Made by a program: the position numbers and the translations under genes. The notes under the pieces are model-generated. The model was not told where the DNA came from and made no database searches. It saw only the letters and a program-made list of their open reading frames with translations. DNA of 41,486 nucleotides from a bacterium (lineage in GTDB: Bacteria > UBA10199 > JACPAL01 > GCA-016699445), in contig DATIGE010000045.1 of assembly GCA_035454885.1 (NCBI GenBank), positions 1 through 41,486 on the forward strand, written 5' to 3'. The first letter of the stretch is position 1, and each line of letters opens with the position of its first letter. Of this stretch, positions 1 to 41,486 are shown piece by piece.

Positions 1-1292
1 GCAACCGACTTCGCGACCCGGTCGTGCAGGGCGGGATCGAGGGGATCGGGAACGAGTTCCTTTTCGGGCGTGTGGCGGACGATCGCCTCGGCCGCCGCGA
101 TGTACATGGCGGTCGTCATCTTCCTCGCACGCGCCAGGACGGCGCCCTTGAGAATGCCGGGATAGCCGAGCAGGTTGTTCACGCGGCTGCCGTCGCTCGC
201 GAAGCCGGCGCCGGCCTTGACCGCATCGGCGATGGAGATCTCGGGATACGGATTCGAGAGAGCGAGGATGATCTGGCCCTTCCGGACCATCGCCGGCTTG
301 ATGAGCCCCGCCTGGCCCGTGGTGGAGATGACGACGTCCGCCTTCTTCATGATCTCATCGACCGACGAAACGATCTCGCCGCCCATTTTTTGAAAGCGTT
401 CGGCCGCCAGGGGATTCGGGTCCTCGCCGATGACCGGCTTTCCCGTGTAGGTCATGATGAGCCGCGCGATCGCCGAGCCCGCCGCTCCCAGGCCGATCTG
501 GCCGGTGGTCGATTTCTTCAGGTCCTTCCCGACGATGCGGCAGGCGTTCAAGGCCGCGGCGAGCGAGACCACCGCCGTGCCGTGCTGGTCGTCGTGCATC
601 ACGGGGACGTCGAGCCTTTTCGTCAGCTCCTCCTCGATCTCGAAACAGTCGGGCGTCTGGATGTCCTCCAACTGAATGGCGCTGTAGGAAGACGCGATCG
701 CACACACCGTCTCGATGAATTTCTTGGGTTCGAGGGTGTTGATCAGCACGGGCACCATGTTCATGCCCGAGAACTGCGCGAAGAGCGCCGCCTTGCCCTC
801 CATGACCGGGAGCGACGCCACGGGCCCGATGTTGCCGAGGCCCAACACCCGGCTGCCGTTGGTGCAGATGGCCACGGTCATCCCGATGCCGGTGAACTCG
901 TGCGCGGTCCCGGGGTCGGCATGGATCATCTTGCAGATCGCCGCCACGCCCGGCGTGTAGACCTTGCGAAGATCCTCGACCGACGTCACCGGGTGGCGAG
1001 GCGTGACCGCGATCTTGCCGCCCCGGTGAAGCTCCATCACGTCGTCGATGACCTCCTCCAGTTGCGTCTCCTTCACCGCCCGGACCGCAATAACGATCTT
1101 CTGGAGCTGCTCCTCGTCGTTGCAAATGACGCTGATGTCGCGGAGCGTGTGGAAGGTGCTCAAGGCCAGCGTCCGGATGTCGCCGATGTCGCCGCCCTGG
1201 GAGGCGATGGCGTGGATCACCTTGTCCAGAACGCCGATCTGCTGTTGGTTTTTGACCCGGAGGGTTTTGATGACCTTTTGTTTGTAGGACAC
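1..1292 (-). CDS. NAD(P)-dependent malic enzyme with N-terminal ACT domain (3' end cut by window)
   Basis: Oxidative decarboxylation of malate to pyruvate in the cytoplasm. About 430 residues are visible before the window edge. Residues about 10-80 read as an ACT regulatory domain. The malic enzyme fold follows: VYTPGVA with Tyr112, PVMEGKA with Lys167, QLEDIQTPDCFE with Glu209-Asp210, VMHDDQHGTA at 232-240, and a Rossmann loop GLGAAGSA at 268-275. I place the start at a GTG (1290-1292), because AGAAGG sits six bases upstream and an in-frame stop lies 18 bases upstream. It is divergent from the Cys-rich protein gene. In an EMC-pathway organism it would turn the malate produced by the pathway into pyruvate; that role is inference. 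The usual T/S-D-G before the VLGLGNIGP motif is T-N-G here. Cofactor preference cannot be read from sequence alone. Confidence 0.9.
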   Translation of the reverse strand, partial: MSYKQKVIKTLRVKNQQQIGVLDKVIHAIASQGGDIGDIRTLALSTFHTLRDISVICNDEEQLQKIVIAVRAVKETQLEEVIDDVMELHRGGKIAVTPRHPVTSVEDLRKVYTPGVAAICKMIHADPGTAHEFTGIGMTVAICTNGSRVLGLGNIGPVASLPVMEGKAALFAQFSGMNMVPVLINTLEPKKFIETVCAIASSYSAIQLEDIQTPDCFEIEEELTKRLDVPVMHDDQHGTAVVSLAAALNACRIVGKDLKKSTTGQIGLGAAGSAIARLIMTYTGKPVIGEDPNPLAAERFQKMGGEIVSSVDEIMKKADVVISTTGQAGLIKPAMVRKGQIILALSNPYPEISIADAVKAGAGFASDGSRVNNLLGYPGILKGAVLARARKMTTAMYIAAAEAIVRHTPEKELVPDPLDPALHDRVAKSV

Positions 1293-1602
1293 GATGACCC
1301 TTCTAACAAATCAAAGACGAAATCGCACCCTCATTGGTGTTCAGACAATCTAACGACTCCCCGCTGCCAAGGCAATTTCTTCCAAAAAGAAACATTGTGA
1401 GAGTCTTTTTTATTCTCAATATTCAGTAAACATCATTTGTCGCAATTTCTAATATTATTGTTCTACAAACTTTAACATACCTTAATCACGCGATATTATT
1501 GATTGATTATTTCATACACTTAGGGTGTAAAGCCTAGCCAATCTAAGAGTTTGTGCCATTACGGGGCGAATCGCTGCCATTTTCACGCCATAAGGGGGGC
1601 TT
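1293..1602. other. AT-rich divergent intergenic region
   Basis: This is a 310-bp non-coding gap between the divergent malic enzyme and Cys-rich protein genes. It is much richer in A and T than its surroundings, especially 1380-1515. It carries the candidate promoter of the rightward gene (see 1503-1531). I see no convincing small gene or RNA in it. Confidence 0.6.
1503..1531 (+). promoter_or_regulatory. Candidate sigma70-type promoter of the Cys-rich protein gene
   Basis: TTGATT (1503-1508), a 17-bp spacer and TGTAAA (1526-1531). A small inverted repeat TACAC-TTAGG-GTGTA (1515-1529) overlaps the -10. The GTGTAAA core recurs upstream of two other exported-protein genes (13734-13741 and 16318-16325). 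The leader to the ATG at 1603 would be about 65 nt. Confidence 0.5.
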
Positions 1603-3432
1603 ATGAAACACACTGGATTTTTCCGAAAAGCATCCGGAGAAATAGGGTTCTTGAGTATTGCTGCTCTGATCGCCTTCATGGCCCCCGGTCGGGCCGAAGC
1701 GGCGGTCGCAGATCCCGTACCCGATACTTCCAGCCTGAGCTTTCCGGATACGGAAGTGTCCGTGACCTCGGCGGGCTTGACGGTCATCCTTTCCAAGGGA
1801 ACCGGCTCGGCGGTGACCATCGGCACCACCACCATCACCGGTCCCAACGCCGCGAACTTCGCCGAGTCGGTCAACACCTGCAACGGGGCCACGCTCTCGG
1901 GAGCCGGCACTTGCATCATCACGGTCACCTTCACACCGAGCAGTTTTGGGGCCAAGACGGCGACATTGACTGTCCCGTCCGACGGACCGAGCACCCCCCT
2001 TCTGGTTTCTCTCAGCGGCACGGGTATCGGCTGCGGGGACGGGGCCACCCAGGCCGGTGAAGATTGCGACGACGGCAACACCGCGAACGGCGACTGCTGC
2101 GATTCCACTTGCCAGTTTGAGTCGCTCGGAAGCGCCTGTGACGACGGCAGTGCCTGCACGCCGACGGACGAATGCGACGGCGCCGGCGTCTGCGCCGGCA
2201 GCGGCACGACCTGCGGCGATGGAAGCCTGGACGGGGGATGCGGGGAGGAGTGCGACGACAGCAACACGAACTCGGGAGACGGCTGCAGCAGCATCTGCAT
2301 CGACGAGTTCTGCGGCGACGGATCCATCAACGACAACCTCATCCCCGGCACCGAGGAATGCGACGACGGAGGGAGTAACAGCGACGTGAACCCGGACGCC
2401 TGCCGAACGAACTGCAAGAATCCATCTTGCGGCGATAATGTTGTGGATTCAGGCGAAGACTGCGACGACGGCAACCTCACCGATGGGGACGGCTGCGACG
2501 GCAACTGCACCACGACCGCCTGCGGCAACGGCATCGTCACCTCGGGCGAAGACTGCGACGACGGCAACCTCACCGACGGGGACGGCTGCGACAGCAATTG
2601 CACCGCGACCGCCTGCGGCAACGGTATCGCCACCTCGGGCGAGGCCTGCGACGACGGCAACCTCACCGACGGTGACGGCTGTTCCGCCGATTGCCTCTCC
2701 GACGAAAGCTGCGGAAACGGCATCATAGACAGCGTCGCCGGCGAAACCTGCGACGACGGCGATACAACGACGGGCGACGGCTGCTCGTCCGCCTGTGCCC
2801 AGGAGACCGGCTTTAACTGCACCGGCAGCCCTTCCGCCTGCACCAGCACCTGCGGGGACAATGTCTTGGCATCGGACGAGGGATGCGACGACGGCGATAC
2901 AACGGCAGGCGACGGTTGCTCCTCCGCCTGCGCCCAGGAGACCGGCTTTAACTGCACCGGCAACCCTTCTACCTGCACCAGCACCTGCGGGGACAATGTC
3001 TTGGCATCGGACGAGGGATGCGACGACGGGAACACGGCGAGCGGCGACGGTTGCTCCTCCGCATGCACGGACGAGGTTCCAGGCTCGGTCTGCGGCAACG
3101 GCATCGTCGAAACCGGCGAGACCTGCGACGACGGCAACCTCACCGAGGGTGACGGCTGCGACGCATCTTGCCAGACGGAAGCGCCCGCCCTTCCCGTCTG
3201 CGGAAACGGCGTTCTGGAGGCCGGCGAAGAGTGTGATGACGGGGGCACCGTCGACGGCGACGGTTGCAGTGCCGCCTGCGTCGATGAAGTGCCCGGAGCG
3301 GAGTGCGGTAACGACATCGTCGAGACCGGCGAGGGATGCGACGACGGCAACCTCACCGATGGGGACGGCTGCTCGGCCACCTGCACCACCGAATCGAAAA
3401 AGGACGGCGGCGGCTGCAGCCTGATCCGTTGA
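1603..3432 (+). CDS. Exported cysteine-rich repeat protein (choice-of-anchor D-like + 12 DUF4215 repeats + GGGCSLIR tail)
   Basis: 609 residues. A signal peptide (about 1-33, ending near GRAEA-AVA) is followed by an immunoglobulin-like domain at about 45-145. Its TFTPSSFGAKTATL-type strands resemble choice-of-anchor D/ASH domains. Twelve cysteine-rich units follow, of the form CGxG-x(4-9)-GExCDDGN-x(4)-GDGC-x(3)-C, matching DUF4215 and the myxococcal disulfide repeat TIGR02232. The second unit also holds a CDDGSACTPTDECD stretch. The protein ends KKDGGGCSLIR, the tail shared with four neighbours. The products are probably disulfide-rich and extracellular; no enzymatic motif is visible. The ATG has a purine-rich GGGGGG upstream. 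A strong hairpin terminator follows the stop. The repeats contain recent DNA-level duplications (see 2452-2730 and 2751-3020). The ligand or role is unknown. Confidence 0.85.
   Translation: MKHTGFFRKASGEIGFLSIAALIAFMAPGRAEAAVADPVPDTSSLSFPDTEVSVTSAGLTVILSKGTGSAVTIGTTTITGPNAANFAESVNTCNGATLSGAGTCIITVTFTPSSFGAKTATLTVPSDGPSTPLLVSLSGTGIGCGDGATQAGEDCDDGNTANGDCCDSTCQFESLGSACDDGSACTPTDECDGAGVCAGSGTTCGDGSLDGGCGEECDDSNTNSGDGCSSICIDEFCGDGSINDNLIPGTEECDDGGSNSDVNPDACRTNCKNPSCGDNVVDSGEDCDDGNLTDGDGCDGNCTTTACGNGIVTSGEDCDDGNLTDGDGCDSNCTATACGNGIATSGEACDDGNLTDGDGCSADCLSDESCGNGIIDSVAGETCDDGDTTTGDGCSSACAQETGFNCTGSPSACTSTCGDNVLASDEGCDDGDTTAGDGCSSACAQETGFNCTGNPSTCTSTCGDNVLASDEGCDDGNTASGDGCSSACTDEVPGSVCGNGIVETGETCDDGNLTEGDGCDASCQTEAPALPVCGNGVLEAGEECDDGGTVDGDGCSAACVDEVPGAECGNDIVETGEGCDDGNLTDGDGCSATCTTESKKDGGGCSLIR
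2452..2730 (+). repeat. 93-bp tandem repeat within the Cys-rich gene (3 units)
   Basis: Units begin at 2452, 2545 and 2638, each encoding one 31-residue DUF4215 unit (GED/ACDDGNLTDGDGC...). Many synonymous positions are also identical. This points to recent in-frame duplication or gene conversion rather than selection on the protein alone. Confidence 0.8.
2751..3020 (+). repeat. 135-bp tandem duplication within the Cys-rich gene (2 units)
   Basis: Units 2751-2885 and 2886-3020 encode a 45-residue variant unit with an ETGFNCTG extension. They are nearly identical at DNA level, and the last stretch up to the next CGACGACGG is almost unchanged. A third unit starts at 3021 and diverges after a few codons. 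Confidence 0.85.
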
Positions 3433-3457
3433 CATCAGAAGCTCTGCGTAGTTTCTT

Positions 3458-3490
3458 GAACAGGCGCCCCGCTTTGCTGGGCGCCTGTTC
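3458..3490 (+). terminator. Hairpin terminator after the Cys-rich protein gene
   Basis: A perfect 12-bp stem, GAACAGGCGCCC (3458-3469) with GGGCGCCTGTTC (3479-3490), has a 9-nt loop. Only a weak T-tract (TCATTTC) follows, so termination may be partial and allow readthrough into the epimerase gene 18 bases further on. Confidence 0.7.
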
Positions 3491-3508
3491 TCATTTCGGA
3501 GGCCAACG

Positions 3509-3925
3509 ATGAAATTCAAAAAAGTCGACCACATCGGCATCGCCGTCCCCAACCTGGACGAGGCCGTCAAGACCTACACCGCCCTCCTGGGCCAGGCCCC
3601 CGATCACTTCGAGGAGGTCGCCGAGCAAAAGGCCAGGACCGCCTTTTTCGGCGTCGGAGAGACCAACCTGGAGCTTCTGCAATCCACGTCCCCGGACGGC
3701 CCGATCGGCAAGTACATCGAAAAGAACGGCGGGCGCGGCGGGCTTCACCACATCTGCATCCAGGTGGACGACATCGAGGCGGTGCTCAAGGCTTACAAGG
3801 CGGCAGGCGTCCAGTTGATCGACGAAAAACCGCGCATCGGCGCTCACGGCAAGAAAATCGCATTCGTCCATCCAAAATCCACCGGCGGGCTCTTGCTCGA
3901 ACTGTCGCAACCCATCGATCGCTAG
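3509..3925 (+). CDS. mce: Methylmalonyl-CoA / ethylmalonyl-CoA epimerase
   Basis: 138 residues, the usual family length (TIGR03081; vicinal oxygen chelate fold made of two beta-alpha-beta3 repeats). It interconverts the epimers of methylmalonyl-CoA, and in EMC organisms also of ethylmalonyl-CoA, with a divalent metal. The first repeat opens VDHIGIAV with His8 and the second LHHICIQV with His81. Glu131 lies in LLLELSQ near the end. His8, His81 and Glu131 fit the metal-ligand positions of the family. CGGAGG lies just upstream of the ATG. It links crotonyl-CoA carboxylase/reductase to ethylmalonyl-CoA mutase, both encoded about 20 kb downstream. It is flanked on both sides by exported-protein genes rather than other enzyme genes. 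Confidence 0.95.
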   Translation: MKFKKVDHIGIAVPNLDEAVKTYTALLGQAPDHFEEVAEQKARTAFFGVGETNLELLQSTSPDGPIGKYIEKNGGRGGLHHICIQVDDIEAVLKAYKAAGVQLIDEKPRIGAHGKKIAFVHPKSTGGLLLELSQPIDR

Positions 3926-3985
3926 ACAAACAAGAAAAGCCGCACACAGCCGAATACGTCTTGTTTCCGAAAACTTGGTTTGACT

Positions 3986-4012
3986 TTGATTGTTCGCCCC
4001 TTCTCCTATAAA
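3986..4012 (+). promoter_or_regulatory. Candidate promoter of the beta-helix operon
   Basis: TATAAA (4007-4012, within TATAAAAT) is preceded by TTGATT (3986-3991) at 15 bp. TTGACT (3980-3985) lies at 21 bp. Neither spacing is ideal, but the AT-rich box stands out in a GC-rich context and lies 31 bases before the GTG start. Confidence 0.4.
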
Positions 4013-4043
4013 ATCGGGAAAATTCAATGAGGGGGAACCGAAC

Positions 4044-6263
4044 GTGAAAATTCGATTTCTAACCGTCTTCTTCGGCGTGCTTTGCTTCAGCCTTCCCGCG
4101 CGGGCGGCCGAGTTCACCGTCGACACATTCTTCGACCTGGTCGATTCGTTTCCCGGGGACGGGGATTGCGGGGGTCCCTTGGGCCTTTGTTCGCTGCGGG
4201 GGGCCGTGATGGAGGCGAATGCCCTGGCCGGAACGGACGTCATCCACCTCCCTCAGGGAACTTACACTCTCTCCATCGCCTCCACCCCCGACGAGGACGC
4301 CGGCGCCGACGGGGATTTGGATGTCACCGAAGACGTAACGATTGCCGGCGAGGGATCCGCCGTGACGACGATCAACGGGAACGGCTCGGTCCTCCACGAA
4401 CGGGTCATCCACGTCCTGCCCCCGACGTCGAACTTCACCCTCAGCGGGGTCGAGGTCCGGAACGGCGATGCCACGACCAACGGCGGCTCCTCGCAAGCCG
4501 GGGGCGGAATTCTAATTGACGGCAACATCGCAGCCACCTTGACCGATGTCGGCCTGAACGATAACAACGCGACAGCCGGGGGAGCCCTCCTGTCGGGCGG
4601 CCCCGTCACGGTGACCGACTCGTTCGTCCTGTCCAACACGACCGTGCAATCCCCTGCCGGGATCGCCGCCGCCCAAACCCTCAGCCTCGTCAACACCATC
4701 GTCGAAGGAAACGTGGGTGGCGGTCCCTTGGGAGGCGGCGTGGTCGGCGGCGGCGACGTCACCATCGAAGGCGGTTCGGTCAGCCATAACCGGCTGACGT
4801 CCGGCACCGGCGGAGGGGTCTTGAGGATCGGGGGAGGCGGCAATCTCCACCTGAGGGGTGTCGCCATCGAGGACAATCAAGCGGGCGGCGGGGCCGGCGT
4901 CACCTTTCAAGGAACGGCGACGATCGAGGACTGCGACATACGCGGCAACAGCGCCACGGGCACCTTGCAGGACGGGGGCGGCATCTTGGCTGCGTCGGGC
5001 AGCAGTCTGACCATGACGGTGGGGAGTGTCTCGGACAACTCCAGCACCCGGAACGGGGGCGCCATCTTCATGAACGGCCCCCTGAGTCTCACCGACGTCG
5101 TGTTGGACGGCAACACCGCCGCCAGTGGCGGTGGCGGTATCGCAAACGCCTCCACCGACGCGAACACGCTCACACACGTGACCCTTTCCAACAACGCGGC
5201 GGCCGTCGGCGGAGGAGGCGTCGCCGTTGCCGGGCCCTTGACCCTGACGGAAAGCACCGTGGCCGGGAACTCCTCCGCCAACTTCGGAGGCGGCATTTAT
5301 GTCCTGGGCGTGGTGGCGGTCGAAATGACGCGCTCCACGATCCGCGACAATCAATCCGGGTCCCAGGGCGGCGGGGCCTTCTTGGCCGTCGACACCCTGG
5401 CGATCACCGACAGCACGATCTCCGGCAACAAGGCTTATTCGGGCATGGGCGGCGGCCTCCTCTTCTCCGGAACCAGCGCCACCCTGACCAACGTCACGGT
5501 CAGCGACAATCTCGCGGCCACGAACGGCGGCGGCGCCGGCGTTAACGGAGCGGTGGACGTCGTCAACTCCACCTTCTTCGGCAACGAGGCCGCCGTGAGC
5601 GGCGGCAACATCTTCAACGGCGGCGGTATCTCGACCCTTAAGAACACGATCCTGGCCTCGGCCGGCTCCGGCGGCAACTGCGGCGGGGCCATCACCTCCG
5701 GAGGGAATAACATCGACGACGCCAACACCTGCGCCTTCTCCGTCACCGGCGACCAACACGACACCGACCCGATGTTAGGCCCCCTGGCCGACAACGGCGG
5801 ATTGACCTTCACGCACGCCCTCCTTGCGGGAAGCCCCGCGATCGACCGCGGGACCGATTCGGGCGCCCCCGACCACGACCAGCGCGGTTTCGCCCGGCCC
5901 GTGGACGGGGACGACGATGGGACGGCCGCGACCGACGTCGGCGCGGTGGAGTTCGACCATTGCGGCGACGGGGCCGTGGGACAAGGCGAGGAATGCGACG
6001 ACGGGAACTCCGACAACGATGACACCTGCACCAACGCCTGCGCGAACGCCGTTTGCGGGGACGGCTTCGTGCAATCCGGCAATTCCGAGGCTTGCGACGA
6101 TGGGAACACCGCCGCCGACGATGGCTGTTCGGACGCCTGCGCCGTGGAGAGCGGATTCACTTGCACCGGAGAGCCGAGCGTCTGCACCGCCTCGGGAGGC
6201 ACGACCGGGGGCGGCGGTGGAGGTGGCGGCGGAGGCGGAGGCTGCAGCCTGATCCTTCCCTAA
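4044..6263 (+). CDS. Exported CSLREA / beta-helix / choice-of-anchor Q protein with GGCSLI tail
   Basis: 739 residues from a GTG start preceded by GAGGGGG; the frame is open further upstream but has no ribosome site there. Signal peptide 1-21 (…LPARA-AEF). A CSLRGAV motif at Cys49 is a variant of the CSLREA N-terminal domain (TIGR04214). Residues about 80-560 are right-handed parallel beta-helix (pectate-lyase-like) rungs rich in GGG, N-x-A and T-D/N-S-T motifs. A choice-of-anchor Q-type block follows (GPLADNGG…[14 protein letters not shown]…DQRGFARP…DVGAVE), then two DUF4215 repeats and a poly-Gly run ending GGGCSLILP. No catalytic residues are evident. It is probably a surface or secreted structural or adhesive protein. 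It lies 12 bp upstream of a shorter paralogue, so the two are likely one operon. Substrate unknown. Confidence 0.88.
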
Positions 6264-6275
6264 CAAGGAGATGAT

Positions 6276-7607
6276 ATGAAGATGAACCTGTTTGTTCCCA
6301 TGATCCTGGCCATTCTTCTGCCTGCCGCGGCTTCCGCGGCCACCTTCGCCGTCGACCGGACCGACGACAACGCCGCGGCGACCGCCTGCACCGCCGCCGC
6401 CAATGATTGCAGCCTCAGGGGAGCGGTCATCGCGGCGAACGCGGCCGCCGGCGACGACGTCATCACTCTTCCGGCGGGGACCTATACTCTCACGATCACG
6501 GGACTGAACGAGGATGCTGCCGCCACCGGCGACCTAGACATCCTAGGAAACACGACCCTCAACGGCGCCGGGGCGAAGACCACGATCATCGACGGCAATG
6601 GCACCGACCGTGTCCTTCACGTCGATCCTCCGGTCGCTGGCGGCGTCACCGTGGCTCTCTCGGGTCTCACGATCCAGAACGGCCATGCCGTGGGATCCAC
6701 CACGGACGGAGGAGGCATCCTGAATCAAGGAACGCTGACTCTGACCAATTGCGCGCTCAGAAACAACGCGGCGGGCGCAAATGGTGATGGCGGAGGGATC
6801 TACGACGACGCCGGTCCCTTTATCGCCTGCGTGAATTCCACTATCAGCGGAAATTCGGCGCGGGACGGCGGGGGCATTCTCAGCCGGTCCGCGACCTATA
6901 CGAACTGCACCGTCAGCGGAAACACCGCGAGCGAGTATGGCGGCGGGCTTGTCTTCTCACTGAGTCCGACACCCGATTCAGCGATCGTCAATTCGACCAT
7001 CACCGGCAATAGCGCCGTCACCGTCGGGGGCGGCATCGACGCGTTCGGCAGCGGCGTGCTGACCGTCAAGAACTCGATCGTCAGCGATAACTCGCCTCAG
7101 AACTGCTCCGTCGCGGTCACGTCCGCCGGTCACAACATTGACAGCGGCGCCTCGTGTGCCTTCGCCGCGACCGGAGATCTATCCTCGACCGGTCCCCTGC
7201 TGGGGCCCCTTGAGAACAACGGCGGCCCCACGCTGACGCACGCCCTGCTGGAGGGCAGCCCCGCCATCGACGCGGGCACGGCGACGGGAGCGCCTTCCAC
7301 CGATCAACGCGGCATCTCCCGTCCCGCGGACGGCAACGGCGACGGAACGGCGGCGGTCGATATCGGCGCCTTCGAAGTGGCCTGCGGCGACGGCGTGCTC
7401 CAAACCTTCGCCGGGGAAGACTGCGACGACGGGAACGCCGTCTCCGGCGACGGTTGTTCGGACGCCTGCGCGGTGGAAAGCGGCTTCACTTGCACCGGAT
7501 CCCCTTCCACCTGCACGGCCACGGGAGGATCCACGGGAGGAACCACCGGAGGCTCAACCTCCGGCGGGGGCAGCGGGGGTTGCAGCCTGATCCCGACCAA
7601 ATATTGA
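6276..7607 (+). CDS. Exported CSLREA / beta-helix / choice-of-anchor Q protein (short paralogue) with GGCSLI tail
   Basis: 443 residues; the start is set by AAGGAGATGAT just upstream. Signal peptide 1-21 (…AAASA-ATF). [11 protein letters not shown] follows at Cys45, then a short beta-helix (about 80-290). The choice-of-anchor Q block reads [26 protein letters not shown]…DQRGISRP…DIGAFE. One DUF4215 repeat ([18 protein letters not shown]…) follows, then a Gly/Ser/Thr linker ending [13 protein letters not shown]. Of the five tails this has the most residues after Cys (seven). It is closely related in layout to the gene directly upstream and probably arose by tandem duplication and rung loss. 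It is followed by the lyase gene after 64 bp with no clear terminator, so the lyase may share its transcript. Confidence 0.88.
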
Positions 7608-7671
7608 CAAGCCGGTCCGCGCTTCGTAAGACCTCGCGCAATTCGGACTCATTCTTTTTTAAGGAGAAACT

Positions 7672-8661
7672 ATGCCCGGCGTGCACCCGTCCAAGGCCCT
7701 CTTCGAGGGCGAAAAGCCCTTCCCGATCATCCCGTCCTGCGAGCACTTCGCGGGGTCGGAAAAGCTCATCACGAAGGCAATGGAACTGCAGAACACCAAG
7801 GGCGGCGTCTTCGACATCACCATGGACTGCGAGGACGGGGCGCCGACGGGGAAGGAAAAAGAGCACGCCGAGATGATCGTGGCGATGGCCAAGGGGCCGC
7901 TCAACAAGCACAAGATGGCGGGGGCCCGGATCCACGATTACACCAACAAGTATTGGAAGCAGGACGTCGACATCTTGGTCGGCGGCGCCGGGAACGAGCT
8001 CGCCTATGTCACGATCCCGAAGCCGACGGCGGCATCTCAGGTGAAGGAGATGATCGCCTACATCCAGGACGTTGCCAAAAAGAACGGGATCAAGCGCGAG
8101 ATCCCCATTCACGTGTTGATCGAGACCCACGGCGCCTTGAAGGACGTCTGGCAGATCGCGGAGATGCCCTGGATGCAGGTCCTGGACTTCGGCCTGATGG
8201 ACTTCGTCTCCGGCTATCACGGCGCGATCCCGGATTCGTGCATGCGATCCCCGGGCCAGTTCGAGCACAGGCTGATCGCCCGCGCCAAGGCCGAACTCTG
8301 CGCGGCGGCCCTCGCCAACGGCGTCATCCCCGCCCACAACGTCACATTGGACTTGAAGGACTTCGAGAAGACCAAGGCCGACGCCACCCGTGCCCGTAAC
8401 GAGTTCGGGTTTCTCCGGATGTGGTCGATCTACCCCACGCAGATCGACGCCATCGTCCAGGCGATGACCCCGGACAACTCCAAGGTGGAGACGGGCTGCA
8501 AGATCCTCTTGGCCGCGCAGGAGGCCAACTGGGGCCCGATCCAGTTCGAGGGCGAGCTCCACGACCGCGCGACCTACCGGTATTATTGGGAGTTGATCCA
8601 AAGAATCCACGTCTCGGGGCAGAAGCTCCCCGAGGCCGCCGAGAAGGCTTTTTTCTCGTAA
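7672..8661 (+). CDS. mcl: HpcH/HpaI-family malyl-CoA / beta-methylmalyl-CoA lyase
   Basis: 329 residues, TIM-barrel HpcH/HpaI aldolase / CitE-like family. In the EMC pathway this enzyme cleaves beta-methylmalyl-CoA to glyoxylate and propionyl-CoA, and can condense acetyl-CoA with glyoxylate to malyl-CoA. Visible family features are SCEHFAGSEKLI near the N-terminus, ITMDCEDGAP, a Glu in VLIETHGAL and an Asp in LDFGLMDFVSGYHGAIPDS, the last two being the likely Mg ligands. The start has an ideal AAGGAGA site. The exact substrate is inferred from the neighbouring hydratase, mutase and reductase; citramalyl- or malyl-CoA lyase would look similar. It is followed at 41 bp by a large unknown gene. 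Confidence 0.82.
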   Translation: MPGVHPSKALFEGEKPFPIIPSCEHFAGSEKLITKAMELQNTKGGVFDITMDCEDGAPTGKEKEHAEMIVAMAKGPLNKHKMAGARIHDYTNKYWKQDVDILVGGAGNELAYVTIPKPTAASQVKEMIAYIQDVAKKNGIKREIPIHVLIETHGALKDVWQIAEMPWMQVLDFGLMDFVSGYHGAIPDSCMRSPGQFEHRLIARAKAELCAAALANGVIPAHNVTLDLKDFEKTKADATRARNEFGFLRMWSIYPTQIDAIVQAMTPDNSKVETGCKILLAAQEANWGPIQFEGELHDRATYRYYWELIQRIHVSGQKLPEAAEKAFFS

Positions 8662-8702
8662 AACCCGCAACTCGCGTGTAGGACGGCCGAGAAAGAAGTG
8701 CG

Positions 8703-10670
8703 ATGCTTCCACCGGCTTTCCAGAGTCATTTGGCCCAGTTGGCCTCCTTGGGCCAGCAGATGCATCGTTTGGCCTTGGGACCCGATCTTGACGCCGCCGT
8801 CACCGCGGCCCGCGAGGCCCTGTCCCTCCTGAGGGACGAATCGATCCTTTCGGCCCGCCCGGAAATCCCTCTGTCGGTCCGGAAGATCGAACAACGGCTC
8901 CGGGAGGAAAATGCCGACAATCTCCGGACCGCGCTTCGGGAACTGACGCAGCTCATCCAATCTCTGGGCCCTTCGTCCAAACCGTTTCTCGTCCTCATCC
9001 AAAACGCGCCCGATCAAAAGGGCGGGCGCGTCCGGCAGGCGGCGCTGGCGCCCGCCGGCGATCTCCGAAAGACCTCCCTGGAAAGCGCCCTCGCCCTTCA
9101 CTGGGACCGGGGCGAGCATGGCAAGGCGCGTGATTTGCTGGACCGGATCATCCAATCCGCACGGAACGGGGACACGGCGTGCCTCACCGAATTGGGTTCT
9201 TTGGCAGTCTCCGGCCACCGGACGATCTCCGTCAACATTCCGCTCCTGGCCGACCTTCTCGAGGCCTCGGGCTGGCATGAATACACCCTCAAGTTGATCG
9301 ACTCCAAGCGCCCTCTCCTGATTCCCGGACTCAAGGGAACGCCCGTCAACCCGAACCTCCTCATGCGCCTCTTGGACCAGCCGCCCCCCGTTCCGGAGTC
9401 CGTGAACGCCCTGGTCTCGGTCCTCAAGAAGAGGGCGGACAAGGACGCCTGGGGCCTCAGAGGCCATGCGGCGCGGGGCTTGTTCTCCCTCACGACGCCG
9501 CTGCGCGGGGAGGTCTTGCCCGTTTTCGATTACTGGAAGGCCATGATCAACGCCTGGCCCGTCCGCCTTCCCAAAATCAATCCCTCCCGTTTCGGCCCGG
9601 CCCGTTGGGATCTCTTCGAGGAACATCTCCGAACGGCCTTCGGCGTCGTGGAGAACCGGCAGCAACCGCTCGCGCTCCGGCGCGAGGCCCTGACCGCCGT
9701 CTGGAGCGGCTATGGAGGAGGCCCCGAGTCCGCGCCCAAGGCGCTCTGGATCGTCGCCTATTTCCGCACGCGCCAGATCTTGGAGGGGGAACCGGGCTTG
9801 GAGACGCCGTCGACGACGGAGGCCATGCAGGACCTCCGGAACTCCGGTGAATTTTCGGCGAACGAAACCGCGCCCGTCTCCGAAGGCCCCGCCGAGGAAC
9901 CCCTGCGCCTCCTGCGCCAGTTGGCCGTCCTCGCGGCTGAACTGGGTGTGAGCGAAAACAAGGCAAGGCCGCGCCCCCCCTACCTGCGCGTCGTCGCCTC
10001 CGGGTCCTTCGGAACGGCAGGGGCGCAGGAGCCCGCAGAAAACCTCCGCCGCCTGACGGCCCTCGCACAAAGGCTGGGCACATACGGCGTCCTCCTCGAC
10101 GCGCCCTTCGTCTCCGACCTGATGCGGGCGGCCGTGCGCTCCTTGATCGCCGTCCCCGGCTCGGGCCTGACGGTCGCCTCCGAACCCGTCGCCTCGTTCC
10201 GGAAGAGCCTCTACGCCCTGCACCCGGCCGCCGCCGTTTCCGGCTGGCTCGATGAGACGGGCTCCCCATGGCCGTCTCAAGACCTGCCCCGGGGCCACCA
10301 ACTGGAGGGGGTTCTGGCCCTCCTCCGCTGGATCCGGGACCGTGAAAAGGAGCCGGAAGAGATCAAGAGGGACAGCGCGCGGCGGTATTGGGACCTCCAC
10401 GAACGCCTCACCGGCCGGCGTTGGACGGCCGTCCAACCGCGTCCTCTGGAGTGGTGGAATCGTCACCTCGCCCGAGACCTGCCCGCGGCCCTCGCCAGCC
10501 AGGAGCGTGAGGCCCGCGAGGCCGGAACCCCGCGCGGCTGGGCCGTCTACGCGCGCAACCATCCCGAGGTCATGAGCGATCTCCAGGCCCTCGCCCGATC
10601 GCCGTTCCCGGGTACGAGCTCCCTGGCGGAACAGATCCTGCGCGTCCTTTCACTCCGTCCCGCTTCATGA
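8703..10670 (+). CDS. Uncharacterised large cytoplasmic protein, translationally coupled to the transporter
   Basis: 655 residues; not recognised. No signal peptide or membrane segment is visible. The composition is Leu/Arg/Ala/Glu-rich and reads as mostly helical, with stretches resembling helical-repeat solenoids (for example HAARGLFSLTT and LTELGSLAVSGHRTISVN), but no motif is diagnostic. It starts 41 bp after the lyase gene with a weak AGAAAG site. Its stop overlaps the next ATG (ATGA, 10667-10670), so the transporter downstream is translationally coupled to it. Codon periodicity in all frames makes the reverse strand open too, but the tight spacing and coupling support this reading. A role as partner or regulator of the transporter is speculation. 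Confidence 0.75.
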   Translation: MLPPAFQSHLAQLASLGQQMHRLALGPDLDAAVTAAREALSLLRDESILSARPEIPLSVRKIEQRLREENADNLRTALRELTQLIQSLGPSSKPFLVLIQNAPDQKGGRVRQAALAPAGDLRKTSLESALALHWDRGEHGKARDLLDRIIQSARNGDTACLTELGSLAVSGHRTISVNIPLLADLLEASGWHEYTLKLIDSKRPLLIPGLKGTPVNPNLLMRLLDQPPPVPESVNALVSVLKKRADKDAWGLRGHAARGLFSLTTPLRGEVLPVFDYWKAMINAWPVRLPKINPSRFGPARWDLFEEHLRTAFGVVENRQQPLALRREALTAVWSGYGGGPESAPKALWIVAYFRTRQILEGEPGLETPSTTEAMQDLRNSGEFSANETAPVSEGPAEEPLRLLRQLAVLAAELGVSENKARPRPPYLRVVASGSFGTAGAQEPAENLRRLTALAQRLGTYGVLLDAPFVSDLMRAAVRSLIAVPGSGLTVASEPVASFRKSLYALHPAAAVSGWLDETGSPWPSQDLPRGHQLEGVLALLRWIRDREKEPEEIKRDSARRYWDLHERLTGRRWTAVQPRPLEWWNRHLARDLPAALASQEREAREAGTPRGWAVYARNHPEVMSDLQALARSPFPGTSSLAEQILRVLSLRPAS

Positions 10671-11623
10671 AACTCCTGGCCCGCCTGACGACGGCCTTTC
10701 CCCTGTGGGTCGCGTCGGCAAGCCTCGTCGCGCTTTGGCATCCGGCCCTTTTCACCTGGTTTACGGGTCCCCTCCTTTCGATCGGCTTGGGCATCATCAT
10801 GTTGGGCATGGGTCTCACGCTCGCGGCGGATGATTTTTCGGAGGTCTTGAAACATCCGGGACGGACGCTCACGGGCGTCGTCCTGCAGTATACGATCATG
10901 CCCACCCTCGGGTGGTCCATCGCCTCGCTCTTCGGCCTGCCCGCTCCCTTCGCCGTCGGACTGATCCTGGTCGCCTGCTGTCCGGGCGGAACGGCCTCGA
11001 ACGTCGTTTCGTACATCGCGCGCGCGGACGTGGCCCTCTCGGTGACGATGACCTCGATCACGACCCTCATGGCCGTCGTGATGACGCCCGCCTTGACCGC
11101 CTGGCTCGCGGGAAGCCGCGTGGACGTCCCCGCAGCGGGCCTCTTTTGGAGCACGATCCAGGTGGTCATCCTGCCGGTGGCCGCCGGCGTCCTCCTGCGG
11201 CGCTTTCTGCCCGCATGCACGGCACGGATCGTCCCCGCGGCTCCCTTGATCGCCGTGGTCTTCATCACCTTGATCGTCGCGAGCATCATCGGGGCGGGGC
11301 GTGAGGCGATTCTCAAGGCGGGAATCCGCCTCGTCGGGGCCGTCTTTTCGCTCCACGCGGGGGGATTTCTCTTGGGCTACCTGGGGAGCCTCCTCATCGG
11401 GCGTCACGAGATCACCGCGCGGACGATCTCGATCGAGGTCGGCATGCAAAACTCCGGGCTGGGCGTCGTCCTGGCCCGCCAGAACTTCGTCGACCCCTTG
11501 ACCGCGATCCCCTCGGCGATCTCCAGCCTCTTCCACTCGGTCATTGCCAGCGCCCTGGCCGGAATATGGAGATGGGTCACACCGGACCCAAGGGCGTCAA
11601 AAAAATCTGTGGATAAGTCCTAA
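10667..11623 (+). CDS. Bile acid:sodium symporter (BASS/SBF) family transporter
   Basis: 318 residues with eight to ten hydrophobic segments; inner membrane. It carries the SBF (PF01758) hallmarks: GLGIIMLGMGLTL in the second segment, QYTIMPTLGW, and the conserved CCPGGTASNVVSYIARAD crossover loop (about 103-120). The C-terminal half has GMQNSGLGVVLARQNF. Family members import bile acids, pyruvate, pantoate or other organic anions with sodium. The substrate here is unknown, but the enzyme neighbourhood makes a C3-C5 organic acid a reasonable guess (inference). It overlaps the upstream gene by 4 nt. Its last codons (…KSVDKS) encode the first of two perfect DnaA boxes. Confidence 0.9.
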   Translation: MKLLARLTTAFPLWVASASLVALWHPALFTWFTGPLLSIGLGIIMLGMGLTLAADDFSEVLKHPGRTLTGVVLQYTIMPTLGWSIASLFGLPAPFAVGLILVACCPGGTASNVVSYIARADVALSVTMTSITTLMAVVMTPALTAWLAGSRVDVPAAGLFWSTIQVVILPVAAGVLLRRFLPACTARIVPAAPLIAVVFITLIVASIIGAGREAILKAGIRLVGAVFSLHAGGFLLGYLGSLLIGRHEITARTISIEVGMQNSGLGVVLARQNFVDPLTAIPSAISSLFHSVIASALAGIWRWVTPDPRASKKSVDKS

Positions 11624-11653
11624 ATCCAGCCCGTCCGGCCTGTGGATAAGTCC
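11607..11653 (+). promoter_or_regulatory. Two perfect DnaA boxes in a 14-bp direct repeat
   Basis: CTGTGGATAAGTCC occurs at 11607-11620 and again at 11640-11653, a 33-bp period (about three helical turns). Each contains TGTGGATAA, the complement of the perfect DnaA box TTATCCACA, in the same orientation. The first overlaps the end of the transporter gene and the second is intergenic, 80-90 bases before the next small gene. Function (DnaA-responsive promoter or titration site) is inference. Confidence 0.6.
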
Positions 11654-11729
11654 GCAAGTTCTCGAGATGAGTCGCACGCAATTTCTGGCATGCGGGATGC
11701 ATTTTCTAAGGCTTCAATAGGAGGTCCCC

Positions 11730-11939
11730 ATGACAGCCATGCCCGCCGAAAAATGGCCGGACTTGGATCCGGAGACCGAAGAGAAGATCAGGCTCGATCT
11801 CCTCATCCTGACGGTCGCCTACTACCGGGAACTCGTGGGCGAGTATCCGATGACCATGGTCTATCGCCACCTCCTCGAGGAGGCCCAAGGCGAGCTGACG
11901 GAGGCGGAAAAGAGGCATCATTTGCATGCGACGATCTAG
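11730..11939 (+). CDS. Small acidic hypothetical protein
   Basis: 69 residues; not recognised. The start is well supported by AATAGGAGGTCCCC before the ATG. The sequence is acidic and helical (DLDPETEEKIRLDLLILTVAYYRELVGEYPM…LTEAEKRHHLHATI), with no signal peptide or membrane segment. It lies between the DnaA-box repeat and the methylsuccinyl-CoA dehydrogenase promoter. An open frame in another phase over the same stretch has no ribosome site and is rejected. Confidence 0.65.
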   Translation: MTAMPAEKWPDLDPETEEKIRLDLLILTVAYYRELVGEYPMTMVYRHLLEEAQGELTEAEKRHHLHATI

Positions 11940-11949
11940 CTGGTCTCGG

Positions 11950-11979
11950 TTGACACGCCGCGTGCGCCGCGGTTAGAAG
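11950..11979 (+). promoter_or_regulatory. Promoter of methylsuccinyl-CoA dehydrogenase, implying a leaderless mRNA
   Basis: Perfect TTGACA (11950-11955) is followed at 18 bp by TAGAAG (11974-11979). The GTG start at 11986 is seven bases beyond the -10, where transcription would be expected to begin, and no Shine-Dalgarno sequence fits in between. Confidence 0.55.
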
Positions 11980-11985
11980 CGCGGG

Positions 11986-13638
11986 GTGAATAAAGCCCTC
12001 GAAGCGGCCAAGACGATCGTTGCGGTGGCGGGACGCCATCTCGCGCAGCGCGCGAAGGACGATAAGGACCCGAAGGAGATCTCCACCGCCAAGCTCGACG
12101 TCTTCCAGACCGCCGCCTACGACCTGGCGTGGATGGCCTCCGAGGTCTACGCGGCCGAGCAGCTTGCCGCCTACGCCGCCAAGAATCCCGGCGAGGTCGA
12201 AAGGGCCTTGGCGGAAATCTTCACCGCCGAAACCGTCACGAGCATCTCGCAAAAACTCAGCTACCGCTTCCATGAATTCGGCGTCGACGAGCCCAAACTC
12301 CGCGAGACCATCTGGAATATCGAACTCACCAAGGACGTCGAAAAGGTCCTCACGTCGGAAAACTACACGCGCGTTGCGAAGCTCATTAGTGAGAAGGGCG
12401 GAGGAACCTTCGCCCTCGACGACCAGCATCAGATGTTCCGTGACACCTTCAGGAAGTTCGCGGAGGACAATGTCGCCCCGGTGGCCGAAAAGGTGCACCG
12501 CCATGACCTGCTCATCCCGCAGGACATCCTGAAGGGCCTGATCGAGTTGGGATGCTTCGGGCTCTCGATCCCCCAAAAGTTCGGCGGATTTCAGGACGAC
12601 GCCAAGCCCGACAACACGAGCATGGCCGTTGTTACGGAAGAACTATCGCGAGGTTCCTTGGGCGTCGCGGGGAGCCTCATCACGCGACCCGAGATCCTTT
12701 CGAAGGCGATCCTCAAGGGCGGCACCGAGGAACAGAAGGCCAAGTGGCTCCCCTTGCTCGCCACCGGCGAGAAGATGGCGGCCGTGGCGGCGACCGAGCC
12801 CGACTACGGCAGCGACGTCGCCGGCATGAAGGTGACCGCAGCGCGCAAGGATCTCAACGGCAAGAAGGGATGGGTTATCAACGGCGTGAAGACCTGGTGC
12901 ACGTTCGCCGGCTTCGCCGATTCGCTCATGGTCCTCTGCCGCACCGACCCCGACATGTCCAAGAAGCATCGCGGGATGTCGATCCTCATCGCCGAAAAGC
13001 CGCGCTTCGAGGGCCACGAATTCAAATACGACCAGCCGACGGACCAAGGCGGGGGCCACATCGAGGGCAAGGCCATCCCGACCATCGGTTACCGCGGCAT
13101 GCACTCCTACGAGGTCGCCTTCGAAAATTACTGGGTGCCGGAGGAGAACCTGATCGGCGGCGAGGCGGGCCTGGGCAAGGGCTTCTACCTCCAAATGGAG
13201 GGCTTCGCCGGCGGACGGCTCCAGACGGCGGCCCGCGCCTTGGGCGTCATGCAGGCGGCCTTCGAGGCGGCCCTCCGTTACTCGGGCGAACGGAAGGTCT
13301 TCAACAAGCCCATCCTCGATTATCAGATCACGCAATGGAAGCTCGTCCGGATGGCCGCCCTGATCCAGGCCGCCCGCCAGGCGACGTATCACGCCTGCCG
13401 GTTGATGGACGAGCACAAGGGCCAGATGGAGGCGTCGTTGGTGAAGTTCTACGCCTCCAAGATCAGCGAATGGGTGACCCGCGAGGCCCTGCAGATCCAC
13501 GGCGGCTACGGCTACGCGGAGGAGTACGCGGTCAGCCGGTACTTCGTCGACGCGCGCGTGTTCTCCATCTTCGAGGGGGCGGAAGAAGTCCTGGCGCTTC
13601 GGGTGATCGCGCCAACGCTGCTCAAACAATATCTGTAG
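11986..13638 (+). CDS. mcd: Methylsuccinyl-CoA dehydrogenase (long-form acyl-CoA dehydrogenase)
   Basis: 550 residues from GTG. Acyl-CoA dehydrogenases are usually 380-400 residues; methylsuccinyl-CoA dehydrogenase of the EMC pathway is known for an N-terminal extension giving about 550, which matches. Residues 1-145 are a helical extension (…AAYDLAWMASEVYAAEQLA…). The FAD-dependent dehydrogenase follows: DDQHQMFRDTFRKFAEDNVAP, the flavin-binding AAVAATEPDYGSDVAGM, WVINGVKTWCTFAGFADS, GYRGMHSYEVAFENYWVPEENLIG, and the C-terminal LQIHGGYGYAEEYAVSRYFVDARVFSIFEGAEEVLALRVI with a plausible catalytic acid in YAEEY or EGAEEV. It oxidises (2S)-methylsuccinyl-CoA to mesaconyl-CoA, feeding the hydratase encoded at 18359. 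A palindromic repeat element begins at its stop codon. Confidence 0.88.
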   Translation: MNKALEAAKTIVAVAGRHLAQRAKDDKDPKEISTAKLDVFQTAAYDLAWMASEVYAAEQLAAYAAKNPGEVERALAEIFTAETVTSISQKLSYRFHEFGVDEPKLRETIWNIELTKDVEKVLTSENYTRVAKLISEKGGGTFALDDQHQMFRDTFRKFAEDNVAPVAEKVHRHDLLIPQDILKGLIELGCFGLSIPQKFGGFQDDAKPDNTSMAVVTEELSRGSLGVAGSLITRPEILSKAILKGGTEEQKAKWLPLLATGEKMAAVAATEPDYGSDVAGMKVTAARKDLNGKKGWVINGVKTWCTFAGFADSLMVLCRTDPDMSKKHRGMSILIAEKPRFEGHEFKYDQPTDQGGGHIEGKAIPTIGYRGMHSYEVAFENYWVPEENLIGGEAGLGKGFYLQMEGFAGGRLQTAARALGVMQAAFEAALRYSGERKVFNKPILDYQITQWKLVRMAALIQAARQATYHACRLMDEHKGQMEASLVKFYASKISEWVTREALQIHGGYGYAEEYAVSRYFVDARVFSIFEGAEEVLALRVIAPTLLKQYL

Positions 13639-13660
13639 GGGCGAACCTCGTGTTCGCCCG
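13636..13660 (+). repeat. GGGGCGA palindromic element, copy 1
   Basis: GGGCGAAC (13639-13646), loop CTCGT, GTTCGCCC (13652-13659): a perfect 8-bp stem beginning at the dehydrogenase stop codon. It belongs to a dispersed family with the copies at 26645, 28491 and, in reduced form, 32605. Confidence 0.7.
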
Positions 13661-13713
13661 AAACACCCCGTATTCACCCGGATACGAAACCCCCTGTTCT
13701 AACTTTTAAAAAA

Positions 13714-13741
13714 TTGCCACCCCCCATCGCCATGGTGTAAA
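13714..13741 (+). promoter_or_regulatory. Candidate promoter of the TSP3/beta-helix protein gene
   Basis: TTGCCA (13714-13719), 16-bp spacer, TGTAAA (13736-13741) within GGTGTAAA. The stretch GGTGTAAA…CCGAAAA also occurs upstream of the next exported-protein gene at 16318. The leader to the ATG at 13776 is about 28 nt and has a strong GGAGGGGGG site. Confidence 0.5.
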
Positions 13742-13775
13742 GTCACCGAAAATCAAAACTTGGAGGGGGGACCTT

Positions 13776-16115
13776 ATGGCGATCAAGAAATCGAGAAGTC
13801 TCATACTGGCCGGCGGGATTGCAGGGTTGCTGTATGCCGCGCCGGCCATGGCGGCCAACATCTGCGTGGACAGCACGGCCTTCACGGGAGGTGCGCCGGG
13901 GCAATGCGCGGCGACATGTGACGGGAGCAACGACTGCGATATCCGGGACGCGGTCGCGAAGGCCGATCTGGACAACACGCCCGATACCATCATCTTCGAC
14001 CCGGCCATATTCCCTGCCGGCGGCGGAACAACAATCACGACGACCTCATCAATCTTCTTGTCCTCGCCGGTCACGATTCAGGGGCCGGGGGCCGATTCTC
14101 TGATCGTTGATAATAACGGGAACGGCGACAACGTTTTTGAGATCGACCACGGGGCCTTCGTATCCCCTGCGGGCCCCCACACCATCTCAGGCCTCACGGC
14201 CACGGGAGGAGACAGGGGGGTTCGCGCCATCCATTTTGAAGCGGATGTGATCCTCGACTCCTTGGTGATCGAGGGCAACGGCTCGGTGATCACCGGCGGC
14301 GGCGTCTGGAACCAAAATTCCGCCGGTGCCACCCCCAAGGTCAGGATTCAAAATTGCGTGATCGCGAACAACACGGTGAGCGACGAAGGCGGCGGCGTGG
14401 ACACGGAAGGCGCGGCGGCCACGGAAATCACGAACAGCCTGATCATCGGGAATTCGGCGACGGCCGGCAATGGAAACGGCGGCGGGGTCGCCGTCATCGC
14501 GGGAGCGACGACGACCATTACGGACAGCGTCATTAGCGGAAACGACGCCGACAACAACGGGGGAGGAATCTACCTGGATGCCGGAAGCAGCGTGACCGTC
14601 ACGGATTCCGTAATCTCGGAAAATACGGTCGCCAATTTCGACGGCGGCGGCATCATGGTTTTCAATGACAACGCCTCGGTGACAACGTCCGCAACGATTA
14701 CCGGGACTTCAATTGTCAGGAATTCTGCGAACTCCAGGGGTGGCGGGATCGAGGCAGACGGGACAACGACGAACGATGTGACCAAGACGGCGCTCAGCGT
14801 CACCAACAGCACGATTTCTGGAAATGAGACCGTGACCAGCGATGGAGGAGGAATCGATGGACTTGAGGCGACGATCACGGTCACCGGAACTACGATCGAC
14901 GGAAATCGCGCCGACACTGACGGCGGAGGGATCAATAGCGAGGATGGCGGCGATCTCACCGTCACCTATTCTACCCTTTCCAATAACGCGGCGGGATCCG
15001 ACGGCGGAGGCATCAAGAATGACGACGCACTTTCCTCGGTCAACGTGACGAATTCCACCATCAGCAGCAATAGCGCGGATAACGACGGGGGCGGGATCTC
15101 CAACGACAACAATACAGACAATACGGTCACCCTCATCAACGTAACAATTACGGAAAATCGCGCCGACGCCAATTTTGGCGGAGGGGGCATGGGGGGCGGC
15201 ATCGAGCAGGAATCCGGCGCAGGGGCATTTACGATCACCAATTCTATCATCGCCAATAACTTCAACAGCAGCTCCACGAGCACGATTTCGCCGGATTGCA
15301 GCACCTCCGGCACGAATGTGACCTCCGGCGGCAACAATCTGATCGGATCCGATGCGGGGTGCGCCGATGAGACCTTCGACACCTCCTTGAACGACCAAGT
15401 CGGCTCGGCGGGCTCGGAGATCCCCCCCCTCTTGGGCCCCCTGACTCCTGCCAACGGCGGAGACCCGGCCAATGGACTGGCGACGGGGATCCATGAGCCA
15501 TTGGCCGGGAGCCCCGCCATCGACGGCGTTGATGCCACGGTTGCCACCGCGCCGGCCGATGACCAACGAGGCGTCGCCCGTCCGATCGACGGCGATGCCA
15601 GCGGCACGGCGGAAGCCGATATCGGATCGGTTGAAGCGGGATGCGGGGACGGCGTGGTGAACCTCGGCGAGGTCTGTGACGACGGGGGCGAATCGGCCGC
15701 CTGCAACGCCAACTGCACGACCTCGGCCTGCGGCGACACCGTTATCAATGCCTCGGCCGGCGAGACCTGCGACGACGGGAATACGACGGCCGGTGACGGC
15801 TGTAGCGCTACGTGCGATACGGAGAGCGATACCGATGGCGACGGCGCCGTGGACGTGGCGGACAACTGCCCGAATGTCGCGAACGCGGACCAAGCGGATG
15901 CCGACAGTGACGGCATTGGAGATGCCTGTGACGTCGGCGGAACCGGAGGGGCCCTGGGCGATGACGACGGCGACGGCGTTTCCAACAACGTCGACAACTG
16001 CCCGAATGTCGCTAACGCCGACCAAGAGGACACGGATACGGACGGCATCGGCGACGCCTGCGACTGCAACGGCGGCGATTGCACCGGCGGCGGCGGTTGC
16101 AGCCTGATCCGATAA
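13776..16115 (+). CDS. Exported beta-helix protein with DUF4215 and thrombospondin type 3 repeats and GGGCSLIR tail
   Basis: 779 residues. Signal peptide 1-26 (…APAMA-ANI). The N-terminal block CDGSNDCDIRDAVAKAD is a diverged version of the CSLREA motif. Residues about 80-560 are beta-helix rungs (repeated GGGI and I/V-S-x-N spacing). The choice-of-anchor Q block reads GPLTPANGG…GSPAIDGVD…DQRGVARPIDG…DIGSVE. Two DUF4215 repeats follow. Then come two calcium-binding thrombospondin type 3 repeats (DTDGDGAVDVADNCPNVANADQ… and the near-copy with DTDGIGDACD), and finally [14 protein letters not shown]. Asp-rich TSP3 repeats suggest a calcium-stabilised extracellular stalk. It is the only one of the six with TSP3. 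The ATG is preceded by GGAGGGGGG and the gene is followed by a strong terminator. Confidence 0.87.
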   Translation: MAIKKSRSLILAGGIAGLLYAAPAMAANICVDSTAFTGGAPGQCAATCDGSNDCDIRDAVAKADLDNTPDTIIFDPAIFPAGGGTTITTTSSIFLSSPVTIQGPGADSLIVDNNGNGDNVFEIDHGAFVSPAGPHTISGLTATGGDRGVRAIHFEADVILDSLVIEGNGSVITGGGVWNQNSAGATPKVRIQNCVIANNTVSDEGGGVDTEGAAATEITNSLIIGNSATAGNGNGGGVAVIAGATTTITDSVISGNDADNNGGGIYLDAGSSVTVTDSVISENTVANFDGGGIMVFNDNASVTTSATITGTSIVRNSANSRGGGIEADGTTTNDVTKTALSVTNSTISGNETVTSDGGGIDGLEATITVTGTTIDGNRADTDGGGINSEDGGDLTVTYSTLSNNAAGSDGGGIKNDDALSSVNVTNSTISSNSADNDGGGISNDNNTDNTVTLINVTITENRADANFGGGGMGGGIEQESGAGAFTITNSIIANNFNSSSTSTISPDCSTSGTNVTSGGNNLIGSDAGCADETFDTSLNDQVGSAGSEIPPLLGPLTPANGGDPANGLATGIHEPLAGSPAIDGVDATVATAPADDQRGVARPIDGDASGTAEADIGSVEAGCGDGVVNLGEVCDDGGESAACNANCTTSACGDTVINASAGETCDDGNTTAGDGCSATCDTESDTDGDGAVDVADNCPNVANADQADADSDGIGDACDVGGTGGALGDDDGDGVSNNVDNCPNVANADQEDTDTDGIGDACDCNGGDCTGGGGCSLIR

Positions 16116-16168
16116 TAAACCGTGTCGGAGCGGGGTGACCCCTCCCCTACAACAAGAAGACACCAAAG

Positions 16169-16198
16169 CGGCCTCCCCTCGAGAGGGGAGGCCGTTTT
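16169..16198 (+). terminator. Strong intrinsic terminator
   Basis: A perfect 12-bp stem, CGGCCTCCCCTC (16169-16180) with GAGGGGAGGCCG (16183-16194), has a two-base gap between arms (effective loop CGAGAG after end fraying). AAAG precedes it and TTTT follows. It separates the TSP3 protein gene from the next exported-protein gene; flanking As make it potentially bidirectional. Confidence 0.85.
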
Positions 16199-16347
16199 GC
16201 GTATTCATCTGCATAGGGAACGAATCCTCCAGCTTTAAATCCCGGACGGACGCCGTATTCGTTTGTCATCACAGATTTCCCATCGCCAAGAAAAGCGCTG
16301 CACGCCGCCCGTTCAGAGGTGTAAACTGCCGAAAAAACGGGGGCTCT

Positions 16348-18285
16348 ATGAATCGACATGCGGTTTTCGCCCTTTCCGCCCTTTGTCTGTCGTCGGGTTT
16401 TTCCCTGTCTCGCGCGGCGACCGCGGCCACGATCACCGTCAATACGACGGACGACGAGCAGAACGCCGACAGCGACTGCTCGCTGCGCGAGGCGATCATC
16501 GCCGCCAACACCAATGCCGTCGTCGACGCCTGCGCCAAAGGCGACTCGGGCGCCGATTCGATCGTTGTTCCGGCGGGTTCCTACCTCCTCTCCCGGACGG
16601 GAACCGGCGAAAACGCGGCGAATACGGGGGATCTCGACATCACCGAAGACCTCACGATCACCGGGGCCGGGGCCTCGACGACGATCATCGAGGGCGGCGC
16701 CGGCACCGTCACCACACCGGACCGGGTCTTTCACGTCCTCGGCGGTAACGTGACGTTTCAGGACCTCACGATCCGCAGGGGCGACGCGGGCGCCGGAGAC
16801 GGCGGAGGGATCGGCAACGAAGGTCCGGGGTCCCTCACCCTCGAACGATGCAACGTCTTCGACAATCTGGCGGCGTCGGGAGGCGGACTCTCAAACATAA
16901 TGGCCTCAGCGACATTAACCGTCACCGACAGCCAGATCAGAGGCAACCGCTCCTCCACATCCGGTGGAGGCATCGAAACGGCCAGTGCGACCAATCTGAT
17001 GAGCGGATCGACCCTTTCCAGCAACCAGGCAGTTTCCGGCTTCGGCGGAGGGATGCATTGTTCCGATAGCGGGGCCGGATCGAGGACGACGGTTACCGGC
17101 AGCACCATCTCGGGAAATCAAGCCTCCGTCAACGGCGGGGGCCTCTACAGTTCGGCCGAAACCGCCGAGATCATGAATTCGACGGTCTCGGAAAACCTTG
17201 CTGCGAATGTCGGGGGAGGTGTCAGCGTCTCCGCCAAAACCGTCGCCCTGACGGGGTCCGCCTTTTTAGGCAACCTCGCCGCCAACGGACCCGGCGGCGG
17301 ATTCGTGGGAAGCGCCAGCTTGGCCGGAACCTCTCTTTCCATCACCGATTGCTCGTTCGAAGGAAACTCCGCCATGTTTACGGGAGGTGGAGGGACCACC
17401 ATCGCGGAAACCGTGACGATAACGGGCTCAACGTTCCAAGACAACATCGCCGGAACCGACGGAGGCGGCTTCATGTCTTCGGCCGCGAACGGCGCCACCA
17501 TCGATGTCGTCAACAGCACGTTTGCAGGCAACACGGGGCTTGAGTACGGGGGAGGCATCTTCATAAGCTCCGAAGATGCCTCTTTCACGAATGTCACCCT
17601 CTTTGATAATTTCTCCGACAGTCTCTTCGGTGACGCCGGCGGAATCTACTTTGACGGCATCCATGAGGCAACTCTTCGGAACACGATTATCGCCGGTAAC
17701 TTGGGTGGTAACTGCGGGGGAGGAGGGACATTTACTTCCTTGGGGCATAACATCGAGAGCGCCAACGACTGTAGCCTGGCTCCCGGGGAGTGGATCAACA
17801 CGGATCCCCTTCTCTCCATTCTTCAGGACAACGGCGGCGCGACATTGACCTTGGCTCCCCTGCCTGGAAGTCCCGCCATCGACGGCGGCGACGATACCGG
17901 CTGTCCCCCCGCCGACCAGCGCGGCATCCCCCGTCCCTTGGACGGAGACGAGGACGGGATGGCCGCCTGCGACATCGGGGCCGTCGAGTTCAGTCATTGT
18001 GGGGACGGTTTCGCCGACGCGCATGAGCGAGAGGAATGCGACGACGGCAATTCCGATGATACGGATGCCTGCACGAACACCTGTACAAATGCGGTCTGCG
18101 GCGATGGATTCGTCGAGGCCGGCGTCGAGCAGTGCGATGATGGCAATACCGTCGATGCTGACGGCTGCAGCGCGACGTGCACAACCGAAGAGGGAGGAAC
18201 CACTGGAGGCACCACAGGGGGGACTGCCACCGGCGGCACTAGTGGTGAAGATGGCGGAGGCGGCGGATGCAGCTTGGTCCGATGA
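16348..18285 (+). CDS. Exported CSLREA / beta-helix / choice-of-anchor Q protein with GGGCSLVR tail
   Basis: 645 residues from the ATG at 16348; the frame is open upstream but crosses the terminator. The start is supported by a GGGGGCT stretch and by the signal peptide beginning there (1-26, …RAATA-ATI). It has the canonical motif [11 protein letters not shown] at Cys44, which names the CSLREA domain. Beta-helix rungs run to about 520. The choice-of-anchor Q block reads [25 protein letters not shown]…[11 protein letters not shown]…DIGAVE. Two DUF4215 repeats ([18 protein letters not shown]… and [17 protein letters not shown]…) follow, then a TTGG-rich linker and GGGGCSLVR. No catalytic motif was seen. 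A GGTGTAAA box lies 23 bases upstream of the start. It ends 73 bp before the hydratase gene with no terminator visible. Confidence 0.88.
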
Positions 18286-18302
18286 CTCCGTCTTCGAACG
18301 GA

Positions 18303-18331
18303 TTGACAACCTGCGCCCTTCCCTGCGAAAA
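18303..18331 (+). promoter_or_regulatory. Possible promoter of mesaconyl-CoA hydratase gene
   Basis: A perfect TTGACA (18303-18308) lies 50 bases before the ATG. The 17-bp-spaced -10 (CGAAAA) is poor. Cotranscription with the upstream gene is an alternative. Confidence 0.3.
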
Positions 18332-18358
18332 GCTTCGCTCCGAAAGGCGGAGGTCACC

Positions 18359-19537
18359 ATGTCCGAACTCAAGGTCCCGGCCACCAAACAGACCGAAAAA
18401 TCCAAGGAGGCCCCTGTCGACCTCGCGAAGGCCAGATACCCCCAATACGGCCGGGTCCTCGAGGACTTCGCCGAGGGCGAGGTCTTCTGCCACCCGCGCG
18501 GGTTGACCATCGACCGGGCCTTCGCCGTCGAGTTTGCCACCAACTTCATGGAGACGAACCCGCTTTATTTGAACGCGGAGTTCGCCAAGTCACACGGCTT
18601 TAGGGACCTGGCCGTCTCCCCCCTCATGGCGATGAATGTCGCCCTCTCCCTGGGCGTCCAGAACGACTCCGAGAAGGCCATCGCGAACCTGGGTTATTAC
18701 GACGTCCACTTCCTGAAGACGGTCTATCCGGGCGACACCCTCCGCGCGCTCACCAAAGTCCTGAAGCGCCAGGAAAAGGGCGAAGGAAAGCCGGGCATCG
18801 TGACGATCCGCACGATCGCTTTGAATCAAAAAGACGAACTCGTGCTCCAATACGACCGCAAGATCATGGTGGCCCCTGCCGGCAAGAAGAGCGACCCCTC
18901 GACGACCTCGGGGCAGCCGTTTCCGGAGGTAAAGAACGTCACCGACATCGTCCTCAACATCCCGCAGGCCTTCGGCAAGTACCCGGCCAATCTGACGGGC
19001 ACGCGGTCCTACTTCGAGGACTTCGCCGTCGGCGACATTATCGTCCACGCCAACGGCCGGACCATGACCCAGGAGCACATCCCGTGGACCTACCGCGTGA
19101 TGAACACGCACCCCCTCCACTACGACCGCCTCTACTCGACGGGCCGGACGGGACCGATGAGCGGCGAGCCCATCATCTATGGGGGACTCGTCTTCGCGTG
19201 GCTCGCGGGACTCGCCTCGCGGGACGTGAGCGAGAACGCGATCTGGGACCTGGGATACACCGAGGGCTACCACACGCAGCCGGCCTATGCGGGCGAGACG
19301 GTCTATGCGATCACGAGGATCCTCGCCAAGGACGAGGGGCCAGCCGGGACGAACGCCGGGATCGTGACGATGCAGTTGATCGGGATCAAGAATATCCGCC
19401 CGAAAGAAGCGTTGGAAAAATTCGGCGCCGATCTCTTCGTGAAGGAAAACGACAAGAAGGATTTGGGGAAGGAGAAGATCCCCGAGAAGATCTTCGAGAT
19501 CGAGCGTCGGCTCTTGATCAAGAAGCGGCCCTCTTGA
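18359..19537 (+). CDS. mch: Mesaconyl-CoA hydratase (beta-methylmalyl-CoA dehydratase), double-hotdog MaoC family
   Basis: 392 residues from the ATG with GGCGGAGG seven bases upstream. Two MaoC-like hotdog domains lie in tandem: about 30-180 ([23 protein letters not shown]…[25 protein letters not shown]…[11 protein letters not shown]) and about 200-360 ([24 protein letters not shown]…[10 protein letters not shown]…[13 protein letters not shown]…AYAGETVYA). The double-hotdog layout and length match mesaconyl-CoA hydratase, which hydrates mesaconyl-CoA to beta-methylmalyl-CoA between methylsuccinyl-CoA dehydrogenase and the lyase. Asp/His pairs in the RTMTQEH and HPLHYD regions are the likely catalytic sites. 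It converges on the next gene with only six bases between stops. Confidence 0.88.
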
Positions 19538-19543
19538 TTTCGA

Positions 19544-21082
19544 TCACCTGCGCCGGAAGATCAGACGCTGATACCAGGGCTTCGCCGACATCTCGCGCTT
19601 CTGCGGGGCGTTCTTGCACTGCGCGTTGCATGTGTCGCCGGGTTTCCCATTGTTCGCCCCGTGGTCGCATTCCTCGAACCCCTCGACCTTGCCGTTGCCG
19701 CAGATTGGAAGCAGCTTCAGAACGGCCTCGGGCTTGATTTGAACCATGGGAGTCTGTTCCAAGACCGTCCCGCCTCCGCTCGGCGCCGGGGCCTCCAACT
19801 GACAGATCCCGCTGCATCCGTCGCCGCTGACGGTGTTGGCGTCGTCGCATTCCTCCGGAAATTCTCCATTACCATTGCCACAAATAGGATACCATGAGGC
19901 GCTTGGAGCCGTTGCTTCATAGGCTCCGATATCGGCGCCTGCTACGCCATCCCCGTTCCCGTCCACGGAACGGACGTATCCTCTTTGATCCCCGGCAATC
20001 CCGATCATCCCAGACAGGACATCCGCGGCGTCGATGGCTGGGCTTCCAGGTAAGAGGGCGTAAGTTTCCGTGAGTCCGCCATTGTTAGCGAGACCTTTGG
20101 GATCAAAAAGAGGATCCGCAATCAAATCGTACGGACCTGACACGCAAGTAGCGTCGTCATCGAGATTGTAGCCTTGCGAAAAATACGCCCCGCCAGACAC
20201 GCAGTTGCCGCCGGGACCGTTCTTTGCAATCGCGGAATTCCGTAAAGTCAACAGAGCGGCAGCGCCGGAGGACGAGAGGCCGGCCCCCTGCGGAGAAGTG
20301 TTCTCCGCTATTGTCACGTGGTAAAAGGTCGCAAGAGCGGCATTGTCAGCGCCGCCGCCGTATCCCTGAGCGGAGTTCCGGGCAATGGTCGAGTTTACCA
20401 TCAACATGCTCGAACTATTATGAACCCCGCCGCCCGCGAGATGGGCTGTGTTATCGTTGATCTGGGTGTTCGTAATAATCAATTTCTTCCCCGCATGGTG
20501 AATGCCTCCCCCTAAACCGAGACCTGGGCCCGCCTGATTGTTTGCGATGACGCTGTATTGAACTGACAAGGCGCCTCCCTGAGGAGCGACCGCGATGCCG
20601 CCACCCGCATCCTTCGCTTGATTGTTCGTCACGTGACAGTTGATGATCGAGAGAGTGCCGGGAACGGTCAGGGTGGCGGCGGGTCCGGTGAAAAGGATGC
20701 CGCCGCCCATCGAGTCGGAATGACCGTTCTGAATCGTCATCGAGCTGAGTACAACATCTCCCGCACCATCATTTCCCGAGACATGAAAGACTCGCGAGGC
20801 GCCGCCCCCGTCGACCACCGTCAAATTGAACCCCGCCCCCTCGAGTGTCAGGCTTTTCTTGATCGTCAACTGGCCCTTGGCGGGATCCAAGACGTAGGTC
20901 CCCGGCGGAATCTTGATGACGTCCCCGTCGTTGACGGCCGGATGCATCAGCCAGTAGCGCAGCGTCCCCACCGAGCCGTCGTCCGCCAGGTTTGTTACGG
21001 TGAACGTCGCCGCGCCCGCCGTCGAACCCCACAAACACGCAAGAATCGCCAAAAGCGACCATGCCTGAATTCTCCCGCCCAT
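19544..21082 (-). CDS. Exported beta-helix / choice-of-anchor Q protein without the Cys tail
   Basis: 512 residues from the ATG at 21080-21082, chosen because CGGAGGGGG precedes it and the signal peptide (1-24, …STAGA-ATF) starts there; the frame is open for 19 more codons upstream. A beta-helix spans about 70-330. The choice-of-anchor Q block reads [24 protein letters not shown]…DQRGYVRSVDG…DIGAYE. Two DUF4215 units follow (CGNGNGEFPEECDDANTVSGDGC… and CGNGKVEGFEECDHGANN…CNAQC). Unlike its five relatives it has no poly-Gly/GCSLI end; it finishes in a basic, aromatic tail KPWYQRLIFRRR. It is the only one of the six on the reverse strand. This suggests a different fate at the cell surface, or a separate acquisition. 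Confidence 0.85.
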   Translation of the reverse strand: MGGRIQAWSLLAILACLWGSTAGAATFTVTNLADDGSVGTLRYWLMHPAVNDGDVIKIPPGTYVLDPAKGQLTIKKSLTLEGAGFNLTVVDGGGASRVFHVSGNDGAGDVVLSSMTIQNGHSDSMGGGILFTGPAATLTVPGTLSIINCHVTNNQAKDAGGGIAVAPQGGALSVQYSVIANNQAGPGLGLGGGIHHAGKKLIITNTQINDNTAHLAGGGVHNSSSMLMVNSTIARNSAQGYGGGADNAALATFYHVTIAENTSPQGAGLSSSGAAALLTLRNSAIAKNGPGGNCVSGGAYFSQGYNLDDDATCVSGPYDLIADPLFDPKGLANNGGLTETYALLPGSPAIDAADVLSGMIGIAGDQRGYVRSVDGNGDGVAGADIGAYEATAPSASWYPICGNGNGEFPEECDDANTVSGDGCSGICQLEAPAPSGGGTVLEQTPMVQIKPEAVLKLLPICGNGKVEGFEECDHGANNGKPGDTCNAQCKNAPQKREMSAKPWYQRLIFRRR

Positions 21083-21196
21083 AAAAATCCCCCTCCGGAA
21101 CTGGTGAAGCAATCGCGAGACCAAGGGCATTCGACGCAACCAGCAATCAATTCAGCAGGTTAGAAATCGGTTATGCAAGAAAGTCCGGATTTATTC

Positions 21197-21227
21197 TCTC
21201 ATTTTGATAATTCTTATCATTCTGAGA
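21197..21227. promoter_or_regulatory. Nested dyad resembling a Fur-type operator
   Basis: TGATAAT-T-CTTATCA (21205-21219) matches the Fur 7-1-7 consensus TGATAATnATTATCA at all but one position. An outer pair TCTCA (21197-21201) / TGAGA (21223-21227) extends the symmetry. It lies between divergent genes, 115 bases from one start and 110 from the other. Confidence 0.4.
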
Positions 21228-21270
21228 AATCGCAACCTTTGCCGGCACACCGCGATATAGGGCGCCCCCA

Positions 21271-21295
21271 CACCGAAGCCCTCCGGTCTTCGGTG
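21271..21295 (+). promoter_or_regulatory. Hairpin in the leader of the methyltransferase-like gene
   Basis: CACCGAAG (21271-21278) pairs perfectly with CTTCGGTG (21288-21295) around a 9-nt loop, 35 bases before the ATG. There is no T-tract, so it is more likely a leader structure or protein site than a terminator. Confidence 0.4.
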
Positions 21296-21329
21296 CGATC
21301 AGGCTTAAAGATTTGATGAGGAGCTGAAC

Positions 21330-22085
21330 ATGTCCGCCATCCCCCCGGCACCCGCCTTTTCGTGGACCAACGTCGCTCAAACGGGCGTCTTTCCCAATCT
21401 GGGGGTTGGATCCGTCCGCTATCTCACGGCCGGCATGTCCGAGACGGTCAAAGCCCATGAGGCTTCAACGCTCTACAGTCCCGCGGATACCTATCCTGTC
21501 ATGGACGCCGGACCCGACCTGGAGAGGACGGAGGAGCGGATCCTGGAATCTTTTCCCTTCTCTTCGGAGCGATCGCCGCATGTGGCCCTCTTCGGTCCCG
21601 GCCCCTCGAAAATCGACCCACTTTACGCGCGCCGGCTGATAGATCGCATCCAAAGCCGGTTCGGGAGGCCGTCACAGCTGACCCTGTTTGACAGGGACAT
21701 GAGAGAGGAAAGTCTCCCTTTCTACGAAGGATTGGACTGGGGAGACCATCGGGCGGATTACCGGTTCGGATCGTCGGGGGAACTCAAAAATGTCCGCAAC
21801 CTGCGCGCGGACCTGATCCTCGCGTTTCACCCGAATCTTATCTATGACGTCTTGCTGGATACGTTGTCGGAAAATCTCGTCCCGGGCGGCCTGTTTCTCT
21901 GGCAGGAGGATTTTTGCCCTTACCAGACAGCCGGCGACTTGGAGGTCATTCTTCAAATGCTGGGCCGATACTTTCCTCCGTCGTTCGAATTGATCCAGGA
22001 GCCGATCGCCGGACCGCTCGTGCCGACCTATTTTTCCCGGATCCTGAACTCGCACATCGTCAGCTTCCTGATCCAGAAACAGTAG
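21330..22085 (+). CDS. Putative SAM-dependent methyltransferase-like protein
   Basis: 251 residues; ATG preceded by GATGAGGAGC. The middle part reads as a Rossmann-like unit: VALFGPGPSKIDPLYARRLIDRIQ could be a glycine loop, LTLFDRDM a strand ending in an acidic residue, and ADLILAFHPNLIYDVLLDTLSENLVPGGLFLWQEDF resembles motifs IV-VI of class I methyltransferases. No signal peptide. The N-terminal 70 residues have no recognised motif. The family is only suggested by these patterns; substrate unknown. Likely the first gene of a set with the next unknown gene and possibly ethylmalonyl-CoA mutase. Confidence 0.6.
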   Translation: MSAIPPAPAFSWTNVAQTGVFPNLGVGSVRYLTAGMSETVKAHEASTLYSPADTYPVMDAGPDLERTEERILESFPFSSERSPHVALFGPGPSKIDPLYARRLIDRIQSRFGRPSQLTLFDRDMREESLPFYEGLDWGDHRADYRFGSSGELKNVRNLRADLILAFHPNLIYDVLLDTLSENLVPGGLFLWQEDFCPYQTAGDLEVILQMLGRYFPPSFELIQEPIAGPLVPTYFSRILNSHIVSFLIQKQ

Positions 22086-22161
22086 CCCCGCTGTCCCATT
22101 CTGTCACATTTTTCTCGCAACTAGACTAACTGACATGCGATGAGGACCGGAAAGGATAAGA

Positions 22162-23259
22162 ATGTATCCCATTCATTGCCCCGTCGTCAGCGCGCTCGGT
22201 CCGGTCATTCATCTCGGGGCCATCGAACAACCGGCGAGCGAAGCACTGAATTTGTTTTCCAACCATCAGGGGGGGCTCTCGGCCCCCCTCATTTCCGCAA
22301 GCTGGGCCAGCATAACATCCGTGGGCATGTCGTCGCTGAACATGGCGGACTTCATCTCCTCCATGCGGCGCCTGAACGACGAAGCCGAGGCCCTGGCGGT
22401 GCGTTACCGCGAGATCGAAGGTCGGACCCAAAGGGATCCGCAAAGGGATTCTTCGACGCGGATCCAGGCGGCGACTCCCGGTCCGCATCGAGCCCCGACC
22501 TTTCCGGGCCTTTCCCTGTCTGCGGCCCTCCTCGACGAAATGCGCCTGAAGGAAATGAGGCTCAATCATCCCTTTCGCGCACCCTCCTCGCCGGCCTCTC
22601 CCAGCCGCTCCCGGTGGCACCTCTCCGTCCTGTCCCGTGGACAGGGAGGGCTTTTCATCAACGAGGACGGCCGGGCGATTCATATCCGGCAGGTTTTGAA
22701 TCAGTCCGTGGTGCTGGGATACGGTTGGTACCATTCGCTCATGCACTATCTCGAATTCGACGCCACTTATACCGCCGGCCGCTCGGTGGCCCTCTTTGCG
22801 AATGGGGAGGTCCATCGCACCGACTTCACCATGGATTGGTTCTCCGGTCTCGTCCGCTCGATGATCGCCTTTTACTCCGCCACCGGTGAATCCGTCGACG
22901 CCAGAATCCGGATCACCGGCAAGGATGCCAGACACCAGCCCGTGAATTTGCAAGGCTTGGGAACCGAGGCGGCTTTTCTCGGTCGCTCCTTCCGGCTGCT
23001 CAGCCTCTCGGACCCCTTCACGATCGAGACGGAAAAGGTGGCGGACGGCTTCCGCGACAGGAATCTGAGCGCGGTCAGCGCCGCCGTGCCCTTGGCGGAG
23101 ATCCGTCACGAGATCGAGGGGAACGAATTTCGCCTCCGAAGGAGCTACTACCGTCTGCCCAAGAGCGCCGTCATCGGGGAGACGGACCTGCCCGACGAGA
23201 TCCGGACGAAACTCCGCTTTTCGCGCCCGTCCCCGACCCGCTCCCCGTCCCGTCCTTGA
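22162..23259 (+). CDS. Uncharacterised protein upstream of ethylmalonyl-CoA mutase
   Basis: 365 residues; not recognised. ATG preceded by GGAAAGGATAAG. No signal peptide or membrane helix. The first 60 residues are hydrophobic/Gly-Ser-rich, 70-90 looks helical (MRRLNDEAEALAVRYREIEGR), and 90-165 is Pro/Ser/Arg-rich and probably disordered. From 165 there is a folded-looking part with aromatic strands (YGWYHSLMHYLEFDATYT, MDWFSGLVRSMIAFY). The tail is Pro/Arg/Ser-rich. It ends 35 bp before the mutase gene, so cotranscription is possible, but a separate mutase promoter region is also visible. Confidence 0.65.
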   Translation: MYPIHCPVVSALGPVIHLGAIEQPASEALNLFSNHQGGLSAPLISASWASITSVGMSSLNMADFISSMRRLNDEAEALAVRYREIEGRTQRDPQRDSSTRIQAATPGPHRAPTFPGLSLSAALLDEMRLKEMRLNHPFRAPSSPASPSRSRWHLSVLSRGQGGLFINEDGRAIHIRQVLNQSVVLGYGWYHSLMHYLEFDATYTAGRSVALFANGEVHRTDFTMDWFSGLVRSMIAFYSATGESVDARIRITGKDARHQPVNLQGLGTEAAFLGRSFRLLSLSDPFTIETEKVADGFRDRNLSAVSAAVPLAEIRHEIEGNEFRLRRSYYRLPKSAVIGETDLPDEIRTKLRFSRPSPTRSPSRP

Positions 23260-23269
23260 CCCTTCGGGT

Positions 23270-23293
23270 ATGATTTCCTAAGCTGGAAATCAT
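23270..23293 (+). promoter_or_regulatory. Perfect 9-bp dyad abutting the ethylmalonyl-CoA mutase start
   Basis: ATGATTTCC (23270-23278), TAAGCT, GGAAATCAT (23285-23293), ending one base before the mutase ATG. TTGACC (23256-23261) lies 17 bp upstream of TAAGCT (23279-23284), so the dyad would surround the -10 box. Operator or translational hairpin; inference. Confidence 0.5.
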
Positions 23294-23294
23294 C

Positions 23295-25250
23295 ATGACG
23301 ACACAACGCGAATCTCCATGGCTCATGAGGACCTATTCCGGACACTCGTCCGCCAAGGCCTCGAACGAGCTCTATAAGACCAACCTGGCGAAGGGCCAGA
23401 CCGGTCTCTCCGTCGCCTTCGACCTGCCCACGCAGACCGGTTACGACTCGGACCACGTCATGTCCAAGGGCGAGGTGGGCAAGGTCGGGGTTCCCGTCTC
23501 CCACATCGGCGACATGGCGGCCCTCTTCGACGGCATTCCGCTGGAAAAGATGAACACGTCGATGACGATCAACGCGACCGCGGCGTGGTTGCTCGCTCTT
23601 TATATCGCCGTTGCGGAAAACCAGGGCGGCGACGTGAAGGCCCTTCAGGGAACCACCCAAAACGACATCATCAAGGAGTATCTCTCGCGCGGCACATACA
23701 TCTTTCCGCCCGAGCATTCGCTCCGCTTGATCGGCGACATGATCGCTTTCACGGTCCATCAGGTTCCGAAGTGGAATCCGATCAACATCTGCAGCTACCA
23801 CCTTCAAGAGGCGGGGGCGACGCCCGTTCAGGAGATCGCCTTCTCTCTCTGCACGGCGATCACGGTCCTGGACGCCGTGAAGGCCTCCGGCAAGGTCGAG
23901 CCGCAGCATTTTTCAAAAGTCGTCGGACGCATCTCGTACTTCGTCAACGCCGGCATCCGATTCGTGGAGGAGATGTGCAAGATGCGGGCCTTTGTCCGCC
24001 TGTGGGACGAGATCACCAGGACCCGTTACGGCGTCGACGACCCCAAGTACCGGATGTTCCGCTACGGCGTGCAGGTGAACTCGCTCGGCCTCACCGAAAG
24101 GCAGCCGGAAAACAACATCGCGCGCATCATCTACGAGATGCTGGCCGTCACCCTCTCCAAGGACGCGCGCGCGCGCGCCATCCAACTCCCGGCCTGGAAC
24201 GAGGCCCTGGGTCTCCCCCGCCCCTGGGACCAGCAGCTCGCTCTCCGGATGCAGCAGATCCTCGCCTACGAGACGGACCTGCTGGAATACGGCGACGTCT
24301 TCAACGGCTCGAAGGTCGTCGACGCGAAGGTGGACGAGTTGGTTTCCGGCGCCAAGAAGGAGATCGAAAAGATCGAATTGCTCGGCGGATCCCTCAAGGC
24401 CATCGATTATATGAAACAATCGCTCGTCGCCTCCCACGCGGAGAGGATCCGGAAGATCGAGGCCGGCGAGATCAAGATCGTGGGCGTCAATTGCTACGCG
24501 GAATCCGAGAAATCCCCCCTCACGACCGGCGAGGACGGCGGGTTCATGAAGGTCGATCCCAAGGCGGAACGGCAACAGATCGACCGCCTGAACGCCTTTC
24601 GCAAATCGCGGGATGAGGGAAAGGTGAAGAAGGCCCTGGAAGACCTGATGGCCGCGGCCAAGAACGACAAGAACATCATGCCCGCCTCGGTCGGGTGCGC
24701 GCACGCGGGCGTCACCACCGGCGAGTGGGCCTTCGCCCTCCGCGAGGTTTTTGGCGAATACCGGGCGCCCACCGGCGTGGGCGGCCAGCGATCGGCCGAC
24801 CCGAACGCCGAGGCCTTCAAAGGCCTGCGCCAGAAGGTGGAGGATAAAAGCAAAAAATTGGGCGGCCGCATCCGCATGCTCGTGGGCAAACCCGGCCTGG
24901 ACGGGCACTCCAACGGCGCCGAGCAGATCGCCGTGCGCGCGCGCGACGCCGGTTTCGAGGTCATCTACCAGGGCATCCGTCTCACGCCCGAACAGATCGT
25001 CGCCGCCGCGCGTGACGAGGGCGCGAACGTTGTCGGCCTCTCCATCCTCTCCGGCTCGCACAACGAGCTCCTGGCCGACATCATGGAGAGGATGAAAAAG
25101 GCGGGACTCGGAAAAATCCCGGTGGTCGTCGGCGGCATTATTCCCGAATCCGACAAGCCATACCTCCAAAGACTGGGCGTCGCGCGGGTCTATACGCCCA
25201 AGGACTTCGAGCTCAACCGCATCCTCTCCGAAATCGCCGACCTGGTCTAG
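23295..25250 (+). CDS. ecm: Ethylmalonyl-CoA mutase (coenzyme B12-dependent)
   Basis: 651 residues, matching single-chain ethylmalonyl-CoA mutase (MeaA type). It rearranges (2R)-ethylmalonyl-CoA to (2S)-methylsuccinyl-CoA with adenosylcobalamin. The catalytic barrel (1-510) opens SPWLMRTYSGHSSAKASNELY, then GQTGLSVAFDLPTQTGYDSDH, MNTSMTINATAAWLLALY, ALQGTTQNDIIKEYLSRGTYIFPP and RYGVQVNSLGLTERQPENNIARI. The C-terminal B12 domain (about 525-651) has the base-off motif LDGHSNG with His538, then GLSILSGSH and VVVGGII. The starting RTYSGHSSA and MeaA-like linker favour ethylmalonyl- over methylmalonyl-CoA mutase. The ATG has only a weak GGAAA site inside a palindrome. A run of 15 alternating C/G bases lies at 24164-24178. 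Confidence 0.92.
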   Translation: MTTQRESPWLMRTYSGHSSAKASNELYKTNLAKGQTGLSVAFDLPTQTGYDSDHVMSKGEVGKVGVPVSHIGDMAALFDGIPLEKMNTSMTINATAAWLLALYIAVAENQGGDVKALQGTTQNDIIKEYLSRGTYIFPPEHSLRLIGDMIAFTVHQVPKWNPINICSYHLQEAGATPVQEIAFSLCTAITVLDAVKASGKVEPQHFSKVVGRISYFVNAGIRFVEEMCKMRAFVRLWDEITRTRYGVDDPKYRMFRYGVQVNSLGLTERQPENNIARIIYEMLAVTLSKDARARAIQLPAWNEALGLPRPWDQQLALRMQQILAYETDLLEYGDVFNGSKVVDAKVDELVSGAKKEIEKIELLGGSLKAIDYMKQSLVASHAERIRKIEAGEIKIVGVNCYAESEKSPLTTGEDGGFMKVDPKAERQQIDRLNAFRKSRDEGKVKKALEDLMAAAKNDKNIMPASVGCAHAGVTTGEWAFALREVFGEYRAPTGVGGQRSADPNAEAFKGLRQKVEDKSKKLGGRIRMLVGKPGLDGHSNGAEQIAVRARDAGFEVIYQGIRLTPEQIVAAARDEGANVVGLSILSGSHNELLADIMERMKKAGLGKIPVVVGGIIPESDKPYLQRLGVARVYTPKDFELNRILSEIADLV

Positions 25251-25299
25251 CCTTGACGCGAACCCCAGCGCTCGACTAGACACGAAAGCTCATTTTTCG

Positions 25300-25317
25300 G
25301 CCCCCCTTCCCGGGGGC
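25300..25317 (+). terminator. Weak hairpin after ethylmalonyl-CoA mutase
   Basis: GCCCCC (25300-25305) pairs with GGGGGC (25312-25317) over a 6-nt loop. The T-run (ATTTTTC) lies upstream on this strand, so it would suit reverse-strand termination better; forward termination is uncertain. Confidence 0.3.
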
Positions 25318-25319
25318 TG

Positions 25320-25344
25320 TTACGTCCAGCCAGGATGGACGTAA
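25320..25344 (+). promoter_or_regulatory. 9-bp dyad in the leader of crotonyl-CoA carboxylase/reductase
   Basis: TTACGTCCA (25320-25328) pairs perfectly with TGGACGTAA (25336-25344) around GCCAGGA. It ends 17 bases before the ATG at 25362 and leaves the CAGGAGG site free. It could be an operator or a leader hairpin. Confidence 0.45.
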
Positions 25345-25361
25345 CGGAAACAGGAGGCCCC

Positions 25362-26639
25362 ATGGCGAAGGACATTTACGAACTCGGCGAAATCCCCCCC
25401 CTGGGCGAGACCCCCAAGAAGATGTACGCTCAGGTGGTCCGTCAGGACCGTTTCGGCGAGCCCAAGAATGCCTTCCAACGGGAGGCCGTCGAGATTCCCT
25501 CCCTCGAACCGGACGAGGTCCTGGTCTACGTCATGGCCGCGGGCGTCAACTACAACAACGTCTGGGCCGCCCTGGGCGTCCCCGTCGACGTCATCAAGCC
25601 GCGTTCAAAAGATCCCTTCTGGAAGGACGAGAGCGGTTTCCACGTGGGCGGGAGCGACGCCTCCGGCATCGTCTGGAAGGTCGGGAGCGCCGTGAAGAAC
25701 CTCAAGGTCGGCGACGAGGTCGTCGTCCATTGCGGCCAGTGGAAACAGGACGAGGCGTCGGTCAAGGCCGGCATCGACCCGATGTATTCCCCGAGCTTCC
25801 GCATTTGGGGCTACGAGAACAACTGGGGCAGCTTCGCGCAATTCACCAAGGTTCAAGACCACCAGTGCCTGCCCAAGCCCAAGCACCTCTCGTGGGAGGA
25901 GTCCGCGGCCTACATGCTGGTCGGCGCCACCGCCTACCGCATGCTCCACGGCTGGCCCGAGCACAAGGTCCGGGAAGGCGACGTCGTCCTGATTTGGGGC
26001 GGCACGGGGGGATTGGGCTCGATGGCGATCCAGATCGTCAAGGCGGCCGGAGGCGTGCCCATCGCGGTGGTCGGCGGCGACGACAAGATCGAGTTCTGCA
26101 AAAAGCTCGGCGCCAAGGGCGCCATCAACCGGAAGAACTTCAACCATTGGGGCATGCTCCCGCACTGGAAGGATACGGAAAAATACAACCAGTGGGCCCA
26201 GGGCGCGAAGTCCTTCGGCAAGGCCATCTGGGACGTGCTGGGCGAAAAGAAGTCCCCGCGTATCGTCTTCGAGCACCCGGGCGAGGAGACCGTTCCGACG
26301 TCCATCTTCGTCTGCGACACCGGCGGCATGGTCGTGATCTGCGCCGGCACCTCCGGTTACAATGCGACGATCGACCTCCGCTACCACTGGATGCGCCAGA
26401 AGCGTTTCCAGGGTTCGCACTTCGCCAACGACGACCAGGCCAAGGGATTCAACGACCTGGTCCTCGCGAACAAGATCGACCCTTGCCTCTCTCAGACCTT
26501 CGAATTCGCCGAGACCGGCACATGCCATCAGCTCATGCGGGAGAACAAGCACCCCGCCGGCAACATGGCGATCTTGGTCAATGCGAAGAAGAAGGGGTTG
26601 AAGAATCTCGACGAGACGATCAAGGCGCAGATGAAATAA
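25362..26639 (+). CDS. ccr: Crotonyl-CoA carboxylase/reductase
   Basis: 425 residues from the ATG with CAGGAGG upstream; an ATG 27 bases earlier lies inside a hairpin and lacks a ribosome site. It catalyses reductive carboxylation of crotonyl-CoA to ethylmalonyl-CoA using NADPH and CO2, the defining step of the EMC pathway. Medium-chain reductase fold: GroES-like part with [18 protein letters not shown] (61-78) and [15 protein letters not shown] (147-161), nucleotide loop [12 protein letters not shown] (211-222), and [11 protein letters not shown] with His353. Asn, Glu152 and His353 in these motifs plausibly correspond to the CO2-anchoring residues known for this family; the alignment is from memory. 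The 425-residue length and N-terminal block ([16 protein letters not shown]) distinguish it from ordinary quinone reductases. Confidence 0.95.
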
Positions 26640-26644
26640 TGGCG

Positions 26645-26669
26645 TAGGGTCGATCCTCGTGATCGCCCG
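26645..26669 (+). repeat. GGGGCGA palindromic element, copy 2
   Basis: TAGGGTCGATCCTCGTGATC GCCCG-type element (26645-26669) between two convergent stop codons. It aligns base for base with copy 1, with loop CTCGT identical and a compensatory A-T to T-A change in the stem. One stem mismatch (T for G at 26650). Confidence 0.65.
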
Positions 26670-26672
26670 GTG

Positions 26673-27518
26673 CTACAACAAGTCCCCGATCGGAACCGAC
26701 GTCGAATTCGGCAGGCGCTTCAAGTCCTCCAACTTCATCGGGTCCACTTCCCAAGCCGGAATGCCGACGCTTGAGAGTTGGTTGAGCACCGGCCCCTCAA
26801 GATCGCCGGCCCGGCCGTAAATATCGGGGTAAACGACCACCGCGTCCTCCAGGACCGTCACGCGCTCATAGACGACATCCACGGGAATCTTTTCCTTGAG
26901 AGGCACGAAAAAGCTCTCCCAGCGGCGGGCCTCGTACTTGGGCCGCAGCGTCTCATCGGTCTGGTCGGAAAACTTGGACTGAAAAAACCACGCCAGCTCG
27001 ACGGCGTCCTTTCCCTTCATGCGCATGCAACCGTGCGAGGCGGGGGTCCCCACCGTGTATTCCTTGTTCGTCGCGTGGAGGTAGATGTCGCCGCCCAAGG
27101 ACATTTTCACCCGTCCCAGGGGGTTGCCCGGCCCAGGCGGCGTCGGTTTTTCGTTTTTTGCCCAGTCCGACGGGGGCGGATACCACCACGGGTTCCAGGT
27201 CACGTTGGAGAGATAGCGTGGCCCGACCGGCGTGCGGTAACGGTTCGACCCGACGGCGACGGGATAGACCTTGATCAACTTTCCCATCTCATAAAGAAAG
27301 AGCCGCCGGGCCGGCAGGTTGATGGTGATCCGGTAGTCGGAATTCTCTTCAACGTCTTCGCCGGTGGGGTCGGAGAAGGCGGCTTCGATCGCCTCGTGGG
27401 GCAAAAAGGGCATCCAGGAAAGCCTCTCGGCCTTGGCTTCCCGGGCATAAAAACTCTCGGCGGAAACGATCGAGGGCAGGAACAGCGCACCCAGGAGCAA
27501 GAAGGCGGTCCATCTCAT
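26673..27518 (-). CDS. L,D-transpeptidase (YkuD family), periplasmic
   Basis: 281 residues from the ATG at 27516-27518. Signal peptide 1-20 (…PSIVSA-ESF). YkuD domain about 62-210: ITINLPARRLFLYEMGKLIKVYPVAVGSNRYRTPVG…, then the catalytic signature with His148 in YLHATN, and SHGCMRM with His162 and nucleophile Cys164. It forms 3-3 peptidoglycan cross-links or attaches proteins to the wall through meso-diaminopimelate. The roughly 70 C-terminal residues after the catalytic core have no recognised motif. The start has no clear Shine-Dalgarno; a TGGTA-TCAT-TACCA repeat lies just upstream and may include the -10. It is divergent from the 3-hydroxybutyryl-CoA dehydrogenase gene and unrelated to the EMC pathway. 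Confidence 0.9.
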   Translation of the reverse strand: MRWTAFLLLGALFLPSIVSAESFYAREAKAERLSWMPFLPHEAIEAAFSDPTGEDVEENSDYRITINLPARRLFLYEMGKLIKVYPVAVGSNRYRTPVGPRYLSNVTWNPWWYPPPSDWAKNEKPTPPGPGNPLGRVKMSLGGDIYLHATNKEYTVGTPASHGCMRMKGKDAVELAWFFQSKFSDQTDETLRPKYEARRWESFFVPLKEKIPVDVVYERVTVLEDAVVVYPDIYGRAGDLEGPVLNQLSSVGIPAWEVDPMKLEDLKRLPNSTSVPIGDLL

Positions 27519-27553
27519 ACAACTGGTAATGATACCAAAAACCGGGTTTTTCG

Positions 27554-27583
27554 TTGACTTAATTTTACCCGGCTGAGTACAAC
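27554..27583 (+). promoter_or_regulatory. Promoter of 3-hydroxybutyryl-CoA dehydrogenase
   Basis: TTGACT (27554-27559), 18-bp spacer, TACAAC (27578-27583), 37 bases before the ATG, which has its own GAAGAGGAGATT site. Confidence 0.55.
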
Positions 27584-27620
27584 GGACGCCTTCCACGAGA
27601 AACAGAAGAGGAGATTCGTT

Positions 27621-28481
27621 ATGAAAATCAATAAGATCGGAATCCTCGGCACCGGCACCATGGGTCACGGCATCGCCCAGGTCGCCTCCTGGAGCGGTTT
27701 CGAGGTCTTGGTCAAGGACGTGAGCGAAGAGCGCACCAGGAAGGGCGTCTCGCTGATCGAAAAGAATTGGGGGCGATTGGTCGAGAAGGGCAAGGTCACG
27801 CCCGAGCAGGTCGGGAACGCCAAGAAACTCATCAAGGTTTGCACGAGCCTCGAAGAGCTGAAGGACTGCGACCTCATCATCGAAGCCGTCACCGAAAACA
27901 TCCAGATCAAGAAGGATCTCTTCGCCCAGCTGAACGGCGCCATCAAGAAAGAGGCCGTCTTCGCGACGAACACGTCGTCGATTTCCATCACGCTGCTGGC
28001 CGCGTCAAGCGGGCGTCCCGACAAGTTCGTCGGCATGCACTTCTTTAACCCGGTTCCGCTCATGGCCTTGGTGGAGATCATTCGAGGGATACAGACTTCG
28101 GACGACTCCTACCAAAGCGTCTTTGACGTCGCGAAGGCCCTCGGCAAGACGCCGGCGGCGATCAAGGACTCGGCCGGTTTCGCCGTCAACCGCCTCCTCC
28201 TCCCGCTCATCAACGAGGCCTTCTACGTCCTCCAGGACGGAATCGCGGACGCCAAGACGATCGACGAATGCATGAAGCTCGGCGCCAATCATCCGATGGG
28301 CCCCCTCACCCTGGGAGACTTCGTCGGATTGGACGTGACCCTCGCGGCCATGGAGGTCCTCCATCACGATCTCGGCGATGACAAGTACCGGCCCTGCCCG
28401 TTGCTGCGCAAATACGTCGAGGCGGGTTGGTTGGGGCGTAAAACCGGGCGCGGGGTGTATGATTATTCCGAACAAAAATGA
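27621..28481 (+). CDS. hbd: 3-hydroxybutyryl-CoA dehydrogenase
   Basis: 286 residues, the standard length. It interconverts acetoacetyl-CoA and 3-hydroxybutyryl-CoA with NAD(P)H. Nucleotide-binding loop [15 protein letters not shown] (6-20), [17 protein letters not shown], the catalytic region [14 protein letters not shown] and [15 protein letters not shown] with its His, and the C-terminal [20 protein letters not shown]…[18 protein letters not shown] and [12 protein letters not shown]. It supplies 3-hydroxybutyryl-CoA, and after dehydration crotonyl-CoA, for the carboxylase/reductase about 1 kb upstream; the dehydratase is not in the window. A palindromic element follows the stop. Confidence 0.95.
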
Positions 28482-28490
28482 TATGTAAGA

Positions 28491-28515
28491 GGGGCGAATA
28501 CAAGATTCGCCCCTA
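28491..28515 (-). repeat. GGGGCGA palindromic element, copy 3
   Basis: GGGGCGAAT (28491-28499), ACAAG, ATTCGCCCC (28505-28513) followed by TAC: a perfect 9-bp stem. Read on the reverse strand it starts GTAGGGGCGAA and aligns with copies 1 and 2, with a C-G to T-A compensatory change and a C-to-T loop change. Confidence 0.7.
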
Positions 28516-28518
28516 CAC

Positions 28519-29532
28519 ATGCCATTATCCCCTCGCGAAAAGTCGAACATCACCCGCTGGAACGGCCGCCAAAAGCCGTTTTACGAGGTCTACTACGTCA
28601 AGGGTTGCGACACGGCCCAATCGGTGGGGATCTGGCTGCGCTACACGATCCTGTCATCCATCGACCGCCCGCCCGAGGCCTCGGTCTGGGCGATGCTCTT
28701 TGACGCGAAAGACCCGTCCCGCAACGCAGCGATCAAAAAAACGTATCCGCTCCAAAACGTCCGCATCGAGAGGGACGTCTTTTATTTCGCCGCCGGGCCT
28801 TCGGCGATCTTCGACGATGGCTGCCGGGGCGCCGTCGAACAGGACGGCCATCGCGTCTCCTGGGAGTTGAAATTTCCTCCTCACGACCGTCCGGAGCCCC
28901 TCTGGTACTTTCCCAAACCGCTGTACAAGACCGCCTTTCCCAAGACGAAGTTCGTGGTTCCGTACCTCTCGACCTCGCTCTCCGGAGAGTTTTCCTGGAA
29001 CGACCGGAGCTGGGTCTTCGGCCAAATGCCCGCCCATCAAGGGCATCTGTGGGGCACCGAGCACGGCGAGTCTTGGATCTGGGCGAACGCGAATACCTTC
29101 GACGACCCGACGTTCTGCTTCGACGGTCTCTCGGCCCGGATCCGGTTGGGGGACAGGACATCGCCTCCCCTCACCCTGCTTTTCTTTCAATGGGAGGGGC
29201 GCCTCTACCGGTGCAATTCACCCGTCCAATGGTGGACCAACCGGAGCGCGGGCGAGCTCGACCGCTGGCACTTCGAGACGATTTCGGATGATCTCATGTT
29301 CGTCGGCGATTTCCACACCGTCCCCGAACGCATGATGGCCGTCCGCTATCAAGACCCGGCGGGCGGCGAGCGTTTTTCGCACCACACCGAGCACGCCACC
29401 GCGAAGATCCAGGTCTTTGGAAAAACGAAGTCCGGATGGGAGACGATCAAGACGGTCACCGCCGAACGGTCCGCAGCCTTCGAGGTCGTCCGCCGCGAGC
29501 ACGATCCCCGCGTGAAGCTCCTGCTGCCGTGA
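28519..29532 (+). CDS. Tocopherol cyclase/CrtC-AttH-like lipocalin-fold protein (tentative)
   Basis: 337 residues, cytoplasmic by sequence. The opening WNGRQKPFYEVYYVK and the central HQGHLWGTEHGESWIWANANTF resemble the conserved blocks of tocopherol cyclase-like and CrtC/AttH lipocalin-fold proteins (in plant enzymes the equivalent block is H-x-x-H-x-W-G…W-x-W). Many Trp/Phe strands fit a two-barrel lipocalin layout. Substrate unknown; probably a lipid or isoprenoid. The ATG lies directly after palindromic element copy 3 and has no clear Shine-Dalgarno, so translation may depend on the upstream transcript structure. It converges on pyrE with a seven-base gap. Confidence 0.55.
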   Translation: MPLSPREKSNITRWNGRQKPFYEVYYVKGCDTAQSVGIWLRYTILSSIDRPPEASVWAMLFDAKDPSRNAAIKKTYPLQNVRIERDVFYFAAGPSAIFDDGCRGAVEQDGHRVSWELKFPPHDRPEPLWYFPKPLYKTAFPKTKFVVPYLSTSLSGEFSWNDRSWVFGQMPAHQGHLWGTEHGESWIWANANTFDDPTFCFDGLSARIRLGDRTSPPLTLLFFQWEGRLYRCNSPVQWWTNRSAGELDRWHFETISDDLMFVGDFHTVPERMMAVRYQDPAGGERFSHHTEHATAKIQVFGKTKSGWETIKTVTAERSAAFEVVRREHDPRVKLLLP

Positions 29533-29539
29533 TTTTCCT

Positions 29540-30163
29540 CTATTCCGAAAACCAATTCTGGGGATTTTTCGCGAATTTCTCGATCAGGCCGCGATCTTGA
29601 GGGGCAATCCGTCCCGTCTCTTCCGCCTCGTCCAGGAGGGCCTGCAAATTCGTCAGGGTGTGAAGCCGGCAGCGCTCCCTCTGAAACGCGTTTTTGGCGA
29701 AGGGGAAGCCGTATGTGAAGATCGCCACGCAGTCGTCGGCCTTGAGCCCCGCCTGTCGGAGCGCGCGGACGGCCTCCAGGCTCGACTGGCCCGTGCTGAC
29801 CAAGTCCTCCACGACGAGCACGCGGTCCCCCTTGCGGACCTGCCCTTCGATCCGGTTGCCCTTGCCGTGCGTCTTGGGGCTCGCGCGCACGTAGAGCATG
29901 GGCACTCCGAGCCGGTCGGCCAGGATGGCGGCGTGGGGGATGCCCGCCGTCGCGATTCCGGCCACGGCGTCGAATTTGAAGTTCTTGACGAGCTTGAGGA
30001 AGCCTTCCATCACGCGGTCGCGCTCCTTCGGGTGCGAGAGGAGGAGGCGGTTGTCGCAATAGATGGGAGAGCGGATGCCCGAGGCCCAGACGTAGGGTTT
30101 CGAGGGTCGGAGCGCGACGGCCCCGAGCTTGAGCAGGACTTTCGCAATCTTATTGGACGACAT
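29540..30163 (-). CDS. pyrE: Orotate phosphoribosyltransferase
   Basis: 207 residues from the ATG at 30161-30163, with GAGG eight bases upstream; a GTG directly before it (30166) is an alternative. It joins orotate and PRPP to give OMP in pyrimidine synthesis. YVWASGIRSPIYCDNR carries the substrate-loop motif, the flexible-loop region reads YVRASPKTHGKGN, and the PRPP motif is VLVVEDLVSTGQSS (about 115-128). Length is normal. It overlaps the upstream cupin gene by 14-17 bases on the same strand, suggesting translational coupling. Confidence 0.93.
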   Translation of the reverse strand: MSSNKIAKVLLKLGAVALRPSKPYVWASGIRSPIYCDNRLLLSHPKERDRVMEGFLKLVKNFKFDAVAGIATAGIPHAAILADRLGVPMLYVRASPKTHGKGNRIEGQVRKGDRVLVVEDLVSTGQSSLEAVRALRQAGLKADDCVAIFTYGFPFAKNAFQRERCRLHTLTNLQALLDEAEETGRIAPQDRGLIEKFAKNPQNWFSE

Positions 30164-30608
30164 CACCGGCCTCGATGACGTCCTTGCCGTCGAAAGGAGG
30201 ACTGAAGACCACGTAGACCGCCGCCGGTTTCTTGGACTCGTTCCTGAACGCGTGCACGACGCCGCGGGTGATCGTCAACACGTCGCCCTCCTTCATGCGG
30301 ATCTCCTGCCCCCCGAACCAGAAGGTCCCCCGCCCCTTCAGAAGCATCACGGTCGCGTCGTGCTTGGCATGCGTGTGGAGCTTTTCCGCGGTCCTGATCC
30401 AGACGAGATGGGCGCTGACGTGTTCGTTTCCTCCGATGTTCTTGATCAGCACGGGCCCCGTCCATTCCTCGGACGCCGGGGCCTTCAGGGACTGTTTCAA
30501 ATCGAGCTTTTCCAGCGTCCTCCCCTGAGGAACAAAGACCCCGTTCGCGGACGCCGTCGAGGAGGCGATCAACAAGGCGGTGAAGAATAAGGCGCGGAGT
30601 GTGGACAT
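30150..30608 (-). CDS. Exported cupin-domain protein
   Basis: 152 residues. Signal peptide 1-22 (…STASA-NG). A single cupin barrel spans about 45-140: metal motif 1 around LHTHAKHDATVMLLKGRGTFWFG (His, His, Glu-like positions) and motif 2 GDVLTITRGVVHAFRN. No catalytic assignment is possible; such small periplasmic cupins may bind metals or small ligands. It is transcribed away from the radical SAM gene (44-bp divergent gap) and overlaps pyrE downstream. Confidence 0.85.
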   Translation of the reverse strand: MSTLRALFFTALLIASSTASANGVFVPQGRTLEKLDLKQSLKAPASEEWTGPVLIKNIGGNEHVSAHLVWIRTAEKLHTHAKHDATVMLLKGRGTFWFGGQEIRMKEGDVLTITRGVVHAFRNESKKPAAVYVVFSPPFDGKDVIEAGDVVQ

Positions 30609-30652
30609 GACCCGAGACCTATACTATTCTTTCATGCGCCCTCAACTCATTT

Positions 30653-33004
30653 ATGAAGGAAAAGATCCTAAAAATTCTCCCCGAGGTCCGCAAGCCATCG
30701 CGCTACCTCGGCAACGAGAAGAATGCGGTCAAGAAGGACCTTGCGCGCGTCGACGTCAAGGTCGCGCTCTGCTACCCGGACACCTACGAGATCGGCATGA
30801 GCAACATCGGCCTGTCGGTCCTCTACCACCTCCTGAACGACCGGCCGGACATCGCCTGCGAGCGCGTCTACGCCCCCTGGACCGACATGGAGGCCAAGAT
30901 GCGTGAGCACGACCTGCCGCTCACGACGCTCGAATCCTCCGAGCCCGTCCGTCGATTCGACGTCTTCGGCATCTCGATCCCTTACGAACTCACCTACACG
31001 AACATTCTGACGCTGCTCGACCTGGCGAAAATCCCGTTCTTCGCCAAGGACCGGGATGCGTCTGACCCCTTGATCCTGGGGGGCGGCACGGGCGCCTTCA
31101 ATCCGGAGCCGGTCGCCGAGTTCTTCGACGCCATCGTCGTGGGCGACGGCGAAGAGGCGATTCTCGAGGTCTGCGAGGCGGTCAAGACGTTCAAAACCAA
31201 TAGGCCCGAATTGTTGAAACGATTGGCGCGGATCCCGGGCGTCTACGTCCCCTCTTTCTTCGACGTCTTCTACAACGGCGACGGCACGGTCCGCGAGATC
31301 CGTCCCCTTCTCGAAGGCTACGCCGGCGTCAGGAAGCGCACCGTCTCCGACCTGAACGCCGCTTACTTTCCCGACACGCCCATCGTCCCCCATACCAAGG
31401 TGATCCACGACCGGATCGGCGTCGAGGTCCAGCGCGGGTGCACGCGCGGCTGCCGGTTCTGCCAGGCGGGCTACATCTACCGCCCCGAGCGCCAGCGATC
31501 GCCGGAAACCGTCAAGAGGATCGTGCGGAATCAGCTGGCGGCGACCGGCCTCGAGGACGTGAGCCTGGTCTCCCTCTCCATCGGCGACTACGACTGCGTG
31601 ACCCCGCTCCTCAAGGACCTCATGGACGAGCACGGACCGAAGAAAGTCGGCGTTTCGCTCCCGGCCACGCGCGTGGAGCAACTGACCGAGGCCATGATGA
31701 TGGAGATCAAGCGCGTCCGGAAGACCGGATTCACCATCGCCCCGGAGGCGGCGACCGAGCGGATGCGGAACGTGATTAATAAGGGCAACTCCGAGGAAAA
31801 CCTCCTGACGACGGCCAAGACCGTCTTCTCCAACGGCTGGAGCCTCATGAAGTTCTACTTCATGATCGGGCTGCCCACCGAGACCGACGAGGACGTCGCG
31901 GCCATCGCGGAGTTGGGCAAAAAGACATTGGGCATCGGCCTCCAGCACAACCGCCGCGCCGAGATCAACCTGGGCGTCTCCCCCTTTGTGCCCAAGCCGT
32001 TCACGCCCTACCAGTGGGCCCCGCAGATCCCCCTGGCGGAATGTCACCGCAAGCTCGACCTCCTCCGGTCGCGCCTCCGCTCGCGGCGCCTGAACCTGAA
32101 GCCCCACAAGCCCGAGACGAGCTACCTGGAAGGTGTCTTCTCCCGGGGCGACAGGCGCCTCTCGAGTCTCGTCCTCCGGGCCTGGGAAAAGGGCTGCCGC
32201 TTCGACGAGTGGGACGAGGGCCTGCGTTACGAGAAATGGAAGGAGGCTTGGACGGAACTGGGAATCGACCCGGCCTTCTATGTCGAACGCGAAAGAACGC
32301 GGGACGAGATCCTTCCGTGGGACCATCTCTTCGTGGAGATGAAGAAGGACTGGCTCTGGGAGGAGTGGCAGGCGTCGCTCAAGACGGAATTCATCGCCGA
32401 CTGTTCAACGGGGACCTGCACGTCCTGCGGTGTCTGCGACTATTCCGAAGTCCGAAACCGCTCTTATGAACAGCCGGTCCTGAACGACCAGGGCAAGGCC
32501 GTGAAGAAGAAGACGACGACGGAGGTCAGGCTGTATCAGATCGAGCCGTTGAAGGACATCGTGGCGAATTTTCGAACAAGCATTGAGAAAAGGACCCCGG
32601 TTGCAGGGGCGCCAGGCCTGGCGCCCCTACCCGGAAACACCGTTTCCTACACCTGCACCTTCTCCAAAACCGGCCCCGGCGCGTTCTTGAGCCACCTCGA
32701 ATTCGTCGACACCCTGCGCCGCGCCGTCTCGCGGGGGGATCTTCCGGTTCGCTTCAGCCAGGGCTTCCATCCGCAGCCGCGCATTTCCTTTGGACCCGGC
32801 ATGCCGGTGGGCAAGGAGATGTTCGACCAGGAATTCAAACTGGAGTTGGACGCCGCGGTGGACCCGGAGGAAATCCGTTCCCGCCTGAACCGCGAACTGC
32901 CGGAGGGCTTTCTCGTCGCCACCGTCAGCCAGGTCCCGGCAAATGCAAGGCCGCCCGCGCGTCCTGAACCGTCGCCGGCGTTCTCCCCCTCTCTCGAACC
33001 TTGA
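30653..33004 (+). CDS. B12-binding/radical SAM protein fused to DUF2344 domain
   Basis: 783 residues. TIGR03960-type architecture: a B12-binding-like N-terminal part (KPSRYLGNEKNAV…YPDTYEIGMSNIGLSVLYHLLN), a radical SAM core with GCTRGCRFCQAG giving the CX3CX2C cluster ligands Cys263, Cys267 and Cys270, and an Elp3-like barrel. A Cys cluster follows (CSTGTCTSCGVCDYSE, about 583-598), then a C-terminal DUF2344 domain (about 664-765: FLSHLEFVDTLRRAVSRGDLPVRFSQGFHPQPRISFG). The family is suspected to modify RNA or protein; the substrate is not established. A palindromic repeat element is embedded in frame, encoding the linker at 649-660. No Shine-Dalgarno is evident; a TATACT box lies 30 bases upstream. 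The 3' end overlaps the convergent next gene by 80 bp. Confidence 0.9.
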   Translation: MKEKILKILPEVRKPSRYLGNEKNAVKKDLARVDVKVALCYPDTYEIGMSNIGLSVLYHLLNDRPDIACERVYAPWTDMEAKMREHDLPLTTLESSEPVRRFDVFGISIPYELTYTNILTLLDLAKIPFFAKDRDASDPLILGGGTGAFNPEPVAEFFDAIVVGDGEEAILEVCEAVKTFKTNRPELLKRLARIPGVYVPSFFDVFYNGDGTVREIRPLLEGYAGVRKRTVSDLNAAYFPDTPIVPHTKVIHDRIGVEVQRGCTRGCRFCQAGYIYRPERQRSPETVKRIVRNQLAATGLEDVSLVSLSIGDYDCVTPLLKDLMDEHGPKKVGVSLPATRVEQLTEAMMMEIKRVRKTGFTIAPEAATERMRNVINKGNSEENLLTTAKTVFSNGWSLMKFYFMIGLPTETDEDVAAIAELGKKTLGIGLQHNRRAEINLGVSPFVPKPFTPYQWAPQIPLAECHRKLDLLRSRLRSRRLNLKPHKPETSYLEGVFSRGDRRLSSLVLRAWEKGCRFDEWDEGLRYEKWKEAWTELGIDPAFYVERERTRDEILPWDHLFVEMKKDWLWEEWQASLKTEFIADCSTGTCTSCGVCDYSEVRNRSYEQPVLNDQGKAVKKKTTTEVRLYQIEPLKDIVANFRTSIEKRTPVAGAPGLAPLPGNTVSYTCTFSKTGPGAFLSHLEFVDTLRRAVSRGDLPVRFSQGFHPQPRISFGPGMPVGKEMFDQEFKLELDAAVDPEEIRSRLNRELPEGFLVATVSQVPANARPPARPEPSPAFSPSLEP
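32605..32628 (-). repeat. GGGGCG palindromic element inserted in frame in the radical SAM gene (copy 4)
   Basis: A perfect 22-bp palindrome GGGGCGCCAGG / CCTGGCGCCCC (32606-32627), one further pair outside, flanked by TAC on the right. On the reverse strand it reads GTAGGGGCG…CGCCCC like the intergenic copies. It is translated as GAPGLAP in the linker between the radical SAM part and DUF2344. Confidence 0.6.
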
Positions 33005-33782
33005 GGACCGCCGCCGCCACCAAATCACCGTTCGATTTCGCCATCTCGCCGTTCGGAAGGTAGAAATTGTCTTCGAGGCCCACGCGGATGTCGCCGTTCA
33101 ACGCCAGCGCCTCGTCGATCAATCGCCATTGATCGCGCCCGATCCCGATCACTTCCCAATGCGAACCCTCGGGGAGATTGCTGGCCATGCAGGCGAGATT
33201 TCCGGCCTTGGTGGGGATGCCGCCGAGAACGCCCAGGATCAGCGAAAAATGGGCCGGGGTCTTCAAGACACCCATGTCGATGAACGGCACGGCGTTGGCG
33301 GTGTGCCCGACGTCGAAACATTCCAGTTCCGGCAAGGCGCCCGCCTCGTTGATGCGGTCGAGGCAGTACTGGATGTCGCCGAACGGGTTGGCGAACACGA
33401 AGTCGTGGTAGAATTTTTTGTTCTTCCTGGAATAGATCGCGTAGTTCATCGACCCCATGTTGAGGGCCCCGATCTCCGGCTTATGGTCCGTAATGTGGAC
33501 CGTCCGCTCCTGAATCGGCAGGCCGATCCCACCCGATGAAAAGTTCAGGATGACGGGACAACGCTTTCGGATCTCGGCCTTGATCTCGCCGAACACCTTG
33601 GACTCCCAACTCGGCCCTCCTTCCGGCGTGCGCGCGTGGATATGAACCACCGCCGCTCCCGCGTCGTAGGCCCGCTTGGCCTCCTCGGCGATCTCCGCCG
33701 GCGAATAAGGAATCGCCGGGCATTGTTCCTTTTTGGCGAGCACGCCCGTGAGGGCGCAGGTGATGATGGTCTTGGGGGCCAC
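32925..33782 (-). CDS. BKACE-family beta-keto acid cleavage enzyme (DUF849)
   Basis: 285 residues from a GTG with CGGAGG nine bases upstream. It is a zinc-dependent TIM barrel that condenses a beta-keto acid with acetyl-CoA and cleaves it to acetoacetate and a CoA ester. Family motifs: ITCALTGVLAKKEQCPAIPYSPAEIA at the N-terminus, VVHIHARTPEGGPSWE with zinc ligands His47 and His49, ILNFSSGGIG, ECFDVGHTA, and GIGRDQWRLIDEALALNGDIRVGLEDNFYLPNGEMAKSN near the end. The substrate (3-keto-5-aminohexanoate or another beta-keto acid) cannot be told from sequence. It is convergent with the radical SAM gene, overlapping it by 80 bp. Its acetoacetate output could enter the same C4 pool as the EMC pathway (inference). 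Confidence 0.92.
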   Translation of the reverse strand: MAPKTIITCALTGVLAKKEQCPAIPYSPAEIAEEAKRAYDAGAAVVHIHARTPEGGPSWESKVFGEIKAEIRKRCPVILNFSSGGIGLPIQERTVHITDHKPEIGALNMGSMNYAIYSRKNKKFYHDFVFANPFGDIQYCLDRINEAGALPELECFDVGHTANAVPFIDMGVLKTPAHFSLILGVLGGIPTKAGNLACMASNLPEGSHWEVIGIGRDQWRLIDEALALNGDIRVGLEDNFYLPNGEMAKSNGDLVAAAVLKVRERGRTPATVQDARAALHLPGPG

Positions 33783-34051
33783 GATGAAATCCTCCGGAAA
33801 TCAAAAGATGAACCGCACCCGAAGGGTGTGTGACAACACATACCCGGGCTCGGCCCGGCAGGTCAATCAAACCGACACGAACCCTTTGTAATTATCATAA
33901 TGATAAACTGATCGTTTTGAGAGTGAAAATCACACCGGGTCGAAATGGGGTGCGTAAAAAAAAGACCTCTTATTTCAACGGATTAGGCCTTATCGACCGC
34001 GCCGGATTTTATGGCACTCATCTTGCTACTGCCCGGAGTGGGAGGAGTTCC
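33783..34051. other. Intergenic region with small dyads
   Basis: 269 bp between the reverse BKACE gene and the lipoprotein gene. It holds a GC hairpin CCGGGC-TCG-GCCCGG (33844-33858) and an AT palindrome TTATCAT-A-ATGATAA (33892-33906) that is faintly Fur-like. An open frame crosses part of it in phase with the lipoprotein, but the Shine-Dalgarno and signal peptide support the later start. Confidence 0.5.
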
Positions 34052-35806
34052 ATGAAAAAAATCTTGAGTCTTGTGGTCTGCGCCCTCTGGCTGCCCGTCG
34101 TCGCGTCATTGGTTTTGGGCGCCGGGGGCTGCGCCGGTTCCCCCGACGAGGCCACGATCAAGGCATCGGGCACCACCAAGACCCCTCCCACCGGTGACAC
34201 CTCCGGCCCGACGGCCGGTGCGGGAGAAAAAGAAGAAGTCATCACGCCGACGGGAGAGACAACGACAGGAGGGGCGACCACGGGTGGCACGACATCAGGG
34301 GGCGGCAGTGGTGAAACGACCACCGGCGGCACCGGAACTCCCCCGACCGCCTGCGGCGACGGGAGCCTCGACCCGGGGGAGGGCTGTGACGACGGGAACG
34401 TCGCCGGCTCCGACGGTTGCGCCGCCGATTGCACCGTGGAAACCGGCTATACCTGCACGGGGGTCCCCAGCGCCTGCGCCGCGATTCCGCCCCCGGAGAA
34501 GACTTATTGCAACCGGTACGCCTTCGTTTCCGACCGCGTGGGTTCGGCGGCCGAAAACCTCTTTCTCGCCAACGACTGTGCGGGAGGGGCCGCACCCCTT
34601 CAAATTACGAAGAACGCCAAGGAATCATTCATCTGGAAATTCCAAGGCGGGCCCACGTTCAATCATGATGGCACGAAAATCGCCTCGGACTTTTTTGGCA
34701 TGGTCATGTTGCTCATCATTCCCGTCCCGCTGGGAGGTACCACGGGCATCTATGACATCGTCGCCTCCCCGCCCGCCTTAAGTTATAGTCTCGATCTCGA
34801 CGCGAACGACGACGGAAGCGGAGATTACATTCCTCGGTATCTGAAATGGAGCCAGAATGGGAACAAGTTCGCCTTCCTCGCCGGTCAGATTCCCGTCTGC
34901 GGCAACAACATCCGGGAAGGCTACGAACAGTGCGACGACGGCAACACGACATCGGGCGACGGCTGCAGCGACCTGTGCACGAAGGAAAACGCGCCGTCCG
35001 ACGAAGAGCCGTCCAAGAATCAATTTTTCGTGAAGCAAATCCGCATGGGCACCAATCCCGAAAACATCGGCCCTGCGAATTCGAGGATCCTTGTCCCCAA
35101 CAACGCCCAAGGCACGCTCGACTTCAATGAGGTCACGTGGTCCAAAGACGGCCACCTCGTCTTTTCCCGTAAGGATGGCGACGAAAAGTACGATCTTTAT
35201 GCCACCGATCCGTCCCAGGATTTGGGATTAACCGTTAAGATCGAAGGCATTAACTTTGATGGGACCGACGAGACCGACCCGTCGTTCGCCGTCGGGAGCG
35301 ACAAGCTGCTGTTTGTCCGCGACGGCGACATTTGGTCCTGCGATTTCAAGGTTTCGGCGACCACCGTCGACTTCACGATGCCAACGGGTTTTTCGCAGAG
35401 CTGCTCCTCCGTCATGGGAACACAAGTCTGCTTCCCTTCAGGCGTAACCACGTCGACGACCAGCATCCCGGTCAAGACCTACCGTTGCGAGCATCAGACG
35501 CAGATCACGGACAGAAGCGGCGAGGCCAAGGACGCGCATCCGTGCTATTCCTACGACGGCAAGTACATCTTTTTCGCATCCAACAAGCCTCATGGAAGCG
35601 GCGGCGCGGAGAAGGATTGGGAAATCTGGCGGATCAACGCGGACGGGTCGGGGGAATACAATCTCACGAACAACACGGCCGACGAGGACGAAGTCGCCTG
35701 CTCGCCCGTCCATGGCCCGGAGGGCAAACCGGCGATCGCTTACCAGTTTTACATCTCGCCCACCAAAATGTACCACTACATGCCCGTAACGCCCACAGGC
35801 CCCTAA
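34052..35806 (+). CDS. Putative lipoprotein with TolB/PD40-like propeller repeats and DUF4215 inserts
   Basis: 584 residues from the ATG preceded by GGGAGGAG. The N-terminal signal ends …SLVLGAGGC, a loose lipobox with Cys27, so outer-membrane anchoring is likely. A Gly/Thr-rich linker (30-100) leads to a DUF4215 unit (CGDGSLDPGEGCDDGN…, about 105-150). WD40-like beta-propeller blades follow (YAFVSDRVGSAAENLFLA, GPTFNHDGTKIASDFF, LVFSRKDGDEKYDLYATD, IFFASNKPHGSGGAEKDWEIWRINADGSGEYNLTNNTADED). A second DUF4215 unit (CGNNIREGYEQCDDGN…) interrupts the blades at about 285-320. TolB-type propellers bind proteins or polysaccharide; the partner is unknown. It ends without the GCSLI tail, as expected if it is anchored at its N-terminus instead. 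Confidence 0.8.
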   Translation: MKKILSLVVCALWLPVVASLVLGAGGCAGSPDEATIKASGTTKTPPTGDTSGPTAGAGEKEEVITPTGETTTGGATTGGTTSGGGSGETTTGGTGTPPTACGDGSLDPGEGCDDGNVAGSDGCAADCTVETGYTCTGVPSACAAIPPPEKTYCNRYAFVSDRVGSAAENLFLANDCAGGAAPLQITKNAKESFIWKFQGGPTFNHDGTKIASDFFGMVMLLIIPVPLGGTTGIYDIVASPPALSYSLDLDANDDGSGDYIPRYLKWSQNGNKFAFLAGQIPVCGNNIREGYEQCDDGNTTSGDGCSDLCTKENAPSDEEPSKNQFFVKQIRMGTNPENIGPANSRILVPNNAQGTLDFNEVTWSKDGHLVFSRKDGDEKYDLYATDPSQDLGLTVKIEGINFDGTDETDPSFAVGSDKLLFVRDGDIWSCDFKVSATTVDFTMPTGFSQSCSSVMGTQVCFPSGVTTSTTSIPVKTYRCEHQTQITDRSGEAKDAHPCYSYDGKYIFFASNKPHGSGGAEKDWEIWRINADGSGEYNLTNNTADEDEVACSPVHGPEGKPAIAYQFYISPTKMYHYMPVTPTGP

Positions 35807-35913
35807 GAGATCACAGCATAAATTTGTCACGTCGCAACAAGCCCTCCGGGGGACGTCAAGCCTTTGACGCTTCCCTTTCTCATCTTGAAAATATCCCGAG
35901 GAATTTCAGAAAT

Positions 35914-35941
35914 TTGACCATATATGGTCACAGTCTATCAC
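35914..35941 (+). promoter_or_regulatory. Promoter overlapped by a perfect 16-bp palindrome
   Basis: TTGACC (35914-35919), 16 bp, TATCAC (35936-35941). The palindrome TGACCATATATGGTCA (35915-35930) covers the -35 and most of the spacer, a typical repressor-site position. It would serve the small basic protein gene at 36040. Confidence 0.5.
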
Positions 35942-36039
35942 AAGGGAATCATATTATGGATTCGTAGGTTAGCGACTTATCCCCAGACGACGCCTCATGG
36001 CATTCCATTTGCTAACTGCAAGGGAACAAGGGGGGACTC

Positions 36040-36351
36040 ATGGCCACCATTCGCGGAGCCAAGAACTATTTCGTCTACCTGATCGCTCTCATCGTGACGG
36101 GAATCTTCTCATTTCTGGGATTCAAGGGGCCGTCCTGGGCCAGGGCCGCCACCGGCGCCAAACGTCAGGCCGCCGGGGCGACTCGGGATGCCGAGGACTC
36201 GCCGTCGGTGGCCAGGGCCGTCGCCGCATCAGGCCCCCACTCCAAGATCCGCGGCACCGGCGCCAAGAAAAGGGCGAGCCGCACGGGCGCCAAGAAAATC
36301 GCTTCGAGAAAGTCTGCGAGGGAGAGGACAGCACACGTGTCCTCCTTATAG
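36040..36351 (+). CDS. Small membrane-anchored or exported basic protein with histone H1-like tail
   Basis: 103 residues; ATG preceded by AAGGGGGG. One hydrophobic stretch (about 9-28) ends in PSWARA-A, either a signal peptide or a membrane anchor. The rest is Ala/Lys/Arg-rich with three TGAKR/K repeats (TGAKRQAAG, TGAKKRAS, TGAKKIAS), much like the lysine-rich tails of bacterial histone H1-like proteins. A basic tail outside the cytoplasm is odd; if the N-terminus is an uncleaved anchor with the tail inside, it could tether nucleic acid at the membrane. No family was recognised. Confidence 0.6.
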   Translation: MATIRGAKNYFVYLIALIVTGIFSFLGFKGPSWARAATGAKRQAAGATRDAEDSPSVARAVAASGPHSKIRGTGAKKRASRTGAKKIASRKSARERTAHVSSL

Positions 36352-36438
36352 GACCTCAGGAACGGGGCGCTCCGTGAACTGCGACGCGGGGCGCCCATCC
36401 TGGGCTTCACATTGGCAAAGCCAATGGTCGCCCAATAT

Positions 36439-36464
36439 CGGGGCGAGATACCGCTCTCGCCCCG
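36439..36464. repeat. GGGGCGA-type hairpin (possible copy 5)
   Basis: CGGGGCGAGA (36439-36448), loop TACCGC, TCTCGCCCCG (36455-36464): a perfect 10-bp stem. The stem shares GGGGCGA…TCGCCCC with the other copies, but the loop differs and the GTA flank is missing. No T-tract follows. Confidence 0.5.
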
Positions 36465-36600
36465 AAGGCCCCACATCTGATTATTCCCCAAATTGTTTCT
36501 CGTGCTTAACTCGCCAGCTGAATCCAACCTAAAAACCTGAGTCCTTTCAATGCACTCCTTTGGGCACGCCTCTTGCTCTTCATCCCGGCAGGAGGAAGTC

Positions 36601-37206
36601 ATGAAGAAGCTATTTGTCCTGTTCCTGTTTGCCGCCGCCGGGTTCGGCTGCACGTACGCCAAGACGTCGCCTGCGCAGTTGAGAGACATGCAACTGCAGC
36701 CCGAGGCCGGACAGGAAACGTTGCCCGAGGCCGTGACCGATGAGGCCGGCGATACGATCGTCCCGGAAAACACGTCGCCCGAGGTCGCCGGGACGCCGAC
36801 CGAAACCGATACGCCATCCGACACCGATACGCCGACGGAAGACGAAGGCGCGGATTCTCATTGTCCGACGGGTTGGGTCTCACAAGGAAATCCCTACCTC
36901 TGTTGCCGGATCGGCGATCCCCAGACGTGCATGTTCGTCGATCCCGGTCCCGGCGGCGGCGACAAACCCACCGTCGGTGGTATCTTGCCCGTGGACGGTG
37001 AGATTGTCGTTGATCCCACCCCGCCGGATGAGCCCACGCCTCCGCCCCCTCCCGGTGGCGGCAGCTCGGGCGGCGGATACGACGGCTCCAACGGCATCGG
37101 CTGCCACTTTCAAGGTCCGACCGGCGGGAGGAGAATGCGCCAGACCGTCGGGACGCACAACGAAGCGGATGACATCCTGAGTCAGAACAATTGCGTCATG
37201 CTGTAA
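36601..37206 (+). CDS. Putative low-complexity lipoprotein ending in Cys-Val-Met-Leu
   Basis: 201 residues; ATG preceded by CAGGAGGAAG. The signal peptide ends AAAGFGC, a weak lipobox (Cys17). A Glu/Thr/Pro/Asp-rich region follows (repeats of TPTETDTPSDTDTPTED, about 60-82). A small Cys cluster (HCPTGWVSQGNPYLCCRIGDPQTC, about 86-109), a PPPPPGGGSSGGG linker, and a C-terminal part with GCHFQGPTGGRRMRQ come next. The last four residues are CVML, so a Cys again sits near the C-terminus as in the exported beta-helix proteins, though without Gly-Gly before it. Unknown function; surface location is likely. Confidence 0.65.
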   Translation: MKKLFVLFLFAAAGFGCTYAKTSPAQLRDMQLQPEAGQETLPEAVTDEAGDTIVPENTSPEVAGTPTETDTPSDTDTPTEDEGADSHCPTGWVSQGNPYLCCRIGDPQTCMFVDPGPGGGDKPTVGGILPVDGEIVVDPTPPDEPTPPPPPGGGSSGGGYDGSNGIGCHFQGPTGGRRMRQTVGTHNEADDILSQNNCVML

Positions 37207-37217
37207 GAGAAAGAAGA

Positions 37218-38801
37218 TCAAACCGGAGCCACCCCATGGCGCTTCTTGGGCCATGGGGTGGCCTTGTTTTGCGCGAGTTCCAATGTCCTGACGATCCACC
37301 GCTTGGTCTCCCTCGGGTCGATGATGTCGTCGATGTAGGCCGCCCCCGCCGCCTTCTCCAGGCTGATCTCCTTCTGAAACATCTCCACCAATTGCTTCCT
37401 CGTCTCTTCGGGGTTGTCCGATTCCTCGATCGCCTTCCGGAAGATGATGTTCACCGCTCCCTCCGCCCCCATGAGCGAGATCTCGCCCGAGGGCCAGGCG
37501 ACGATGCCGTCGGGCTCGTAGCCCTTGCCGCACATCACGTAATAGCCCGCCCCGTAGGCCTTTCGGATCACGACCGTCAGCTTGGGGACGCTCGCGCGCG
37601 ACACGGCGTAAAGCATTTTGGCGCCGTGTCTAATGATGCCCTGCTTCTCCACCTTGGAACCGACCATGAATCCCGGCACGTCTTGGAGAAAGAGCAGCGG
37701 GATGTTGAAGGCGTCGCAGAGATTGATGAAGCGCGCGGCCTTGTCGGCGGAATCGACGTCGAGGACGCCGCCCATCACCATCGGCTGGTTGGCGACGATG
37801 CCCACCGGTTTGCCGCAGACGCGCGCCAATCCCACGACGATGGTTTTCGCGAAGCCTGGTTTGATCTCGAAGAACCGGCCATGGTCGACGACCTTCTGGA
37901 TGACGGCCTTCATGTCGTAAGGCTTCTTGGGGCTGTCGGGCAGGATGTTCAGAATGGATTCATCCACGCGGTCGTCGGGGATGTCCTCATCGTAACCGAA
38001 GCCTTCGCCTCCGGCGCCGGTTGAGAGCGGCGGCCTTTCCTCGCAATTCGACGGGAAATAGCTCAGATATTCCTTGATCGCCTGGATGCACGCCTTGTCG
38101 TCGGCCGCTTCCAGGTCGCCGACGCCGCTCACCTCGCAATGCACCTTCGAGCCGCCCAGGTCCTCCATCGTGATGTCCTCTCCGATGACGACCTTCACGA
38201 GCGGAGGCCCGGCCAGCGCCATCGAACTCGTCCCCCTCACCATGGGCACAAAGTCGGCGAGGGCGGGAACGTAGGCGGTGCCCGCGGCGCAAGGCCCCAT
38301 CATGGCGGCCACCTGCGGGACGAACCCGCTCATCTTGACCTGGTCGTAGAACATCTTGCCGCTCTCGGCGAATTGCGAGCCCGCGAGCTCCTGGATTCGG
38401 GCCCCTGCCGAATCGAGAAGCCAAACAAAGGGAATTTTCTCCCGGATCGCCAATTCGCGGAGACGATCGACCTTGCGTTCCTGCGTGTAACCGATCGAGC
38501 CGGCCATGACCGTAAAGTCATAGGCGGCGCAAGCGACGAGCCGGCCCTGAACCTTGCCGTAGCCGGTGATGCAGCCGTCGGCGGGGGTGTACTTGCCTTC
38601 CATGGAGGGGTGCTGTGATTGATGGTGCCCCAAAATCCCCAACTCGACGAAGGTCCCCTTGTCAAAGAGGAGGTCGACCCGCTCGCGGGCGGTGAGCTTC
38701 CCGGCCTTGTGCTGTCGGGCCACCTCCTCCGTCCCGCCCATCTGTCGGACCTTTTCCCGTTTTTCCCGGAGGGATTCGGACAATTCTTTCAGGTTCGCCA
38801 T
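37218..38801 (-). CDS. pccB: Acyl-CoA (propionyl-CoA-type) carboxylase beta subunit
   Basis: 527 residues; biotin-dependent carboxyltransferase. It moves CO2 from carboxybiotin to an acyl-CoA, most likely propionyl-CoA released by the lyase, giving methylmalonyl-CoA. The two crotonase-fold halves are visible: GKLTARERVDLLFDKGTFVELG, DFTVMAGSIG, LLDSAGARIQE, GPCAAGTAYVPALADFVPMV in the N half; and PLLFLQDVPGFMVGSKVEKQGIIRHGAKMLYAVS, VIRKAYGAGYYVMCG, WPSGEISLMGAEGAVNIIFRKAI, ETKRWIVRTLEL in the C half. Methylcrotonyl-CoA carboxylase cannot be fully excluded. AAGGAGAG precedes the ATG, 10 bases after an SRPBCC gene. No alpha (biotin carboxylase) subunit is present nearby. The stop-proximal codons form a terminator hairpin. 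Confidence 0.88.
   Translation of the reverse strand: MANLKELSESLREKREKVRQMGGTEEVARQHKAGKLTARERVDLLFDKGTFVELGILGHHQSQHPSMEGKYTPADGCITGYGKVQGRLVACAAYDFTVMAGSIGYTQERKVDRLRELAIREKIPFVWLLDSAGARIQELAGSQFAESGKMFYDQVKMSGFVPQVAAMMGPCAAGTAYVPALADFVPMVRGTSSMALAGPPLVKVVIGEDITMEDLGGSKVHCEVSGVGDLEAADDKACIQAIKEYLSYFPSNCEERPPLSTGAGGEGFGYDEDIPDDRVDESILNILPDSPKKPYDMKAVIQKVVDHGRFFEIKPGFAKTIVVGLARVCGKPVGIVANQPMVMGGVLDVDSADKAARFINLCDAFNIPLLFLQDVPGFMVGSKVEKQGIIRHGAKMLYAVSRASVPKLTVVIRKAYGAGYYVMCGKGYEPDGIVAWPSGEISLMGAEGAVNIIFRKAIEESDNPEETRKQLVEMFQKEISLEKAAGAAYIDDIIDPRETKRWIVRTLELAQNKATPWPKKRHGVAPV
37228..37270. terminator. Bidirectional terminator hairpin between convergent genes
   Basis: A perfect 13-bp stem, GCCACCCCATGGC (37228-37240) with GCCATGGGGTGGC (37250-37262), has a 9-nt loop and CTTGTTTT after it on the forward strand. 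It overlaps the last codons of the reverse carboxylase gene. Confidence 0.75.
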
Positions 38802-38811
38802 AACGCTCTCC

Positions 38812-39468
38812 TTAGTCCATCGACTGCGCGAGTTTTTCGACCTTTTCGAACATCTGGGGAATCGTCTGCGTGGCGCCCATCCGCGTCACCCACTCGGGGA
38901 CGTTGCCGCCTGGGTCCGCCTGGTCATCGTAGCGGCTGACGGTCTCCTCCGGATTCACGCCGGGGACGAACGTCCAGCAGCCCTGGGCCGACTCGATGTT
39001 ACCCGTGACGAGTTCCCAGCATCTCTTGTACTTGTGTTCGGCCGCCTTGGTTTCGTCCTGGACGGTCCGGATCACGTACCAGCGGTTCTCGACGGGAAAC
39101 GGCGTGTTGAGAACCATGAAGACGAGCCCGCCCCACTTTTGACCTTCCCGCCTCGGAACGGCGACCTTGTATTTCTTCGCCACGGCGCGGAGCTTGTTCG
39201 CGTTCCTCGTCCCCGCGTTTTTCAGGCCCTCGACGCCCTTCTCCGTGATGAAGAAACTCTCCAGGACGTGGGGCATGAAGGTCGCGTAATCGTTGAACCG
39301 GATGATCTGGGACCAGATCTTTTCCGGGGAGGCGCGGAGAACGCCCTCCGCGATCACCTGCGACGGGCCATCGGAACGGATATCGTGCGTGACCTTGACG
39401 GGCGAGGCGTCCACGGCCGATGCACCCATCACGAAGAGCACCGCGAGGAGTCCTGTTTCTGTTCTCAT
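38812..39468 (-). CDS. Exported SRPBCC/START-like lipid-binding protein
   Basis: 218 residues. Signal peptide 1-21 (…GASAVDA-SP). A helix-grip fold typical of SRPBCC: EGVLRASPEKIWSQIIRFNDYATFMPHVLESFFITEKG, then antiparallel strands and a C-terminal helix (MGATQTIPQMFEKVEKLAQSMD). Such proteins bind hydrophobic ligands; the ligand is unknown. The ATG overlaps the stop of the upstream TetR gene (ATGA, 39465-39468), with GGAGG within that gene's end. The carboxylase gene follows after 10 bases. A three-gene operon is therefore very likely. Confidence 0.85.
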   Translation of the reverse strand: MRTETGLLAVLFVMGASAVDASPVKVTHDIRSDGPSQVIAEGVLRASPEKIWSQIIRFNDYATFMPHVLESFFITEKGVEGLKNAGTRNANKLRAVAKKYKVAVPRREGQKWGGLVFMVLNTPFPVENRWYVIRTVQDETKAAEHKYKRCWELVTGNIESAQGCWTFVPGVNPEETVSRYDDQADPGGNVPEWVTRMGATQTIPQMFEKVEKLAQSMD

Positions 39469-40100
39469 AGAACCTCCAATCCTAACGTCGAGAGGACCGA
39501 ATCGATGAACTGCCTTCGAAATCTCTGGGCTATCTTTTTATTCAGGATCGTGTCGCCCATGCAGGCCTTCTGGGCCGCAAAGTCCGCGAAGGGAACCAGG
39601 AGCGAACCGTACATGGAGAGCAGCATCGCCTCCGGATCGATCTTGCGGATCTTCTTCTCCCTCATGAGCGACTTCATTTGTTCCGAGACCTGGCGAACGA
39701 TCGGCAAGATGTACCGGTCGCGCAACTCGGCGATGAAAGTCGGCTTTTCGAGGTCGCCGTAAAGAAGGATCCGCGCGTATTCGGCGTTCTCGATGAAAAA
39801 GTCGTGAAACCGGCCGAGATGCGTCTCGATGTTTTCTTTCAAATGGGCCGCCGGATTATCGAAGATCCGGGCGACCAGGCCCATCAATTCTTCGATCACC
39901 CGCTGATACACGGCCTTGAGGAGGTCTTCCTTCCCGCCCCAGTGATAGTGCAGGCCGGCGATATTGACCCCCGCCAGGTCCGCGATCTCGCGGGTGGTCG
40001 TGCCGTTGATCCCCTTTTGGGAGAAGAGGGTCGTCGCGGCCCGGAGGATGGCCTCGGAGGTGTCGGGGCTCGGATTCTTGGCGGCCTTGGATTCATTCAT
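39465..40100 (-). CDS. TetR-family transcriptional regulator
   Basis: 211 residues. The N-terminal helix-turn-helix (about 14-60) reads AILRAATTLFSQKGINGTTTREIADLAGVNIAGLHYHWGGKEDLLKAVY, the standard TetR pattern; the C-terminal ligand domain is diverse. It heads an operon with an SRPBCC protein and the acyl-CoA carboxylase beta subunit, so an acyl-CoA or fatty acid inducer is plausible (inference). Its start codon lies at the edge of a 34-bp palindrome, a likely autoregulatory operator, and there is no Shine-Dalgarno. Confidence 0.92.
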   Translation of the reverse strand: MNESKAAKNPSPDTSEAILRAATTLFSQKGINGTTTREIADLAGVNIAGLHYHWGGKEDLLKAVYQRVIEELMGLVARIFDNPAAHLKENIETHLGRFHDFFIENAEYARILLYGDLEKPTFIAELRDRYILPIVRQVSEQMKSLMREKKIRKIDPEAMLLSMYGSLLVPFADFAAQKACMGDTILNKKIAQRFRRQFIDSVLSTLGLEVL

Positions 40101-40130
40101 ATGATGTAATCATTTGATTAAATCATATGA
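40097..40130. promoter_or_regulatory. 34-bp near-perfect palindrome, probable TetR operator
   Basis: The sequence equals its own reverse complement except at four of 34 positions. Outer arms are TCATATGAT and ATCATATGA; an inner dyad includes TAATCA…TGATTA. It overlaps the tetR start codon, and TTGACA (reverse strand, 40143-40138) lies seven bases outside it, so it occupies the promoter. Confidence 0.8.
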
Positions 40131-40139
40131 CTTACCATG

Positions 40140-41183
40140 TCAAGTTTCTTGTCGGGGGCGGAGGCGCGCATTCAGACGCCGAAAGCGGAGCCACGCTTGG
40201 AGGGCTATCCAAAGCATCCGGCCTTGCTTGACCCTTTGCCATGGGCTCAACCGGCGCCAGCGGTCCAAGACATCGCCGACCTCCTCGACGAACAAGCCCA
40301 GGGCCTCATTTCTTCCGGACGCCTCGAGTTCCAGGGCCATCACATCCCGAATCCGGCTGTCGAGGGGGGTTTCGGAATAGAACCGGGCCAGGGCTTGAAA
40401 ATAGCCCTCGAAGTGATGAATCGCCGCGCCGGAGCTTTGCCTGCGGACGGACTCGATCCGCACCCGGGCGTCCTCCAAGTCGCCTTGGGCCAGGGACTTT
40501 TTCAGGAGTTCCACCATCAAGCCCAAATGGGCCATGTTCGGGGGAAGGGGCGCTACGGGCTCCGGCGCCTCGAGCGTTTTTCGCCGGGCAATCTCCATCC
40601 CCACCTTGAGAGCCTCCGCCGCCCACGCTCCGGAGACGACCGCGTCCCCGTAGGTGTCGTAACCGGCCCGGACGAACCCCTTGGCCGCCGCCTCGATCTG
40701 CGGCCAGAGCTTCCGTTGCAGATCGTCCGATCGGTACAAAATCTCTTGCCAATGACCGGCGTACAACGGGGCGGCCTCCTCGATATATCGCGCGATCTCG
40801 CGATGACTTCGAACGCGCGTCATCCCGCCGGCACGATAGTCGATGATCGGTTCTTGAAAGGCAAAACTCCGGCCGACCGTCCCCAGAACCTCGCCGGCGG
40901 GCGCGCGAAAAGCCGGATCGATCGCCTCCCCCCGCAGGTCGCAGAGGGCTCCATAGCTGGCGGAGAGGCCCACCACGTAGGAGACGAGTTGAGAGGCGGC
41001 TGGGACGGGGCTTCCGATCATGGCCCCGTCATCGTCAAGCGCCCCGTTGAGTTGCGGCCTCTTCAACGCCGAGGGCCCTCCAGGCCCCCGGAAGCCCAGA
41101 AAGACACATTGATTACTGCTTGCCCCTTTCGCGCCAACTTTGGACAGTTTTTTGAGAATGATTACGTCGGGCAAATCACGCAA
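40140..41183 (-). CDS. Uncharacterised protein
   Basis: Up to 347 residues; not recognised. The longest reading begins at a TTG (41181-41183). An ATG at 41019-41021 (giving 293 residues, starting MIGSPVPAASQLVSYVVGL) is an alternative, and neither has a convincing ribosome site. The first 54 residues read less like protein than the rest. The remainder is helical with Trp-rich segments (APLYAGHWQEILYRSDDLQRKLWPQIEAAAKGFVRAGYDTYGDAVVSGAWAAEALKVGMEIA) and ends in a basic stretch WLRFRRLNARLRPRQET. No signal peptide or membrane segment is clear. Its stop codon overlaps the -35 region of tetR. Confidence 0.5.
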   Translation of the reverse strand: MRDLPDVIILKKLSKVGAKGASSNQCVFLGFRGPGGPSALKRPQLNGALDDDGAMIGSPVPAASQLVSYVVGLSASYGALCDLRGEAIDPAFRAPAGEVLGTVGRSFAFQEPIIDYRAGGMTRVRSHREIARYIEEAAPLYAGHWQEILYRSDDLQRKLWPQIEAAAKGFVRAGYDTYGDAVVSGAWAAEALKVGMEIARRKTLEAPEPVAPLPPNMAHLGLMVELLKKSLAQGDLEDARVRIESVRRQSSGAAIHHFEGYFQALARFYSETPLDSRIRDVMALELEASGRNEALGLFVEEVGDVLDRWRRLSPWQRVKQGRMLWIALQAWLRFRRLNARLRPRQET

Positions 41184-41432
41184 GCCCTTGAAGAAGCCAT
41201 CAGGAGGCTCTGTCCGCTGAAATTACCGCCGCAAGGCTGGAGCGCGTATTTCCTGGGGGAAGAAGATGATGACTTTCGTGTTGTTTGGTCTAGGACAACC
41301 CCATCCTCTTCGCGATGATCTCTTTCATCCCTTCCTATCCATTCTCACAAAACTCGCCGTCGACCACACGCGTGCAACAACTCTTGCTCCCTCGGGACGA
41401 TCGCTAACGACGCACAAGCAAGGAGAACTTCT
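41184..41432. other. Intergenic region with a possible decayed coding fragment
   Basis: 249 bp before the last gene. On the forward strand, 41140-41318 can be read as DYVGQITQALEEAIRRLCPLKLPPQGW SAYFLGEEDDDFRVVW in pieces, which looks protein-like, but there is no start with a ribosome site and the frame upstream is opposite another gene. It may be a remnant. Nothing else is visible. Confidence 0.3.
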
Positions 41433-41486
41433 ATGACCGTCACCTTCCCAACCCTTCTTCCCCAGGCGATCGCCCCTTCCCTCCAG
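41433..41486 (+). CDS. Start of an unidentified gene (cut by window end)
   Basis: An ATG with AAGGAGA seven bases upstream opens a frame that runs to the window edge, giving 18 residues (MTVTFPTLLPQAIAPSLQ). Too short to identify; the good ribosome site is the only support. Confidence 0.45.
   Translation, partial: MTVTFPTLLPQAIAPSLQ

Follow-up and report, generated by a model that had tools for sequence, protein, structure and literature searches.

A palindromic element within a radical SAM gene

The window analysed here, a stretch of 41,486 nucleotides, is one contig (C45) of the 82 that make up a 2.76-Mb bacterial genome (G000). On its plus strand, positions 30653-33004 encode a radical SAM protein of 783 aa that joins a TIGR03960 match (residues 7-597) to the N-terminal half of TIGR03936/DUF2344 (residues 666-766). 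Between these matches, residues 618-660 (32504-32632, plus strand) form a predicted disordered linker with pLDDT < 50, flanked by two well-folded parts in an AlphaFold2 prediction made from a 26-row alignment (A1). The DUF2344/TIGR03936 domain ends at position 102 of 209 (32925-33004); since the proteins of the four nearest relatives (L085-L088) are likewise short, this truncation predates the palindrome described below.

Within the open frame, on the minus strand at 32603-32630, lies a GTAG-tagged palindromic element of 28 bp with one mismatched pair, which reads GTAGGGGCGCCAGGCCTGGCGCCCCTGC. The initial annotation had reported a perfect palindrome of 22 bp; the palindrome is real but longer, with a perfect core of 24 bp (32605-32628, strandless) that matches the pattern AGGGGCN{8,18}GCCCCT. 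The tag occupies 32627-32630 of the minus strand (CTAC on the plus strand), and in this copy CTAC pairs with three of its four positions. On the minus strand, the GTAGGGGCG arm is exact at 32622-32630; at the other end it recurs with one mismatch. Searched for alone within the window with one mismatch allowed, GTAGGGGCG is not significant (19 matches against 11.9 expected). The 24-bp core is the longest palindrome of the window, the runner-up being 18 bp, and as single-stranded DNA the palindrome stretch folds better than all 200 of 200 shuffles (z = -3.4). It encodes residues of about 651-660, A-G-A-P-G-L-A-P-L-P, and thus lies, as first annotated, in frame between the radical SAM and DUF2344 domains.

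Two forms of a dispersed repeat family

We assign the palindrome to a repeat family because of whole-genome pattern counts: GTAGGGGCGN{3,20}CGCCC has 72 matches in the genome, compared with 1 for the reversed control pattern. The pattern is present in 25 of the 46 genomes searched, this one included, several of which have reversed-pattern counts that are equal or larger. Two further matches lie in the window, both hairpin-type REPs. One, GTAGGGGCGAACCTCGTGTTCGCCC, on the plus strand at 13635-13659, carries the same GTAG tag, which supplies the TAG stop of the ORF at 11986-13638, as described for GTAG REPs; the other, GTAGGGGCGAATCTTGTATTCGCCCCT, lies on the minus strand at 28490-28516, between ORFs 27621-28481 and 28519-29532. 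A separate Cys-rich CDDGN repeat is found in many copies in several large ORFs of the window (2000-3420, 5980-7560, 15630-18280 and 34340-34990).

The majority of family copies are hairpins of the form GTAGGGGCGAACCTYGTGTTCGCCC, which fit the description of GTAG REPs by Di Nocera et al. (2013; PMC3733652). The second form, to which the copy in the radical SAM gene belongs, spans 28 bp as a near-perfect palindrome, GTAGGGGC-N12-GCCCCTAC, whose tag takes part in the pairing. Its inner length is 12, so that the pattern GTAGGGGCN{7,9}GCCCCTAC has the wrong spacing and its zero counts are uninformative; the control for AGGGGCN{8,18}GCCCCT is noisy (26 strand matches versus 50), and these sites were therefore judged singly.

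The two forms differ strongly in where they lie. Of 16 near-perfect palindromes, 10 lie in frame inside genes, the radical SAM copy among them; of 56 hairpin REPs, 5 do so (Fisher p = 2.8e-5), the remaining 51 not being scored in frame inside genes. This scoring used a codon-score rule trained on the window with cut-offs of our own, and covered sites at least 230 bases from a locus end; a site in a DUF2064 glycosyltransferase (L151) that looks in frame on inspection escaped the rule and was counted as not in frame. Judged by alignment or by their sequence, the hosts of near-perfect copies include homologues of LeuS, MoeA and BioA, an agmatine-deiminase-like protein and an NnrE/NnrD-like protein with two copies. 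Hairpin copies lie inside Tgt, a QueA-like protein, a PurL-like protein (AIRS domains) and a RAYT. The QueA-like protein (L180) is short here, at 275 aa, and most class relatives match it in two stretches that break near residues 62-75, which suggests from these alignments that an internal segment has been lost.

An identical 28-bp unit, GTAGGGGCACGGCGCGCCGTGCCCCTAC, is present in three unrelated genes, encoding an NnrD-like kinase, a MoeA homologue and an ABC-F-like ATPase, which argues for copying rather than convergence. In-gene near-perfect copies translate as VGAxxxxPL or RGxxxxAPT, and have kept their 28 bp, no more than one pair being mismatched; their inner arms vary from copy to copy and their host genes are unrelated. 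Read on either strand, the element leaves two of three frames open while the third hits TAG, so a fair share of landings with a length change that is a multiple of three would survive in loops and linkers.

The genome also encodes one Y1_Tnp (RAYT-type) gene, on contig C68, inside a cluster of hairpin/GTAG REPs. This gene (L114, 1620-2267) has a REP pair within its frame, a further REP at its end and a Pfam match that covers the C-terminal half only. Given the in-frame pair and the partial match, the sole RAYT found in this genome may not be active.

Linkers and loops as possible landing sites

The initial annotation had expected residues 649-661 to hold an insertion of about 8-14 residues that no other genome shares. 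Of 81 orthologue loci besides our own, 54 could be aligned, and 27 that were partial or split were dropped. The peptide of residues 651-660 is absent from all 54, so this part of the expectation holds, and none of the 54 was seen to carry the same linker encoded by unrelated DNA. Length is uninformative as to an insertion: the linker is hypervariable among orthologues, the segment being 69 aa long in this genome, while the four nearest relatives have 60, 61, 65 and 86 aa. The nearest orthologues are 61-66% identical, too distant for the exact target or any duplication to be read off.

The same linker carries repeats in other lineages. In G017 it holds a GTAG REP dimer, in a genome with 81 matches to GTAGGGGCGN{3,20}CGCCC; in G003 and G037 it consists of repeats that recur across the respective genome (30 and 48 matches, self and both strands counted); and in G008, G032 and G001 it contains long inverted repeats whose arms measure 19, 15 and 14 bases. 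The linkers of G004 and G006 contain no inverted repeat with arms longer than 5 bp. With G000 left out, the linker holds the gene's longest inverted repeat in 5 of 27 orthologues, against 0.54 expected (P = 0.0002). The radical SAM linker thus seems to be a place where landing repeats are tolerated, and not the scene of a one-off event.

We examined two other loops in the same way, the radical SAM, LeuS and QueA loops all having been selected since G000 carries an element there. The LeuS loop contains the gene's longest inverted repeat in 2 of 28 orthologues (P = 0.025), and the LeuS gene of G045 provides a third case, a 28-bp palindrome at the same loop as in G000. The corresponding figure for the QueA loop is 2 of 19 (P = 0.08), making QueA the weaker case for a landing pad. 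NnrD, NnrE and ABC-F were considered as additional landing pads and rejected, no other palindromic insert being recognised by eye in their orthologues.

In-frame palindromes also occur in related genomes. We read 23 palindromes in 20 stretches of G043, G045 and G013 picked from the pattern listing, and 8 of the 23 lie in ORFs with tool-supported identity. In G045 and G043, which belong to the same class as G000, palindromes are in frame in LeuS (two), MurD (two), PdxA, RsmG, MutS and a COX2-cytochrome c protein; further palindromes lie in ORFs that we take to be PriA and UvrD-like. The MurD and LeuS genes of G045 (L216, L218) each contain two such palindromes. None of the four palindromes read in G013 lies in an ORF of at least 100 aa.

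Origin of the palindrome and relation to known repeats

We propose, with a probability of roughly 0.85, that the palindrome is a copy of a mobile, REP-like element with a GTAG tag, which came to lie in frame in the disordered linker of the radical SAM/DUF2344 protein and persisted through the tolerance of that linker. The element would have been copied by a RAYT-type (REP-associated tyrosine) transposase, and its retention in this linker was probably near-neutral; we infer the mobility, expression and mechanism of the element. The view that an in-frame insertion was tolerated between domains is borne out insofar as a dispersed element lies in frame in a predicted disordered linker, but the event is not isolated, being one of 10 in-frame copies.

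How such copies enter genes is illuminated by net changes in protein length. In LeuS the net change is about 0: the loop aligns gap-free to that of T. thermophilus LeuRS and has 11 residues, compared with 7-13 in loops lacking a long repeat, which together rule out a clean insertion in this protein. Relative to their nearest relatives, NnrD has gained 1 residue and NnrE has lost 3; relative to homologues, BioA is shorter by 4, MoeA longer by 4 and agmatine deiminase longer by 4 or 7; the hairpin copy in Tgt is accompanied by a gain of 6, and PdxA and MurD of G045 each show a net gain of 9. Measurable changes therefore span -4 to +9 residues, and a simple gain of about 10 residues is, on these alignments, not the rule. 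On its own, an insertion of 28 bp would put a gene out of frame, and must therefore be accompanied by some gain or loss of target bases; and since the net change is often smaller than 9-10 residues, either target bases were lost at insertion or the insert was trimmed later.

These lengths bear on the most serious alternative, that resident loop DNA was overwritten and became the palindrome through template switching or an event akin to gene conversion, which would hardly alter the length and would keep the arms matched. Near-zero or negative changes in LeuS, NnrD, NnrE and BioA agree with overwriting, as does the persistence of in-gene copies as 28-bp units with at most one mismatched pair, and for palindromes in mitochondrial coding sequence PMC6649704 discusses template switching as an active means of maintaining the arms. 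Insertion, however, predicts gains like the 9 residues of G045 PdxA and MurD, and local template switching would not yield identical 28-bp units in unrelated genes, so that we regard overwriting as improbable, though likelier than the remaining alternatives. The palindrome might instead be a fossil intergenic REP, read through when separate radical SAM and DUF2344 genes fused. Several Clostridia orthologues are indeed separate ORFs with ends near residue 595, and most hairpin REPs (51 of 56) were not scored in frame inside genes; yet the nearest relatives are already fused, no inverted repeat in the linkers of G004 and G006 has arms of more than 5 bp, the palindrome is nearly perfect and hence probably young, and the LeuS and QueA loops follow the same pattern without any fusion. 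We consider this origin quite unlikely.

Less probable still is that the hairpin was selected as a DNA or RNA signal inside genes, such as a protein site, a translational pause or a supercoiling site. A nearly perfect palindrome in coding DNA and its favourable DNA fold are what such a function would predict, but inner arms differ among copies in unrelated host genes, and the relatives' radical SAM linker holds unrelated repeats or none. A chance palindrome in an ordinary linker is the least credible account: 24 bp is reached in only 1 of 200 simulated windows with the same dinucleotide make-up, a frequency that leaves some room for chance, but the tag and arms of the palindrome are those of a family that has 72 pattern matches, and its translation resembles that of other in-gene copies (xGAxxxxPL); we reject chance on the strength of this family link.

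The initial annotation likened the palindrome to those of Rickettsia, but among known kinds the intragenic GTAG REP, already in print, comes closest. PMC3733652 describes GTAG REPs as having an unpaired tag and as mostly intergenic with some inside ORFs, and notes different REPs at about the same recB site in two Xanthomonas species, suggesting flexible linkers or loops. Like these, the elements studied here are short palindromes with a GTAG terminus that are dispersed in many copies, form dimers and clusters and are associated with a RAYT gene; their tag supplies TAG stops, and some copies lie inside ORFs. Their 28-bp unit, with 72 pattern matches, falls within the dispersed 20-40 bp units described there, and the repeat-flanked Y1_Tnp gene on C68, known from sequence, corresponds to the RAYT genes of that description. 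The near-perfect class departs from it in pairing GTAG with CTAC and in not being mostly intergenic (10/16 in frame), whereas the hairpin class fits (5/56). Rickettsia RPEs are likewise palindromic repeats in frame within unrelated, probably functional proteins, but their tag is CGTC (PMC3733652) and they measure about 150 bp (PMC10969869, a MITE review) versus 28 bp here; the tag rules out a Rickettsia-type RPE. Nematomorpha mitochondrial genes also contain perfect inverted repeats within coding sequence, which according to PMC6649704 reach 284 bp and, unlike the present elements, form no dispersed tagged family.

In a search that covered mostly open-access papers, the recB remark of PMC3733652 is the only statement we found on shared landing sites or in-gene REPs, and we did not find in print a paired-tag class with a gene preference, nor loop reuse by unrelated repeats. 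We tentatively suggest, at somewhat less than even odds, that the double-tagged 28-bp GTAG palindromes form a distinct class that prefers conserved genes of one bacterial class and partly overwrites flexible loops, and that the radical SAM/DUF2344 linker, the LeuS editing-domain loop and the QueA loop are shared landing pads filled independently by unrelated repeats across lineages. In-frame palindromes were first described as a peculiarity of Rickettsia and later for REPs in several species; the present family adds a dispersed case from a class whose members are mostly uncultured, and in which several lineages have the same protein loops struck. Comparison across genomes would allow both the tolerance of loops and the rules of REP insertion to be measured, and the question of how REPs are copied could likewise be approached through the paired-tag class and the preference it shows for genes.
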